Source: Brevibacillus humidisoli (GTDB taxonomy: Bacteria; Bacillota; Bacilli; Brevibacillales; Brevibacillaceae). Taken from it: 64,000 nt of DNA. Shown piece after piece: positions 1-64,000 of this stretch (position 1 is its first letter; each line of letters opens with the position of its first letter). Location of the stretch: NCBI RefSeq assembly GCF_020923435.1, contig NZ_CP087263.1:1259970-1323969 (forward strand), written 5' to 3'. Both the position numbers and the translations under genes were made by a program. Below the pieces are notes generated by a model. That model was not told where the DNA came from, searched no databases, and saw only the letters and a program-made list of their open reading frames with translations.

Positions 1-2
1 GT

Positions 3-143
3 ACCTACGTAAAGTCGCAGCTTGTGGCGCTTACCCGGGAGCGTGTCCAGCCTGATGATCTGGAACGGTTGTGCGACGGATGTTCATGGCTCTCCTACGG
101 CGTTTGCAAGACCGGCATCGCCAGATTGAAAGAAGAGGCTTGA
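3..143 (+). CDS. C-terminal end of a small Cys-motif protein (DUF1284-like), truncated by the window edge
   Basis: The reading frame enters from the left edge and runs 46 codons to a TGA at 141-143. It ends with a four-spaced cysteine pattern, CDGCSW...YGVC, typical of a small metal- or Fe-S-binding C-terminus. From memory this resembles the end of DUF1284 proteins, but the N-terminus is outside the window so the family cannot be confirmed. No function is assigned. It is followed by about 135 bp without an obvious terminator before the next gene. Confidence 0.5.
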   Translation, partial: TYVKSQLVALTRERVQPDDLERLCDGCSWLSYGVCKTGIARLKEEA

Positions 144-279
144 CGCGATAGGAACTGTACTTAGCGGAGCAAACGAGAGGAGTTGCAAATCATCCTCCAA
201 CCACCTTTGCAAAGTTTGAGACAGGGGGAAACGTTAGCCGCTTACCCGTCGTCAAACGGTGTGGAGTAGAGGAGGATGG

Positions 280-1590
280 ATGATGCGCAAAAGTCTGGTT
301 CGATTTGCTCAAGTAATCGTGTTATTTGTCATGGTAATCAATGCCGGGTGCTCCTTGCCTGTCGTACAGATGGAACAAGGCCAGGAGATGATAGGCGGAA
401 CAGGGGAGAAGGATGTCGAGCAGAGAAGTTCGCCCATAGCGGGAGACTCCGAGTCAGTTGCGTCCACTGCGTCAGCAGCATCGTCAGAATGGTCTGGAGC
501 CACTGAACGTTCAGAAGCGGCGAGGCAGAGCGCACAACAGCAGACGGAACCATCTGCCGGCGAGGAGAGCCACAGCGCTAACCATGCAACTGTCACCACA
601 GAGCAGACAGCCGAGCCGCCAGCGGTTGAGTTGGTCCCATACGAGGGACCGGTAGAGCATATTTTCTTTCATCCGTTGATTGCCTATCCTGAGCTTGCTT
701 TTGACCAAGACGCCATGTCCAAGGGGTATGACGATTGGTTCGTCACAGTAAGTGAATTTGAGAAAGTCATCGCCTCCCTCTATGAAAAGAACTACATCCT
801 GATTGATATCCATTCTCTGTACGAACGACAGACCGTAGAAGGGAAGCAGGTGCTCCAGGCGGCTCAACTCATGTTGCCAGAGGGGAAAAAACCGCTGATT
901 CTCTCCATCGATGACCTCAACTATTACGAATACATGCGGCAGAACGGAAATGCATACAAGCTGGTCCTCGATGCCCAGAACAAGATTGCGACCTATTCCC
1001 GAACTCCCGAGGGGCATGAGGAGATTGCTTATGACAACGAGATTATTCCGATCCTCGATCGATTTGTAGAGGAACACCCTGACTTTTCCCATCAAGGGGC
1101 AAAAGGGATTATCGCTCTGACAGGCTATGAAGGGGTCTTGGGCTATCGTACCAATCTGATTGATGCTCCCGATTACCAGCAGGTGAAGCAGGAAGTGATG
1201 AGCGTAATTCAGCGGCTAAAAGAAACGGGTTGGACTTTTGCCTCCCATGGGTATGGACACCTGGATGCCAATAAAGTGAGCTATCAGCGGCTGGTTGCCG
1301 ATACCGCACGATGGAAGCGGGAAGTAGAGCCGCTGCTTGGTCCTACTTCGGTTTACATCTATCCCTACGGGAGTCGGGTGGAAACCGGCAGCAAAAAGCA
1401 TCGCTATCTGATCGACGCTGGTTTCGATGTGCTTTGTTCAGTCGGCCCTGCTCCGTATCGCAAGCAAACGCCGGAAGTGCTGATGATGGATCGGCGTCAT
1501 ATCGATGGTCTTGCCTTCAAAACACAGCGCGATCGCCTGCTGCCGCTGTTCGATAGTGAGCAGATCCTCGATCCGATAAGACCCGAGTGA
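280..1590 (+). CDS. Lipoprotein with a polysaccharide-deacetylase-like (NodB-type) domain
   Basis: About 436 aa. The start at 280 (or the adjacent ATG at 283) is chosen because an AGAGGAGG ribosome site ends at 275; the longer GTG frame from 259 would include it. Residues 1-24 form a lipoprotein signal with lipobox NAGC (Cys24), so the protein is probably exported and lipid-anchored. Residues of roughly 30-120 are a Ser/Thr/Glu/Gln-rich linker. The rest resembles a NodB-type deacetylase: an SIDD acidic pair near residues 209-212, SHGYGH (His323, His327) as the metal-binding H-x3-H, and a YPYG motif later. The usual TFDDG is replaced by SIDDL, so activity and substrate (peptidoglycan or other polysaccharide) are uncertain. 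It converges on fdhD with about 20 bp between the stop codons. Confidence 0.75.
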   Translation: MMRKSLVRFAQVIVLFVMVINAGCSLPVVQMEQGQEMIGGTGEKDVEQRSSPIAGDSESVASTASAASSEWSGATERSEAARQSAQQQTEPSAGEESHSANHATVTTEQTAEPPAVELVPYEGPVEHIFFHPLIAYPELAFDQDAMSKGYDDWFVTVSEFEKVIASLYEKNYILIDIHSLYERQTVEGKQVLQAAQLMLPEGKKPLILSIDDLNYYEYMRQNGNAYKLVLDAQNKIATYSRTPEGHEEIAYDNEIIPILDRFVEEHPDFSHQGAKGIIALTGYEGVLGYRTNLIDAPDYQQVKQEVMSVIQRLKETGWTFASHGYGHLDANKVSYQRLVADTARWKREVEPLLGPTSVYIYPYGSRVETGSKKHRYLIDAGFDVLCSVGPAPYRKQTPEVLMMDRRHIDGLAFKTQRDRLLPLFDSEQILDPIRPE

Positions 1591-1610
1591 ACGATCCGCT
1601 GCTGTTCTGA

Positions 1611-2417
1611 TCATTTGTCTGTCGCCGTTACAACCCGTTCCGTTCCCGTGTACACATTCATTTTGCCATTGCGGACAAACCCAATTGCCGTAATCCCCAA
1701 TTCTTCGGCTAGTGTTAAGGCCAGATCAGTCGGTGCCGACTTGGAGATCAAGATCCCGGCACCGATTTTTGCTGCTTTCAGCAGGACTTCTGATGAGATG
1801 CGGCCGCTGAAAACCAGCAGTTTATCGGTCATTTCGACTTGATTTTGCAGGCAGTAGCCATAGATTTTATCCAGCGCGTTGTGGCGGCCAATGTCGGAAT
1901 AGCGGACAACGATGCCCTGAGTGGTGCACAGAGCGGCATTGTGTACACCGCCTGTACTCTGGTGAATCAGCGATCCCTGCTGCAGTTCATCCATTAGCCG
2001 CTGGCAGGCGTCAACGGTTACGAGCGCCTTGCTCTCAACTGGCTTTGCCGTACGGGCGTCACTGAAAAAATAAAAGGATTGCCGGCTTTTCCCACAGCAG
2101 GAGGTAATCCTTCGCTTTGCATAAAAACTTTGCTCCAGCTTCAGCTCGTACTGGAGGTCGGCATAGGCAAATCCCTTGTTGGTGTCAATCAATAATTGCT
2201 TTACGTCCTGATAGGAGCTAATCACTCCTTCCGACGCCAAGAAACCGATCACCATCTCTTCCAGATCATCAGGGGTACAAACGACAGTAGCAAATTCTTC
2301 GTCGTTGACAAAAATCGTCAACGGATACTCTACCGCAATCTCATCTTCCTCCAAAACCCAGACACCGTCATGGTATCTGGCAGTGGAATGGGTTGTCGTC
2401 GCTGATCGTACAGCCAT
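1611..2417 (-). CDS. fdhD: FdhD, formate dehydrogenase accessory sulfurtransferase
   Basis: 268 aa, full length. FdhD moves sulfur from a cysteine desulfurase to the molybdenum cofactor before insertion into formate-dehydrogenase-type enzymes. Visible family features are the YPLTIFVN start of the core, the CTPDDLEEMVIGFLASEG segment, the TSCCGKS cysteine motif (adjacent cysteines, where the E. coli protein has C-x2-C), TGGVHNAAL, SDIGRHNALDK and the SGRISSE / SKSAPTDLA region. It is transcribed away from the MFS carrier gene and shares a 361-bp intergenic region with it. A molybdoenzyme gene at 4769 and Mo-cofactor genes at 7155-9537 give it obvious clients and partners. Confidence 0.96.
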   Translation of the reverse strand: MAVRSATTTHSTARYHDGVWVLEEDEIAVEYPLTIFVNDEEFATVVCTPDDLEEMVIGFLASEGVISSYQDVKQLLIDTNKGFAYADLQYELKLEQSFYAKRRITSCCGKSRQSFYFFSDARTAKPVESKALVTVDACQRLMDELQQGSLIHQSTGGVHNAALCTTQGIVVRYSDIGRHNALDKIYGYCLQNQVEMTDKLLVFSGRISSEVLLKAAKIGAGILISKSAPTDLALTLAEELGITAIGFVRNGKMNVYTGTERVVTATDK

Positions 2418-2455
2418 CTCCCGATCCTCCTCACGTTCACAGCTAACTGCTCACC

Positions 2456-2485
2456 ATCTTAGCATACCTTGTCAAATCATCACAA
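2456..2485 (-). promoter_or_regulatory. Candidate sigma-A promoter for fdhD
   Basis: On the minus strand, TTGTGA (2480-2485) and TAAGAT (2456-2461) are 18 bp apart, and the -10 is preceded by TGC (extended -10). It lies 39 bp upstream of the fdhD start. A 5-3-5 inverted repeat (CACAA AAA TTGTG, 2481-2493) overlaps the -35 and could be an operator. Pattern match only. Confidence 0.45.
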
Positions 2486-2501
2486 AAATTGTGCAAACTT
2501 G

Positions 2502-2530
2502 TTGCGATGAATGCGTTTTCATGATAGTAT
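2502..2530 (+). promoter_or_regulatory. Candidate sigma-A promoter for the MFS carrier gene
   Basis: TTGCGA (2502-2507) and TAGTAT (2525-2530) with 17-bp spacing. It would give a leader of about 240 nt containing the palindrome at 2548, the conserved hairpin at 2644 and the terminator at 2676, before the coding region at 2779. Pattern match only; both hexamers are imperfect. Confidence 0.35.
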
Positions 2531-2547
2531 ACTGCATGAACGGTTTG

Positions 2548-2565
2548 TGTCACAATATTGTTACA
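2548..2565. promoter_or_regulatory. 18-bp near-perfect palindrome, candidate operator
   Basis: The half-sites TGTcACAAT and ATTGTtACA are complementary at 8 of 9 positions. It lies between the divergent fdhD and MFS promoters, about 18 bp downstream of the plus-strand -10, a position suited to repressor binding. It resembles a GlnR/TnrA site (TGTNA-N7-TNACA) but its spacer is one base too long, so I do not assign a regulator. Confidence 0.4.
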
Positions 2566-2643
2566 TATTTAGCCGAATGGCCTTGACACGGAATAGCGCT
2601 CCTGTTCCCGGTCACGGCATTGCACGGCATACCGACTTGTGTA

Positions 2644-2678
2644 GTTGATGCTTGGTAGCGATCCTGCTAAAGATTAAC
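2644..2678 (+). ncRNA. Conserved leader hairpin, copy 1 (candidate antiterminator)
   Basis: The RNA can fold as GTTGAT / one-base bulge / CTT / GG bulge / TAGC, a six-base loop GATCCT, then GCTA / AAG / ATTAAC. That is 13 pairs with one G-U. Copy 2 (4591-4625) is identical except the single-base bulge (G versus A) and one loop base (T versus C), so all paired bases are the same. The final AAC (2676-2678) is also the start of the terminator stem that follows, so the two structures exclude each other. It lies about 100 nt upstream of the MFS carrier gene. Sequence and pairing are seen directly; the regulatory role is inferred. Confidence 0.65.
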
Positions 2679-2746
2679 TGCCGCATATCTCAATGATGGG
2701 ACAAATGTATGTCCTTCTTGGGAGATTTGCGGCAGTTTTCTTTTTT
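2676..2746 (+). terminator. Intrinsic terminator in the leader of the MFS carrier gene
   Basis: AACTGCCGC (2676-2684) pairs with GCGGCAGTT (2729-2737), and the stem continues inward with ATCTC/GAGAT and an inner GGACA/TGTCC hairpin. It runs into a U-rich tract to 2746. It sits 32 bp before the MFS coding region, so it is a leader attenuator, not the end of an upstream gene, since the upstream gene fdhD is divergent. Confidence 0.75.
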
Positions 2747-2778
2747 ACACAAAATCGACAGAAGGGGATGAATCAGAG

Positions 2779-4044
2779 ATGCAGACACACAAAAACCGCT
2801 GGCTCATCGCAGCAGCAGCAGTGGGAATCCACATCTCGATTGGTTCGGTGTACGCATGGAGCGTATTTACCAAGCCACTGATGAATCAGTTTAACTGGGG
2901 GTTGCAGGAAGTATCCCTGACCTTCAGCATCGCTATCTTGTTTCTCGGCCTTTCTGCCGCCTTTTTGGGCCACTACGTGGAGCGGCATGGTCCTCGCAAA
3001 GCGGGAACATTGGCTTCGATCTTTTTCGGGTTGGGCATCGCGGGCTCAGGTCTAGCCGTCAGTTTGGAATCTATTTATCTGTTGTATCTGTTCTACGGCG
3101 TACTGGGCGGCATCGGACTTGGGGTCGGGTACATCACACCTGTTTCTACACTGGTCAAATGGTTTCCTGACAGGCGCGGACTGGCTACCGGGCTTGCGAT
3201 TATGGGCTTTGGTTTCGCCTCGTTGATCAGCAGTCCGATCATGGCCCGATTGATCGATAGCGTCGGGATCGCCGGCACCTTTTACATCCTGGGCGCGGTC
3301 TATTTCCTGCTGATGTTTGGTTCTTCCCAGTATCTCGCACCACCGGCCGAGGGATGGCTGCCTGCCGGTTACAAGGCCAAGCTGGATGCCGGCCAGAAAA
3401 AACCGGTAACCGACTTGTCCCAGCTGACTGCCAATGAAGCGGTGAAGACACTGCGTTTCTACTGGCTCTGGTTAATGCTCTTCATCAATGTCACTTGCGG
3501 GATTGCTGTCATCTCCGTTGCCTCCCCGATGGCCCAAGAGATTGCGGGTATGACACCGCTGGCGGCCGCTACCATGGTTGGATTGATGGGGCTGTTCAAC
3601 GGTTTGGGTCGAATCGGTTGGGCCTCGCTGTCCGACTATATCGGCAGACCAAATACGTATACCGCCTTTTTCATTATTCAGGTGATTGCTTTCTTCCTGC
3701 TGCCGACTGTCACTCAAGCACTGCTGTTCCAACTGATTGTCTTCTTGATTCTGACCTGCTACGGTGGCGGCTTTGCCTCCATTCCCGCCTACATCGGCGA
3801 CCTGTTTGGCACCAAGCAGCTAGGGGCGATTCACGGTTATATCCTGACGGCTTGGGCGGCTGCCGGACTGGCCGGACCGATCCTGGCTAGTTGGGTGCGT
3901 GAGACCACGAACAGCTATACGGCAACACTCTACATCTTTGCCGGGATGTTCGTGATCGCTTTGATCGTCTCGCTGCTGATTCGATTGGATATCCGAAAGC
4001 TGCAGGCGATTAACGAGCAGAGACAGATGGATCTGGCTGGCTGA
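2779..4044 (+). CDS. OFA-type major facilitator (oxalate/formate or related monocarboxylate carrier)
   Basis: 421 aa, twelve predicted membrane spans with a central cytoplasmic loop near residues 190-230. The opening (HISIGSVYAWSVFTKPL) and the segment GLGVGYITPVSTLVKWFPDRRGLATG match what I know of the OFA family, which includes the oxalate:formate antiporter OxlT and lactate-type carriers. The substrate is not shown by sequence, but fdhD and a formate-dehydrogenase-like enzyme beside it favour formate, oxalate or a similar acid. The start follows AGAAGGGG with about 11 bp spacing; an ATG at 2768 is in another frame. The leader carries a hairpin/terminator pair. Confidence 0.88.
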   Translation: MQTHKNRWLIAAAAVGIHISIGSVYAWSVFTKPLMNQFNWGLQEVSLTFSIAILFLGLSAAFLGHYVERHGPRKAGTLASIFFGLGIAGSGLAVSLESIYLLYLFYGVLGGIGLGVGYITPVSTLVKWFPDRRGLATGLAIMGFGFASLISSPIMARLIDSVGIAGTFYILGAVYFLLMFGSSQYLAPPAEGWLPAGYKAKLDAGQKKPVTDLSQLTANEAVKTLRFYWLWLMLFINVTCGIAVISVASPMAQEIAGMTPLAAATMVGLMGLFNGLGRIGWASLSDYIGRPNTYTAFFIIQVIAFFLLPTVTQALLFQLIVFLILTCYGGGFASIPAYIGDLFGTKQLGAIHGYILTAWAAAGLAGPILASWVRETTNSYTATLYIFAGMFVIALIVSLLIRLDIRKLQAINEQRQMDLAG

Positions 4045-4063
4045 TCGATCTGAAGCGGGCTCA

Positions 4064-4092
4064 TTGCTAAACGCTGCAGCCAGTGATACAAT
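4064..4092 (+). promoter_or_regulatory. Candidate sigma-A promoter for the DUF2294 gene
   Basis: TTGCTA (4064-4069) and TACAAT (4087-4092), 17-bp spacing, starting 20 bp after the MFS stop codon. A transcript from here would include the DUF2294 gene and then run into the second hairpin/terminator leader before the molybdoenzyme gene. Pattern match only. Confidence 0.45.
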
Positions 4093-4147
4093 ATTTGTAC
4101 GACTTCGACCAATGTGAGAATTTCGCGGTTAAAGGATTGTATCGGAA

Positions 4148-4519
4148 ATGAACAAATACGAAGCGGAGTTTAGCAACCTCGTCCGCGCCTTCCGCAAGCG
4201 CCACATGGGCAAAGGACCCAGCAAAATCAACACTACCTTTTGCAAGCACTGGGCCATCTGCGAGATGGAAGGAAATCTCTCGCCAGTGGAAAAATTTATC
4301 GCCAGCGCAGATGAAGGCAAACAGATGCTGCGAGCGGCGAGAACGGAAATGGTCAAAGAAATGTATAAAAAGAATCGTCCTGTCGAAATGGAGGCGTTTC
4401 TGGGGGCAAACTTGATCGACTTGTTTGTTGACATTGATATCGAACGCGATTTTGGCATGTCGATCTTTGTCTTCGATGAAAATATAGAAGAGAAGTTTTG
4501 CCAAGAAAAAGGAAAATAG
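4148..4519 (+). CDS. DUF2294-family protein
   Basis: 123 aa, soluble, no signal or membrane segment. The pattern GKGPSKI...LSPVEKFIASADEGKQMLRAARTE followed by a C-terminal VDIDIERDFGMSIFVFDEN matches the DUF2294 family as I know it (B. subtilis YbcI is a relative). The biochemical function is unknown. It lies between the carrier gene and the molybdoenzyme gene and has its own candidate promoter, so it belongs to the formate/molybdenum module by position. No strong ribosome site is visible before the ATG; AAAGGA is about 12 bp upstream. Confidence 0.8.
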   Translation: MNKYEAEFSNLVRAFRKRHMGKGPSKINTTFCKHWAICEMEGNLSPVEKFIASADEGKQMLRAARTEMVKEMYKKNRPVEMEAFLGANLIDLFVDIDIERDFGMSIFVFDENIEEKFCQEKGK

Positions 4520-4590
4520 GTTTCCCGTGACCCTTCCCCGGCAGCGCACCTGCTTGAGGGCAGCCATGAAGAAACCAACAATGCCGCGAA

Positions 4591-4625
4591 GTTGATACTT
4601 GGTAGCGACCCTGCTAAAGATTAAC
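4591..4625 (+). ncRNA. Conserved leader hairpin, copy 2 (candidate antiterminator)
   Basis: Same 35-nt element as at 2644-2678, with 33 of 35 bases identical: GTTGAT, A bulge, CTT, GG bulge, TAGC, loop GACCCT, GCTA, AAG, ATTAAC. The final AAC (4623-4625) is shared with the first bases of the following terminator stem. The sequence on either side is not conserved with copy 1, so conservation stops at the hairpin boundaries. It precedes the molybdoenzyme gene by about 145 nt. Confidence 0.65.
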
Positions 4626-4680
4626 CACCGTGATCTCTTCTTTTCCGCCAGGAGAAAAGACGATTTCGCGGTGGTTTTTT
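4623..4680 (+). terminator. Intrinsic terminator in the leader of the molybdoenzyme gene
   Basis: AACCACCG (4623-4630) pairs with CGGTGGTT (4669-4676), an inner TCTTTTC/GAAAAGA arm extends the structure, and a T-tract runs to 4680. Apart from the shared AAC its stem differs from that of the terminator at 2676-2746. It could also end the DUF2294 transcript, but overlap with the conserved hairpin argues for an attenuator. Confidence 0.75.
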
Positions 4681-4768
4681 CATTGTTGGGTGCAGTTTGC
4701 TTCCATCTCGACAACGTATCCCTCCGTAATGCCGTAGAGAGAAAACAACCAAAACGAGGAGTGTTTGT

Positions 4769-7120
4769 ATGGGAAAGACAAAGCATACAGGGCCAATCAA
4801 ACTGGATACCTCTTGGAAACCGTCGTTGTGGGCCGGTCTGATGCCGATGGGGCTGGGCAAAGTGAAACCGCATCACATCCGCGATTCGATGAAAGTGGTA
4901 TACGAGAATCGGGACAATCTGTCGTACGCGTGGCGAATTCTCACGCAGGGAGTGTGTGACGGGTGCGCCTTGGGTGTATCAGGGTTGAGAGATCAGACGT
5001 TGACAGGGCCTCATCTCTGTACCACTCGGTTGAACGTATTGCGCTTAAATACAATGCCTGCGATCGATCCCAAATGGCTAGAAGACGTAGATGAGTTGCG
5101 CAAACTGGACAGTACCCAACTGCGTAAACTGGGGCGCATCCCCTACCCACTGTCACGCAAGCCGGGCGAGAAGGGATTTCGGCGGATTACCTGGGACGAA
5201 GCGCTCGATCGGATCGCAAGCAAGATCAAGTCAATAGATCCCAAGCAGCTCGCCTTTTATCTCACCTCCCGCGGCATAACCAATGAAGTTTATTACGTTG
5301 CCGCCAAAGTGGCTCGTTTTCTCGGGACCAACAATGTCGACAACGCTTCCCGCATCTGCCATTCACCCAGCAAGACAGCACTGAAGCGATCACTGGGGAT
5401 TGGAGCGTCCAGTTGCAACTACAAAGACTGGATCGGCACTGATGTATTGGTGTTCTGGGGGTCCGTCGCGGCCAACAATCAACCAGTTTCCACCAAGTAC
5501 ATGTATGCGGCCAAGAAAGCAGGCACCAAGATTATCATGATTAATCCGTATCGCGAACCGGCGATGGAGAACTATTGGATTCCTTCGATCGCGGAAAGTG
5601 CCTTATTCGGGACGAAGATTGTCGATGACGTCTACCAGGTGAACATCGGCGGTGACATCGCCTTTATGAACGGGGTGATGAAGCACTGGTTCGAGATGGA
5701 GGAGCGCCAGCCGGGGTCAGCCATCGATCGGAGCTTCGTCGAGGCGCATACCAACGGATTGGAGGAGCTGAGGGCTCATGTGCTGAAGTATGATTGGCAG
5801 ACTTTGGAGGACTCGTCTGGTCTTTCTCGGCAGCGGATGGCCCAGTTTGCTGAACTGTTGGCCGAAGCAAAGGCGGGTGTGTTCGTCTGGAGCATGGGTT
5901 TGACACAGCATCGCTTCGGAACGGACAACGTATCACAGGTTGCCAACCTCGCCATGCTGCGCGGCTTTATCGGTCGGGAGCATTGCGGTGTGATGCCGAT
6001 TCGCGGTCACAGCGGGGTGCAGGGAACAGGTGAAATGGGAGCAGAACCGATGTCGCTGCCGGGAGGTGTGCCGTTGGACGAAGAGAACATCGCACGAATG
6101 GAAAAAGTATGGCAGTTTACGATTCCGCGTTGGCAGGGAGATATCGTCGGTGTCTCCCTGGAAAATGCTTTGCTTCCAGATGATCATGAGCGAAAAACCC
6201 GGCTGTTTTATACGAGTGGCGGCAACTTTCTGGAAACCATGCCTGACCCAGTATTCGTCAAATCGTGTCTGGAAAACGTGGAATTGCGTGTCCATCAGGA
6301 TATCATTCTAAATACCTCTACGCTGGCAGATGCCAAGGAGGAAGTGATCGTCCTGCCAGCGATGACGCGCTATGAGCAGCCAGGTGGAGGTACCTCTACG
6401 AGCACCGAGCGGATGGTGTATTTCAGCCCAGAGATCGAAGGACCACGCATTGCAGAGGCTCGTTCGGAATGGGAGATATACATTGATTTGGCTTCCCGGG
6501 TCGATCCCGAGCGGAAGCATCTGATTTCGTTTGCCGACGCGCAGGCGATCCGCGAAGAAATCGCCATTGCCAACCCCAACTACGACGGCATTCAGCACTT
6601 GAAGAAGCGTGGCGACGTGTTTCAGTGGGGGGGGGCTTGGCTGTGTGAAGGAGGGATTTGTCCGACGCCGGACGGACGCGGCAACCTGCTCTCGATCGAA
6701 CTGCCGGAGTTGCGCAAATCAGAAGGGCAGTTCTATGTGACCACTCGGCGGGGCAAACAGTTTAATTCGATGATTTACAGCGAAACAGATCCGTTCAATG
6801 CGGCTGATCGTTATGATGTGCTGATCCATCCGTCCGATGCGGCTAGTCTGGAGATCCGCGACAACGAACCGATCGTGGTGTACAATAAATATGGAACGTT
6901 TAAGGGACGTGCCAAGTATGCCGATACAAAACAGGGCAACCTGCAAGTATATTGGCCGGAAGGGAATGTATTGATTCCCAAAGGTGTGTATGAGGAGTAT
7001 GCGGGTATCCCGGAGTACAACACGACGGTGATTGTCGAAAAGGCAGAAACCTATCACGCTCATAAAGACACAAAATACGTAGAGAAGCGTATTGAGGAAC
7101 TGGAAATGGAGATCAGTTGA
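4769..7120 (+). CDS. FdhF/YdeP-family molybdopterin oxidoreductase (formate-dehydrogenase-like)
   Basis: 783 aa, soluble. The N-terminus has GVCDGCALGVSG (Cys63, Cys66) and HLCTTRL (Cys84), typical of the YdeP-like branch and not the longer four-cysteine [4Fe-4S] domain of classic FdhF. Then come the bis-MGD-binding core and NASRICHSP, whose Cys197 is the likely Mo ligand (no selenocysteine codon). GHSGVQGTGEMG and the C-terminal MopB-CT-like beta-barrel (DRYDVLIHPSDA onward) complete the fold. Activity is inferred as formate oxidation or a related reaction; YdeP itself is linked to acid resistance and its substrate is not settled. The start follows GAGGAG. A run of nine G at 6627-6635 lies in codons 620-623. 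mobA follows by 34 bp. Confidence 0.88.
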   Translation: MGKTKHTGPIKLDTSWKPSLWAGLMPMGLGKVKPHHIRDSMKVVYENRDNLSYAWRILTQGVCDGCALGVSGLRDQTLTGPHLCTTRLNVLRLNTMPAIDPKWLEDVDELRKLDSTQLRKLGRIPYPLSRKPGEKGFRRITWDEALDRIASKIKSIDPKQLAFYLTSRGITNEVYYVAAKVARFLGTNNVDNASRICHSPSKTALKRSLGIGASSCNYKDWIGTDVLVFWGSVAANNQPVSTKYMYAAKKAGTKIIMINPYREPAMENYWIPSIAESALFGTKIVDDVYQVNIGGDIAFMNGVMKHWFEMEERQPGSAIDRSFVEAHTNGLEELRAHVLKYDWQTLEDSSGLSRQRMAQFAELLAEAKAGVFVWSMGLTQHRFGTDNVSQVANLAMLRGFIGREHCGVMPIRGHSGVQGTGEMGAEPMSLPGGVPLDEENIARMEKVWQFTIPRWQGDIVGVSLENALLPDDHERKTRLFYTSGGNFLETMPDPVFVKSCLENVELRVHQDIILNTSTLADAKEEVIVLPAMTRYEQPGGGTSTSTERMVYFSPEIEGPRIAEARSEWEIYIDLASRVDPERKHLISFADAQAIREEIAIANPNYDGIQHLKKRGDVFQWGGAWLCEGGICPTPDGRGNLLSIELPELRKSEGQFYVTTRRGKQFNSMIYSETDPFNAADRYDVLIHPSDAASLEIRDNEPIVVYNKYGTFKGRAKYADTKQGNLQVYWPEGNVLIPKGVYEEYAGIPEYNTTVIVEKAETYHAHKDTKYVEKRIEELEMEIS
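6627..6635 (+). repeat. Nine-G homopolymer inside the molybdoenzyme gene
   Basis: Nine consecutive G encode part of Trp620-Gly621-Gly622-Ala623. With nine G the gene is open to its natural end. Runs of this length are prone to slippage, so loss or gain of one base would truncate the C-terminal domain. Confidence 0.9.
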
Positions 7121-7154
7121 TTAGTCAGCTGCAGAAAAAGGGGAGAACCAGAGG

Positions 7155-7778
7155 ATGAGCAAACGATCAGTGTGCGGTGTCATTCTCGCCGGCGGTGCCA
7201 GCCGTCGCATGGGGACTCCGAAAGAAATGCTGGACTGGGGCGGACAACCGCTGATCCTCCATCTCGTCAAGAGCGTACTGGCGGCGGAGATCCCCTGTCT
7301 GGTGATTGCCAACCAGCAAGCACGGCTGCCGGTTGACACCTTCAAAGAGATGGGTGTTCAGTTGTCAGCAGATATCGTTTTTTCCAGTGGTCCGATCAGC
7401 GGTTTCTGCACGGCGTTCAGGCTTCGCCGTGAGGAAGTGCTGCTCTTTCTCTCTTGTGATCTTCCCTTTGTCGATCAGGCTCAAATCGATTTGCTGCTGG
7501 CGAAAACGGAGCAGCTTAATTGCTGGGACGCAGTGGTTCCAGAAACAGAGGGGCGCATGCAGCCCCTTTTTGCGCTTTATCATAGAAGAACACAAGACAT
7601 GTGGGAGGAAGCCCATCATTCCGGTGCTCTACGTATCACACGAGTAGTGGAGAAACTGCGTGTCAACATGCTGCCTGAGGGATACCTCGATTATTGGACG
7701 ACGTTTAACATGAATACTCCGGAAGAGTATCGACATGCGCTGCAGGAAAGGAAGAGAAGAGATGCGCTTTCATCGTGA
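7155..7778 (+). CDS. mobA: MobA, molybdenum cofactor guanylyltransferase
   Basis: 207 aa, full length. MobA links GMP from GTP to molybdopterin to give the MGD cofactor used by DMSO-reductase-family enzymes such as the one encoded just upstream. The nucleotide-binding signature LAGGASRRMG is at residues 11-20, and the CDLPF motif contains the metal-binding Asp. The end of the gene overlaps the moeA start by 17 bp, so the two are translationally linked. A GGGGAG/AGAGG site precedes the ATG. Confidence 0.95.
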   Translation: MSKRSVCGVILAGGASRRMGTPKEMLDWGGQPLILHLVKSVLAAEIPCLVIANQQARLPVDTFKEMGVQLSADIVFSSGPISGFCTAFRLRREEVLLFLSCDLPFVDQAQIDLLLAKTEQLNCWDAVVPETEGRMQPLFALYHRRTQDMWEEAHHSGALRITRVVEKLRVNMLPEGYLDYWTTFNMNTPEEYRHALQERKRRDALSS

Positions 7779-9018
7779 AACGGTTAGCGTCGAGGAGGCG
7801 GTTGCCAAGCTGCTGGAGCAGGTCGCACCGCTTGCCATCGAAGAGGTTCCGCTAGCGGAAGCATACGGCAGGGTGTTGGCTGAACCGGTGTATGCAGCTT
7901 ACGACTTGCCGCCGTTTGACCGTTCACCGCTGGATGGGTACGCTGTACGGTCGGCAGACACTGCTTCGGCTACTCCTGACACCCCCGTCACCCTTGAGGT
8001 GATCGAGACGGTAGCGGCAGGGGAAGTGCCTCGCCATCCGGTGGCAAGTGGTCAGGCCTGCCGGATTATGACAGGAGCGATGATGCCTGATGGCGCCGAT
8101 GCGGTTGTGATGTTTGAACAGACGGAGAATCCGGGGCAGAAGCTGAACCAGGTCAACGTAAAACGTGCGATGAAACCGGGAGAAAACATCGCCAGACAAG
8201 GGGAAGAAGTAGCCAAAGACAACTGCGTGCTGCAGGCAGGGGAGCAGATTGGGGCAGGAGCTCTCGCGCTGCTGGCCACATTTGGGGCTGCTTGTGTACA
8301 GGTGAGGCGCAGGCCGCGCATTGGTATCGTCTCCACCGGCAGCGAGTTGGTTGAGCCGGATCAACCGCTGTCCCCGGGCAAAATCCGCAATAGTAATGCA
8401 CCAATGATAGCCGGGATGATCTGTGATGCTGGCGGAGCCCCTGTTGTGCTCGGGTGTTTGCCAGATGAGCCGGAAACAGCCAAGCGGAAACTAGCTGATT
8501 GGAGCAAACAGGTAGATTTTCTGGTCACCACTGGAGGTGTGTCCGTCGGTGATTTTGACCTGATCACCACCCTCGTTGAAGATCCGCAGTTCAACTTGCT
8601 GTTTCACCGGGTGGCGATGAGGCCTGGCAGCCCTACCACGGCCGTCGTTTATCAAGGAACGCTGATCTGTGCTTTATCGGGCAACCCCTCTGCCTGTTTT
8701 ATCGGCTGCGAATTGCTTGTCAAGCCGCTGCTGGCCAAACTGTTGGGGAAACCAAACTCAATCCCAACAACAGTAGAAGCGATCCTGGCCAAAGACTACC
8801 TGAAACCCTGTCCGTATCCGCGCTACCTACGTGGCAGCATCGAGGTGGAACAGGCTGTCTTGTACGCCTATCCTGACATGAACGACAAAGCGGGCAGATT
8901 GGTTACGCTTCATCAAAACAACTGCTTGATCATCATACCGCCGGGTGGCAGGGGGAGACGAGCTGGGGAGCGGGTTCGTGTATTTCCGCTCACAAAAAAC
9001 GGACAGTTTTGCTTTTAG
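7762..9018 (+). CDS. moeA: MoeA, molybdopterin molybdenumtransferase
   Basis: 418 aa from the ATG at 7762, which is chosen over the ATG at 7735 because GGAAAGGAAGAG lies just upstream of it and MoeA proteins start near this point. MoeA inserts molybdate into adenylylated molybdopterin. Visible motifs include LAEAYGRVLAEP, PPFDRSPLDGYAVR, TGAMMPDGADAVV, GGVSVGDFD and ALSGNPSACFI. No MogA, MoaA or MoaE gene is in the window, so early cofactor synthesis must be encoded elsewhere. Confidence 0.96.
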   Translation: MRFHRETVSVEEAVAKLLEQVAPLAIEEVPLAEAYGRVLAEPVYAAYDLPPFDRSPLDGYAVRSADTASATPDTPVTLEVIETVAAGEVPRHPVASGQACRIMTGAMMPDGADAVVMFEQTENPGQKLNQVNVKRAMKPGENIARQGEEVAKDNCVLQAGEQIGAGALALLATFGAACVQVRRRPRIGIVSTGSELVEPDQPLSPGKIRNSNAPMIAGMICDAGGAPVVLGCLPDEPETAKRKLADWSKQVDFLVTTGGVSVGDFDLITTLVEDPQFNLLFHRVAMRPGSPTTAVVYQGTLICALSGNPSACFIGCELLVKPLLAKLLGKPNSIPTTVEAILAKDYLKPCPYPRYLRGSIEVEQAVLYAYPDMNDKAGRLVTLHQNNCLIIIPPGGRGRRAGERVRVFPLTKNGQFCF

Positions 9019-9045
9019 GAAAAGGATGCGAAAGAGGCGACGCCG

Positions 9046-9537
9046 ATGTTCTCAGTACCGCCGATCATTCAAATCGTCGGCTATTCCAATACCGGCAAAA
9101 CGACCTTGATCACCTATCTGATCAAACACTTTCAGCAGAGCGGCCGTCGGGTCGGGGTGATTAAGCGAGATGGGCACGATCACGAATGGGACCAGGAAGG
9201 AAAGGATACCAGAAAGTTTCGAGATGCTGGGGCACCATTGGTGGCTATTCAATCGCCGACAAAGATGGCATGGTTTGAACAGCCTCCGCTCTCGCTTCCT
9301 GTGTTGATTGAGCGAATGCACCAGGCAGGGGCCCAACTGATTATCGTCGAAGGGTTTAAAACGGCGTCATATCCAAAATTGCTGCTGATACGGGAGCTCT
9401 CCCATCTGGCTCTGCTTGACAGTCTGACCAACTGTCGGGGAATCGTGAGTTGGTTTCCTTTAGAAGATCAGGGGCTTCCTGTTTATTCGATTGAACAGCC
9501 CCAGCAGGTGGCGGCGTTTGCTGAATCGTTGTTTTGA
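9046..9537 (+). CDS. mobB: MobB, molybdopterin-guanine dinucleotide biosynthesis adaptor
   Basis: 163 aa. A small P-loop GTPase that assists MobA; it is not essential in E. coli. The Walker A motif GYSNTGKT is at residues 12-19, and IIVEGFK is the downstream family motif. It starts 27 bp after moeA and is the last gene of the cofactor set; a strong terminator follows at 9575. Confidence 0.94.
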   Translation: MFSVPPIIQIVGYSNTGKTTLITYLIKHFQQSGRRVGVIKRDGHDHEWDQEGKDTRKFRDAGAPLVAIQSPTKMAWFEQPPLSLPVLIERMHQAGAQLIIVEGFKTASYPKLLLIRELSHLALLDSLTNCRGIVSWFPLEDQGLPVYSIEQPQQVAAFAESLF

Positions 9538-9574
9538 AGACAATATGATTCTCCTAACTAAGGAGATAGGCGTG

Positions 9575-9610
9575 CATGGGTGGAATCTTATTCTGCCCGT
9601 GTTTTTTTTT
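9575..9610 (+). terminator. Intrinsic terminator after mobB
   Basis: CATGGGTGGAAT pairs with ATTCTGCCCGTG (12 pairs including G-U) around a three-base loop, followed by nine T. It ends the molybdoenzyme-mobA-moeA-mobB unit. Confidence 0.85.
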
Positions 9611-9638
9611 CGGATCAGGAGGGCGTTTTACAAAAAAG

Positions 9639-9666
9639 GGGTCCGGTTAGGAGATGTACCGGACCC
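9639..9666 (-). terminator. Perfect 9-bp hairpin, terminator-like only on the minus strand
   Basis: GGGTCCGGT (9639-9647) and ACCGGACCC (9658-9666) form a perfect stem. On the plus strand no T-run follows, but the A-run at 9632-9637 makes it a hairpin followed by six U on the minus strand. No minus-strand gene upstream of it is visible. The rest of 9538-10027 holds no convincing gene; the open frames there lack ribosome sites and protein-like composition. Confidence 0.45.
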
Positions 9667-10027
9667 TGATGAAAGAAAACGAACGTCTATCTATATATGT
9701 CGGTAAATGGAGGTCGGTTTTGTATGGATTTTTTTACCTCTCAACAAACTCTTGTCGTTTTTGTACCCGGATCGAGAAAAGAATGGTAAAATGATGGGGA
9801 AACTCGGCTGGAAGGATGTGCCGGCTGAGTCTGGGCATGCGCCTGACAGTACGGTTCAGCACTTGCTCCGCTCGTTCAAGTTCTTAGGACGGCGACAGGT
9901 CAAGTACCCGACTCGCGTTGATGATACATTGTACTACAGACCTGAGAAGAAGAGTCGCCTTCGTTTGGGACTTCCGCAGTCATCGGAAGCAGATAAAACG
10001 CCTACACGGACAGAAGGAGGTTGCTCA

Positions 10028-11104
10028 ATGACGAAGCGTTGGCCTGTACAATGGTTCCCCACCCTGCTGGTCTGTTTCTTGCTGGTTGCGTGCAGCAATC
10101 AGCCGAATGGAGCAGGATCGAAGGAGAAAGATGAGATTTCCAAGCAGCTTGGAACAGTGGAGAAGGTATCTGTCCTGTCCACCGACGGTACGGAGATCCC
10201 ACTCGATTTGCAGGAGTTCTCAACAAAGATTGTAGAACAAGGGAAACCGCTTCAGCGGGCAGAAACTCCCCTCGCTGCATCTGACGTCAAGTTTACTTTG
10301 ATCGTCTATCGGACAGACCTGGCACCGTTGGTGATCGAGGTGGGGACCAAGTCCAGTCAACTTGGAGATTTTGCGTACAGTGGCGAGGGGGCGGAAGCCT
10401 TTTATCAATGGACGCGCAGGATGATCGGCCAGTCTCTCTTTACACATGAGGGAGCCTACACCATGCTGTTGACGGCTGATGATCAGGGAAGTACTCATCC
10501 GTTAAGCCAGGAAGAATCGGCATTCGTCTGGAAATCGCTCCAAGAAGCCAAGTACCAGGAAAAGCTGGAACAGGTGGTGTACCCCCTCTATCCCTACTAT
10601 CGTTTAAAACTTGATGTAGGGGATCGGGTACTAGATGCCACTGTATTGACGCCAAGTCTTCTGTCTGTTCGATTTGGCAACGAGGTGCTGTACTACCGGG
10701 TACCAGGGGCCTTATTCTCGCAGCTTACCGAGTGGATTCCGCCTCATCCGATCGAGACAGATACGTTTGATGCCTTGTTTAAAGCGACGAAGGTTCAAAT
10801 ATCAGCGTCCGACAAGAACGGAGAGGCTTCCTGGGTGATTGCAGAATCAATCGAAGGACAGGGACGCGCTCATCAATTGGTCAGACTGTTCAAACAAGGC
10901 ACCCTGACAAACCAACCGGTTCAACTGCCCAAACAACCGGTGTACACGCTGGAATTTCAACTGCAAGACAGCAAGGAGCGTATCGACTTGAACGACAAAT
11001 GGTTCACTTACAAGGGGAGCATCTATGCTCACAGGATGATTATCGACAATGTTCGACATATTTTGGCGATCGCAACGACTAAAACGGAAAAAACACAAAA
11101 ATAG
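10028..11104 (+). CDS. Predicted lipoprotein of unknown function, two similar halves
   Basis: 358 aa. The frame is open from 9707, but the start at 10028 follows GAAGGAGG and begins a clean lipoprotein signal (MTKRWP..., lipobox LVAC, Cys20), so this is the real start. After the Cys comes a short Asn/Gly/Lys-rich linker. The two halves look related: each begins with a VSVLSTDG/VQISASDKNG-like strand and ends with a block such as FAYSGEGAEAFYQW or FTYKGSIYAHRMI. I do not recognise the family. It stands alone, between the mobB terminator and its own terminator at 11115. Confidence 0.75.
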   Translation: MTKRWPVQWFPTLLVCFLLVACSNQPNGAGSKEKDEISKQLGTVEKVSVLSTDGTEIPLDLQEFSTKIVEQGKPLQRAETPLAASDVKFTLIVYRTDLAPLVIEVGTKSSQLGDFAYSGEGAEAFYQWTRRMIGQSLFTHEGAYTMLLTADDQGSTHPLSQEESAFVWKSLQEAKYQEKLEQVVYPLYPYYRLKLDVGDRVLDATVLTPSLLSVRFGNEVLYYRVPGALFSQLTEWIPPHPIETDTFDALFKATKVQISASDKNGEASWVIAESIEGQGRAHQLVRLFKQGTLTNQPVQLPKQPVYTLEFQLQDSKERIDLNDKWFTYKGSIYAHRMIIDNVRHILAIATTKTEKTQK

Positions 11105-11114
11105 TCCATTCTTT

Positions 11115-11147
11115 GTTTATCTCGGCCTAGACGGGATAAACTTTTTT
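11115..11147 (+). terminator. Terminator after the lipoprotein gene
   Basis: GTTTATCTC pairs with GGGATAAAC (one G-U pair), followed by six T. It starts 10 bp after the stop codon. Confidence 0.75.
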
Positions 11148-11262
11148 ATGCGATGATGGCCTGTCCCCGGGGGGTTATCTCCGTTTTCGGTATAAACTCC
11201 AGTTTACTCGATCATTCATGAGAAACAGAGAAGTTGGTGAGGCTAACAAGTAGAAAAATAGT

Positions 11263-11292
11263 ATGACACAGTTGCAAATTTTGTCGTAAAAT
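11263..11292 (+). promoter_or_regulatory. Candidate sigma-A promoter for sucCD
   Basis: ATGACA (11263-11268) and TAAAAT (11287-11292), 18-bp spacing, 110 bp upstream of sucC. The rest of the 298-bp gap (11105-11402) holds the previous terminator and nothing else I can support. Confidence 0.5.
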
Positions 11293-11402
11293 AGTCTTGT
11301 TTGCAAAGCTAAGGCAGGAAATCGCTCCATTGAAGAGAATACTCATGAGTGGCTAAGAGACTGCCGATGTTTCAACCTTACATTTTCATAGGAGGATGGA
11401 GA

Positions 11403-12563
11403 ATGAACATTCACGAGTATCAAGGCAAAGAGATACTGAAGCAGTACGGTGTAAAAGTGCCGGAAGGGCGTGTCGCCTTTACTGTGGATGAAGCGGTGGA
11501 GGCGGCGAAAGAGCTGGGTACGCAAGTGGTCGTCGTCAAAGCGCAAATCCATGCTGGCGGACGCGGTAAGGCTGGCGGCGTCAAAGTCGCCAAAAACCTG
11601 GACGAAGTGCGTACATACGCCGATGAGATCCTGGGCAAAGTGCTGGTCACTCACCAAACCGGACCCGAAGGGAAAGAAGTAAAGCGCCTGTTGATTGAGC
11701 AAGGCTGCGATATTAAAAAAGAATATTACGTGGGTATTGTAGTAGACCGGGCTACCGGGTGCGTAACCATGATGGCTTCTGAAGAGGGTGGAACGGAGAT
11801 TGAAGAAGTAGCTGCCCACACTCCGGAAAAAATCTTTAAAGAAGTGATCGATCCGGTTACAGGACTTACCCCGTTCCAAGCTCGCAGGCTGGCGTTTGCG
11901 ATCAACATACCTAGCGAACTGGTCAACAAAGCGGCTAAATTTATGTTGGGACTGTACAAAGCATTTGTAGACAAAGATTGCTCGATCGCCGAAATCAATC
12001 CGCTTGTCGTCACTGGCGACGGTGAAGTGATGGCGCTGGATGCCAAGTTGAACTTCGACTCAAATGCATTGTTCCGTCATCCGGAAATCCAGGAGTTGCG
12101 CGACCTCTCCGAAGAAGATGAAAAAGAGATCGAAGCCTCCAAGTACGACCTCTCCTACATCGCTCTTGATGGCAACATTGGCTGCATGGTAAACGGTGCG
12201 GGATTGGCGATGGCTACGATGGACATCGTGAAATACTACGGCGGCGAGCCAGCCAACTTCCTGGACGTAGGCGGCGGTGCGACCGAGGAAAAGGTAACAG
12301 AAGCCTTTAAAATCATTTTGTCCGATGATAAAGTAAAGGGAATCTTTGTCAACATCTTCGGCGGAATTATGAAGTGCGACATCATCGCCAACGGGGTTGT
12401 TGCGGCGGCCAAACAAGTGCAGCTGGATCGTCCGCTGGTGGTGCGCCTCGAAGGAACCAACGTAGAACTGGGCAAGAAGATTCTCAATGAATCCGGTCTA
12501 AACATTGTGGCTGCCGAGTCGATGGCGGACGGTGCGCAAAAGATCGTATCGCTGGTGAAATAA
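11403..12563 (+). CDS. sucC: SucC, succinyl-CoA synthetase (ADP-forming) beta subunit
   Basis: 386 aa from the ATG at 11403, which follows ATAGGAGG; the frame is open further upstream. SucC carries the ATP-grasp nucleotide-binding domain of the TCA-cycle enzyme that interconverts succinyl-CoA and succinate. It begins [17 protein letters not shown] as the family does, with [11 protein letters not shown] in the ATP-grasp domain and [12 protein letters not shown] in the CoA-ligase domain. sucD follows 43 bp downstream. Confidence 0.97.
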
Positions 12564-12606
12564 GTACGCTTGAGAACTACGAAGATAAAGGTGGGAATGA
12601 TACACA

Positions 12607-13506
12607 ATGAGTATTTTGATCAATAAAGATACAAAAGTTATCACCCAGGGAATTACCGGGGCAACCGGTCTGTTCCATACCCGTCAAGCGGTGGAGTACG
12701 GTACCAAGATGGTGGGCGGCGTAACACCAGGAAAAGGTGGAACGGAGGTCGACGGAATTCCTGTGTTCAACACGGTAATCGATGCAGTCGAGAAAACAGG
12801 TGCAAATGCTTCTGTTATTTATGTACCGCCGGCTTTTGCTGCAGACTCGATCATGGAAGCAGTGGATGCGGAGTTGGATCTGGTTATCTGCATTACCGAG
12901 GGTATTCCCGTATTGGACATGGTAAAAGTGAAGCGATACATGGAAGGCAAAAAGACCCGCTTGGTTGGGCCGAACTGCCCAGGCGTGATCACACCGGGAG
13001 AGTGCAAGATCGGCATCATGCCTGGCTACATCCACAAGCCAGGTAAAGTCGGTATTGTGTCCCGCTCCGGCACCTTGACCTATGAAGCCGTGCACCAAAC
13101 TTCCACCCGCGGCATCGGCCAGTCGACGGCAGTTGGTATCGGTGGAGACCCGGTCAATGGCACCAACTTTATCGATGTACTGGAACTGTTTAATGAAGAC
13201 CCGGATACGGAAGCTGTCATCATGATCGGGGAGATCGGCGGTACCGCAGAAGAAGAGGCAGCCGAGTGGATCGCTGCCAACATGAAGAAGCCGGTTGTCG
13301 GCTTTATCGGCGGACAGACTGCACCTCCTGGAAAACGGATGGGTCATGCTGGAGCGATTATCTCCGGCGGTAAAGGGACAGCAGCGGAAAAAATCGCCAA
13401 ACTGGAAGCGTGCGGTGTCCGTGTGGCCAAGACGCCTGCTGTGATTGGCGAGACTCTTGTGGAATTGCTGAAAGAAAAAGGAATGCTGGAAAAGGTTATG
13501 AGCTAA
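12607..13506 (+). CDS. sucD: SucD, succinyl-CoA synthetase alpha subunit
   Basis: 299 aa. It begins with the CoA-binding Rossmann domain ([16 protein letters not shown]) and carries the phosphohistidine in GHAGAI (His247), plus [20 protein letters not shown]. It forms the complex with SucC. Operon end: a terminator follows at 13532. Confidence 0.97.
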
Positions 13507-13531
13507 ATATCAATCTTTGCAAAGAACGGAA

Positions 13532-13563
13532 AGAGAAGGCAGATCACTGTCTTCTCTTTTTTT
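13532..13563 (+). terminator. Terminator after sucCD
   Basis: AGAGAAG (13532-13538) pairs with CTTCTCT (13551-13557), with T to 13563. Confidence 0.75.
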
Positions 13564-13590
13564 GTCGTGATCACTGTCTCTTCCTATAAT
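13562..13590 (+). promoter_or_regulatory. Sigma-A promoter for dprA
   Basis: TTGTCG (13562-13567) and a consensus TATAAT (13585-13590) with 17-bp spacing, about 60 bp before dprA. The -35 overlaps the T-tail of the sucCD terminator. Confidence 0.6.
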
Positions 13591-13649
13591 AAGGAGGAAT
13601 CGGCAGCCAACCGATGACGGACAGCCGATTATGTTGAGGAGGGGTTGTG

Positions 13650-14771
13650 ATGATGAGAGATATAGGGACAGCCCGTTTGGAGGACAGAGATATTTTGTAC
13701 TCACTAGCTCTGATCCAGGGAGTGGGACGAAAGACGCTGTATCAATTGTACCAACGATTCGGTTCCTATTTTTTCTTGTTTGAATCGAGTGCAGGGGAAC
13801 GGCTCTCCTCGATGCGTTTGTCGAACGCGGTACAAAAAGCGATCGTGCAGACGATCAATCGCCAGCGTGTATTAGCCGATAAGCAACAGCGGGCAGGCAG
13901 TGACTTCTCCTTTGTCTGCTTTCTGGATGAGCAGTTTCCTCCTCTGTTGAAAGAGATTCCCGATCCGCCGGCGGTTTTGTTTTATCGGGGAAACTTTGAT
14001 TTGTTGTCCCGTCCGATGATCGGGGTTGTTGGCACTCGCCGTCCGACGCCGTACGGCAGAGCGGCTTGTCGATATTTGACAACGGACTTGGTCCAAGCGG
14101 GATTTGTCATCGTCTCCGGCTTGGCCCAGGGAATTGACACAGAGGCCCACCGTGCTGCACTAGAATCGAATGGTGGCACGGTTGCGGTGCTTGGCTGCGG
14201 GATTGAACAGGTATACCCCCGGCAGAACCGTTCTCTCTACAGGAACATTGCCCAGTCCGGTTTATTGGTGTCGGAGTACGCCCCTATGGAGCTGCCGAAG
14301 CCTGGTCTGTTTCCGGAGCGAAACAGGCTGATTAGCGCTTTCAGCATGGGGGTGCTGATCGTGGAGGCGGCGGAACGCAGCGGCTCGCTGATTACCGCCG
14401 ACTGTGCACTTGAACAGGGGAAAGAAGTGTTTGCTGTGCCAGGTCCGATTTTTTCCAGTGTGAGTACGGGTCCGCATAACCTGATCAAACAAGGAGCAAA
14501 GCTAATAACAAACCTCGACGACATCATTGAGGAGCTTTCCCCATATGTCAGTACAGAGCCTGTGCTTCCGTCGTCGACACCTGCTCTCGATGCCGGCGAA
14601 CGACAATTGTTGTCGCTTGTTGGATATGACCCCATACACTGGGAAGAGCTGTTCGAACAGCTTGATCACACCGCTCGCAGCACCCTGGACTGCACCCTGC
14701 TTCACCTGGAGAGTAAGGGAATCATCGCAGCGCTCCCTGGTGGATATTACGTTAAACAGAAGGAAGCATAA
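13650..14771 (+). CDS. dprA: DprA/Smf, DNA-processing protein A
   Basis: About 373 aa. DprA loads RecA on incoming single-stranded DNA during natural transformation. The Rossmann-like core has GVVGTRRPTPYG, SGLAQGIDTEAHRAAL, LGCGIEQVYPRQN and AVPGPIFS, with an N-terminal helix-hairpin-helix-like region and a C-terminal winged-helix-like region. GTG 13647, ATG 13650 and ATG 13653 are all possible starts after GAGGAGGGG; spacing favours the ATGs. It is the first gene of the dprA-topA segment, as in B. subtilis. Confidence 0.95.
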   Translation: MMRDIGTARLEDRDILYSLALIQGVGRKTLYQLYQRFGSYFFLFESSAGERLSSMRLSNAVQKAIVQTINRQRVLADKQQRAGSDFSFVCFLDEQFPPLLKEIPDPPAVLFYRGNFDLLSRPMIGVVGTRRPTPYGRAACRYLTTDLVQAGFVIVSGLAQGIDTEAHRAALESNGGTVAVLGCGIEQVYPRQNRSLYRNIAQSGLLVSEYAPMELPKPGLFPERNRLISAFSMGVLIVEAAERSGSLITADCALEQGKEVFAVPGPIFSSVSTGPHNLIKQGAKLITNLDDIIEELSPYVSTEPVLPSSTPALDAGERQLLSLVGYDPIHWEELFEQLDHTARSTLDCTLLHLESKGIIAALPGGYYVKQKEA

Positions 14772-14849
14772 GCGCTGCAATCGTTTGACAAATGAAATGG
14801 CATATTGAATAATAGGGGAGATTCAGTTCCCGAAGGGGGAGGAAATAGT

Positions 14850-16928
14850 TTGGCTGACACGCTTGTTATCGTTGAGTCTCCAGCGAAAGCAAAAACAATC
14901 GGAAAATATTTGGGAAGCAAATACACTGTAAAAGCGTCTATGGGCCATGTGAGAGACCTCCCAAAGAGCCAGATGGCCGTTGATGTAACGAACAATTATG
15001 AGCCAAAATACATAACGATTCGCGGAAAGGGTGACGTCCTGAAATCACTGAAGGACACGGCGAAAAAAGTGAAAAAGATATACCTTGCCGCCGACCCTGA
15101 TCGCGAAGGGGAGGCTATTGCCTGGCACCTTGCGCAGTACCTCGGATTAGATACATCTCAGCCGATCCGTGTGGTGTTTAACGAGATTACCAAGGATGCG
15201 GTCCGCGATGCGTTTAAGCACCCTCGCAGGATTAACATGGATCTGGTCAACGCGCAGCAAGCGAGGAGGATTCTCGATCGACTGGTCGGTTACAACATCA
15301 GCCCGCTGCTGTGGAAAAAAGTACGCAAGGGACTTAGCGCAGGACGGGTTCAATCGGTTACGGTAAAGATGATTATCGACCGGGAGAACGAAATCAAGCA
15401 ATTTGTCCCGGAAGAGTACTGGACGATTACCGGACAACTCATCGCAGAAGGACAGACAGTGGAGGCTCGTTTTCACGGTTTTGGCGAAGAGAAGGTGGAG
15501 ATTCGCTCTAAGGATGAGGTGGATGAGATCCTGAAGCGAATTGAGGGACATCCCTTCGTCGTCAAGAAAGTGACCAAGCGGGAGCGGAGGAGAAACCCGG
15601 CACCGCCTTTCATCACCAGTTCCTTGCAGCAGGAAGCAGCCCGTAAGCTAAACTTCCGAACAGCGAAAACAATGATGATCGCCCAACAGCTTTATGAAGG
15701 GATCGATCTTGGCAAGGAAGGCACAGTAGGTTTAATCACCTATATGCGTACCGACTCGACGCGTGTTTCGGCCACAGCCCAGACGGAAGCAAAAGCGTAC
15801 ATCGAGGAGAAGTTTGGCTCTGAATACGCGCTGAAGGAAGCGCGGACGCATGGCAAGAGTGAGACGGCCCAGGACGCCCATGAGGCCATTCGCCCCACCT
15901 CGGTTCTGCGGACTCCTGATGAGATGAAAGCGCATCTTTCCCGTGATCAGCTGCGGCTGTATCGGCTCATTTGGGAGCGTTTCCTGGCCAGTCAGATGGC
16001 AGCGGCCGTCCTGGACACGATGTCGGTAGACATTGAGGTCAACGACGTGATTTTCCGTGCTAGCGGCTCCAAAGTGAAGTTTCAGGGCTTCATGAAGGTG
16101 TATGTGGAGGGGACCGATGACGGAGGAAAAGAGGAGAACACGTTCCTGCCGCCTCTCGAAGAGGGACAAACGCTGCAACAACAAAACATCGAACCCAATC
16201 AACACTTTACGCAGCCGCCTCCGCGATATACAGAAGCGCGGCTGGTAAAGACCCTGGAGGAAAACGGGATTGGCCGACCTTCAACCTATGCGCCTACCCT
16301 GGACACGATACAAAAACGGGGCTACGTGGCGTTGGAGGATAAGCGGTTTGTGCCGACCGAGCTGGGGGAGATCGTGCACTCCCTGATGCAGGAATTCTTT
16401 CCTGAGATCCTCGATGTCGAGTTTACCTCACAGATGGAGTCTGACCTCGACAAGATCGAGGAGGGCATGGCGGATTGGGTCAAGGTGATTGACGAGTTTT
16501 ATGAAGACTTCGAACCTCGCCTGAAGGCTGCCGAAGAACAGATGGAAGAAGTGGAAATCAAAGACGAAGTATCTGATGAAGTCTGCGATCTGTGCGGACG
16601 TCAGATGGTATACAAGATCGGGAGGTTTGGAAAGTTCCTCGCGTGCTCGGGATTTCCGGAATGTCGCAATACCAAACCGATCATCAAATCGACAGGGGTC
16701 ACCTGCCCAACCTGCAAGACGGGTGAGATTATTGAGCGAAAGAGCAAAAAGAGCCGACTCTTTTACGGATGCAGCAATTATCCTGAATGCGAGTTTGTCT
16801 CTTGGGATAAACCGATTGCGCGCAACTGCCCCAAGTGCACAGCCATGCTCGTGGAAAAAAAGCGGAAAAAGCAGGGAGTACAAGTTGTTTGTACGCAGTG
16901 TGACTACCGAGAAGAAACAGATGCCTAA
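14850..16928 (+). CDS. topA: TopA, DNA topoisomerase I
   Basis: 692 aa from a TTG at 14850, chosen because GGGGGAGGA lies just upstream and the protein then begins [18 protein letters not shown]. It relaxes negative supercoils. It has a TOPRIM domain ([23 protein letters not shown]), the active-site [10 protein letters not shown] (Tyr298) and three C-terminal zinc-ribbon units with CDLCGRQM...CSGFPEC, CPTCKTG...CSNYPEC and CPKC...CTQC. Confidence 0.97.
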
Positions 16929-16961
16929 ACGTGGATGGAATGGAAAGTGGAGGGTTGCATC

Positions 16962-18281
16962 ATGTCTCAACCATACGTGACAGTCGTCGGTGCCGGGCTT
17001 GCGGGCAGTGAAGCGGCTTGGCAAATCGCTCAGGCCGGCATCCAAGTGAAGCTGTTCGAGATGCGGCCGCTCAAGCAAACGCCGGCACACCATACGGACA
17101 AGTTCGCCGAATTGGTCTGCAGCAACTCGCTGCGAGCCAATTCATTGACCAATGCTGTCGGCGTGCTGAAAGAAGAGATGCGGCGAATGGATTCGGTGAT
17201 TATCCGTGCTGCCGACAATTGTGCGGTACCTGCCGGAGGAGCGCTGGCTGTCGATCGACATGAGTTTGCCGATCACGTTACGCAAGCGGTTCGCCAGCAC
17301 CCGCTGATTGAAGTGCAGACCGGGGAAATAACCGAGATTCCGGAGGGGGTTGTGGTGATCGCTACCGGTCCGCTTACTTCTCCAGCCCTCTCAGAGCAGT
17401 TGAAGCGCTTGACCGGGGAAGAGTATCTCTACTTTTATGATGCTGCAGCTCCTATCATCGAGAAAGATTCCATCGATATGGAGAAAGTGTTTGTCGCGTC
17501 TCGCTACGACAAGGGGGAAGCGGCGTATCTCAACTGTCCGATGAACGAGGAAGAATTTTATCGTTTTTACGAAGCGCTGATCACGGCAGAGGCAGCCCCG
17601 CTAAAGGAGTTTGAGCAAGAGATATACTTTGAGGGGTGCATGCCGATCGAAGTGATGGCCAAGCGGGGACGTCAAACGATGCTGTTCGGACCGCTCAAAC
17701 CGGTCGGACTGGTTGATCCGCGCACAGGAAGGCAGCCATTTGCCGTGGTTCAACTGCGTCAGGACAACAGCGCTGCCACGCTGTACAATATGGTTGGGTT
17801 TCAGACTCATCTCAAGTGGCCGGAACAAAAACGGGTCTTCTCGCTGATCCCCGGTCTGGAGAACTGCGAGATCGTCCGCTATGGTGTAATGCACCGGAAT
17901 ACCTTTATCAATTCCCCTAAACTGCTGCATCCCACCTATCAGTACAAGCAGCGAGACACCCTCTTTTTTGCTGGACAGATGACAGGAGTAGAGGGCTACG
18001 TGGAGTCAGCCGCTTCCGGACTGCTAGCCGGTCGAAACGCGGCGCGTCTCACAAAAGGAGAAGAGCTATTGGTGCTTCCGCCAGAGACGATGTTGGGGAG
18101 CATGGCACATTACATCACGACGACGGATCCGGCTCACTTCCAGCCGATGAACGCCAACTTTGGCCTGGTGCCTCCTCTGCCCAAAAGGATTCGCAACAAA
18201 AAAGAGCGTAATGAACAATTGGCTCAACGGGCATTGGACACTATTCAGAATTTTACACAAAATAGACACAATTTCAGTTGA
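16962..18281 (+). CDS. trmFO: TrmFO, folate/FAD-dependent tRNA (uracil-54-C5)-methyltransferase
   Basis: 439 aa from the ATG at 16962 after GTGGAGGG. It makes ribothymidine at tRNA position 54 using methylene-tetrahydrofolate and [14 protein letters not shown] (from Gly10) is the FAD-binding motif. CSNSLRAN carries a conserved Cys, and [17 protein letters not shown] is the C-terminal flavin motif. It sits 33 bp after topA. Confidence 0.97.
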
Positions 18282-18336
18282 TCCTCACTTTTTTCCTGTG
18301 GTACGATATAGATGCCTTTGGGGAGAGTGCTGTGAG

Positions 18337-19263
18337 ATGGACAAAATAGCTGATGTTTCTGCAGAACTGACCGCTTTTACAACCTATTTGAAGGTGGAAA
18401 AGAACGCGTCTCCTCACACTGTAAAAGAGTATGTTGCCGATATCACGGAATTTGCCGCCTTTATGGAACAGCACCAAATCACTGGGTTGGATGCTGTTTC
18501 TTATTTCCAAGGGCGCTCTTTTCTTGCCCACCTCGTCAAAAAGGGCCTGTCTCGGCGTAGTATTGCCCGAAAACTCTCCAGCCTTCGCAGTTTTTACCGC
18601 TATTTGATGCGGGAAGAGCGAATCGCACAAAACCCGTTTCAGATGGTGACAACACCGAAGCTGGAAAAAAAATTGCCGACCTTTCTCTATCCGCAGGAAA
18701 TCCAGATGCTCTTTGAACTGCTTGACGCGACGACTCCCCTAGGACAACGAGATCGCGTCATTTTTGAGTTGTTGTACGGAAGCGGTGTTCGCGTCTCGGA
18801 ATTGGTGACGATCCGTACTGACGCGATTGATCTGTCAAACGGGATTGTGCTCGTATTGGGAAAGGGAGCAAAAGAACGCTATGTGCCCATTGGCAGTTAT
18901 GCAATGGAGGCAATTCGGCAATACATAAAACAGGGAAGAGCACACTTGTTGGCTGGCAGGCCGGATAGTGGTACGCTGCTGCTTAATTATCGAGGCGAGC
19001 CGCTGTCAGCACGAAGTGTCCGCCGCGTTGTGGACAAATACGTACAAGGTGCCGCCGTGCGTCTTGACGTTTCTCCGCATACGTTCCGCCATACGTTCGC
19101 AACCCATATGTTAAATGCGGGGGCAGATTTGCGGACAGTACAGGAACTGCTCGGTCATGTCAACATCTCGACAACGCAAATCTACACGCATGTAACGAAA
19201 GAACGGCTGCGGCACGTATACGATGCTGCCCATCCGCGAGCGGAAAGAGGAGGGAAATCCTGA
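18337..19263 (+). CDS. xerC: XerC-type tyrosine recombinase (CodV)
   Basis: 308 aa. The start at 18337 lies a few bases after GGGGAGAGTG; the frame is open upstream inside trmFO. With XerD it resolves chromosome dimers at dif. It has an N-terminal SAM-like core-binding domain and a catalytic domain with Arg152 ([10 protein letters not shown]), HTFRH (His248, Arg251), His274 (LLGHVN) and the nucleophile Tyr283 (QIYTHV), so all active-site residues shown here are present. Its stop overlaps the hslV start. Confidence 0.95.
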
Positions 19264-19811
19264 TGGAACAGTTCCATGCCACCACTATTTTTGCCGTTCA
19301 CCATCAAGGGGAGGCTGCGATGGCGGGCGACGGTCAGGTCACGTTTGGGAACAGCATGGTGATGAAGCACGGTGCCAAAAAAGTGAGACGCCTCTACCGT
19401 GGAGAAGTGATTGCGGGATTCGCCGGTTCGGTAGCTGATGCGATTACGCTGTTTGAAAAGTTTGAAGGAAAGTTGGAAGAGTTTCACGGAAATCTGCAGC
19501 GAGCTGCGGTAGAATTGACCCAAGAATGGCGATCGGATAAAGTACTGCGCCGCCTTGAAGCGATGATGATTGTGATGAATCGGATTCATCTGCTGCTTCT
19601 CTCCGGCAACGGAGAGGTGATCGAGCCAGATGACGGCATTCTGGCCATCGGATCAGGGGGCAGCTTTGCGTTGGCTGCGGGCAGAGCGTTGAAGAAACAC
19701 GCCTCTCATCTGTCTGCGAGGGAGATCGCTGAAGCAGCGCTGCTAACGGCAGCGGAAATCTGTGTGTTTACCAACTCCAATCTTGTCGTTGAAGAGATGA
19801 AACGTGAATAG
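19263..19811 (+). CDS. hslV: HslV/ClpQ peptidase subunit of the HslUV (ClpYQ) protease
   Basis: 182 aa. Proteasome-like N-terminal nucleophile peptidase that works with HslU. The body matches the family ([57 protein letters not shown]). The N-terminus is [11 protein letters not shown]. subtilis ClpQ, as I recall it, starts MSSFHATTIF and uses Ser1; no Ser is present here, so the nucleophile is probably Thr7 after removal of a six-residue leader. The start overlaps the xerC stop and is preceded by GAGGGAAA. Confidence 0.95.
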
Positions 19812-19823
19812 GGAGGAATCGCG

Positions 19824-21224
19824 TTGTTAAAACTGGAGGAATTGACTCCCAGGAAGATCGTTGACCATCTAGACAAGTACATTGTCGGGCAGTCTCAGGC
19901 GAAGCGCGCGATCGCTATTGCGCTGCGCAACCGCTATCGGCGCAGCCTGCTGTCAGAGGGCATCATCGAGGAAGTGGTTCCGAAAAATATTTTGATGATC
20001 GGCCCTACTGGTGTAGGAAAGACAGAAATTGCGAGAAGGATCGCCAAGCTGACAGGGGCTCCTTTTATCAAGGTGGAGGCAACTAAGTTTACGGAAGTAG
20101 GCTACGTGGGCCGCGATGTTGAATCGATGGTGCGAGACCTGGTAGAAACAGCGATTCGCATGGTGAAGAGTGAGAAAATGGAGTCGGTCAAAGAAAGGGC
20201 AGAAAAGCTGGCTGACGAAGCGATCGTCAATATCCTTGTCCCTTCACGCAAACAGCAGCAGCACGGATTTAAAAATCCGTTCGAAATGTTGTTTTCCAAC
20301 CAGCAGCAAAGCCAGCCTCCTCAGCAGGATACAGAGGAGGCAGCGATTCAGCAGCAGCGCAGACAGGTTGCCTTCCAGTTGGCTAGCGGTCAGTTGGAAG
20401 ATCAAGTGATAGAAATCGAAGTGGAAGATCAAGCTCCGTCCATGTTTGATCTTTTCCAGGTCCCAGGCGCGGAGCAAATGGGTATGCAGATGCAGGACAT
20501 GTTGGGCAATCTGCTGCCTAAGCGAACCAAAAAACGGAAGCTGAAAATTAGCGATGCGCGCAAGGTTTTGATACAGCAGGAAGCACAAAAATTGGTCGAT
20601 ATGGATGAAGTGATTCAGGAATCGGTTTATCGTGCGGAACAACAGGGTATTATCTTTATCGACGAGATTGATAAAATTGCTGGAAAGGATGGTCGTGGAC
20701 CCGATGTGTCGCGCGAAGGTGTACAGCGCGACATCCTGCCGATTGTGGAAGGATCGACGGTGATGACGAAATACGGGCCAGTCAAGACAGATTATATCCT
20801 GTTTATTGCTGCCGGCGCATTTCACATCGCTAAGCCGTCCGATCTGATTCCGGAACTGCAGGGACGTTTCCCGATTCGCGTGGAACTGACCAGTTTGGAG
20901 GAAGAAGATTTTATCCGTATTCTGACTGAGCCAAAAAATGCATTAATCAAGCAGTATGTTGCTTTGTTGGAGACGGAAGGTATTAGAATAGAATTTTCAG
21001 ATGATGCTATTAGAGAAATTGCGAAGCTGGCAACAGAAGTGAACCAGTCGACTGACAATATCGGGGCGAGACGACTGCATACATTGCTGGAGAAGCTGTT
21101 GGAAGACCTGTCTTTTGAAGCTCCGGACATTCATTTGGAAACAGTGAACATCACGCCAGAATATGTACGAGAGAAACTGGTCGGCATCGTTTCGAACCGC
21201 GATCTCAGTCAGTATATTTTGTAG
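19824..21224 (+). CDS. hslU: HslU/ClpY ATPase subunit of the HslUV protease
   Basis: 466 aa from a TTG at 19824 after GGGAGGA. AAA+ unfoldase that feeds HslV. Walker A GPTGVGKT is at residues 60-67 and Walker B FIDEID has Asp280-Glu281. The intermediate (I) domain, Gln/Glu-rich in the middle, spans about residues 110-230, and RDLSQYIL is the C-terminal tail that docks into HslV. It starts 12 bp after hslV. Confidence 0.97.
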
Positions 21225-21257
21225 ATGAACGATAGAAAACGTCAGGAGGAATTGAAG

Positions 21258-22037
21258 ATGGATTTGTTATCGAAAACCAGGAGAATTAACCGTATGCTGC
21301 AAAAATCGGCAGGGCATGCGGTTAACTTTAATGAAATGGCAGAGGTATTGAGTGACGTGATTGACGCCAATATCTTTGTCGTCAGTCGAAAGGGTAAGAT
21401 GCTGGGGTATGCGATCGCACAAGAGATTGACAATGAACGCATTCGACAGATGTTGGAAGAACGTCGTTTTCCGGAGGAGTATAGCCAAAACCTGCTGAAA
21501 GTGGAAGAGACCTCGGCCAACCTCGACATCGACAGTCCGTATACGGCTTTTCCAGTCGAAATGAAAGAAGTGTTTTCATCCGGGTTGACTACGATTGTTC
21601 CGATTATGGGAGGCGGTGACCGCCTGGGCACGCTGATTCTTGCCCGTGTCAACAATCACTTTGTCGATGACGACCTGATTCTTGCAGAGGTAGGGGCCAC
21701 TGTTGTAGGAATGGAGATTCTGCGGGAACGCTCTGAAGCGATTGAAGAAGAAGCACGCAGCAAAGCGGTTGTACAGATGGCGATTGGCTCCCTCTCTTAT
21801 AGCGAATTGGAAGCGGTCGAACACATTTTTGAAGAGTTGGACGGGAAAGAAGGGTTGCTGGTCGCCTCCAAGATTGCCGACAGAGTGGGCATCACCCGTT
21901 CTGTGATCGTCAACGCACTGCGCAAACTGGAGAGCGCCGGTGTCATTGAATCCCGTTCCTTGGGGATGAAAGGGACATTTATCAAGGTACTGAATGAAAA
22001 ACTGCTGCCCGAATTGGAGAAGTTGAAAACCTCCTAA
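21258..22037 (+). CDS. codY: CodY, GTP/branched-chain-amino-acid-sensing global repressor
   Basis: 259 aa from the ATG at 21258, which follows CAGGAGG and gives the family start [15 protein letters not shown]; the ATG at 21225 directly after the hslU stop lacks a good site. An N-terminal GAF-like domain binds isoleucine and valine, and the C-terminal helix-turn-helix [19 protein letters not shown] is at about residues 203-221. It is the last gene of the xerC-hslVU-codY unit. In B. subtilis CodY represses the adjacent fla/che operon; no clear CodY box was seen here. Confidence 0.97.
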
Positions 22038-22060
22038 GCGTCTAGGGCTCCAAAAAGGAG

Positions 22061-22092
22061 AAAAGGCTGCCGTTCAATTGGCGGCCTTTTTT
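22061..22092 (+). terminator. Terminator after codY
   Basis: AAGGCTGCC pairs with GGCGGCCTT (one G-U pair), followed by T to 22092. It separates codY from the fla/che operon. Confidence 0.85.
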
Positions 22093-22468
22093 ATTTTGTG
22101 GATATATGTCGAAATGCGTTTGGGAGAGTATTATGGCGCCTCTATTGCAATAGGAACATAGGCACAGTCTCTTGCGGTAGATGCGCACGCATAAGGGCGT
22201 TTGATAGAGCGTAAGTCCCGTTTGTAAGATAGGTCTTTTTTCGTAAAAATTATTTTGCTATGATTATACGTGTTCTGATGTCGATTTAGCAGGAATAATT
22301 GCGAGTTTTGAAGAAGTTGTTAGGTGCCATAACGAAAATAGCCTACATTCTAGAAAAAATGTCGAATGTTGCAAAATTTAGCAAGTAAAACAGGTTTAAA
22401 AGAAAAAAGGATGGGGTATTCAAACAGAATGTAAACCAATTATGTAAAAAACAGGGGAGGGAGCCGGA
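22093..22468 (+). promoter_or_regulatory. AT-rich fla/che operon upstream region
   Basis: This 376-bp AT-rich gap must hold the main fla/che promoter. A TATGAT at about 22258 could be a -10, but its -35 would be only a T-run. I see no convincing sigma-D box. An inverted repeat ACATTC...GAATGT lies at 22345-22369. No specific promoter is assigned. Confidence 0.35.
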
Positions 22469-22876
22469 TTGATTCAAACAGACCACCTGCGGTTGCTGGA
22501 GCGTTCTTTGGATGTCAGCACGTTGAGGCAGCGCGTTATCGCGAATAATATCGCCAACGTGGACACTCCGCACTTCAAAAGCAAGCGAGTCGCGTTCGAA
22601 GAGATGCTTCGACAAGAAATGGGGCAGACAACCAGTCAACTCCGTGCGTATCGGACGGATCAACGTCATCTATCGTTCGGCCCAATTGGTTCCATTCCCG
22701 AGCCGCGCATTACGTCTAATCCGAATGCGATGGTGCAGCATAATGAAAACGATGTTGACCTGGAGTATGAAATGAACCGAATGGCCGAAAATCAAATCTG
22801 GTACAACGGATTGGTCCAACTGACAGGCGGTTATTTCACCAAGTTGAGCAGTGTGATTAACGGAGGAGGGAAGTGA
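22469..22876 (+). CDS. flgB: FlgB, flagellar proximal rod protein
   Basis: 135 aa from a TTG at 22469 after GGGGAGGGAG. It has the rod-family N-terminal motif RVIANNIANVDTPHFKSKRV and forms the proximal rod with FlgC and FliE. First gene of the fla/che operon, with flgC 6 bp downstream. Confidence 0.95.
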   Translation: MIQTDHLRLLERSLDVSTLRQRVIANNIANVDTPHFKSKRVAFEEMLRQEMGQTTSQLRAYRTDQRHLSFGPIGSIPEPRITSNPNAMVQHNENDVDLEYEMNRMAENQIWYNGLVQLTGGYFTKLSSVINGGGK

Positions 22877-22882
22877 TTGTAG

Positions 22883-23347
22883 ATGAGCTTGTTTAGAGGG
22901 ATGGATACAAGTGCATCGGCACTTACCGCTAACCGTTTGCGGCTGGACACGATCGCAGCCAACATTGCCAACGCCAATTCGACTCGCGCCCAGTTGGTTG
23001 ATGGAGTATGGCAGCCGTATCGGCGAAAGATCGTTGAGATTGCTCCCAAGACGAACCAGACCTTTGATCATTTGCTCGGGGCTGCAATCGGGATGGTTTC
23101 GGGTGCCAAGCCGGAGCAAGGTGTTCGTGTGCAGGCGATTCGTGAGGACAACACGCCGTTTAAACGGGTGTACCATCCGGAGCATCCAGATGCTGATCAG
23201 GCAGGATACGTGCTGATGCCAAATGTAGACATCATGAAAGAAATGGTGGACATGATTTCGGCGTCCCGTTCCTATGAAGCGAATGTAACTGCATTAAATG
23301 CTTCGAAGAGTATGATGATGAAGGCATTGGAAATTAACGGGAGATAA
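22883..23347 (+). CDS. flgC: FlgC, flagellar proximal rod protein
   Basis: 154 aa. It starts with the rod/hook motif ANRLRLDTIAANIANANSTR and ends with the conserved MVDMISASRSYEANVTALNASK coiled C-terminus. fliE follows by 15 bp. Confidence 0.96.
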   Translation: MSLFRGMDTSASALTANRLRLDTIAANIANANSTRAQLVDGVWQPYRRKIVEIAPKTNQTFDHLLGAAIGMVSGAKPEQGVRVQAIREDNTPFKRVYHPEHPDADQAGYVLMPNVDIMKEMVDMISASRSYEANVTALNASKSMMMKALEINGR

Positions 23348-23362
23348 GGAGCGAAATAGCTG

Positions 23363-23659
23363 ATGCAAATCAATCCTCTCAGCAAAATAGCAACACAGCC
23401 GCCATCTGTTGCAGGCAAGGCTACACCAGCGGAAGTGGCTCAGTCGTTTTCCGATTATTTGTCCAATGCAATGGGACAAGTGAATCAAGCTCAGCTGGGG
23501 GCTCAGGAACTGACGAAACAATACGCTGCCGGCCAAGTGGATGACATACACCAAGTAATGATTGCCGGACAGAAAGCATCCGTTATGCTTCAGCTAACCA
23601 TGCAAGTGCGCAACAAGGTGATCGAATCCTATCAGGAAATTATGCGGATGCCACTCTAA
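23363..23659 (+). CDS. fliE: FliE, MS-ring to rod junction protein
   Basis: 98 aa. The C-terminus (VDDIHQVMIAGQKASVMLQL...VRNKVIESYQEIMRMPL) is the FliE signature. A short Pro/Ala-rich N-terminus precedes it. It joins FliF to the FlgB/FlgC rod. Confidence 0.95.
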   Translation: MQINPLSKIATQPPSVAGKATPAEVAQSFSDYLSNAMGQVNQAQLGAQELTKQYAAGQVDDIHQVMIAGQKASVMLQLTMQVRNKVIESYQEIMRMPL

Positions 23660-23693
23660 TGATCATTGCTGTAACCGCTCGGTGGGGTGAAAC

Positions 23694-25277
23694 ATGAACG
23701 AACGTCTAGCATTATACAGAGAACGAATAAAAGCAAAGTGGAGCGAACTAGGAAGCCGACAAAAATGGTTAATTGGTTTTACGGCCCTGTTTCTTCTGAT
23801 ATCGCTGGCCTTATACATATTTTTCGCATCTCAGCCAGTATACGTGTCGCTTTACGATCAGCGCTTAAGTGAACAGGAAATCGGAATCATCAAGCAAGAA
23901 CTGGACAGCAACCAGATCCCGTATCGGGTTACCGGTGGCGGGACACGGATCGAGGTTCCGCAGGTAATGGCTCAGGATATCATTGTTGATCTTGCCGCAC
24001 AGGGCATCCCCAGTGAAGCGGGAATCAGCGCAGAAATATTCTCCAGCACCGGCAGCTTTGGGATTACGGACCGACAGTTTGATGTGCTCAAGAAAGATGC
24101 ATTGCAGCAGGAGCTTAGGAAAATGCTGGAGCGCGTCAATGGTGTTCGCACGGCCCAGGTCATGATTACATTACCGGAGGAAAACCTGTTTGTTACAGAG
24201 ACACCGGAAGAGGCGACCGCTTCTGTGATCGTCGATGTGGAGCCGGGTACGCGGCTCAATCAAGGGCAGATCAAGGCTCTTCACTATCTGGTATCCCGCT
24301 CGGTGGAGAACCTCCCGATTGAAAACATCACCATTACCGATCAGTACTCCAATCTGCTGGAGATAAATGAAACCGACGGAAGCTCCGGCTCGATGCCCCT
24401 CTATGAGCAGCAGGAAAAAATCAGGTCAGATTACGAGAGAAAAATACAGCAAGACTTGTACAACCTGCTTGGCACCATCATGGGGCGTGACAAGGTGATT
24501 GTCCACGCTGCCGTCAAGATGAATTTCGCCAAGGAGAACCGGGTGGAGAACCTGGTGGAACCGGTTGATCAGGAAAACAACGAAGGCATCATCATCAGTG
24601 CTGAACAACTATCCAAGACCTTTAGCGGACAAGGTGCACCTCCCGGAGGTGTGGCCGGTACCGGCGAAAACGGCGTCCCCGGTTACCCAGGAGGAGATCA
24701 ACAGGGCAGCACCAGCGAGTACGAAGAATTAAGCGAACGGGTAAACCGGGAAGTAAACCGAATCACCCGCAATATCACCGAAAGTCCTTATCAGGTAGAA
24801 GATATCTCGATCAACATCGGTGTTGAACCGCCAGCAGGCGGTCAACTTGACCCGCAAACGGTGGAGAACATCAGGCAGATCCTGCGCAATGTCGTCTTTG
24901 TTACACTTAGCGACCGGAATCGGGAACTAACCCAGGCCGAACTGGATCAACGCATCTCCGTATTCGAACGCCAGTTTGACGGAAAAGTTGCAATCGAGCA
25001 GCAGTCCGCGTTGAATCCGTATATCCTGTATGGTGTAGGTGCGCTTGCGCTGTTGGCCATTGCGGCTGTTGCTTATCTCGTCATCCGCCGACGCCGTCAA
25101 GCGAACCAAGAAGAAGAGCTTCCGGATTTGCCTGCGCCTGAGCCCTCGGAAATACCCGATCTTGAATACAGCGAGGACAGTGACGGCGTAGTGGTTCGCA
25201 AGCAATTAGAGAAGTTGGCCAGAAGCAAACCGGAAGAATTCGTTACACTGCTTCGCACTTGGCTAGCTGAAGAGTAG
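23694..25277 (+). CDS. fliF: FliF, flagellar MS-ring protein
   Basis: 527 aa. Two membrane spans, near residues 25-45 and 440-460, enclose the ring-building motifs (SLYDQRLSEQEIGIIKQELDS; RKMLERVNGVRTAQVMITLPEE). A Gly-rich loop lies near residues 310-340, and the C-terminal tail (KQLEKLARSKPEEFVTLLRTWL) binds FliG. It starts 34 bp after fliE. Confidence 0.97.
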   Translation: MNERLALYRERIKAKWSELGSRQKWLIGFTALFLLISLALYIFFASQPVYVSLYDQRLSEQEIGIIKQELDSNQIPYRVTGGGTRIEVPQVMAQDIIVDLAAQGIPSEAGISAEIFSSTGSFGITDRQFDVLKKDALQQELRKMLERVNGVRTAQVMITLPEENLFVTETPEEATASVIVDVEPGTRLNQGQIKALHYLVSRSVENLPIENITITDQYSNLLEINETDGSSGSMPLYEQQEKIRSDYERKIQQDLYNLLGTIMGRDKVIVHAAVKMNFAKENRVENLVEPVDQENNEGIIISAEQLSKTFSGQGAPPGGVAGTGENGVPGYPGGDQQGSTSEYEELSERVNREVNRITRNITESPYQVEDISINIGVEPPAGGQLDPQTVENIRQILRNVVFVTLSDRNRELTQAELDQRISVFERQFDGKVAIEQQSALNPYILYGVGALALLAIAAVAYLVIRRRRQANQEEELPDLPAPEPSEIPDLEYSEDSDGVVVRKQLEKLARSKPEEFVTLLRTWLAEE

Positions 25278-25290
25278 GGAGTGAATACAG

Positions 25291-26304
25291 ATGGTTCGCG
25301 CCGCCAAGGAATTGTCAGGCAGACAAAAGGCTGCGATTCTTCTGATTTCGCTTGGCCCGGAAGTATCAGCGCAAGTATTTAAGCACTTACGGGAAGACGA
25401 AATCGAACAGCTAACGCTTGAGATTGCCAATGTCAGAAAAGTGGCAGGAGACGAAAAAGAGAAAGTACTGCAAGAGTTTCACCAGATCGCCGTCGCACAG
25501 GAAGTGATTTCACAAGGCGGGATAACCTACGCCAAAGAAATCCTTGAAAAGGCACTCGGAGAGTCGAAAGCAATTGACATTATCAATCGGTTAACTGCCA
25601 ATCTGCAAGTGCGTCCGTTCGATTTTGCCCGCAAAGCTGATCCAGGGCAAATCCTGAACTTTATTCAAAATGAGCATTCGCAAACCATTGCACTCGTCCT
25701 CTCCTATCTCGATGCCAACCAGGCTGCGATGATTTTGTCTGAATTGCCGCAGGAACGCCAGGCCGATGTAGCCAAGCGGGTCGCCCTGATGGACAGCACC
25801 TCTCCCGAAGTCATTGCACAGGTGGAGCAGGTGCTGGAACAGAAGCTGTCTGCCACGGTTACACAGGATTATTCGCAAGCTGGCGGCATTGAAGCGATTG
25901 TCAATATTCTCAATGGGGTCGACCGCAGCACAGAACGTACCATCCTTGACTCCTTGGAGATTCAGGACCCCGAGTTGGCAGAAGAAATCAAGAAGCGCAT
26001 GTTCGTTTTCGAAGACATCGCGACATTGGACAATCGTTCTATCCAGCGCGTCATCCGGGACGTGGAAAACGCCGATCTTCAATTGGCGCTCAAGGTGGCC
26101 AGCGAAGAAGTTCGCGAGACGGTCTTCCGCAACATGTCAAAACGGATGGCCGAGACATTCAAGGAAGAGATGGAGTTTATGGGACCGGTTCGGCTGCGTG
26201 ATGTGGAAGAAGCCCAATCGCGTATTGTCGCAACCATTCGCCGCTTAGAGGAGGCTGGTGAGATCATTATCGCCCGCGGCGGAGGTGATGACATCATTGT
26301 CTAG
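25291..26304 (+). CDS. fliG: FliG, flagellar C-ring rotor protein
   Basis: 337 aa, standard length. The N-terminal domain binds FliF (KELSGRQKAAILLISLGPE), the middle domain has the EHSQTIALVLSYL motif, and the C-terminal domain carries the charged torque helix (IQRVIRDVENADLQLALKVASEEVR). It overlaps fliH. Confidence 0.97.
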   Translation: MVRAAKELSGRQKAAILLISLGPEVSAQVFKHLREDEIEQLTLEIANVRKVAGDEKEKVLQEFHQIAVAQEVISQGGITYAKEILEKALGESKAIDIINRLTANLQVRPFDFARKADPGQILNFIQNEHSQTIALVLSYLDANQAAMILSELPQERQADVAKRVALMDSTSPEVIAQVEQVLEQKLSATVTQDYSQAGGIEAIVNILNGVDRSTERTILDSLEIQDPELAEEIKKRMFVFEDIATLDNRSIQRVIRDVENADLQLALKVASEEVRETVFRNMSKRMAETFKEEMEFMGPVRLRDVEEAQSRIVATIRRLEEAGEIIIARGGGDDIIV

Positions 26305-27130
26305 AATCTTCAAAGCTTCCCGCTACTCCGCTTCGGATGAGAAGGTTGTCCTCTCTGTGAAACTGCCTCCACCTTCTCAGACGGAACAGATCAGTGAAAG
26401 GTTGCAGGAAAAAAAAGAAAAAATACATCCGGAATTGGAAAAAGCCGAGGAAGAGGCACAGGCCGTCCTGCGAGATGCTGAAGAGACGGCTCAAAAGCTG
26501 CTGGAAGAGGCCGCCCAGCATGCCGAGGAACTGCGCCAGCAGGCCGAGGAGGAGATCAAGCAGTGGTGGCAGGAGAAACAGCAGGAGTTGCAGGAGTTGG
26601 CCGATCAGGTGCGTGAGCAGGCTCATATGGAAGGACTCGCTCAAGGAAGAGAAGTCGGCATGGCTGCCGTGTGGGCGGAGGAAGAACAGCGAGTTCTTGA
26701 GGCAAAAGAAGTGCTGGAACGGGCACATGTAAACAAGGAACAGATCATTGCAGAGGCAGAGCCTTTTCTCGTCGCGTTAAGCGTGGAGATTGCCAGAAAG
26801 ATCATCGGTGAAGAACTACAGCAAGCACCGGAAAAAATTGCTGAGATGGTAAAAGATGTACTGCGTCGCTCACGGGTACACGGACAGATCACGCTCTGTG
26901 TCAATCACAAACATTATCAATGGCTGGAGGAACATCGCAGTCAGTTTCTCTCTCTGTTGGATGGACAAGCCGAATTGATCGTCCTTCCAGATTACTCTGT
27001 GCGGGATGATGGTTGTGTGATCCGAACGCCGTTTGGAAGTGTCGACGCACGAATTGATACACAGCTCGAGGAGATCAAAGAAGCTTTGCTGTCAATTGCC
27101 AAGGGAAGTGAGACGGATGACGACGCTTGA
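26288..27130 (+). CDS. fliH: FliH, export ATPase regulator
   Basis: About 280 aa if it starts at ATG 26288; a TTG at 26297 is better spaced from GGAGGTGA and is an equal candidate. Both overlap the end of fliG. A long Glu/Gln-rich coiled coil (about residues 30-130) precedes a V-ATPase-E-like C-terminal domain. It binds FliI and links it to the C-ring. Its 3' end overlaps fliI by 14 bp. Confidence 0.9.
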   Translation: MTSLSRIFKASRYSASDEKVVLSVKLPPPSQTEQISERLQEKKEKIHPELEKAEEEAQAVLRDAEETAQKLLEEAAQHAEELRQQAEEEIKQWWQEKQQELQELADQVREQAHMEGLAQGREVGMAAVWAEEEQRVLEAKEVLERAHVNKEQIIAEAEPFLVALSVEIARKIIGEELQQAPEKIAEMVKDVLRRSRVHGQITLCVNHKHYQWLEEHRSQFLSLLDGQAELIVLPDYSVRDDGCVIRTPFGSVDARIDTQLEEIKEALLSIAKGSETDDDA

Positions 27131-28442
27131 CCTGAGCAAATACCGGCAGACCCTGCAGCAGCTTGATCCGGTGCGGGTCAACGGCAAGGTGACCCAGGTG
27201 GTAGGACTCACAGTAGAATCACAGGGGCCGGAGGCAAAGTTGGGAGAACTATGTCACATCTTTTCTCAGCACGATCAACACCCGATCGCAGCAGAGGTTG
27301 TCGGGTTTCGCGATAACAAGGTACTGCTGATGCCGTTAGGAGAACTGTCAGCCATCGGACCAGGATGTGATGTGGTTGCGACCGGACAGCCCCTTTTGGT
27401 GAAAGTGGGTTCTGAAATCCTGGGGCGGGTGCTGGATGGATTGGGACGACCGCTTGATGGCAGTCCACTGCCGTTTGGCTTGAGTTCATATCCGACCAAC
27501 AACCAGCCGCCCAACCCGATCTCTCGTCCCCGGATAGTCGATCCATTGAGTGTGGGTGTACGAGCGATAGACGGGCTGCTGACGATTGGGAAAGGACAGC
27601 GGGTGGGTATCTTTGCGGGTTCTGGTGTAGGCAAAAGTACACTGCTGGGCATGATCGCCCGCAACACGTCTGCCGATATCAACGTCATTGCCTTAATCGG
27701 AGAGCGCGGTCGAGAGGTGATGGAGTTTATTCATCGCGATTTGGGGGAAGAAGGACTGAAGAGATCCGTAGTGGTTGTAGCTACCTCTGATCAGCCGGCG
27801 ATGATCCGGATCAAAGGTGCGATGATTGCCACTTCGATTGCTGAGTATTTCCGTGATCGCGGGCTTAACGTGATGCTGATGATGGACTCGGTTACACGCT
27901 TTGCAATGGCGCAGCGGGAGATCGGTTTGGCCATTGGTGAGCCGCCAGCGACACGAGGGTACACCCCATCTGTTTTCGCCCTTTTGCCCAAGCTGCTGGA
28001 GAGGGCAGGGACGTCTGCCAAAGGGAGCATAACTGCCTTTTATACCGTACTGGTCGATTCAGACGACATGAATGATCCGATCGCCGATGCTGTGCGCGGC
28101 ATCCTGGACGGACATATCGTGCTTGACCGGAAAATCGCGCAAAAAGGACATTTCCCGTCGATTGATGTACTGGCTAGTGTCAGTCGTGTCATGAATGAGA
28201 TTTGTTCAGGAGACCACTTGGAAGCGGCTCGTCAGCTAAAGACACACTTATCGACGTACCGTGAAGCGGAGGACCTGATCAACATCGGTGCGTACAAGCT
28301 CGGCAGCAATCGCGAGATCGATGCGGCGATCCGCTATCGAGATGTGATCCGTGATTTCACATCGCAGGGTACTCATGAACCCGCAGAGCTTTCCACTACC
28401 ATTAATGCACTGATTGCACATTTTGGAGGGACAAGCCCGTGA
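27117..28442 (+). CDS. fliI: FliI, flagellar type III export ATPase
   Basis: 441 aa from the ATG at 27117. F1-ATPase-beta-like enzyme of the export apparatus. Walker A GSGVGKST is at residues 168-175. The hexamer motifs RGREVMEFI, MMDSVTRFAMAQREIGLA and the C-terminal SRVMNEI are present. The longer frame from 27033 lies inside fliH. Its stop overlaps the fliJ start (GTGA). Confidence 0.97.
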   Translation: MTTLDLSKYRQTLQQLDPVRVNGKVTQVVGLTVESQGPEAKLGELCHIFSQHDQHPIAAEVVGFRDNKVLLMPLGELSAIGPGCDVVATGQPLLVKVGSEILGRVLDGLGRPLDGSPLPFGLSSYPTNNQPPNPISRPRIVDPLSVGVRAIDGLLTIGKGQRVGIFAGSGVGKSTLLGMIARNTSADINVIALIGERGREVMEFIHRDLGEEGLKRSVVVVATSDQPAMIRIKGAMIATSIAEYFRDRGLNVMLMMDSVTRFAMAQREIGLAIGEPPATRGYTPSVFALLPKLLERAGTSAKGSITAFYTVLVDSDDMNDPIADAVRGILDGHIVLDRKIAQKGHFPSIDVLASVSRVMNEICSGDHLEAARQLKTHLSTYREAEDLINIGAYKLGSNREIDAAIRYRDVIRDFTSQGTHEPAELSTTINALIAHFGGTSP

Positions 28443-28933
28443 AGACGTTCACCTTTCATCTTCAAAAGATCCTTGATCTCAAGGAAAAGGAGCGGGAACA
28501 GGCAGAATGGGCTTTTGGCAAATCTCTTCAAAAGAAGGCAGAAGAGGAAGCGAAGCTCATCAATTTAACACGTCACCGGGAAGAGGTAAGCCATACGCTT
28601 TATGAAATGCAGAATCAGCCTTGCAGCGTCTCTCAGTTGATAGAAGGGAACCGCTATCAACAGGCGGTTGAGCGAGCTATTCAGACGCAGCGGCAAACCT
28701 TGTACGGCTGTGAACTGGAGGTTGAAGACCGAAAACAAAAGCTTACCTCTCGCATGCAGGAGAGCAAACTGTGGGAGAAGATGCGCGAGCAGGCGAAGGA
28801 ACGGTTCGATCATGCCCAGAGACAAATGGAGCAGAAAGAATTGGACGAAATCGGCATCAGCCGATATACCATGCAACAGACCAGCCGGACGAGTAAAGCA
28901 GCGGAAAAGGTATCTGCACCGCCGCTTTCCTAA
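28439..28933 (+). CDS. fliJ: FliJ, flagellar export chaperone
   Basis: 164 aa from a GTG at 28439 that overlaps the fliI stop. It is an all-helical coiled coil, rich in Glu, Lys and Gln, starting FTFHLQKILDLKEKE as FliJ does. FliJ is the gamma-like stalk of FliI and hands substrates to FlhA. Confidence 0.9.
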   Translation: MKTFTFHLQKILDLKEKEREQAEWAFGKSLQKKAEEEAKLINLTRHREEVSHTLYEMQNQPCSVSQLIEGNRYQQAVERAIQTQRQTLYGCELEVEDRKQKLTSRMQESKLWEKMREQAKERFDHAQRQMEQKELDEIGISRYTMQQTSRTSKAAEKVSAPPLS

Positions 28934-28976
28934 TACATAAAGCCCAGTTAAGCCGAGGGGTAAGGAGGTAACTGCG

Positions 28977-29855
28977 ATGGAAGAGGTACAAGAAGAGAGG
29001 CCTTATAGCTGGTGGGAGCGATTCTTTTACATCTTCCTGATCCCTGCCTTGTTTGCCAGCATCCTGGGGGGAGTATTGCTTAATTTCTCTGGCTACGATG
29101 TTGTCGGCATGATCCAAGAGCAGGGCAACTCCATACCGGTGATTGAAAAAATTATACCAGGTAGCAATGAAGCAGAGGAAGCGCAGCCTCAAACCAATCC
29201 GGTCGAGGAGCTTCAGGCCAAACTGCAGCAAAAAGATGAGCAGATTGTGCAGTTGGAAAAAGATCTGGCAGAAAAAGAGGCAACGATCAAAGCGATTGAG
29301 GAACGTGAAGCAGAGCTAGAGAAGATGCTGGAAGACAAGCAGGCTGACGAAGCAGAACGTCAGCAGCAGTATCAGGATCTCGCCAAACTGTACACATCGA
29401 TGTCGTCGAGGAATGCCGCTTCGATTATCGGCAACCTTTCGCTGGAAGAGGCGGTTGCTGTCATGTCCAAGATGAAACCGGATGACCGGGCCGATATTTT
29501 GTCCAAGATGGATCCCAAAAAAGCGGCGGATATTTCCGTTTTGTTTAAGGATTCCGTCATTAGCAAGGATGACGATATCGCACTGCTTCAACAGCGCATT
29601 AATGCGCTGACCAAAGCATTGAGTGAGACCCGTCCGCAAAGCGCCGTACGACTCGACTCGCTGGTTACTTCATTCTCACAAATGGCACCCAATGATGCTG
29701 CTGCGATTCTGATAACGATGATGGGTACCAACCAATCGAATGCCCTCTCTATTTTAGCGGAGATGGCGAACGACAAACGGGCCCAGGTATTGGCGGCCAT
29801 TTCTGCACAAAACCAGGCAATGGCGGCGAAGATTTCCAGTGCGTTGCTTCGGTAA
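28977..29855 (+). CDS. MotE-like (YlxF) flagellar operon protein
   Basis: 292 aa. One membrane span near residues 17-40, a Glu/Lys-rich coiled coil (about 75-130), then two related alpha-helical units: SRNAASIIGNLSLEEAVAVMSKMKPDDRADIL and the repeat NDAAAILITMMGTNQSNALSILAEM. These resemble the MgtE N-terminal domain and FliG-like helical repeats. By position it matches B. subtilis YlxF. Its role is not established, though periplasmic MotE in other bacteria is a stator chaperone. Confidence 0.8.
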   Translation: MEEVQEERPYSWWERFFYIFLIPALFASILGGVLLNFSGYDVVGMIQEQGNSIPVIEKIIPGSNEAEEAQPQTNPVEELQAKLQQKDEQIVQLEKDLAEKEATIKAIEEREAELEKMLEDKQADEAERQQQYQDLAKLYTSMSSRNAASIIGNLSLEEAVAVMSKMKPDDRADILSKMDPKKAADISVLFKDSVISKDDDIALLQQRINALTKALSETRPQSAVRLDSLVTSFSQMAPNDAAAILITMMGTNQSNALSILAEMANDKRAQVLAAISAQNQAMAAKISSALLR

Positions 29856-29916
29856 GTGCAACAAGCGCTTATCGTTACTATAAAAGCAACAAATCTATTT
29901 GAATGGAGGTGAAGAC

Positions 29917-31257
29917 ATGAATGTAGCCAATGTCATGACGACTGGCGGTACCACTGAGCCGATCCTATCTGGTACAAGGCAGTTGGCCGAGTCAGCGGCA
30001 CCTTCCTTGAACAACTTGTTTGCTCTTCAGTTGGGAAACATGTTGCAGACGATGGAGACACCGCAGCTGTCAACAGGAGTGGAGGAACTGCAGAGTGGTG
30101 AGGCCGAAGAAAGATCCGACTCACTACTCGCTATGCTGGAACAGTTGCTGGCCAACGGTTTGCTGACACCAGAACAGCACGAGCAACTCACATCTTCCCT
30201 ACAGGCTTCACAAACAGCTAACGGCGGCACAGACGACAGCATAACGCTGCCTGCCATCGGAACCGGTCAGGGGCACCGCCAACTCGTTGCTACGTTCATG
30301 CAGCAGGGGCTTGCGGAAGAACAAGCAGTAGCACTGGCCAACTTGCTTGTCGATGGGTCCCATTCAGACAAATCGCCGCAACAAACTGCGCTTCGGCAAA
30401 GCGCCGAACAAACCGCCAATTGGTTGAGCAAGCTGTTGAACGCTTCTTCAGCGGATCAACCACAGAAGGTGGTGCAGCCCAACGGAACTAGTCAGGAAGT
30501 GGTGTTTCGGGCTGAGGCACCAAAGCGATTTGCCGAGACAGGGGTAAACAGGGAGAACGTCTCCACTGCCAACGTCACCATGGAACCGCTCCGTCTCCAC
30601 CGGGCGATTGCGAGTTATCAGGCAGAGAGTGGTGTCTACAACCGCCAGCAACGCAACCAGGCGCAGTCGGTGCCGATCCTCGGTCACGCGCAACCAATGG
30701 TTGAGGAGAAAGGGAGCATGACCAATGCGCAAGCGATGCAGAACGTGCAGATAACCCAGCCCCAATGGTTCGCGCAGACGCAAGCAGCTCCACAGACCGG
30801 CAGCTATCACGTCAACTCCCAACAGTTTACACAACAGGTTGGCCATTTGTTTTTGACACAGATGAAGCTGACGGAAGCGGATGGAGTGACGGAGGCAAAA
30901 CTGGTGCTCCACCCTCGTTCACTCGGTCAGGTGGACGTGAAGATCACGTCGCACAACGGAGTGATTACCGCTTATTTCACAGCCGATACAGCAAGCGGCA
31001 AAGAGATGTTGGACACGCAGATGTCACAGTTGCGCAGCGCATTGATTCAGCAGGGATTGCAGGTAGATCGTTTGGAAGTGACGCATCAGTCATCTCAGCA
31101 GCAGGCATTTGATTTCCAACAACAGAAAGAACAGGGACGCCAGCAGCAAAACCAGCAGCCCTCAGGTGAATCCACCACAACAACGGACGAGCAAGTTGAG
31201 TTCTCCATAGAAGCACTAACAGATGAATCGGCTTCGCTTGCCGCATTGCGTGATTAG
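29917..31257 (+). CDS. fliK: FliK, flagellar hook-length control protein
   Basis: 446 aa from the ATG at 29917 (AATGGAGGTGAAG upstream). A long low-complexity Gln/Ser/Thr-rich ruler region precedes the conserved C-terminal switch domain (AKLVLHPRSLGQVDVKI...). It sets hook length and switches FlhB specificity. In the usual Bacillales order flgD comes next, but here it does not. Confidence 0.93.
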   Translation: MNVANVMTTGGTTEPILSGTRQLAESAAPSLNNLFALQLGNMLQTMETPQLSTGVEELQSGEAEERSDSLLAMLEQLLANGLLTPEQHEQLTSSLQASQTANGGTDDSITLPAIGTGQGHRQLVATFMQQGLAEEQAVALANLLVDGSHSDKSPQQTALRQSAEQTANWLSKLLNASSADQPQKVVQPNGTSQEVVFRAEAPKRFAETGVNRENVSTANVTMEPLRLHRAIASYQAESGVYNRQQRNQAQSVPILGHAQPMVEEKGSMTNAQAMQNVQITQPQWFAQTQAAPQTGSYHVNSQQFTQQVGHLFLTQMKLTEADGVTEAKLVLHPRSLGQVDVKITSHNGVITAYFTADTASGKEMLDTQMSQLRSALIQQGLQVDRLEVTHQSSQQQAFDFQQQKEQGRQQQNQQPSGESTTTTDEQVEFSIEALTDESASLAALRD

Positions 31258-31316
31258 GCGCGCTTGGCTGGAAATCGACAGTATTCCGCTTACGCGTGAA
31301 GAAGGGGGAGTACTGG

Positions 31317-31718
31317 ATGGACCATTCATTTCGCGTAGGACACAGTTACTTTCCTGCAAAACCGGCAACTGCCAACAACAAGCAGCCTTCGCCAACTGCC
31401 TCAAAGCCGTTTCAACAATGGCTGACGGAGAATCTGCAACGACCGGAGCAGCAGACGGCGACCAGCAAGCTCTCCTTTAGTCAGCATGCACTGAACCGCT
31501 TGGAAGAACGGGGAATTACGCTTGCAAAAGCCGATTTGCAGAGACTGGAAGGAGCGGTCGACAAGGCGGCTGCCAAAGGGGCAAAAGAGTCATTGATTCT
31601 GATGGATAACGTTGCCTATGTTGTTAGTGTCGTCAATCAAAAAGTGATCACAGCTGTTGATGACATGAGCATGAAAGAGAATGTTTTTACCAATATCGAT
31701 AGTGCGATTTTGCTGTAA
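31317..31718 (+). CDS. TIGR02530-type flagellar operon protein
   Basis: 133 aa from the ATG at 31317 (GAAGGGGGAG upstream). A Pro/Gln-rich N-terminus is followed by LSFSQHALNRLEERGITL and LILMDNVAYVVSVVNQKVITAVDD, the pattern I know as the TIGR02530 'flagellar operon protein' in Paenibacillaceae and Clostridia. Its function is unknown. It occupies the slot between fliK and the hook gene where flgD would be expected. Confidence 0.8.
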   Translation: MDHSFRVGHSYFPAKPATANNKQPSPTASKPFQQWLTENLQRPEQQTATSKLSFSQHALNRLEERGITLAKADLQRLEGAVDKAAAKGAKESLILMDNVAYVVSVVNQKVITAVDDMSMKENVFTNIDSAILL

Positions 31719-31807
31719 TAGCGGGCTGGACCGAACAGGGGGCCCAGCGATTGCCGAACGACTGAGGCAATCGGAAACCATAACGTTTGACAGGGAGGTA
31801 CATCTAC

Positions 31808-32620
31808 ATGCTTCGTTCTTTATACTCAGGGGTTTCTGGAATGCGCGGCTTTCAAACCAAGCTGGATGTGATCGGAAACAATATCGCCAACGTGAACACG
31901 GTAGGCTTTAAGAAAAGCCGCGTTATGTTCCAGGACATTTTAAGCCAAAACATGGCTGGGGCAACTGGACCGATCGAAGAAGAGGTCGGTGGTCTTAATC
32001 CCAAGCAGATTGGCCTTGGCAGCAGCATTGCTTCGATTGACGTCGTTCACTCGGCGGGCAGCCCAATGACGACTTATCTAACCTCTGACTTGGCCATCGA
32101 AGGAGATGGATTTTTCGTCGTCAATCCGGGCGGTGACGTGGAGACCAACTACCTGACTCGCAACGGTTCTTTTACCCGTGATGCCCTCGGACAATTGGTT
32201 ACCTCACAGGGGATGTTCGTGCTGGATGCAGGAGGGGAGCCGATCACCATTCCCCGTGAGGATTACGTCTCCTATTCGATTGGCAAAAACGGCGTGATCA
32301 CTGGAACCACTGCTGACGGCGTAACAGAAGAGATTGCGACAATTGGTGTTGTGACAGTGAGCAATCCAGGTGGACTGAAGAAAATTGGCAACTCACTCTA
32401 CGAAGTGACGGTAAACGCGATAGAGGATGGTGAATACGAAATCGTCACCCCGACAGAGGCAAACTCCGCGATCGTATCCGGTGTTCTGGAGATGTCCAAT
32501 GTTGACTTGAGCGAAGAGTTTACAGAAATGATCGTCGCACAGCGCGGCTTCCAGGCAAACTCCCGAATCATCACGACATCTGACACGATTCTGGAAGAGT
32601 TAATCAACCTCAAGCGATAA
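31808..32620 (+). CDS. flgE: Flagellar hook protein FlgE (FlgG-like)
   Basis: 270 aa from the ATG at 31808 after GGGAGG. It has the axial N-terminal motif MLRSLYSGVSGMRGFQTKLDVIGNNIANVNT, the FlgG-like core SDLAIEGDGFFVV, and the C-terminal MIVAQRGFQANSRIITTSD. B. subtilis FlgE has similar length and position, though automatic annotation often calls this protein FlgG. The hook normally needs a FlgD cap to assemble, and none is encoded here. Confidence 0.9.
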   Translation: MLRSLYSGVSGMRGFQTKLDVIGNNIANVNTVGFKKSRVMFQDILSQNMAGATGPIEEEVGGLNPKQIGLGSSIASIDVVHSAGSPMTTYLTSDLAIEGDGFFVVNPGGDVETNYLTRNGSFTRDALGQLVTSQGMFVLDAGGEPITIPREDYVSYSIGKNGVITGTTADGVTEEIATIGVVTVSNPGGLKKIGNSLYEVTVNAIEDGEYEIVTPTEANSAIVSGVLEMSNVDLSEEFTEMIVAQRGFQANSRIITTSDTILEELINLKR

Positions 32621-32704
32621 TCGGGTAATTGATCGCTTAGGCGGCAGATGAATCGGGAAGGGGCGGCCTGCTCCCTTCCCCCATCAGCTGGAAAGGAGCT
32701 ACCG

Positions 32705-32926
32705 ATGATTCAGCTAACACGTTTCAACGGCAGTCAATTCTACCTCAATGTGACGCATATTGAACTGGTGGAAGCGACTCCTGACACGGTTATCACGTTG
32801 GCAAACGGCAAGAAGTACATCGTCAGAGAGTCTGCTGACGAAATAGCCAGACAGGTTCGCTTGTTTTATCGAGACATCTCGATGACTGCTGCGATTCCGC
32901 GTCCCAAGGACGAAACTATCGAATAA
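32705..32926 (+). CDS. flbD: FlbD/SwrD-type small flagellar protein
   Basis: 73 aa from the ATG at 32705 (AAGGAGC upstream). MIQLTRFNGSQFYLN and the charged C-terminal half match the SwrD/FlbD family, which raises motor torque in B. subtilis. Soluble and very small. fliL follows by 12 bp. Confidence 0.88.
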   Translation: MIQLTRFNGSQFYLNVTHIELVEATPDTVITLANGKKYIVRESADEIARQVRLFYRDISMTAAIPRPKDETIE

Positions 32927-32938
32927 CGGGAGGCGCTT

Positions 32939-33382
32939 ATGCTACAAAACAGGCTGTTTAACATGGCGCTGATTATCATCATCGCAATCACGCTGCTGGG
33001 CGTCGTCGCCTTTGTTCTCTGGCAGACATACCTGTCACCGGACAAGGAGGCAGTAGCGGAAGCGAGGGCGCTGACAGCAGATGAATTGGTAGAATACACA
33101 ATCGATACCGGAGAAATCACAACCAACCTGCTCAGCAACAACTTTATTATCGTTCGCTTTAGCATTACAGCAGACAGCAAGGAAGCGAAAGAAGAGTTGG
33201 AAAAGCGCAAACCTCAGGTGAACCAGATCATCATCAAGACCTTGGCCGGCCTAACACCGGACGATATCAAGGGAACGGATGGTTTAAACAAGCTGGAAGC
33301 CAAACTGATGAACCAGCTTAGTGAGGTTATGCAGGAAGGTAAGATCGTTCAGGTGATTCTCACCAAGCACGTGTTATCCTGA
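32939..33382 (+). CDS. fliL: FliL, flagellar basal-body-associated protein
   Basis: 147 aa. One N-terminal membrane span (MALIIIIAITLLGVVAFVL) and an extracytoplasmic domain, VEYTIDTGEITTNL...FIIVRFSITAD..., typical of FliL. Ends with the family's C-terminal IVQVILTKHVLS. Confidence 0.93.
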   Translation: MLQNRLFNMALIIIIAITLLGVVAFVLWQTYLSPDKEAVAEARALTADELVEYTIDTGEITTNLLSNNFIIVRFSITADSKEAKEELEKRKPQVNQIIIKTLAGLTPDDIKGTDGLNKLEAKLMNQLSEVMQEGKIVQVILTKHVLS

Positions 33383-33425
33383 TTGGGTCCGAGGGGCCGG
33401 TACATAGCAAAAGGAGGTGACTATC

Positions 33426-34421
33426 ATGGCCGAGGTTCTCTCACAGAATGAGATTGATGCACTATTGGCTGCACTCTCATCAGGAGAGATGGATGCAAAT
33501 GAGCTGAAGAAAGAAGAAACTGAACGAAAAGTAAAACTGTACGATTTTAAACGTGCTTTACGCTTTTCCAAAGATCAGATTCGCAGTTTGACCCGCATTC
33601 ATGAAATCTATGCGCGACTTCTAACAACCTACTTTTCAGCTCAACTTCGGACCTTTGTGCAAATCAATGTCGCCTCTGTCGACCAGTTGCCATATGACGA
33701 ATTTATCCGATCCATACCGAAAATGACCATTCTCAACATTTTTGAGGCTCCTCCTTTGGAAGGACGAATGGTATTGGAGATTAACCCCAATATCGCCTAT
33801 GCCATGTTGGATCGCCTGCTGGGCGGACAGGGCAGTACCCCCTCTAAGATGGGTGCCCTTACAGAGATTGAATCGATTGTGATGGAACGGGTATTCGCAA
33901 AAGCATTGGAAAGTTTCCACGAGGCCTGGAAACAGGTGATTGACTTAGATCCCGTTCTCGAAGTAATGGAGATGAATCCGCAGTTCATGCAAATTGTCTC
34001 CCCCAACGAGATCGTCGCCGTTATCTCATTTAGCACCAAGATCGGCGATACGACGGGAATGATCAACTTGTGTTTGCCCCATGTGGTCATCGAACCGATT
34101 ATGCCCAAACTATCCGGGCAGTACTGGTTTGCCAACCACAAAAAAGTGCGGGATGAAAGTGAGCGTCTGCGGCTAGAAGAGAACTTGAAGGCGGCCAAAG
34201 TTCCGGTGATTGCCGAACTGGGCAACGCAACGATAACGGTTGGAGAGTTCCTCAACCTGGCAAAGGGAGACGTCATCCAGCTTGATCAATCAATTGAAAG
34301 CAAGCTAAAGATCAAGGTGGGCGAACACGTAAAGTACCGGGGTCAGCCGGGAACGGCAAAAGGCCGGTTGGCGGTCCTGATTGACGAAGTCGTCGAGGAA
34401 GGGGAGGATGAGCTTGAGTAG
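33426..34421 (+). CDS. fliM: FliM, flagellar motor switch protein
   Basis: 331 aa from the ATG at 33426 after AAAGGAGGTGA. The N-terminal EIDALL (residues 9-14) is the CheY-P docking motif. The middle CheC-like domain and the C-terminal SpoA/FliN domain follow. Its stop overlaps the fliY start by 14 bp. Confidence 0.97.
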   Translation: MAEVLSQNEIDALLAALSSGEMDANELKKEETERKVKLYDFKRALRFSKDQIRSLTRIHEIYARLLTTYFSAQLRTFVQINVASVDQLPYDEFIRSIPKMTILNIFEAPPLEGRMVLEINPNIAYAMLDRLLGGQGSTPSKMGALTEIESIVMERVFAKALESFHEAWKQVIDLDPVLEVMEMNPQFMQIVSPNEIVAVISFSTKIGDTTGMINLCLPHVVIEPIMPKLSGQYWFANHKKVRDESERLRLEENLKAAKVPVIAELGNATITVGEFLNLAKGDVIQLDQSIESKLKIKVGEHVKYRGQPGTAKGRLAVLIDEVVEEGEDELE

Positions 34422-35712
34422 GGATATGCTGTCGCAAGAAGAGATTGACGCTTTGCTTAAGGCAAACAATGTGGACAGCGAGGGCGACGCCACGAGCGAG
34501 AATGATGTAGGGAAATATCTGACGGCGTTTGAACAGGACGCTCTTGGGGAAATAGGGAACATTTCCTTCGGCAGTGCGGCAACAGCATTGTCCACCCTGT
34601 TAAATCAAAAAGTGGATATTACCACGCCTACGGTCACCGTGATCAACCGCGATGATCTGGACAGCGAGTTTCCGCAACCGCATGTGGCTGTCCATGTGGA
34701 GTATACAGACGGTTTTAAAGGAATCAACCTGCTGGTGATTCGCGTGGAAGACGCAGCGATTATTGCGGACTTGATGATGGGAGGGTCGGGCAGGCCGGAA
34801 TCGACGGAACTATCCGATTTGCACATCAGTGCCGTCCAGGAAGCTATGAACCAGATGATGGGTTCTGCTGCTACATCGATGTCCACTGTTTTTAACAAAC
34901 TGGTTAACATTTCACCTCCAGGCATCGATGTGATGGACCTGTCTAAAGACCTAGCCGGAGATGACAATTGGGAAGAGGAGACCTTGGTCAAAGTGGCATT
35001 CCGCGTAAAGATCGGCGAACACGGTGAATTGATCGATTCTTCGATCATGCAGCTTTTGCCGGTCAGCTTTGCCAAGCAGATGATCAGCATGCTGGTCGGC
35101 AGTGAGGAAGAGAGTGGGCAAGATGCAGTGGCAGCAGCGGTGGCTTCACCGGAGGAAGAAGCACCTGCAGCCCATACAGCTCCCGCACCTACTCCGCCTC
35201 CGCAGCCACAACCTGCTGCAGCACCGCAACAGCCGCTGCAGCCGCAGTCGGCAGGAGCAGACCCATACAGTCAGCAAGCGCAGATGCAGGGTCCCCCTCC
35301 CGGATATCCGCCGTATCCTTACCCACCGCAGTATCAGCAGCCGCCAGCACCGCAACATTTCGGCGGATACGGTACAGCAGGTGGTACCTCGGCAAACGTA
35401 AAGCCGGCCGAATTCGCACCGTTTGGCTCAGGTCCGGTCTCGCTGCCCGATGAGCATAACCTGAACCTGCTGCTGGATATTCCTCTCCAGGTAACAGTGG
35501 AACTGGGGCGAACCAGAAAACTGATCAAAGAGATCCTCGATTTGTCTGCCGGATCCATAATCCAGCTGGACAAGCTGGCTGGCGAGCCGGTCGATATTCT
35601 CGTCAACAACAAATTGATTGCCAAGGGTGAAGTAGTGGTGATCGACGAGAACTTTGGCGTGCGTGTCACCGATATTATCAGCCAATGGGATCGCGTTCAG
35701 AAGTTGCAGTAA
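34408..35712 (+). CDS. fliY: FliY (FliN with CheC-type phosphatase domain)
   Basis: 434 aa. EIDALL near residue 9 is a CheY-binding motif, and two CheC-type active sites (EIGNISFGSAATAL and EAMNQMMGSAATSM) lie in residues 45-170. A Pro/Gln/Ala-rich linker spans about 235-325 and ends in a FliN/SpoA domain (LLLDIPLQVTVELGRTRKL). It dephosphorylates CheY-P and forms the C-ring. The start is inside the fliM end. Confidence 0.96.
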   Translation: MSLSRDMLSQEEIDALLKANNVDSEGDATSENDVGKYLTAFEQDALGEIGNISFGSAATALSTLLNQKVDITTPTVTVINRDDLDSEFPQPHVAVHVEYTDGFKGINLLVIRVEDAAIIADLMMGGSGRPESTELSDLHISAVQEAMNQMMGSAATSMSTVFNKLVNISPPGIDVMDLSKDLAGDDNWEEETLVKVAFRVKIGEHGELIDSSIMQLLPVSFAKQMISMLVGSEEESGQDAVAAAVASPEEEAPAAHTAPAPTPPPQPQPAAAPQQPLQPQSAGADPYSQQAQMQGPPPGYPPYPYPPQYQQPPAPQHFGGYGTAGGTSANVKPAEFAPFGSGPVSLPDEHNLNLLLDIPLQVTVELGRTRKLIKEILDLSAGSIIQLDKLAGEPVDILVNNKLIAKGEVVVIDENFGVRVTDIISQWDRVQKLQ

Positions 35713-35741
35713 TTACGCAATAAGTAAGGGAGGATACGAAC

Positions 35742-36104
35742 ATGTCTCACAAAGTATTGATCGTAGATGACGCAGCTTTCATGAGAATGATGATTAAGGA
35801 AATCCTGACCAAAAACGGCTTCACGGTGGTCGGGGAGGCAAGTGATGGGGCTCAAGCTGTGGAGAAGTACAAGGAATTGGAACCAGATCTGGTCACGATG
35901 GATATCACCATGCCTGAGATGGATGGGATCACCGCTTTGAAAGAGATTAAAAAAATCGACGGAAACGCACGCATCATCATGTGCTCTGCGATGGGGCAGC
36001 AAGCGATGGTTATTGACGCAATCCAGGCAGGAGCGAAAGATTTTATTGTCAAGCCGTTCCAGGCGGATCGCGTGATCGAAGCGATCAAAAAGACATTGGC
36101 ATAA
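35742..36104 (+). CDS. cheY: CheY chemotaxis response regulator
   Basis: 120 aa single REC domain with Asp9-Asp10, the phosphoacceptor Asp54 (VTMDITMP) and the KPF Lys near residue 104. It binds the switch (FliM/FliY) when phosphorylated by CheA. It starts 29 bp after fliY. Confidence 0.97.
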   Translation: MSHKVLIVDDAAFMRMMIKEILTKNGFTVVGEASDGAQAVEKYKELEPDLVTMDITMPEMDGITALKEIKKIDGNARIIMCSAMGQQAMVIDAIQAGAKDFIVKPFQADRVIEAIKKTLA

Positions 36105-36108
36105 GCAG

Positions 36109-36798
36109 ATGTTCCACCTCAGAGGAATACAGCTTGGTTTGGTTCTGTGCGCATTGCTGCTGTTCGTGAGCGCGGCGCCCTATGCAGGTCACGCAGCGGG
36201 CGAGGAGCAAAACGTTACCGATGCGCTGCAGTCAAATGATCCTGCAACCGAGATCGGGGATAATCAGGATTCTGTCGGTGATCCAATCCCATTGCCCGGT
36301 GAAGAGCCGCCAAGCATGTGGATGCTGCTGTTACAGGTAATCTTTTCGCTTGGCCTGGTTATCCTGTTGATTTTTCTCCTGGTGCGATTCCTTGCCAACC
36401 GTCAGCTGGGAGGGCTAAACCAGAGCGGTCCGCTAAAGATGGTGGGGACGCTTTCAGTGGGGAATGGCAAAACAGTCAATCTGGTCATGATTGGCGAATC
36501 GCTCTATGTTTTGGGCGTCGGACAAGATGTCCACTTATTGCGACACATCGCGCCAGGCGACGAACTGGATGTGATTCTGTCCGAAGCGGAAATGAAAACG
36601 ACGGTCGGAAACAAGTTTGGTGAATGGCTCTCGCAGCTTCGAGGCCAACGGCGCGAGGAGGACGCGAGGTTTCAACAGGACGCAGAAGGATCATTTGAGG
36701 AACTGCTGCGGAAACAGTGGGCAGAAGTGAACCACCCCACACGACAAGGGGAGCAGTGGCTGGAGGATGTTGAGCAAAGCAGAGGGGAGAAATCATGA
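36109..36798 (+). CDS. fliO: FliO/FliZ-type flagellar export component
   Basis: 229 aa. A signal-like N-terminus, an acidic exported linker and one membrane span near residues 68-90 (LLQVIFSLGLVILLIFLLV) precede a FliO domain (LKMVGTLSVGNGKTVNLVMIGESLYVLGV). It assists assembly of FliP in the export gate. It begins 4 bp after cheY and overlaps the fliP start. Confidence 0.88.
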   Translation: MFHLRGIQLGLVLCALLLFVSAAPYAGHAAGEEQNVTDALQSNDPATEIGDNQDSVGDPIPLPGEEPPSMWMLLLQVIFSLGLVILLIFLLVRFLANRQLGGLNQSGPLKMVGTLSVGNGKTVNLVMIGESLYVLGVGQDVHLLRHIAPGDELDVILSEAEMKTTVGNKFGEWLSQLRGQRREEDARFQQDAEGSFEELLRKQWAEVNHPTRQGEQWLEDVEQSRGEKS

Positions 36799-37559
36799 AC
36801 AACAAGATGTGGCCGATCTTGCTTCTGCTTGTTGGAATGGGGGTGCTTTTGATCCCCGTAGATACAGTTTGGGCAGCCGAAGAGTTGATACCGACGATTG
36901 ACATTCAGGTCGGCGGGGGCGAGGAGAGTCCCGACGGTACAGCTACGACGCTCCAAATCCTGTTGCTTCTCACCGTCCTATCAGTGGCTCCGGCAATCTT
37001 GCTGCTGATGACGTGCTTTACTCGGATCGTAGTGGTACTTTCTTTTGTCCGCAATGCGCTTGCCACGCAGCAGATGCCGCCGAATCAGGTCCTGATCGCA
37101 CTAGCGATGTTTATGACTTTCTTCGTGATGGCTCCGACGTTTGCGTCTATAAACGAAACGGCACTGCAGCCCTTCCTGGCGGGAGAGATCAATCAACAGC
37201 AGGCGTTAGATGCTGCCGTGATCCCACTCAAGGAATTTATGGCCAAGCATACCCGTGAAAAAGACCTCCGTCTCTTTCTGGAGTACATGCAGGCAGAGCG
37301 GCCAGCAACGGTTCAGGATATACCGTTAACCGCACTGGTGCCGGCTTTCGCGATTAGTGAATTAAAAACGGCGTTCCAGATTGGTTTTATGATCTTTGTT
37401 CCCTTTCTTGTCATTGATATGATCGTCTCCAGCGTCTTGATGGGGATGGGGATGATGATGCTGCCGCCGGTGATGATTTCGCTGCCATTTAAAATATTAC
37501 TGTTCATCATGGTTGACGGATGGTACCTGGTGGTTAAATCACTATTGGCAAGCTTTTGA
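36795..37559 (+). CDS. fliP: FliP, flagellar export gate
   Basis: 254 aa. Signal-peptide-like N-terminus followed by the FliP spans (ILLLMTCFTRIVVVLSFVRNALATQQMPPNQVLI), an extracytoplasmic loop (HTREKDLRLFLEY) and the C-terminal hairpin. It forms the core gate with FliQ and FliR. Confidence 0.97.
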   Translation: MNNKMWPILLLLVGMGVLLIPVDTVWAAEELIPTIDIQVGGGEESPDGTATTLQILLLLTVLSVAPAILLLMTCFTRIVVVLSFVRNALATQQMPPNQVLIALAMFMTFFVMAPTFASINETALQPFLAGEINQQQALDAAVIPLKEFMAKHTREKDLRLFLEYMQAERPATVQDIPLTALVPAFAISELKTAFQIGFMIFVPFLVIDMIVSSVLMGMGMMMLPPVMISLPFKILLFIMVDGWYLVVKSLLASF

Positions 37560-37570
37560 GGAGGACCTCC

Positions 37571-37840
37571 ATGACGCCCGAACTCATTTTGCAAATCGCT
37601 CAAAGAGCCATATACACGATTTTGGTCGTCCTGGCACCCACATTGGGAATTGGTCTGCTCGTAGGGCTGGCTGTCAGCATCTTTCAGGCGACGACACAGA
37701 TTCAGGAGCAGACGCTCGCGTTCATCCCAAAAATTGTTGCCATTCTGGTCGCACTGATGATTTTTGGACCCTGGATGCTGCAGTTGATGGTCGAGTTCAC
37801 CATGAGTATTTTCGACAACCTGCACCGCTTCGCGAGGTAG
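37571..37840 (+). CDS. fliQ: FliQ, flagellar export gate
   Basis: 89 aa from the ATG at 37571, after GAGGAGGACC. Two membrane spans with FliQ motifs (APTLGIGLLVGLAVSIFQATTQIQEQTL). fliR starts 3 bp downstream. Confidence 0.96.
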   Translation: MTPELILQIAQRAIYTILVVLAPTLGIGLLVGLAVSIFQATTQIQEQTLAFIPKIVAILVALMIFGPWMLQLMVEFTMSIFDNLHRFAR

Positions 37841-37843
37841 GCC

Positions 37844-38629
37844 ATGCAGCAACTGATTTTACAGTACTTCCCTGTCTTCCTCCTGGTGTTTGTGCGAATG
37901 ACCGCGTTTTTTGTCACGGTGCCTGTGCTCTCGGCGCGCGGCGTCCCCAATCAGGCGAAGGTAGGCTTGTCCTTTCTGGTTGCCTTTATGAGTTTTGCTT
38001 ACGTACCGCAGACAGCACCGATACCGCTCGACCTCTCATTTGCGCTGTACGCCATCAAGGAGGCGCTGGTCGGGATTGTACTCGGTCTGATCCTGCAAAT
38101 GATTTTTTATGCGGTACAAGTGGCAGGCGGGCTGATTGACATGCAGAATGGATTTGCACTGGCCAACGTGATCGACCCTCGTACGGGAGCGTATGTTCCG
38201 ATTACGGGCAACTTTAAAAACATCTTCGCCACGCTTTATTTTTTGAGCATAGATGGTCATCACATTCTGATTCGCGGGATTATTACCAGTTATCAGGCGG
38301 TTCCAATCGACATGGGCTGGGTCTCTTTAGGCAGTGAGGCGCTTTTTATGCTGGTCGTGAAGTGCTTTTCCTACATGTTTATGAGCGCGTTTCTCATCGC
38401 AGCTCCTATTGCGGTCGCACTTTTCCTGGTAGACCTTTCTCTTGGTATTATCGCCAAATCGGTGCCACAGTTTAATATTTTTGTCGTCGGTTTGCCGATA
38501 AAAATTTTCGCTAGTTTCCTGATACTCGTAATTGTCATGCCTGGATTCTTTGTTGTCCTAAGTGAGCTGTTCGAGCGAATGTTCATGGCTATGTCGGAGA
38601 TGATGACAATACTGGGAGGGCAGAGATGA
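37844..38629 (+). CDS. fliR: FliR, flagellar export gate
   Basis: 261 aa, six predicted spans. The segment FALANVIDPRTGAYVPITGNF is the FliR signature. Its stop overlaps the flhB start (ATGA). Confidence 0.96.
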   Translation: MQQLILQYFPVFLLVFVRMTAFFVTVPVLSARGVPNQAKVGLSFLVAFMSFAYVPQTAPIPLDLSFALYAIKEALVGIVLGLILQMIFYAVQVAGGLIDMQNGFALANVIDPRTGAYVPITGNFKNIFATLYFLSIDGHHILIRGIITSYQAVPIDMGWVSLGSEALFMLVVKCFSYMFMSAFLIAAPIAVALFLVDLSLGIIAKSVPQFNIFVVGLPIKIFASFLILVIVMPGFFVVLSELFERMFMAMSEMMTILGGQR

Positions 38630-39762
38630 TACGGCTGAAGGAAGAACCCGGGCAAAAAGAGACACATGTTCAGCCAGCGTTTCTGTTTGTAGTTGACTTG
38701 CAGTTCTTCGCGGGAGAGAAGACGGAGAAAGCAACTCCGCAAAAAAAGAAGGACGCCCGCAAAAAGGGTCAGGTGGCGAAAAGTTCGGAGTTTGCCCCTG
38801 CCTTAAACATCAGTTTGGTCTTCTTGTTCTTGCTGTTAGGTGGTCCCTGGATGCTTGATTCACTGCTTCAGATCATCAGGGAGTCACTCGTCACCTACAG
38901 CAGATGGCAGATAAATGAAGAGAATTTGAGTGTCCTAACCTATCAGGTCACGTATGAAGCAGTAAAAGTGGTTGGCCCGATCATGCTGGTGAGTCTGGTT
39001 GTAGGCCTGGGAGCAAATTATCTGCAGGTAGGCCCTCTCTTTACACTAGAGCCATTGAAGATGAAGTTGGAGAAGATAGACCCGATCCAAGGGGCCAAAC
39101 GCATCTTATCGCTCCGCTCGCTCGTTGAATTGTGCAAGGCCATTTTTAAGATCTCCATCGGTCTGTATATCGCTTATCTGATCCTATGGAGCGCTAAGGA
39201 TGAATTGATACAGCTATCACTTAAATCAATCGATGCGGTCCTTGGGTTTACTGCTTGGGAAGTGTTGAAGCTGGGTGTGTTCATCGGACTCCTGTTGGTG
39301 ATTCTCGCCGTGTTGGACTACATCTATCAGCGCTACGAATACGAGAAGAACCTGCGCATGTCCAAGCAGGACATTAAGGACGAGTTTAAACGTATGGAAG
39401 GTGACCCCCTGATCAAAAGCAAAATCAAGGAGCGGCAGCGCCAGATGGCGATGCGGCGGATGATGCAGGAAATACCAAATGCAGACGTGATTATCACCAA
39501 CCCCATCCACTTTGCGGTCGCCATACGCTACGATGCCGACACCATGTCTGCTCCTACGGTCATCGCCAAAGGACAGGATTATCTTGCTTTAAAGATCAAG
39601 GAGATCGCCAAGAAGCACCGCATCATTACAATGGAAAACAAGCCTCTTGCCAGGGCTCTCTATAGTCAGGTTGATGTTGGGCAGCAGATTCCGGAAGAGC
39701 TGTTTAAAGCGGTGGCAGAGATACTGGCATACGTATACAAACTGCAGGGGAAAGTGAAATAG
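38626..39762 (+). CDS. flhB: FlhB, export switch protein with NPIH cleavage motif
   Basis: 378 aa. Four membrane spans, then the cytoplasmic domain. The autocleavage loop reads NPIH (Asn292-Pro293-Ile294-His295) where family members normally have NPTH; Asn and Pro, the cleaved pair, are kept. The N-terminus before GEKTEKATPQKKKDARKKGQV is about 20 residues longer than usual. It interacts with FliK to switch from hook to filament export. Confidence 0.95.
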   Translation: MIRLKEEPGQKETHVQPAFLFVVDLQFFAGEKTEKATPQKKKDARKKGQVAKSSEFAPALNISLVFLFLLLGGPWMLDSLLQIIRESLVTYSRWQINEENLSVLTYQVTYEAVKVVGPIMLVSLVVGLGANYLQVGPLFTLEPLKMKLEKIDPIQGAKRILSLRSLVELCKAIFKISIGLYIAYLILWSAKDELIQLSLKSIDAVLGFTAWEVLKLGVFIGLLLVILAVLDYIYQRYEYEKNLRMSKQDIKDEFKRMEGDPLIKSKIKERQRQMAMRRMMQEIPNADVIITNPIHFAVAIRYDADTMSAPTVIAKGQDYLALKIKEIAKKHRIITMENKPLARALYSQVDVGQQIPEELFKAVAEILAYVYKLQGKVK

Positions 39763-39781
39763 GAGGAAAGGAGGGGACGTT

Positions 39782-41836
39782 GTGGGACTCCAACTGGGAT
39801 TGAAAATGAAAGAGTTTGGCATCATTTTATTCGTTATCGGTATTATCGTCACGATGGTCATCCCGCTCCCACCAGGATTGCTGGACCTGCTGCTGGTGAT
39901 GAACCTCGCTTTTGCACTGACGATCCTGCTCGTCTCCATGAACACAAAAGAACCTTTGCAATTTTCCATTTTCCCTACCTTGCTGTTGATCACGACGTTG
40001 TTCCGACTTGCCTTGAATGTATCCACTACTCGGAATATTCTTTCCACAGGCAACGGCGGAAAGGTGATTGAAACATTCGGGGAGTTTGTCGTCGGCGGCA
40101 ATGAAGTCGTTGGATTTGTCGTCTTCCTGATCTTGATCATCATCCAGTTTATTGTCATCACCAAAGGTTCGGAGCGCGTTGCCGAAGTAGCAGCACGCTT
40201 TACACTGGATGCGATGCCAGGGAAGCAGATGAGTATCGACGCCGATCTAAATGCAGGGATGATCAATGAGCAGGAAGCACGCAGCCGTCGTCTCAAGATT
40301 GAGCGGGAAGCCGACTTTTACGGGGCGATGGACGGTGCCAGCAAGTTCGTCAAAGGGGACGCCATCGCCGGTATCATCATTTTTATCATCAACGTCATCG
40401 GCGGTCTAATCATCGGGATGGCGATGATGGGGATGACCCTGACAGACTCAGCCTCTCATTTTACCAAGCTCTCGGTCGGTGATGCACTGGTGAGCCAGAT
40501 CCCGGCCCTGCTGATCTCGACCGCGACCGGGATTATCGTCACCCGGGCAGCGTCAGAAGGAGGTCTCGGACAGGATATCACGGCGCAGATTTTCAACAAT
40601 TCGCGTCTGCTCTATATTGTGGCCGCTTTGATCGCCTTTCTGGGATTGCTCACGCCAATCGGGGTTGTTGCCACATTTCCCATTGCGATTATCCTCGCCT
40701 ATTGCGCCTGGCGGCTTGGCAAACGGGAGCAAACCATGCTGCAGGAGGATGCCGTCCAAGAGGAAGAACAGCAGATCGAAGAAGTGAGAAGTCCGGAAAG
40801 TGTCGTCAATCTGCTGCAGGTGGATCCGATCGAATTCGAATTTGGTTATGGATTGATTCCGTTGGCTGATGCCAAGCAAGGCGGCGATCTGCTGGACCGC
40901 GTGATCATGATTCGGCGCCAGTGCGCACTGGAGTTGGGGATCGTGGTACCAGTCATTCGCATCCGGGATAACATTCAACTGAAGCCGAATGAATACATCA
41001 TCAAAATCAAGGGCAACCAGGTGGCAAAAGGGGAAATCTTGCTTGACCACTATTTGGTGATGAGCCCGGGATTTGATGATGATGCCGTTGTCGGTATTCC
41101 AACGACAGAACCGGCGTTTGGACTTCCCGCTTTATGGGTAACAGAAGAGAATAAGGAGACTGCTGAGTTATCCGGCTACACGGTCGTCGATCCGCCATCC
41201 GTGGTTGCCACTCACCTGACGGAAGTAATCAAGCGCCACGCCCATGAACTGTTGGGTCGGCAGGAGACTCGGGCCTTGCTGGACAACGTGCGGGAGACCA
41301 CTCCTGTACTGGTCGACGAGCTGGTACCAGGGGCTCTCTCCATCGGAGATGTCCAGAAGGTACTGCAAAAGCTGCTTCGTGAGAAAGTATCGATCCGCAA
41401 TCTGACGATCATTCTGGAAGCGCTGGCTGATCACGCTGTATACACTAAAGATCCCGACGTTCTCACCGAGTACGTGCGGCAGGCACTGGCCAGACAGATC
41501 ACACTCCAATACACGGAGCCGGGCCAGCCGCTCTGCGTAATCACGGCTGGGCCTAGTCTGGAGAAGGTGATCTCCGAGCGGATTGAACAGTCTGAGCAGG
41601 GCAGCTATCTGGCTATTGATCCGGAAACCTCACAGCGGATCTACCAAAGTCTGTCGGAGCAGGTGAGCCGCATGATCAACGCTGGTCAGCAGCCGATCTT
41701 GCTTGCATCCCCGGCGATCCGGATGTACCTGAGGCAGTTGATGGAACGAATGATGCCGGATATCCCTGTCATTTCCTACAACGAACTTGAACCACACATT
41801 GAAGTCCAAAGTATAGGGATGGTGAACCTGTCGTGA
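39782..41836 (+). CDS. flhA: FlhA, flagellar export gate and substrate platform
   Basis: 684 aa from a GTG at 39782 (GGAAAGGAGGGG upstream). About eight membrane spans and a large C-terminal domain. The FHIPEP-family core is visible (DAMPGKQMSIDADLNAGMI; ARSRRLKIEREADFYGAMDGASKFVKGDAIAGI). It overlaps flhF by 4 bp. Confidence 0.97.
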   Translation: MGLQLGLKMKEFGIILFVIGIIVTMVIPLPPGLLDLLLVMNLAFALTILLVSMNTKEPLQFSIFPTLLLITTLFRLALNVSTTRNILSTGNGGKVIETFGEFVVGGNEVVGFVVFLILIIIQFIVITKGSERVAEVAARFTLDAMPGKQMSIDADLNAGMINEQEARSRRLKIEREADFYGAMDGASKFVKGDAIAGIIIFIINVIGGLIIGMAMMGMTLTDSASHFTKLSVGDALVSQIPALLISTATGIIVTRAASEGGLGQDITAQIFNNSRLLYIVAALIAFLGLLTPIGVVATFPIAIILAYCAWRLGKREQTMLQEDAVQEEEQQIEEVRSPESVVNLLQVDPIEFEFGYGLIPLADAKQGGDLLDRVIMIRRQCALELGIVVPVIRIRDNIQLKPNEYIIKIKGNQVAKGEILLDHYLVMSPGFDDDAVVGIPTTEPAFGLPALWVTEENKETAELSGYTVVDPPSVVATHLTEVIKRHAHELLGRQETRALLDNVRETTPVLVDELVPGALSIGDVQKVLQKLLREKVSIRNLTIILEALADHAVYTKDPDVLTEYVRQALARQITLQYTEPGQPLCVITAGPSLEKVISERIEQSEQGSYLAIDPETSQRIYQSLSEQVSRMINAGQQPILLASPAIRMYLRQLMERMMPDIPVISYNELEPHIEVQSIGMVNLS

Positions 41837-43221
41837 GAGTAAAGCGATATCTCGTCGATTCCATGCCGGATGCGCTGGAAAAAATCAGGCTTGATCTCGG
41901 GAAGGATGCCATCATTCTAAACACCAAGCAGGTGAGGACAGGAGGTTTTTTGGGGATGTTTCGCAAGCAGCAGATTGAAGTGATTGCTGCAGTGGATGCG
42001 AAACAGGGGAGCAGTAGAGAGCAGGCAGACCGTCCTGCCGATCGCCGTTCTCCGTCTCCGCTCGCGTCGTTTGCTGCGAGGCAGGCGTATAAGCAGAATG
42101 GTGGAAGCCTCGATGCGAACGATCAGATTTCAGTTCCTGCAGCGGGACCGATGGTTACCACAGCGGAGCCAGAGAAGGCGTCAACGGCGGTGAAGCTGTC
42201 TGAATCGTCAGCACCTGCGGATCAAGACCACAGGCAGAAACAACCGTCTGAACTGCCCGCTCGTTCTGCACGGATACGAGAGTTGGCCACCGTAGAAAAA
42301 AGTGGGCGTGAGGGGACTGATGCCCCTTCCTCGAATCAGGATGAGTATCTGGCGGGGGAACTGCGCGACATTCGTGACATGTTCAGCAAGCTCTTGCTCA
42401 AAGACGATGGACGAGAGAACTTGCCACAATCATTTGTCCCTATTAGGGATCGTCTGCTGGCACAGGAGGTAGATCCGGCGATTGTCAGTTCCCTGATCAA
42501 GGATTTGCTGAGGCGCTGGGACCAGCCGGAGCAAGCGAACGAGCAGGATGTGCGTGCTGCAGCCAGACAACTGCTGATTGAGCTCGTCAAACGGAAGGCG
42601 CCACTCACTCCAACAGTGCCGCGTTCTGTCAAGTACGCTTACTTTTTCGGGCCCACCGGAGTGGGGAAGACGACCACAATCGCTAAGCTTGCGGCAGAAT
42701 GCATTCTCAAAGAAAAGCGCAAAGTCGGTTTCATTACCTCTGATACCTATCGTATCGCTGCTGTTGAGCAGTTAAAAACATACGCCAACATCCTGAATGC
42801 TCCTTTAGAAGTGGTCTTTTCAGCGAAGGAGATTGAACAAGCGATGGAGAGGCTGTGTGACTGCGAGTTGATCTTGATTGACACAGCAGGCCGCAATTAC
42901 CGCAATGACGAGTATGTGCAGGCGATGAAGGAACTTTTGCGAACAGGAGAGGCAAGTGAGCACTACCTTGTTCTCAGTCTTACGTCCCGCTATGCGGACA
43001 TGCAGGCAATCGTGGAGCGTTTCCATGACCTGCCGTACGCCAAGGTCATTTTCACCAAGTCAGACGAAACAGAAGCATATGGAACGATGGTAAACGTCGT
43101 ACATAACTACGACCTCTCCCTGTCTTTCGTCACCACAGGACAAAATGTACCTGACGACTTAACGGTGGCAACTCCGGAATGGATTGTCGATCTCATTTTG
43201 GGAGAGGATTCCGATGCGTGA
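41833..43221 (+). CDS. flhF: FlhF, SRP-type GTPase for flagellar placement
   Basis: 462 aa. An N-terminal basic region, a long variable Ser/Ala/Glu-rich linker (residues 55-175), and a C-terminal SRP-GTPase NG domain with GPTGVGKT at residues 273-280 and the DTAGRN motif. It works with FlhG. Its stop overlaps the flhG start by 8 bp. Confidence 0.96.
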   Translation: MRVKRYLVDSMPDALEKIRLDLGKDAIILNTKQVRTGGFLGMFRKQQIEVIAAVDAKQGSSREQADRPADRRSPSPLASFAARQAYKQNGGSLDANDQISVPAAGPMVTTAEPEKASTAVKLSESSAPADQDHRQKQPSELPARSARIRELATVEKSGREGTDAPSSNQDEYLAGELRDIRDMFSKLLLKDDGRENLPQSFVPIRDRLLAQEVDPAIVSSLIKDLLRRWDQPEQANEQDVRAAARQLLIELVKRKAPLTPTVPRSVKYAYFFGPTGVGKTTTIAKLAAECILKEKRKVGFITSDTYRIAAVEQLKTYANILNAPLEVVFSAKEIEQAMERLCDCELILIDTAGRNYRNDEYVQAMKELLRTGEASEHYLVLSLTSRYADMQAIVERFHDLPYAKVIFTKSDETEAYGTMVNVVHNYDLSLSFVTTGQNVPDDLTVATPEWIVDLILGEDSDA

Positions 43222-44083
43222 TCAAGCAGAGCAGCTAAGAGAAAGAATCGGGCGATCAACCTCCAACAATCGCAGACAGACGCGGCTGATCACGGTGACC
43301 AGTGGCAAGGGCGGAGTCGGCAAGTCCAATGTAACCCTCAATTTTGCTCTTGGGCTGGTTGAGACAGGACAAAAAGTAGTGATCTTTGACGTCGATCTCG
43401 GGTTGGCCAATCTGGATGTGCTCATGGGAATATCAACACGGCATCATTTGCTGGATATTCTCCAACAGGACATCTCACTGTGGGACATCATGGAAACAGG
43501 TCCGAAGGGACTGCAGTTCATCGCTGGCGGATCAGGCTTTACCCAGTTTCTGCAGCTGGACGATCGAAAGGTAAGCAAACTGCTTGACCAACTGAGCCTC
43601 TTGCAGGGATATGCCGATACGGTCCTGCTTGATACCGGGGCAGGCATTTCCAAAGAATCGATGCAGTTCATCCTCTGCTCTGATGAAGTGTTTCTTGTCA
43701 CGACGCCGGAGCCGACGGCGATCACCGATGCATATGCCGTGATTAAGATGATTCATTCGCGAAACCCACATACACAGATCAAGTTGATCATCAACCGTTC
43801 TGGTTCTTACCGTGAAGGCAAGCATACTGCGGACAAGTTGACCATGGTGACCAAACAGTTTTTGGGGATGGATGTACAGACATTGGGTTTTGTTGACGAC
43901 GATCCTTCTGTCTCACAAGCGGTAAAACAACAGCAACCGTTTCTGATTGCTTATCCCCATTCACCGGCAGCCAAAAGTATCCGCTCCTTGGTTCGTGCTC
44001 ACCTAGGCAACACGAACCCCGGCCAGACAGAAGTTGGGGGATTGCGCAGCTTTTTAACCAAGATACGAGACATGATCCGTTAA
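43214..44083 (+). CDS. flhG: FlhG (YlxH), MinD-like ATPase
   Basis: 289 aa from the ATG at 43214. The deviant Walker A SGKGGVGKS starts at residue 30, and DVDLGLANLDVLMG follows. It lacks the C-terminal amphipathic helix region of MinD in its obvious form. It regulates FlhF and flagellar number. Confidence 0.95.
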   Translation: MRDQAEQLRERIGRSTSNNRRQTRLITVTSGKGGVGKSNVTLNFALGLVETGQKVVIFDVDLGLANLDVLMGISTRHHLLDILQQDISLWDIMETGPKGLQFIAGGSGFTQFLQLDDRKVSKLLDQLSLLQGYADTVLLDTGAGISKESMQFILCSDEVFLVTTPEPTAITDAYAVIKMIHSRNPHTQIKLIINRSGSYREGKHTADKLTMVTKQFLGMDVQTLGFVDDDPSVSQAVKQQQPFLIAYPHSPAAKSIRSLVRAHLGNTNPGQTEVGGLRSFLTKIRDMIR

Positions 44084-44117
44084 CTGATCTCAGCAGTAAG
44101 GAAGGAGCGACACTTTT

Positions 44118-45221
44118 ATGCGGAAACTTCGTGTTTTGGTTGTTGACGACTCCGCCTTCATGCGCAAAGTGATAACCGACATCCTGACAGGTGATCCACA
44201 GATCGAGGTGATCGATCGCGCCAGAAACGGACAAGAGTGCGTCGCAAAAGTAAAAGAACTTGACCCGGACGTTGTTACGATGGACATCGAGATGCCGGTG
44301 ATGAGCGGGTTGGAAGCACTGGAACTGCTGATGAAGGAGCATCCTTTGCCGGTGCTCATGTTGAGCAGCTTGACGCGTGAGGGGGCTGATGCCACCATTC
44401 GTGCTTTGGAGCTGGGGGCGATTGACTTCATCGCAAAAACCTCCGGTCCGATTTCCCTGGACATCCAAAAAATTGCCGCGGATATCGTGGAGAAGGTAAA
44501 AGCAGCCGGTTCGGCAAAGCATCGCTTCTTTAAACGACCGACGCCAGCTCCAACTTCTCCTTTACATACAAACACCGTCGTTCAGCCTGAACAGCCGCCA
44601 AGCGGCGCTATCGCGCATGGCAGCAAACAAAAGCATGGTACGGCTGCAACCAAGTTGGTTGCGATCGGGACGTCCACAGGTGGACCAAAAGCACTGCAAA
44701 CCGTGCTGACGTCGCTGCCGAGCCATTTTCCCGCCGCAATGGTAATCGTACAACATATGCCGCCTGGCTTTACACAGTCGCTAGCCCGTCGATTGGACAC
44801 GCTTTGTCAGATCCGTGTGGTGGAAGCTGAGGACGGACAGCCGCTAGAGGCAGGGACAGCTTACATTGCACCGGGCGGCTATCACATGGAGATAGTTCAG
44901 CGCAGTGGCGGAAAGCTTAGCATCTCCCTTAATCAAACAGAACCACGCGGCGGCCACCGCCCTTCTGTAGATGTGATGTATGAGTCGATCAGTCGTTTGG
45001 AGCAGGTTGACAAGTGGGCTGTGATCATGACTGGGATGGGAAGTGACGGCACGCGGGGGCTGAGACAAATCAAGGAAATGGGTCAGATAACCAGTATTAT
45101 CGAGCACGAGTCAAGTTGTGTGGTGTATGGAATGCCGCGCTCGGCAATCCAGGCAGGTCTAGCGGATAAGGTTGTTCCTCTTCAGAAGATTGCGGAAACC
45201 CTCGTCCAGCTAGTCAATTGA
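44118..45221 (+). CDS. cheB: CheB, chemoreceptor methylesterase/deamidase
   Basis: 367 aa. REC domain with phosphoacceptor Asp56, a Pro/Gln linker near residues 135-175, and a methylesterase domain with Ser186 (IGTSTGGPK), His213 (QHMPPGF) and Asp310 (GMGSDG). It removes methyl groups from MCPs. cheR is not in this operon. Confidence 0.97.
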   Translation: MRKLRVLVVDDSAFMRKVITDILTGDPQIEVIDRARNGQECVAKVKELDPDVVTMDIEMPVMSGLEALELLMKEHPLPVLMLSSLTREGADATIRALELGAIDFIAKTSGPISLDIQKIAADIVEKVKAAGSAKHRFFKRPTPAPTSPLHTNTVVQPEQPPSGAIAHGSKQKHGTAATKLVAIGTSTGGPKALQTVLTSLPSHFPAAMVIVQHMPPGFTQSLARRLDTLCQIRVVEAEDGQPLEAGTAYIAPGGYHMEIVQRSGGKLSISLNQTEPRGGHRPSVDVMYESISRLEQVDKWAVIMTGMGSDGTRGLRQIKEMGQITSIIEHESSCVVYGMPRSAIQAGLADKVVPLQKIAETLVQLVN

Positions 45222-45238
45222 TTGGGAGGTGGATCAAC

Positions 45239-47299
45239 GTGGACATGAATCAATATTTGGACATGTTTATCGAGGAATCGAAAGAACATCTGCAGGCCAT
45301 CAATCAGAATCTCCTGCAGTTGGAAAATGACCCGGACAACATTCAGATCGTCAATGAAATCTTTCGCTCCGCCCACACCTTAAAAGGAATGGCTGCGACG
45401 ATGGGGTTTGAAGATATGGCAAGCCTCACTCATGAAGCGGAAAACGTACTTGACCTGATCCGCAATGACAAACTGCGGATCAACAGTGACATCATGGATG
45501 TCATCTTTCAGAGTGTCGATTTGATTGAAGGGATGGTGTACAACATCAGCGAAGGTGGAAATGGCTCCGCTGATGTATCCGCACCTGTCAAAAAATTGCG
45601 TGCCATCGTTGCCGGAGATCTGAACGCACTCAAGTCTGCTGACAGCGGTACCGCTGTTGAGGAGAAGGTGGCTGCTTCTTCAGCAAAAGAGACCAACTCC
45701 AACGTACGTGATTATAAGCTGGATGATTACGCGCTCACCGTGATGAAGCAATCAACCGAATCCGGAAACAACCTGTACTGGCTGCAAGTGGCGCTGCGCG
45801 ATGACTGTGTTTTAAAGGCCGCTCGTGCATACATGGTATTTGATCAACTGGAAGCGAACGGTGAAGTAATCAAAGCAACACCATCCGTTGAGGACATTGA
45901 AAACGAGCGTTTTGAGAAAAGCTTTGAAGTGGTCTACATCAGTCCAGCCAGCGCAGCAGAGATTAAACAAGCGATAGAGTCCATCTCTGAGATCCAGGAA
46001 GTAACGATCGATACGATCGATCTGGACGCTCAGTCCCATGAAGAGGTCCTCGGCGCTCGGCAAGAAGCGAGCGCGGCTGTCGAACAAGCTGTTGAGCGGA
46101 AGCCGCTGGCGGAGCAGGCAGGAGGCAGCAGCAGGAAAAAGGCCTCAGGCAGCAAGACAATTCGCGTGGACATTGAGCGGCTGGATGTGCTGATGAACCT
46201 GTTCAGTGAACTGGTGATCGACCGAGGACGACTGGAGCAGTTGGCCCGGGAGTCGGGACAGAGCGAACTCCAAGAGACGGTAGAGCACATGAGTCGGATC
46301 AGTGGTGATTTGCAAAGTATCATCCTCACAATGCGAATGGTCCCGGTAGAACAGGTCTTTAATCGCTTTCCTCGCATGGTGCGGGATCTGGCCAAAGAAT
46401 TAAACAAGAAGGTAAATCTGAAAATTTTTGGTGCAGAAACCGAGCTTGACCGTACCGTTATCGATGAGATTGGCGATCCCCTTGTCCATCTGCTGCGCAA
46501 CTCGATTGACCACGGCGTCGAATCCCCGGCAGACCGAAAGCAGCGAGGCAAGAGCGAGGAAGGTACCATTCAGCTCAAAGCGTACCATAGCGGCAACCAC
46601 GTGTTTATCGAAGTGAGTGACGACGGACAGGGGATCAACAGAGAGAAAGTGCTGAAAAAAGCGATTGAACGCGGCGTCGTCAATGCCTCTACTGGAGAAA
46701 CCTTGAGTGAGAAACAAGTATTTGAACTGCTGTTCTCTTCCGGGTTTAGTACGGCAGAGGTAATCTCAGACATCTCCGGCCGCGGTGTTGGTCTGGATGT
46801 GGTGAAAACCAAGATCGAATCGCTCGGCGGTTCTGTCTCTGTCGACTCCAAGTGGGGAGAAGGGACGACGTTCCTCATCCAACTGCCGCTGACGCTGTCG
46901 ATTATATCGGCCATGCTGGTGCAGGTTGAAAACGAGAAGTATGCGGTGCCGCTCAGCTCCATCATTGAAACGGCTGTTTTCCGCCAAGACGAGATCATGA
47001 TGGCGCATCGCCAGAAAGTAATCGACTTCAGGGGGCGCGTCGTACCGCTCGTCTCTCTCAAAGAAATTTTCCAAATCCCGGACAACGGGCAGGAAAAGGA
47101 CGATGAAGTAGCGGTTGTGATCGTTCGCAAGGGAGACAAGATGGCTGGTCTGGTCGTCGACTCCTTCATCGGGCAGCAGGAGGTCGTATTGAAATCGCTT
47201 GGCAAGTATCTGGTGAACGTCTTCGCCATCTCTGGAGCGACAATCCTTGGCGATGGGCAGGTAGCCTTGATTATCGATTGCAATGCACTGATTAAATAA
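45239..47299 (+). CDS. cheA: CheA, chemotaxis sensor histidine kinase
   Basis: 686 aa from a GTG at 45239, giving MDMNQYLDMFIEESKEH as in B. subtilis CheA. HPt domain with His46 (SAHTLKG), a CheY-binding P2 region, dimerisation helices, a kinase core (LLRNSIDHGVES; SDDGQGI; GRGVGLDVV) and a CheW-like C-terminal domain. It phosphorylates CheY and CheB. Confidence 0.97.
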   Translation: MDMNQYLDMFIEESKEHLQAINQNLLQLENDPDNIQIVNEIFRSAHTLKGMAATMGFEDMASLTHEAENVLDLIRNDKLRINSDIMDVIFQSVDLIEGMVYNISEGGNGSADVSAPVKKLRAIVAGDLNALKSADSGTAVEEKVAASSAKETNSNVRDYKLDDYALTVMKQSTESGNNLYWLQVALRDDCVLKAARAYMVFDQLEANGEVIKATPSVEDIENERFEKSFEVVYISPASAAEIKQAIESISEIQEVTIDTIDLDAQSHEEVLGARQEASAAVEQAVERKPLAEQAGGSSRKKASGSKTIRVDIERLDVLMNLFSELVIDRGRLEQLARESGQSELQETVEHMSRISGDLQSIILTMRMVPVEQVFNRFPRMVRDLAKELNKKVNLKIFGAETELDRTVIDEIGDPLVHLLRNSIDHGVESPADRKQRGKSEEGTIQLKAYHSGNHVFIEVSDDGQGINREKVLKKAIERGVVNASTGETLSEKQVFELLFSSGFSTAEVISDISGRGVGLDVVKTKIESLGGSVSVDSKWGEGTTFLIQLPLTLSIISAMLVQVENEKYAVPLSSIIETAVFRQDEIMMAHRQKVIDFRGRVVPLVSLKEIFQIPDNGQEKDDEVAVVIVRKGDKMAGLVVDSFIGQQEVVLKSLGKYLVNVFAISGATILGDGQVALIIDCNALIK

Positions 47300-47312
47300 G
47301 GAGGGGTATTTG

Positions 47313-47789
47313 ATGCTGGAACAGACAGAAGTTGTCGGCGAAGTGAAAGTGATCGTTTTTCGTCTCAAGGATGAGGAGTACGGTGTCGAGGTCGGCCAGG
47401 TGAAATCGATTGAACGCTTGGCTCATATTACCCGTGTACCCCGCACGCCCAGCTTTGTCAAGGGTGTGATCAACCTGCGCGGTGTCGTTACGCCCATTAT
47501 CGACTTGCGCAGTCGCTTTGGTTTGGAAGAAGTCGACAATACAGAATCGACGCGCGTCATCATTGTGGCCGTCGGCGAGTTGGAGGTCGGGCTGATCGTC
47601 GATGCGGCCAATGACGTGATCGACATCCCTGTCGATGCGATTGAACCGCCTCCGGAAGTGGTTGGAGGAGTGGAAGCAGCCTACCTGCGTGGTGTGGCTA
47701 AACTGGAAAAGCGTCTGCTGATCCTGCTTAATCTGGACAAGGTACTCACCCCAGAAGAGCTCAAACAGCTTGATGCCATAGAAGGGTAA
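47313..47789 (+). CDS. cheW: CheW, chemotaxis coupling protein
   Basis: 158 aa from the ATG at 47313 after AAGGAGGGG. SH3-like CheW domain: EEYGVEVGQVKSIERL, VKGVINLRGVVTPIIDLR, and the LLILLNLDKVL end. It connects receptors to CheA. Confidence 0.97.
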   Translation: MLEQTEVVGEVKVIVFRLKDEEYGVEVGQVKSIERLAHITRVPRTPSFVKGVINLRGVVTPIIDLRSRFGLEEVDNTESTRVIIVAVGELEVGLIVDAANDVIDIPVDAIEPPPEVVGGVEAAYLRGVAKLEKRLLILLNLDKVLTPEELKQLDAIEG

Positions 47790-47793
47790 CATC

Positions 47794-48429
47794 ATGGCCG
47801 ATTTTTATCAAAAGTTTGGTGATTTCCAACTGGATGTGCTGCGTGAGGTGGGCAACATCGGTGCCGGACATGCCGCTAGTGCCTTGGCCAAGATGCTGCA
47901 AAAAGAAGTGGATATGAAGGTACCGCTGGTAAACGTCCTCTCTTTTGATCAGATTGCCGACTTTGTCGGTGGGGCAGAAACGGTGGTCGTTACGGTTTTT
48001 CTACGGGTAGAGGGAGACTGCCCCGGCAATATGTTTTTTATCATCGACGAATCGTCAGCCCATAATCTGCTCTCCCAACTCCTTGGCATGAAGCACAGTG
48101 AGGAACATGGACAACTTACGGAGATGGAGCTGTCGGCACTGCTGGAGATCGGCAACATACTGGTTGGTTCTTATCTCTCGTCACTCGCTGACTTTACAGG
48201 ACTTAATCTGCAGCCGTCCGTTCCGTCATTGGCGATCGACATGGCAGGTGCGATTCTCAGCTACGGACTGATTGAACTTGGCCGTGCGGGTGATTTCGCC
48301 TTAACAATCGATACCGCCTTCTTTGAGGGCAGTAAAGAAGTAAAAGGCCACTTCTTTCTCATCCCTGATCCGGAATCGTTTCATAAGTTATTTTCCTCGT
48401 TAGGAGTTCCACTTGATGGAAATTCTTAA
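47794..48429 (+). CDS. cheC: CheC, CheY-P phosphatase and adaptation protein
   Basis: 211 aa. Two phosphatase motifs, REVGNIGAGHAASAL and LEIGNILVGSYLSSL. It acts with CheD in the B. subtilis-type adaptation system. It overlaps cheD by 14 bp. Confidence 0.96.
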   Translation: MADFYQKFGDFQLDVLREVGNIGAGHAASALAKMLQKEVDMKVPLVNVLSFDQIADFVGGAETVVVTVFLRVEGDCPGNMFFIIDESSAHNLLSQLLGMKHSEEHGQLTEMELSALLEIGNILVGSYLSSLADFTGLNLQPSVPSLAIDMAGAILSYGLIELGRAGDFALTIDTAFFEGSKEVKGHFFLIPDPESFHKLFSSLGVPLDGNS

Positions 48430-48901
48430 AATCGGGATGGCTGGCTTGGGATGGGTCAAATCACCCGACCGTCTCCGCACGACCGGGCTCGGTTCATGTG
48501 TAGGTGTCGTACTCTATGACGCAGTTGTCAAAATAGCTGGGATGGCGCATGTAATGCTGCCAGACTCATCATTGGGAAAAAGCAACCAGACGATGATCGG
48601 GAAGTATGCCGACACGGCTATCCCGGAGTTGATCAAGCAGATGGAGCAGGCAGGCGCCAAAGCAAATCGCTTGACGGCTAAGTTGGCTGGCGGTGCCCAG
48701 ATGTTCTCGTTTATGTCTGGAAATGATTCGATGCGTATTGGCCCCCGCAATGTAGAGGCTTGTCGGGCATCCTTAGCGCAGTTTATGATCCCGATCATCG
48801 CGGAAGAAACGGGAGGCAATTGCGGGCGGACCATTGAGATGGATGCGGCAACCGGGATCTTGCACATCCGCACAGTAAATCAAGGTAGTAAGGAAGTTTA
48901 A
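48416..48901 (+). CDS. cheD: CheD, receptor glutamine deamidase
   Basis: 161 aa from the ATG at 48416 inside the end of cheC. The catalytic residues Cys28 (GLGSCVG) and His45 (AHVMLP) are present. It deamidates MCPs and binds CheC. Confidence 0.96.
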   Translation: MEILKIGMAGLGWVKSPDRLRTTGLGSCVGVVLYDAVVKIAGMAHVMLPDSSLGKSNQTMIGKYADTAIPELIKQMEQAGAKANRLTAKLAGGAQMFSFMSGNDSMRIGPRNVEACRASLAQFMIPIIAEETGGNCGRTIEMDAATGILHIRTVNQGSKEV

Positions 48902-48904
48902 GCC

Positions 48905-49294
48905 ATGGCTAACACACTGAAGTTTAACTTGTTGATAGGTGGTATCGCTTTTTTCATTACGTTTGTCACAGCGTTGTTGGCAAACGTGTGGCTCGTCTCA
49001 CTGATACGTGCTGTCATCGCGTTTATCTTGTTTTTTTTGATCGGCTTTCCTGTGCATTGGGCATACCAACAGCTGTTTGGACAAGCAGAGGCGGAGGAGC
49101 AGGAGGGAGGAGCAGGTCAGCATGTGGACCTGGTGGCTGCGGACAATGATGAACTGCCTCAGCCTGCTTCCCCGGAGAGCGAGCCGTCTGAAGAGTTCGC
49201 GCCACTCTCGGCGCCACGCCTGGAAAAAGATAAGAAGGAAGATGTTGAACCTGCAGATATAGCGAACATCGTAAGACGGTTAACGGATCAATAA
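48905..49294 (+). CDS. Small membrane protein of the fla/che operon, unknown function
   Basis: 129 aa. Two tightly spaced membrane spans (about residues 8-28 and 33-52) and an acidic, Glu/Pro-rich cytoplasmic tail ending VEPADIANIVRRLTDQ. I do not recognise the family. It starts 3 bp after cheD and ends 17 bp before sigD, so it is cotranscribed with both. A role in motility is only positional. Confidence 0.75.
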   Translation: MANTLKFNLLIGGIAFFITFVTALLANVWLVSLIRAVIAFILFFLIGFPVHWAYQQLFGQAEAEEQEGGAGQHVDLVAADNDELPQPASPESEPSEEFAPLSAPRLEKDKKEDVEPADIANIVRRLTDQ

Positions 49295-49310
49295 AGGTTG
49301 GTGGTAAACC

Positions 49311-50099
49311 ATGGCTCAAGCAATCAATCGCGCAAAAACAAAAGAATTTGACAAATGGGTTGCATGGAAAGAAGAAGGAAATCGACAGGCTGAGACCGAA
49401 TTAATAGAGCAGTTCATTCCACTTGTGTATAAAGTAGCCAACCGTGTAGCAATCGGCCTACCCAACAATGTAGATAAAGACGACCTAATCAGCTATGGCC
49501 GTTTTGGCTTGTTGGACGCGATAAACAAGTTCGACCACACGCGCGGCCTCAAGTTTGAGACGTATGCCATGTGGCGAATCCGTGGAGCTATGATCGATGG
49601 CCTGCGGGAAAACGACTGGATTCCCCGAACGATACGGGACAAGGCAAAAAAGATCGAAGAGGCTTACACGGTTTTGGAGCAGAAGTACTTGCGTTTTCCA
49701 AGTGACCAAGAGGTGTGCGATTATTTGGGAATCAGCGAGCAAGATCTGCGACAGGTCGTTTATGATACATCCCTCGCTTCCATGGTTTCGATTGACGAGA
49801 CGGTCGGTGAGGAAGATGAGCAAAAAACGGCACGCCACAGCTATATTATCGATGAAATTGCGCAACGTCCGGACAGCGTGGCGGAGGCGAAAGGGTTAAA
49901 AGAAGTCCTGACCCGCGCAATCGACAAACTGCCGGAAAAAGAGCGAATTGTGGTCTCCTTGTTCTACTTTGAGGAACTGACTTTGTCAGAGATCGCAGAA
50001 GTGATGAAGCTCTCGCCTTCGCGTATCTCACAGCTTCACTCAAAAGCTATTTTTCGGTTACGCTCCGCATTGACTCGCTGGAAATCTCAACTATTTTAA
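49311..50099 (+). CDS. sigD: SigD, flagellar sigma factor (sigma-28, FliA/WhiG type)
   Basis: 262 aa. Region 2 (YGRFGLLDAINKFDHTRGLKFETYAMWRIRGAMIDGLRENDWIPR) and region 4 (KLPEKERIVVSLFYFEELTLSEIAEVMKLSPSRISQLHSKA) are typical. It directs late flagellar and motility genes. Last clear gene of the fla/che operon. Confidence 0.97.
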   Translation: MAQAINRAKTKEFDKWVAWKEEGNRQAETELIEQFIPLVYKVANRVAIGLPNNVDKDDLISYGRFGLLDAINKFDHTRGLKFETYAMWRIRGAMIDGLRENDWIPRTIRDKAKKIEEAYTVLEQKYLRFPSDQEVCDYLGISEQDLRQVVYDTSLASMVSIDETVGEEDEQKTARHSYIIDEIAQRPDSVAEAKGLKEVLTRAIDKLPEKERIVVSLFYFEELTLSEIAEVMKLSPSRISQLHSKAIFRLRSALTRWKSQLF

Positions 50100-50142
50100 A
50101 CCAGAAGCGACGTTCGCGGGGTGAATGGAGGAGGTGAGACAG

Positions 50143-51542
50143 ATGCAACCACCGTATACGATTGAAGTGACTGTCGCGGTGGACAAAATGTCCGCGGAGC
50201 TCACTCTGCATACGGAGGAAGCGGAGCTCGTCCTGAAGCAGGAAGAGCTGAAAGACGCACTTGCTAAACATGGTGTTGTTTTTGGCGTTGACAGTGCATT
50301 ACTGCAGCTAGTGTGTCAGACACCACGAAAGTACGTCAACGTTCCACTAACCATCGCCCGCGGCAAAGAGCCGACTCCAGGCAAAAACGCCTGGATCGAA
50401 CAGACATGCCACACAGCCAAAACAGAGGAAGCAAAGCCAAAAGAACTGGAAGACGGTCGTGTAGACTTTTACAACGTATCCTCAATAGCCAACGTGAGGC
50501 GCGGCCAACTGCTGGCTCGCAAACACCCGGCCACACCTGGTGAAGAAGGTGTCACCGTCACGGGAGAGCGGGTGACTCCTCCCCCGGCCAAAGATGTCGC
50601 GATCAAGCCGGGTAAGAACGTCGTGTTGAATGAAGACAAAACATTGCTGTATGCAACGATTGACGGACAGGTTTCGATCACCGATAACCAGAAAATCAAT
50701 GTATTCCCGGTATTTGAGGTGAACGGCGACGTCGACTTTAACGTCGGCAATATTGATTTTGTCGGAACGGTTGTGATCCGAGGCAACGTGCCGACTGGTT
50801 TCCGCGTCAAGGCATCGGGCGATATTCGCGTATACGGCAGCGTAGAGGGAGCAGAACTGGATGCGGGGGTTCAATCGAGATCAAGAACGGCATCGCCGCT
50901 CAAGACAAAGGATACGTTAAGGCCGGTGTCGACGTGATCGCCTCTTACATTCAGAACGCGAATGTAATCGCTGGAAACGAAGTGGTTATCTCCCAAAGTA
51001 TTATGTTCTCTCATGTGCGTGCCGGAAAAAATGTTACCTGTACACGGACCAAGGGCATCATCATCGGAGGAACGATTCAAGCGGGTGAGAAGATAACTGC
51101 TCGCATCATTGGCAACCAAAGCTCTACCCCTACGGTGCTGGAAGTAGGGGCAAAACCAGAACTGCGCAACGAGTGGCAGCAGATCAGCCAAGAACTGCAG
51201 TCGCACTTTGAAAATCTGCGGAAAACGCAACAAGCCCTTTCCGTCCTGGATCAGATCGTCCAGGTACACGGCCAACTGCCACCAGAGAAAAAGGCGATGC
51301 AGATTAAACTTACCAACACACGAATCATGCTGGAAAAAGAACTAAAACAGTTAGAGAATCGTAAAAAAGAAGTAGAGGCAGAACTGGAAGGAGAGTCACC
51401 TGCGGTCGTTACTGCCCAGGTTGTGATGTACCCTGGAATCAAACTTGTCTTCGGCAAACTGGTTCGTTACATTAAGCAGGAGTTTTCCCGAACGCGTTTT
51501 CTTGTCCTTGAGGGGGAGATTACCAGCTCACCCCTGTATTAA
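50143..51542 (+). pseudogene. FapA/DUF342-family gene split by a one-base frameshift
   Basis: Two consecutive frames, 50143-50937 and an overlapping frame continuing to 51542, together make a single protein of about 465 aa. The first frame goes off at codon ~242 in a run of five G at 50865-50869. Reading one extra G there restores GAELDAGGSIEIKNGIAAQDKGYVKAGVDV and joins the second frame seamlessly. The N-terminal beta part (DGQVSITDNQKINV...) and the C-terminal coiled coil (ELKQLENRKKEVEAELEGES) fit the FapA-like (DUF342) family. A GGAGGAGGTGA site precedes the ATG at 50143. It could be a genuine mutation, phase variation or a sequencing error. Confidence 0.85.
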
Positions 51543-51611
51543 ATAAAGCCTGCTTGATAAAAGACCGGCAAGCTGGTCTGTCTCAGGCATGCTTAAGGGA
51601 GTGGATCGCCC

Positions 51612-51941
51612 ATGAGTCTGAAAGCGGTCGAACTGCAAGTCGCATTGCCTCGCACCCAGGAGGTAACCCGGATCCAGGATCAGCAGCAGCAGCGATCGAT
51701 GCACGATCAGCAAGAGCAGATCGCGGCACGCAAGGAACTGGATGAATTGACCAGAAAACGTCCAACAGATGTTAGCGAGACGGTACAAGGACAAGTGAGG
51801 GAAAAACAGGAGAGAGAAAAACGGCGGGATGCGGGTCAAAAGCAGCGAAAGCGGAGCGATGAGGAGCAATCCGAAGCAAAGCGGGAGCAACTGCTGTTGA
51901 GCGATCCGGTGCGTGGTCGACATATTGATATTTCGTTATAA
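51612..51941 (+). CDS. Gln/Glu/Arg-rich coiled-coil hypothetical protein
   Basis: 109 aa, starting at the ATG at 51612 after AAGGGAG. Almost entirely charged and Gln-rich, predicted coiled coil with no membrane segment; it ends SDPVRGRHIDISL. I do not recognise the family. It lies between the fapA-like gene and the SwrB-like gene, probably cotranscribed. Confidence 0.6.
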   Translation: MSLKAVELQVALPRTQEVTRIQDQQQQRSMHDQQEQIAARKELDELTRKRPTDVSETVQGQVREKQEREKRRDAGQKQRKRSDEEQSEAKREQLLLSDPVRGRHIDISL

Positions 51942-51963
51942 TTGAAAACAACAGGTGAATGCT

Positions 51964-52476
51964 ATGGAGCAACCATTACTACTCCTGTCAGCCGCAGGGA
52001 TCTTGATCGTGATAGCGGCGATGATTTGGTTACGAAAGCCACGCCCTTCCGCACTGACAGAAGAGAGATTGCATGCAGGAAGACTGCTGGAACAGCCTCA
52101 GGTCGAAGAGACGGTACAGCGGTTTGTAGCAGAAATCAAACAGGAAAATCAACGAATCATCAGCAGCTTTCGGCAAAAAAATGAGCAGCTCATGGAAGAA
52201 GTGGACCAGCTACGTGATCGCATCGATCAGTTGGAAAAACAGGTAGCCGTGGTGTCAGGTCAGATGAAAGCGATGCCAGCAATGCAACTGGAGGCGGAAG
52301 AACGACCATTGGCTGAAGAAGATTCGCTTCTCCTGCGCAACCGTTACAAACGTGTTTTTGAACTGCAGGGCGAGGGACTGAAAGCGGAAGAAATCGCCAA
52401 ACGTTTGGGGGCCGGTCGTGGAGAAGTTGAGTTGATCTTGTCGCTTGCCTCTTCAGGACAGGGGAAGAGCCGATGA
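51964..52476 (+). CDS. SwrB/YlxL-like membrane-anchored coiled-coil protein
   Basis: 170 aa from the ATG at 51964 (ACAGGTG upstream). One N-terminal span (LLLLSAAGILIVIAAMIWL), a coiled coil, and a C-terminal helix-turn-helix-like segment (VFELQGEGLKAEEIAKRLGAGRGEVELILSLA). Position after sigD and layout match B. subtilis SwrB, which promotes flagellar assembly. Homology is inferred from architecture. Confidence 0.7.
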   Translation: MEQPLLLLSAAGILIVIAAMIWLRKPRPSALTEERLHAGRLLEQPQVEETVQRFVAEIKQENQRIISSFRQKNEQLMEEVDQLRDRIDQLEKQVAVVSGQMKAMPAMQLEAEERPLAEEDSLLLRNRYKRVFELQGEGLKAEEIAKRLGAGRGEVELILSLASSGQGKSR

Positions 52477-53135
52477 TTAGCAGGCAGACAGTGATCGGCT
52501 TTGGGATTGGCCTGCTTTTTTCAGCAGCCTTCTTGTACGTGTATCCGACGGATGAGGCAAAATCTAGTGACCTGACCGCAGAGGTGTTAGAAGCGGCAGC
52601 AGGTAAGCAGGACAAGGTCGTCTTGACCCAAGAAGAGTACCTACAGCTACTGGAACAAGCGGAGCAAATACAAGGTTCCCCTCGACAAGATGCATCTGCT
52701 CCTGATGATCAGACCGCTTCTCCACCAGCTCCTCCCATCAGCACTGATCAGCCTGGTCAACAGAAGCAACAGTCCCTGAGTGAAACAACGAAAGCATCCA
52801 CTGCTGTGAATGCACAAACAGCAGCGGCGCACCAGCCAACTGTCGTGCAGCAGGCTGCTGACGAAGAGAAGAAGTCAGCGACGCCCCCTCCCATGCAGAA
52901 GCCGTTTCGAAAGACAAAAGAAGGAGTAGTCGTTACCATCTCTGGGGGTCTTACCAGTGCACAGATTGCCGACCTTCTGGTAAAAAGCGGGGCTATATCC
53001 GATAAGCTCGCTTTTCTGGAACGCCTGTGGAGTGCCAACAAGCACAGGGAGGTTCGAGCGGGCACATACACGTTTCGAAATGGAACCAGTGTAGAGGAGG
53101 TCATCCGATTGATTACCACTTTGCCGGAACGGTAG
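52473..53135 (+). CDS. Membrane-anchored protein with MltG-type N-terminal (LysM-like) domain only
   Basis: 220 aa, overlapping the previous gene by 4 bp. One N-terminal span, a Gln/Pro/Ala-rich linker (residues 70-150) and a C-terminal module ([27 protein letters not shown]...LRAGTYTF-like motif VRAGTYTFRNGTSVEEVI). That module resembles the substrate-recognition part of endolytic transglycosylase MltG, but no catalytic domain follows. Function unknown. Confidence 0.65.
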   Translation: MISRQTVIGFGIGLLFSAAFLYVYPTDEAKSSDLTAEVLEAAAGKQDKVVLTQEEYLQLLEQAEQIQGSPRQDASAPDDQTASPPAPPISTDQPGQQKQQSLSETTKASTAVNAQTAAAHQPTVVQQAADEEKKSATPPPMQKPFRKTKEGVVVTISGGLTSAQIADLLVKSGAISDKLAFLERLWSANKHREVRAGTYTFRNGTSVEEVIRLITTLPER

Positions 53136-53162
53136 GGTGGTTTTTGTTTTCTGTTCCGTTTC

Positions 53163-53191
53163 TTGCAATTGCGGTTGGCATGTGATATAGT
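53163..53191 (+). promoter_or_regulatory. Sigma-A promoter for rpsB
   Basis: TTGCAA (53163-53168) and TATAGT (53186-53191) with 17-bp spacing, preceded by a TG-type base context. It gives a leader of about 120 nt. Confidence 0.6.
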
Positions 53192-53223
53192 GTTCTACGG
53201 TGTTGAAAACGCACGTCGTCCAA

Positions 53224-53260
53224 TCCCGGCAAGGGTGCTACTTCGGTAGTTTTGACGGGA
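53224..53260 (+). ncRNA. Structured rpsB leader hairpin
   Basis: TCCCG (53224-53228) pairs with CGGGA (53256-53260), enclosing CTAC-ttcg-GTAG (53238-53249), a UUCG-capped hairpin. It lies in the leader between the rpsB promoter and coding region, where S2 feedback control would be expected. Autoregulation is inference. Confidence 0.45.
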
Positions 53261-53319
53261 GATGCGGGCGGCGGAGGGAAGACACAAAAAAACCATTTTT
53301 TAAGAGGAGGTGTGAATAT

Positions 53320-54033
53320 ATGGCGGTTATCTCCATGAAACAGCTGCTTGAGGCTGGTGTTCACTTCGGCCACCAAACTCGCCGCTGGAACCCGAAAATG
53401 GAACGCTATATCTTCACCGAACGTAACGGTATTTACATCATTGACCTGCAAAAGACGGTCAAAAAAGTAGAAGAGGCTTACAACTTTGTGCGTGAGTTGG
53501 CTGCGAACGGCGGCAAACTGCTGTTTGTTGGTACCAAAAAGCAGGCACAGGACTCCGTCAGAGATGAAGCGGAGCGCACTGGACATCACTACATTAACCA
53601 ACGTTGGTTAGGTGGTACGCTGACCAACTTCAGCACCATCCAAAAGCGTACGGGCCGTCTGGCTCAACTGAAACGGATGGAAGAAGATGGTACATTTGAC
53701 GTACTGCCGAAAAAAGAAGTAATCCTCCTTCGCAAGGAGAAAGAACGTCTGGAGAAGTTCCTTGGCGGGATCGCCAATATGGATAAACTGCCCGACGCAT
53801 TGTTTGTCATTGATCCGCGAAAGGAACGCATCGCTGTTGCGGAAGCTCGCAAACTGGGCATCCCGATCGTGGCGATCGTTGACACGAACTGCGATCCAGA
53901 TGAGATCGACTACGTGATCCCCGGCAACGATGATGCGATTCGTGCCGTAAAACTGCTGACCTCCAAAATGGCAGATGCGCTGCTGGAAGGCAGCCAAGGC
54001 CATGGCGGAGAGGGAGAACAAACCACGGCGTAA
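53320..54033 (+). CDS. rpsB: RpsB, 30S ribosomal protein S2
   Basis: 237 aa from the ATG at 53320 after [30 protein letters not shown] and the FVGTKKQA motif are S2 signatures. The frame is open from 53200 through the leader. A terminator at 54041 separates it from tsf. Confidence 0.98.
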
Positions 54034-54040
54034 CGAACGA

Positions 54041-54080
54041 GGGTGGACTGAGGGTTTCAGAACCCCGTCCACCCTTTTTT
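54041..54080 (+). terminator. Terminator after rpsB
   Basis: GGGTGGAC (54041-54048) pairs with GTCCACCC (54067-54074), with inner GGGTT/AACCC pairs, and six T follow. It may be partial, since tsf usually needs read-through or its own promoter. Confidence 0.85.
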
Positions 54081-54236
54081 AACGACTGATCGAACCCGTC
54101 ACGTGCCAGCATCAGCACAGCGCATTGCAGGCGCTGCGCCGCCGGTACGATGATGACGGTGGTTTGTTCAGTCCGTATCACGTGGTTACATATGTATCAT
54201 CCACCTACCATAAACTATTAATAAGGAGGACTTTAC

Positions 54237-55124
54237 ATGGCGGTAAGTGCACAACAGGTAAAAGAACTGCGCGAGAGAACGGGCGCAGGGATGATGGATT
54301 GCAAAAAAGCATTGGAAGAAACAAATGGAGATATGGAAAAGGCGATTGACCTGCTGCGGGAGCGCGGGATTGCCAAAGCAGCAAAAAAAGCAGGACGCGT
54401 CGCTGCTGAAGGTCTGACTGCAACGGCTGTTTCCGGCAATGCGGCAGCAATCGTCGAAGTGAACTGCGAGACGGACTTTGTGGCCAAAAATCCGGAGTTT
54501 CAGTCACTCGTACAAGAGGTTGCCGAGCATGTGGTCACACAGCGACCAGCCTCCGTTGAGGAAGCTATGGAACAACCGTTTAAAGGAAGCGGCGAGAAAT
54601 TATCCCAAGTGATCAGCGAAAAAGTGGCAACGATCGGTGAAAACATCACTCTGCGCCGCTTCGCTGTACTTGAAAAAGCTGACAACGGCGTCTTTGGGGC
54701 GTATCTGCACATGGGCGGAAAAATCGGTGTCCTCACCGTGCTGGATGGCACAACGGACGAGACCCTGGCAAAAGATCTCGCCATGCACGCAGCTGCAGCA
54801 AACCCGCGTTTTGCTACTCGTGACGAAGTCTCTGCCGACGAGATTGAACGCGAACGTGAAGTGCTGAAAAATCAGGCCCTCTCCGAAGGGAAACCTGCCA
54901 ATATCGTAGAAAAAATGGTGGAAGGCCGTCTCTCCAAGTACTTTGAAGAGTACTGTCTGGTCGAGCAACCGTTTGTAAAAGATCCAGATAAAAAAGTATC
55001 TACACTGCTGAAAGAAGCAGGTGCTACCCTGAAATCTTTCGTTCGTTACCAAGTTGGCGAGGGAATCGAGAAGAAGCAAGAAGACTTCGCCGCTGAAGTG
55101 ATGGCGCAAGTGAATAAGCAGTAA
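54237..55124 (+). CDS. tsf: Tsf, elongation factor Ts
   Basis: 295 aa after AAGGAGG. It begins [20 protein letters not shown] and contains [13 protein letters not shown], both EF-Ts signatures. It recharges EF-Tu with GTP. The 203-bp gap before it holds the rpsB terminator and no promoter that I trust. Confidence 0.98.
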
Positions 55125-55138
55125 AGAAAGACTAAAGT

Positions 55139-55166
55139 AGGGAACACCAGTGTGTTCCCTATTTTT
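55139..55166 (+). terminator. Terminator after tsf
   Basis: AGGGAACAC pairs perfectly with GTGTTCCCT around CAGT, followed by ATTTTT. Confidence 0.8.
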
Positions 55167-55264
55167 AAGAGGAGACCGGTTGAAGCGGTTATTTCAGTGG
55201 TTCCAAGCTCCTCTACTCGCTTGCGCACGCTGGGAGGAAACGACGCACTGGCAGAGAATGTTAA

Positions 55265-56011
<747 letters not shown>

Positions 56012-56569
56012 ATGCCACAATCCGTCCTTAAAGATATGGAAGAGCGGATGTCAAAAGCGATTACTACATTAAAAAAAGATTTGGCTACCCTGCGTGCCGG
56101 ACGGGCCAACCCGGCACTGTTGGACAAAGTGGTCGTCGACTACTATGGAACGCTTACACCGGTGAACCAACTGGCCAACATCAGTGCTCCTGAGCCTAGG
56201 CTGTTGCAGATCCAACCCTGGGACAAAACATCTCTCAAGGAGATTGAGCGGGCTATTCAGCAATCTGATTTGGGGCTTACACCCTCTAATGATGGGACGA
56301 TTATTCGCATCGCGATCCCCCCGCTTACAGAGGAGCGCAGACGCGAACTGGTAAAAGTAGCGGGCAAGGATGGGGAAGAGGCGAAGGTCGCGATTCGCAA
56401 CATCCGGCGTGATGCCAACGAGGAGATCAAGAAGTTGGAAAAAGCAGGTGACATCTCCGAAGATGAGTCCCGGAGGCACCAAGAGACCATCCAAAAAACC
56501 ACCGACAAGTTCATTGGCGAAGTTGACAAACTGGTCAAAGAGAAAGAAAAAGAAATTATGGAAGTGTAA
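56012..56569 (+). CDS. frr: Frr, ribosome recycling factor
   Basis: 185 aa, standard length. Helical; [20 protein letters not shown] and [13 protein letters not shown] are family motifs. It disassembles the post-termination ribosome with EF-G. Confidence 0.97.
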
Positions 56570-56594
56570 GCAGCTACCTCTAAAGACGTATCCA

Positions 56595-56615
56595 TCCCCC
56601 TCTTCACGAGGGGGA
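56595..56615 (+). other. 8-bp hairpin between frr and uppS
   Basis: TCCCCCTC pairs with GAGGGGGA around TTCAC. No T-run follows, so it is not a standard terminator; it may shape the mRNA or attenuate weakly. Confidence 0.5.
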
Positions 56616-56650
56616 GTTATGTCTATATCTCTCTTTCTGGGGGAAAACTT

Positions 56651-57424
56651 ATGCTGGAACGAATCGGACATATGTTGGTTCGCAAGGCCAACCAAGAAGA
56701 GCACCGTCCGGTCTTTGACGAGGCGGGGGACATCCCCCAGCATATTGCCGTGATCATGGATGGGAATGGCCGTTGGGCAAAGAAGCGCAATTTGGCGCGG
56801 ATTGTCGGCCACCGTTCCGGAATGCAAACGGTAAAGGAGATTGTCAAGGCTGCCGACGGCATCGGCGTCAAGACGATGACGATGTATGCCTTTTCTACAG
56901 AAAACTGGAAGCGGCCTCGTGATGAGGTTGACTACCTGATGAAGCTGCCGCAGGAGTTTTTGTCGACAGAATTGGAAGAATTGAACGAACGGAATGTTCG
57001 GGTACGCATGCTGGGTAATTCCGATAGGCTTCCATCCCATACGATTGAGGCGATGAACATTGCAGAAGAACGGACAAGGCAAAATACGGGACTGCAGCTT
57101 AATTTTGCCCTCAACTACGGTGGGCGAACGGAAATCGTCAAAGCGGTCACGGAATTGGCCAGACAGGTCCAAGCGGGAGAGCTGAAGCCGGAAGAGATAG
57201 ACGAAGCATTACTTGCACAGCACTTGTACACCCGTGATCTTCCCGACCCTGATTTGCTGATTCGGACGAGCGGCGAAATCAGGTTGAGCAATTTTATGCT
57301 GTGGCAGATGGCGTATACGGAGTTGTGGTTTACGGACGTGCTTTGGCCCGATTTTACCAAGGAGCATTTCTTTGAGGCAATCGCAGAATACCAAGGTCGA
57401 GCTCGTCGCTACGGCGCGGTTTGA
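56651..57424 (+). CDS. uppS: UppS, undecaprenyl diphosphate synthase
   Basis: 257 aa. MDGNGRWAKKR with the catalytic Asp37, GHRSG and the C-terminal DLLIRTSGEIRLSNFMLWQ...ELWFTD motifs. It makes the C55 lipid carrier for peptidoglycan. cdsA follows by 19 bp. Confidence 0.97.
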   Translation: MLERIGHMLVRKANQEEHRPVFDEAGDIPQHIAVIMDGNGRWAKKRNLARIVGHRSGMQTVKEIVKAADGIGVKTMTMYAFSTENWKRPRDEVDYLMKLPQEFLSTELEELNERNVRVRMLGNSDRLPSHTIEAMNIAEERTRQNTGLQLNFALNYGGRTEIVKAVTELARQVQAGELKPEEIDEALLAQHLYTRDLPDPDLLIRTSGEIRLSNFMLWQMAYTELWFTDVLWPDFTKEHFFEAIAEYQGRARRYGAV

Positions 57425-57443
57425 ACCCAAGAGGTGGAACACT

Positions 57444-58229
57444 TTGAAGCAGCGGATCATAACCGGGGTGGTAGGTGGCATCATCTTCCTCGTCCCCGTT
57501 TTCTTAGGAGGGATCTGGTATTCCCTGCTCGTCTTTTTATTAGCCATCATCGGCTTGTACGAGTTTTTGCGCATGGCCAGACTGAAACCGTATGGCTTTG
57601 CCGGACTTTTGGGCTACGTGCTGATGATCAGTACCTTGTGGCCGTACCTGTTTTATTCACAGCGGTTTCATATCGATTTTTCGGACACGCTCATGCCTGT
57701 CCTGTTGTTGCTGCTGTTTTACTCGGTTTTTCGAAAAAACCGTTTTCACATTGAACATGTCGCCCTTACGATACTGGGGGCGTTATACATAGGATACGGG
57801 TTTCACTATATGGCTGCCGTCCGCGGAATGGATGACGGGCTCTGGCTGACACTGCTGGTTTTGCTCGGCATCTGGTCAACGGACTCAGGTGCTTACTTTG
57901 TCGGCAGAGCGTATGGCAGACGCAAGTTGCTGCCTGCTATCAGTCCCAACAAAACGGTGGAAGGCTCGCTGGGTGGATTGCTGACGTCACTGGTGGTCGT
58001 GATAGGCCTGAATGGTTTGGTTGACAAGCTCCCGTTTTGGCAAGCGTTCGGGATTGCATTGGTAACCGGCATTGCCGCACAGATAGGTGATTTGGTTGAA
58101 TCGGCGATGAAGCGACACTTTGGCGTGAAAGACTCTGGCAAAATCATTCCCGGGCATGGGGGAGTTCTCGATCGATTTGACAGCTTGCTGATCGTGTTTC
58201 CCATACTGTATCTGCTCGGTTTGTTCTAG
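57444..58229 (+). CDS. cdsA: CdsA, phosphatidate cytidylyltransferase
   Basis: 261 aa from a TTG at 57444 after AGAGGTGG. Multiple spans; the C-terminal S-x3-R-x2-D-like signature region is visible (KDSGKIIPGHGGVLDRFDSLL). Makes CDP-diacylglycerol for phospholipids. Confidence 0.95.
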   Translation: MKQRIITGVVGGIIFLVPVFLGGIWYSLLVFLLAIIGLYEFLRMARLKPYGFAGLLGYVLMISTLWPYLFYSQRFHIDFSDTLMPVLLLLLFYSVFRKNRFHIEHVALTILGALYIGYGFHYMAAVRGMDDGLWLTLLVLLGIWSTDSGAYFVGRAYGRRKLLPAISPNKTVEGSLGGLLTSLVVVIGLNGLVDKLPFWQAFGIALVTGIAAQIGDLVESAMKRHFGVKDSGKIIPGHGGVLDRFDSLLIVFPILYLLGLF

Positions 58230-58345
58230 ATTTCCGAGCAAGGTTAGCGTTGACCTCGCATCAGTTCCAGAGGGAGTTCAATCTTGCAGAAGGGATTCGC
58301 CAAACAGAAAGCAATAGAATGTAATGGTGGGTAGAGGTGAAACCG

Positions 58346-59488
58346 GTGAAAAAAATTGCACTGCTTGGTTCGACCGGCTCAGTTGGAAGAAATACATTGG
58401 AAGTGGTGGCACAGCATCCTGACACCTTTCAGGTTGTGGCGCTGGCTGCCGGCGCGAATATAGAACTGCTGGCTCGTCAGATTATCCAATTCCAACCGGA
58501 GATCGTCTCTGTTGGCAAACCGGAACGGATAGATGAGCTTCGACAGTTGGTCGGATCATGGCGCGGCGATATTCTCTGCGGGGAAGAAGGCATGGTGCAG
58601 GTGGCAACCCACCCCGCGGCCGATATCGTCATGACCGCGATTATCGGCAGCATTGGTGTGGTGCCGACACTTGCCGCGATTGAAGCGGGTAAAACGATTG
58701 GGTTGGCTAACAAAGAAACGTTGATTAGTGCCGGACACATCGTGATGGAGAGCGCTAGACGCAACAATACCCTCATCATACCAGTTGACAGTGAACACTC
58801 GGCGATTTTCCAATGCTTGCAGGGAGAGCGTTCCGAGGACGTAGCCAAGATTATCCTGACGGCATCCGGCGGATCATTTCGCCACCTGTCTCGCAGCGAG
58901 CTATCACATGTGACGGTTGAAGATACACTGAAACACCCCAATTGGAGCATGGGTGCAAAAATCACGGTCGATTCGGCAACAATGATGAACAAAGGGTTTG
59001 AAGTGATAGAAGCCCATTGGCTGTTTGGGCTTGCTTATGAACAGATTGACTGTGTGCTCCATTATGAAAGTGTGATTCACTCTATGGTAGAATACAAAGA
59101 CAGGGCTGTCATCGCCCAGTTGGGAACACCGGATATGAAGGTTCCCATCCAGTACGCGCTCTCCTATCCGGAGCGGATGCCACTCGTAACAGAGCCGCTT
59201 GATCTCATCAAGTTTGGAAAGCTGAACTTCGCAGAGATGGACTATGAGCGGTTTCCGCTTCTGCGGCTTGCATACGACTGCGGACGTACTGGCGGGACGC
59301 TGCCTACAGTGCTGAATGCGGCGAATGAAGTGGCTGTCGAGCGCTTTTTGCAGGGGGAAATCTCTTTTTTGGCGATTGAACAGATCGTGGAGCGCGTATG
59401 TTCTGACCACCATGTACAATACGATCCCGCTCTGGAAGAAATTTTTGCAGCAGATGCCTGGGCACGCCGCGAAGCACGCAAGTCTTGA
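58346..59488 (+). CDS. dxr: Dxr, 1-deoxy-D-xylulose 5-phosphate reductoisomerase
   Basis: 380 aa from a GTG at 58346, favoured over the GTG at 58337 because AGAGGTGA lies before it. NADPH-binding [14 protein letters not shown], then [17 protein letters not shown] and [16 protein letters not shown]. First committed step of the MEP isoprenoid pathway, whose later gene ispG lies downstream. Confidence 0.97.
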
Positions 59489-59530
59489 GCAGGCTTCGAA
59501 CCATTACGAAAACGAAAGGTGGCTACCCCT

Positions 59531-60802
59531 TTGCCTTTACCTAGCTTGGATTCGTTTGAATCGATTCTTGCAATCATCGTGGTCTTCAGCTTGCTGGTGC
59601 TGGTCCATGAGCTGGGCCACTTCCTGCTGGCCAAACGTGCGGGCATCCTCTGTCGGGAGTTTGCTCTCGGGATGGGCCCAAAGATATTTCGGTTCAAGCG
59701 GGGGGAGACGGAGTACACCGTCCGAGCGCTGCCGATTGGCGGACTTGTCCGAATGGCTGGCGAAGACCCCGAACTAGACGTGTTGAAACCTAGGATGGAG
59801 ATTGCCGTAGAATTGGATCAAGAAGGGCGTGTCTCGCGTCTGCTCCTCGATCCCAAGCAGTGGAATGAAAAGCGCCATGTCCGTGGTACAATCGTCCATT
59901 ACGACCTTGAACATAAGCTGACCCTGACGCTGGAGACGGATGAAGGACAGACAAGTTACCCGGTTCATCCCCAAGCTCACTTGGTGTTTGCAGATCAGGA
60001 GGTACAGATCGCCCCCTATAACCGCCAGTTTCGCGGGAAAACAGTGGGGCAGAGATTCTGGGCGATCTTCGCCGGACCGGCAGCCAACTTTTTGCTTGCC
60101 TTTGTTCTTTTGGCGTCTTTGGGGTTGATTTTCGGTGTGCCCAACAGCAAACCCCTACTGGGTGAGGTGAAGCCCGGCGGCCCGGCGGCACAGGCGGGAT
60201 TGTTGGAAGGAGACCGGGTTTTGTCCATAGAAGGGACCCCTGTCAAGAGTTGGCGGCAGATCGTTGAGATCGTCAGCCAGTCTCCGAACGAAACTCTCAC
60301 CTTTGAGGTGGAACGGAACGGTACGAAGAAGAGTTTTGAGGTTACCGTAGGCAGTAAAGACAACATTGGGCAGATCATGGTTTACAGTACGATCACCTAT
60401 TCGCCTTGGGCTGCTGTCAAGTACGGGGCGTATGCCACATATGAATACACCGCGCTGATTCTGACCAATCTGGCGATGCTGTTTACCGGTGCGGTGGGCT
60501 TGGAGGATCTCAGCGGACCAGTCGGCATCTTCAAGATGACGGGAGAGTTTGCTCAACAGGGCCTGGAGATTCTCATCAGGTGGGCCGCTGTGTTAAGCAT
60601 CAATCTCGGTTTGTTTAACTTGCTGCCGCTTCCGGCACTGGATGGCGGGCGACTCGCTTTTCTGGGTGTAGAAGCGCTCCGAGGTCGTCCGGTTGATCCA
60701 CAAAAGGAAGGGATGGTGCACTTCCTCGGTTTCGCGTTTTTAATGTTGCTGATTCTCGTTGTCACGTGGAACGACTTGCAGCGGTTTATCTTTACAGGAT
60801 AG
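59531..60802 (+). CDS. rseP: RseP/RasP, site-2 intramembrane metalloprotease
   Basis: 423 aa from a TTG at 59531 (AAAGGTGG upstream); a GTG at 59519 is the alternative. HELGH at residues 26-30 is the zinc site, a PDZ domain (GPAAQAGLLEGDRVLSIEG) lies in the middle, and NLLPLPALDGGRL carries the third ligand. It cleaves anti-sigma factors and signal peptides in the membrane. Confidence 0.95.
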   Translation: MPLPSLDSFESILAIIVVFSLLVLVHELGHFLLAKRAGILCREFALGMGPKIFRFKRGETEYTVRALPIGGLVRMAGEDPELDVLKPRMEIAVELDQEGRVSRLLLDPKQWNEKRHVRGTIVHYDLEHKLTLTLETDEGQTSYPVHPQAHLVFADQEVQIAPYNRQFRGKTVGQRFWAIFAGPAANFLLAFVLLASLGLIFGVPNSKPLLGEVKPGGPAAQAGLLEGDRVLSIEGTPVKSWRQIVEIVSQSPNETLTFEVERNGTKKSFEVTVGSKDNIGQIMVYSTITYSPWAAVKYGAYATYEYTALILTNLAMLFTGAVGLEDLSGPVGIFKMTGEFAQQGLEILIRWAAVLSINLGLFNLLPLPALDGGRLAFLGVEALRGRPVDPQKEGMVHFLGFAFLMLLILVVTWNDLQRFIFTG

Positions 60803-60838
60803 AGAGCAGAAAAGACTACGAAAAGGAAGGTGCCTGGC

Positions 60839-61894
60839 GTGTACAAACGTGAGGAGACGAAACCGGTATTTGTGGGAGATGTACAGATCGGTGGTCAAAA
60901 AAGTGTCGTGATTCAATCGATGACGACTACGGATACCCGTGATGTGGAAGGAACGCTGGAGCAGATCAATCGTCTGCACCAGGCGGGCTGCCAGGTGGTG
61001 CGCCTGGCGGTGGTCAACGAAGACGCGGCACGTGCGATCAAACCAATCAAGGAGCGTTCCCCTCTTCCGCTGGTTGCAGACATTCACTTCGACCATCGAT
61101 TGGCGCTGCTTGCTTTGGAGAGCGGGATTGACAAAATCCGGATCAATCCTGGTAATATCGGGTCCAAGGAGAAAACGAAAGCAGTCGTGGAAGCGTGCCG
61201 CGATCGAAACGTGCCGATCCGCATCGGCGTCAACTCCGGTTCTGTCGAGAAACGGCTGTTGGAAAAGTACGGCTATCCCAGCCCGGAGGCGATCGTGGAA
61301 AGTGCGATGAACCACGTGGAGATTTTGGAAGAACTAAATTACGACAAGATTGTGATCTCACTCAAGTCGTCCGATGTGCCGACCATGATTGAAACATACT
61401 CGCTCATGGCCGAGAAGCGACCTTATCCGCTGCACGTCGGAGTAACCGAGGCAGGCACGCCGTTTTCCGGGGGAATCAAGTCGGCGGTTGGCATCGGTAC
61501 CGTGCTCTCGATGGGCATTGGTGATACGATCCGTGTTTCACTCACAGCTGATCCGGTCGAGGAGATCAAGGTAGGGAAGCAGATTCTGCGCAGTCTGGAC
61601 ATCGTCAACAACGATCCGATTGTGATTGCCTGCCCTTCCTGCGGTCGCTGCGCCATCGACCTGATCGGGCTTGCAACCAAAGTGGAGGATGCCGTAGCCA
61701 ACATCAAAAAACCGCTGAAGATTGCGGTAATGGGCTGCGCGGTCAACGGCCCGGGAGAAGCGCGTGAGGCCGACGTCGGCGTTGCCGGTGGAAACGGTGA
61801 AGGATTGATTTTCCGCAACGGTGAGATTGTTCGGAAAGTAAAAGAAGACGAATTGTTTGAAGAGTTGATGAAAGAGATTAACACGATGGTGTAG
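60839..61894 (+). CDS. ispG: IspG, 4-hydroxy-3-methylbut-2-enyl diphosphate synthase
   Basis: 351 aa from a GTG at 60839; the GTG at 60830 is too close to the AAGGAAGG site. TIM-barrel N-terminus and [4Fe-4S] domain with CPSCGRC and GCAVNGPGEA. MEP-pathway enzyme. Its place between rseP and proS differs from B. subtilis and fits Paenibacillaceae. Confidence 0.97.
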   Translation: MYKREETKPVFVGDVQIGGQKSVVIQSMTTTDTRDVEGTLEQINRLHQAGCQVVRLAVVNEDAARAIKPIKERSPLPLVADIHFDHRLALLALESGIDKIRINPGNIGSKEKTKAVVEACRDRNVPIRIGVNSGSVEKRLLEKYGYPSPEAIVESAMNHVEILEELNYDKIVISLKSSDVPTMIETYSLMAEKRPYPLHVGVTEAGTPFSGGIKSAVGIGTVLSMGIGDTIRVSLTADPVEEIKVGKQILRSLDIVNNDPIVIACPSCGRCAIDLIGLATKVEDAVANIKKPLKIAVMGCAVNGPGEAREADVGVAGGNGEGLIFRNGEIVRKVKEDELFEELMKEINTMV

Positions 61895-61960
61895 CACACC
61901 TTTGTCATACAGCCCACAGGACAGAAAGTCGGTTGTGGTTTGAGAAGGAGGAACGATTAC

Positions 61961-63715
61961 GTGTTAAAGCAGAGTCAATATCTTATTCCTACCCTACGGG
62001 AGGTACCGTCGGACGCTGAGATCGCCAGCCATAAGCTGCTGCTGCGCGCCGGTTTGGCACGCCAGTTGGCTTCCGGGATCTACTCGTACCTGCCGCTCGG
62101 TCTGCGGGTGATTCAAAAAATCCAGGCGATTGTTCGTGAGGAGATGAACAGAGCCGGGGCACAGGAGATTTTGATGCCGGCGATGCAGCCCGCAGAGCTA
62201 TGGGAGGAAAGCGGCAGATGGGAGGCGTATGGACCGGAATTGGTGCGGTTGAAAGATCGCCATGAGCGGCGTTTCGCCCTTGGTCCTACCCATGAAGAGG
62301 TGATCAGCAGCCTGGTTCGGGATGATGTCAACTCATATAAAAAACTGCCGATCAACCTGTACCAGATTCAGACCAAGTTCCGCGATGAGGTGAGGCCGCG
62401 CTTCGGTTTGATTCGCTGCCGCGAATTCATCATGAAAGACGCATACTCCTTCGATACCAGCTGGGAAGGGCTGAACAAGAGCTTCGAGGCGATGTTTGAC
62501 GCCTATACGCGGATTTTTACCCGTATTGGCCTCAATTTCCGTGCTGTAGAGGCGGATGCAGGCTCCATCGGTGGGACCGGCACCTATGAGTTCATGGCTT
62601 TGTGCGATATCGGTGAAGATACGATTGCCTATTCCACCGAGGGAACATATGCGGCCAACTTGGAAAAGGCAGAGGTGGTTTACAAGCCATCGGACAAGCC
62701 AAAACAAGATGTGCCCGCGATGGAAAAGATTCACACACCCAGTGTCCGCACTATTGAGCAGTTGCAAGCCTCGCTTGGCACAGATTCCGCTCAGATCGTC
62801 AAAAGCCTGCTCTATCGTGTCGATGACAAACTGGTGATGGCATTAGTACGAGGCGATCACGAACTGAACGAAGTGAAGTTGAAAAACTTGTTCGATGCGG
62901 TTGATATCCGACTGGCCAGTGACGAAGAGATTCGCAGCTTGACAGGCGCTCCCGCTGGTTTCGTCGGTCCATTTGGTCTGGATCCCCAGAAAGTGGAGAT
63001 TGTAGCCGACAACTATGTGCAAGATGTGACAGACGGGGTAGCCGGAGCGAATGAAGCAGATTACCACTATCAACATGTGGTGCCGGGCCGCGATTTTACC
63101 GTTGCCCGTTACGCTGATCTGCGCAACATCAAGGAGGGAGATGACTGTCCGCGCGGCGGCGGCAAGATCGCTTTTGCCCGCGGGATCGAGGTAGGCCATG
63201 TATTCAAACTGGGAACCAAGTATTCGAAGCCGCTGGGTGTTACCTTCCTCGATGAAAACGGACGATCCCAGGAGATGGTGATGGGCTGCTATGGGATCGG
63301 GATTTCCCGGATCGCAGCAGCCGTGATCGAACAATATCACGACGAAAACGGCATCATCTGGCCGGTTTCGATTGCGCCGTTCCATGTACATGTGATTCCG
63401 ATCAATGCCAAGGTGGACGAGCAACGCCTCACCAGTGAACGGATTACCGATGCACTGACGGCTGCAGGAGTGGAAGTGCTTTACGACGATCGTCCGGAAA
63501 GGGCTGGGGTGAAGTTCAAGGACGCTGACTTGATCGGACTGCCGCTCAGGATAACGGTCTCGGACAAAGCCCAGGAAGGTTTGGTCGAAGTACGGGTTCG
63601 CTGCACCGGCGAGACACATGAAGTAGAAATCGAAAAACTAGCGGCATTTGTCCAGGAACATCTGGCCAAACTGGGCGAGTCGGCGACAACATTCGCACGT
63701 TCCAGGCAGGAATAG
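61961..63715 (+). CDS. proS: ProS, prolyl-tRNA synthetase (bacterial type with editing domain)
   Basis: 584 aa from a GTG at 61961 after AGAAGGAGG. Class II synthetase motifs ([14 protein letters not shown]-like [27 protein letters not shown]) with an inserted YbaK-type editing domain at about residues 240-385. The longer frame from 61940 adds a basic leader with no better site. Confidence 0.97.
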
Positions 63716-63739
63716 TGCAGGATTCTGTCGAAAGGGTAG

Positions 63740-63771
63740 GAGGTGCTCCTTATACAGGAGTGCCTCTTTTT
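63740..63771 (+). terminator. Terminator after proS
   Basis: GAGGTGCTCC pairs with GGAGTGCCTC (10 pairs including two G-U), followed by five T. Confidence 0.85.
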
Positions 63772-63974
63772 CTTGATCGCGCTGACTGATCACACTGAGA
63801 TTTTTCGGGCTGTCTGTAACCGTGCGCGTAATCGTGCATCAACAGCCCTTCAATCGTCAGCTGTTCATTCGTCCTGTGAACGAGCGGAGATATGTATGTA
63901 TGGCCAACCACGAGAATTCGCGAGGGCCAGCATATCAAAACAAGGGATTTTTCGAGGTAAGTGAGGTGGTTTTG

Positions 63975-64000
63975 ATGGCAGCAACAGAGGAACAACTGCA
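63975..64000 (+). CDS. polC: Start of polC (DNA polymerase III PolC-type alpha subunit), cut by the window edge
   Basis: Only the first eight or so codons (MAATEEQL) are visible, from an ATG at 63975 after GAGGTGG. The identification rests on gene order, since polC follows proS in Bacillales; the protein itself cannot be judged. Confidence 0.5.

Follow-up and report, generated by a model that had tools for sequence, protein, structure and literature searches.

Gene arrangement and leader elements

The window, i.e., the whole stretch of 64,000 nucleotides analysed here (Brevibacillus humidisoli, contig NZ_CP087263.1, positions 1,259,970 to 1,323,969), contains an operon composed of a carrier gene, mpsC and a gene for an FdhF-type molybdoenzyme, with molybdenum-cofactor genes downstream and a divergent fdhD upstream. 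The carrier gene and the molybdoenzyme gene are each preceded by a leader, designated A and B, respectively. The individual features are as follows (positions are those of the window):

1611..2417, minus strand: fdhD, formate dehydrogenase sulfurtransferase, divergent from leader A (PF02634 and TIGR00129 above cut-off)
2582..2616, plus strand: hairpin P1 of leader A, upstream of the carrier gene (core TAG-CGCTC-CTG, assigned by pattern; -18.6 kcal/mol with flanks)
2644..2678, plus strand: hairpin P2 of leader A, the first element of the sequence-only reading (core TAG-CGATC-CTG; P2 covariation)
2676..2746, plus strand: intrinsic terminator of leader A (-33.0 kcal/mol, z -8.2, followed by a T-run; starts with the AAC of P2)
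2779..4044, plus strand: MFS carrier of the MCT/OFA type (PF07690; NCBIfam L-lactate MFS transporter above cut-off)
4148..4519, plus strand: mpsC, DUF2294 (type i), between the leaders; candidate RNA-binding antiterminator (PF10057, gene linkage)
4530..4564, plus strand: hairpin P1 of leader B (core CAG-CGCAC-CTG; fold weaker than that of P1 in leader A)
4591..4625, plus strand: hairpin P2 of leader B, the second element of the sequence-only reading (core TAG-CGACC-CTG; P2 covariation)
4623..4680, plus strand: intrinsic terminator of leader B (-27.8 kcal/mol, z -5.6, followed by a T-run; starts with the AAC of P2)
4769..7120, plus strand: FdhF/YdeP-type molybdoenzyme (TIGR01701 above cut-off; PF00384, PF01568)
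7155..9537, plus strand: mobA, moeA and mobB, molybdenum-cofactor genes, downstream (PF12804, MoeA domains, PF03205)

Each leader consists of two related hairpins, P1 followed by P2, which share the core YAG-CGNNC-CTG and lie with their cores 61-62 nt apart. The sequence-only reading had assumed a single hairpin per leader and overlooked the related P1 upstream; its claim of two nearly identical 35-nt hairpins at the P2 positions is confirmed by sequence comparison, with 33 of 35 nt being identical. In the complete genome (4.9 Mb), these are the only two copies of the 35-nt P2 element when up to three mismatches are allowed, and the chance expectation for the 22-nt P2 core in the window amounts to 0.00 occurrences. 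Moreover, both P2 hairpins outfold 200 of 200 shuffled sequences (z -4.8 and -3.9). Both P2 elements contribute their last bases AAC to the 5' start of an intrinsic terminator, which had likewise been proposed and agrees with the computed folds of the two terminators; P1 does not overlap a terminator in either leader. A promoter scan of the leaders was uninformative (five found, 2.1 expected).

Regarding the encoded proteins, the carrier had been classified as OFA-type, yet it passes the NCBIfam model for L-lactate MFS transporters (462.7 at a cut-off of 320) and fails the oxalate/formate antiport model (210 at a cut-off of 375), which leaves the label 'OFA' uncertain. The translated FdhF-type enzyme displays RICHSPS where formate dehydrogenases carry Cys/Sec-His. 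MpsC, encoded only once in the genome, matches PF10057 (MpsC/DUF2294) with 113.5 bits at a gathering score of 23.

Consensus fold and covariation

P1 and P2 adopt the same 35-nt consensus fold, composed of 5 bp, a 2x1 internal loop, 3 bp, a 1x2 internal loop, 4 bp and a CGNNC pentaloop. Under this fold, 91.7% of cells are paired in the alignment of 35 P2 sequences and 81.9% in that of 35 P1 sequences, the latter with two-sided changes in nine of 12 pairs; as only sequences that fit 35 nt without gaps entered the alignments and Brevibacillus hairpins with indels did not, these counts lean towards structure. The covariation score reaches 0.320 for P2 (shuffled 0.169; slid versions at most 0.109) and 0.299 for P1 (shuffled mean 0.189; slid versions at most 0.163), and in either case none of 500 shuffles scored as high. 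Internal loops and pentaloop are kept in both alignments while the stems vary, with the core and pairs 14-22 and 15-21 being invariant partly by construction, since the search pattern prescribed the core; it left the outer pairs and pair 12-24 free.

The fold given earlier, with a single-base bulge, a GG bulge and a hexaloop, pairs only 83.3% of cells in 35 related P2 sequences, at a covariation score of 0.259, and is less well supported than the internal-loop/pentaloop fold. Its register (TAGC/GCTA stem, hexaloop) was rejected in view of P1 variants such as GATAG/CTGTC and of the pair counts. Two further interpretations of the hairpin were rejected. A palindromic DNA operator is unlikely because the compensatory changes obey RNA pairing rules and about half of the P2 sequences display a G-U type pair at 13-23, while a kink-turn reading of the Brevibacillus P2 (CUGA/UGAUGA boxes) was dropped for want of a three-base bulge.

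Distribution and target genes

A small covariance model built from the two window copies was used to search genomes of the same family, most of which contain paired element copies approximately 1.9 kb apart. Outside the family, the tandem-core pattern was found in two Ammoniphilus-type genomes and one Bacillaceae MAG. A tandem-core scan of about 85,000 species genomes yielded, among the matches listed, Bacillus, Neobacillus, Evansella, Halalkalibacter, Alkalicoccus, Jeotgalibacillus, Cytobacillus, Pontibacillus, Pseudalkalibacillus, Alteribacillus, Ammoniphilus, Halalkalibacterium and Brevibacillus. In the Bacillales matches, the element lies upstream of or inside a carrier-MpsC-FdhF operon; those of the listed matches that fall outside Bacillales were taken for chance occurrences or tandem repeats, because none of the operon genes is found near them.

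Over all loci, 159 leaders were counted, some genomes being entered twice. The carrier gene is preceded by 76 of them (72 tandem) and fdhF by 69 (31 tandem, 38 with one detectable hairpin), the remainder being located upstream of mpsC, fdhD, moeA or, once, another formate dehydrogenase. Both hairpins are present in 112 of the 159 leaders, and the core distance between P1 and P2 ranges from 60 to 79 nt across the leaders compared. For 147 of the 159 leaders, a simple search returned a terminator whose 5' arm shares bases with the 3' arm of the last hairpin, exactly three shared bases being the commonest case (71 leaders). A mobile or dispersed repeat is ruled out, given that only two to three leaders occur per genome and always at these target genes. 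The comparative test proposed along with the sequence-only reading does return copies at molybdenum and formate genes of other genomes, with compensatory changes in the stem.

In one Bacillaceae MAG (G054), the element stands upstream of the carrier gene and downstream of mpsC, and a tandem element with P2/terminator overlap is found on a separate contig in front of an unlinked formate dehydrogenase, which shares about 29% identity with the FdhF of the window and matches TIGR01591 in both of its parts:

L105 2657-4747, minus strand: formate dehydrogenase alpha gene of G054 with twin-hairpin leader (in-frame TGA at codon 144, NRTUHAPSV)

The in-frame TGA occupies what we take to be the usual selenocysteine place in formate dehydrogenases. 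Since the unlinked target is a formate dehydrogenase, the common theme of the targets appears to be formate dehydrogenase or its cofactor, and the same locus suggests that the reader of the element can act in trans.

Two deviating situations were observed among the loci. Locus L063 (G018, Brevibacillaceae; about 4570-5340 in operon orientation) is a decaying operon, in which the carrier is absent and mpsC contains an in-frame stop while the hairpins of both leaders persist. The match to the carrier gene is split in two at L045 and at L062, which points to a frameshift, an insertion or an error of sequencing.

Comparison with known antitermination systems

The targets of ANTAR proteins (EutV, NasR, AmiR) are tandem hairpins with conserved terminal loops, the second hairpin overlapping an intrinsic terminator; their hexaloops carry A at position 1 and G at position 4, and linkers of 5-12 nt are found in E. 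faecalis eut (PMC3369931). The present leaders resemble them in their tandem hairpins (112/159) and terminator overlap (147/159) but differ in their CGNNC pentaloops closed by an invariant YAG/CUG, in the internal loops of the stem and in the distance of 60-79 nt between cores. In addition, the ANTAR domain (PF03861) is absent from eight of 31 element-bearing genomes, several of which are estimated to be 99-100% complete. The sole ANTAR gene of the B. humidisoli genome (G000:C1:3351593-3351748; L072 6069-6797) adjoins NirB-, NasC- and NarK-type genes, and due to this neighbourhood of nitrate-assimilation type its target probably lies elsewhere.

RAT elements, the targets of the CAT-domain proteins BglG, LicT and SacY, are in turn hairpins of about 30 nt that exclude a terminator and have two asymmetric internal loops interrupting the stem (PMC3369936), and bglG is flanked by two terminators under its own control (PMC9499468). 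Similarly, the present element combines 2x1 and 1x2 asymmetric internal loops with a terminator overlap, and mpsC sits between two target leaders. Unlike RAT, however, its targets are formate and molybdenum genes instead of PTS sugar genes, and most A leaders contain tandem hairpins; presumably, its sequence is also unlike the RAT consensus. CAT_RBD (PF03123) is absent from six of the 31 element-bearing genomes, and three lack both ANTAR and CAT_RBD. Hence, neither can be the general regulator.

With the Moco riboswitch, the element shares its position as leader RNA upstream of molybdenum-related genes. A search of the 64-kb window against Rfam 15, comprising Moco riboswitch, T-box and all other families, gave zero matches at gathering score, and in the leader region only chance-level matches appeared at E values up to 10. 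Altogether, the layout is like that of ANTAR and RAT systems, and a membership test failed for each. The earlier statement that the element does not match ANTAR targets, BglG-type RAT elements, T-box or Moco riboswitch is backed by the pentaloop, the genomes devoid of ANTAR or CAT_RBD proteins and the Rfam result.

MpsC as candidate factor

MpsC proteins at least 70% identical to that of the window are referred to as type i. In a protein search of 399 Bacilli genomes, type i MpsC was found in 47, after which a gap follows down to 56% identity for the best remaining match, and all 47 genomes carry the element. Among 78 distinct mpsC genes, 77 have an element within 200 nt downstream (median 51 nt) and 70 have one upstream as well as downstream; at the sole exception, L042, stands a hairpin variant with a two-base loop insertion, which was found by the covariance model. 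Six loci consist merely of element, mpsC, element and fdhF in this order, and some element-bearing loci are devoid of the carrier, FdhF or both, but never of MpsC. Being the best conserved protein of the operon, MpsC displays a median identity of 82.5% to the window protein, compared to 77.6% for FdhF, 74.6% for the carrier and 61.0% for FdhD. Genome G056 (L297, about 4793-5551, minus strand) has two mpsC-like genes side by side, which share 49% and 45% identity with that of the window and are directly followed by a variant element (TAGTGACCCTG core) located upstream of the carrier gene. This linkage is not proof of a role of MpsC, as genes of one operon co-occur anyway.

MpsC itself is neutral (20 K+R, 21 D+E), and its fold is predicted with a pLDDT of 91.7. 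Comparison of this fold with the PDB revealed no clear relative, the best values being a Foldseek E of 0.0086 (archaeal TRAPPC3) and a VIA Z of 7.2 (FtsK); both similarities are within the range of common arrangements, and no function was drawn from them. A profile search of MpsC against PDB sequences gave zero matches.

A second subtype, type ii MpsC (about 40-50% identical), occurs in operons together with a formate dehydrogenase of about 990 residues and DUF1641. Five of these loci share a different, strongly conserved leader (GGCGGGATGGATAACTRGTAT...GTTAACCCACCATAAAAC), in which one segment (approximately GTTAACCCACCATAAAAC) serves both as 3' arm of the hairpin and as 5' arm of the terminator, the terminator itself being highly conserved (GTTTTATGGTGGGTTTTT):

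L248 about 1350-1510, plus strand: type ii leader
L301 about 1070-1260, plus strand: type ii leader
L302 about 1130-1320, plus strand: type ii leader
L249 and L255, minus strand: type ii leader, upstream of the FDH gene

Those of these leaders that were searched against Rfam gave zero matches, and the same simple search did not detect the second leader at other type ii loci. The occurrence of two leaders with two MpsC subtypes, albeit in a small sample, would be expected of leader-reading MpsC proteins. As a tentative extension, MpsC/DUF2294 might constitute an unrecognised family of RNA-binding antiterminators in which each subtype has its own terminator-overlapping leader. The pairing would then be type i with the CGNNC twin hairpins and type ii with the leader of the FDH-DUF1641-MpsC operons.

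Proposed mechanism and alternatives

The conserved, apparently undescribed Bacillales RNA element with the anatomy of an antiterminator is real, as its conservation, covariation, terminator overlap and gene linkage are direct observations. Regarding its function, a fold with P2 enforced is, at the median, 4.6 kcal/mol less favourable than the free fold and, therefore, stabilising help is needed. The P2 core is retained in the free minimum-energy fold of 98 out of 149 leaders, and, with the overlap of three bases being small, P2 and a shortened terminator may partly coexist. In case of ANTAR and CAT proteins, the stabilised antiterminator shortens the base of the terminator (PMC3369936).

By default, the terminator would prevail, and transcription would halt twice: at leader A, ahead of the carrier gene and mpsC, and at leader B, ahead of the molybdoenzyme gene. 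A trans-acting factor would recognise the common hairpin form, i.e., the CGNNC loop and the two asymmetric internal loops, and would hold P2, assisted by P1 in most A leaders. With P2 being held, the terminator stem could not close at its base beside the U-tract, resulting in read-through; loss of the bottom AAC would shorten the terminator base in the manner of the ANTAR/CAT mode. The factor would be MpsC (DUF2294, type i), encoded between both leaders, which would render the operon autoregulated in analogy to bglG between its two targets, and the likely signal would be formate or molybdenum-cofactor status. Switching, its sign, the binder and the signal are all part of what we infer here, and protein-dependent antitermination with MpsC as the likeliest protein is assigned a probability of roughly 0.5. 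Regarding the earlier proposal of a switchable antiterminator of no known family, the copies in other genomes, the covariation and the failed ANTAR and RAT membership speak in favour of such a putative switch.

Alternatively, the hairpins could act as a riboswitch, binding formate, molybdate, molybdenum cofactor or a related compound directly, with MpsC merely being a regulated gene. The conservation of internal loops and pentaloop next to varying stems would fit such a role, as would targets united by formate and molybdenum chemistry, including the unlinked formate dehydrogenase, and MpsC is a candidate binder only. However, hairpins of 35 nt with small internal loops, one of which can suffice in FdhF leaders, offer little ligand pocket, the two-sided linkage to mpsC is left unexplained and no Rfam riboswitch was matched, so that a riboswitch is considered unlikely.

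Equally improbable is an unlinked protein as reader of the hairpins, with MpsC sitting in the operon by chance, as an accessory protein of the enzyme. The lack of a known RNA-binding fold and of a net positive charge in MpsC would agree with this, and other MpsC subtypes do occur without the element, beside other formate dehydrogenases. Nevertheless, ANTAR (missing from 8/31 genomes) and CAT_RBD (missing from 6/31) are excluded as a general factor, the MpsC subtype and the element coincide exactly across the 399 sampled genomes, and the other MpsC subtypes followed have a different conserved leader that overlaps a terminator. Finally, it is very unlikely that the terminators are ordinary constitutive ones and that the hairpin next to them serves to stabilise or process the mRNA. 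The stem-loops with T-runs are real terminators by sequence and controlled read-through is a prediction, yet an unconditional stop inside the operon, right ahead of its main enzyme, would be a waste, and 147 of 159 leaders retain the overlap of hairpin and terminator although the terminator sequences differ.

Significance

A literature search revealed no paper joining DUF2294 and formate dehydrogenase, none joining attenuation and formate dehydrogenase, and no report of a leader RNA for formate and molybdenum enzymes, each being a weak negative given the thin coverage of subscription papers. With the element described here, an apparently undescribed and widespread regulatory RNA of Bacillales would join the short list of terminator/antiterminator switches, tying this type of regulation to formate and molybdenum enzymes. 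At the same time, DUF2294/MpsC, a family without known biochemical function, gains a testable role, possibly in RNA binding.
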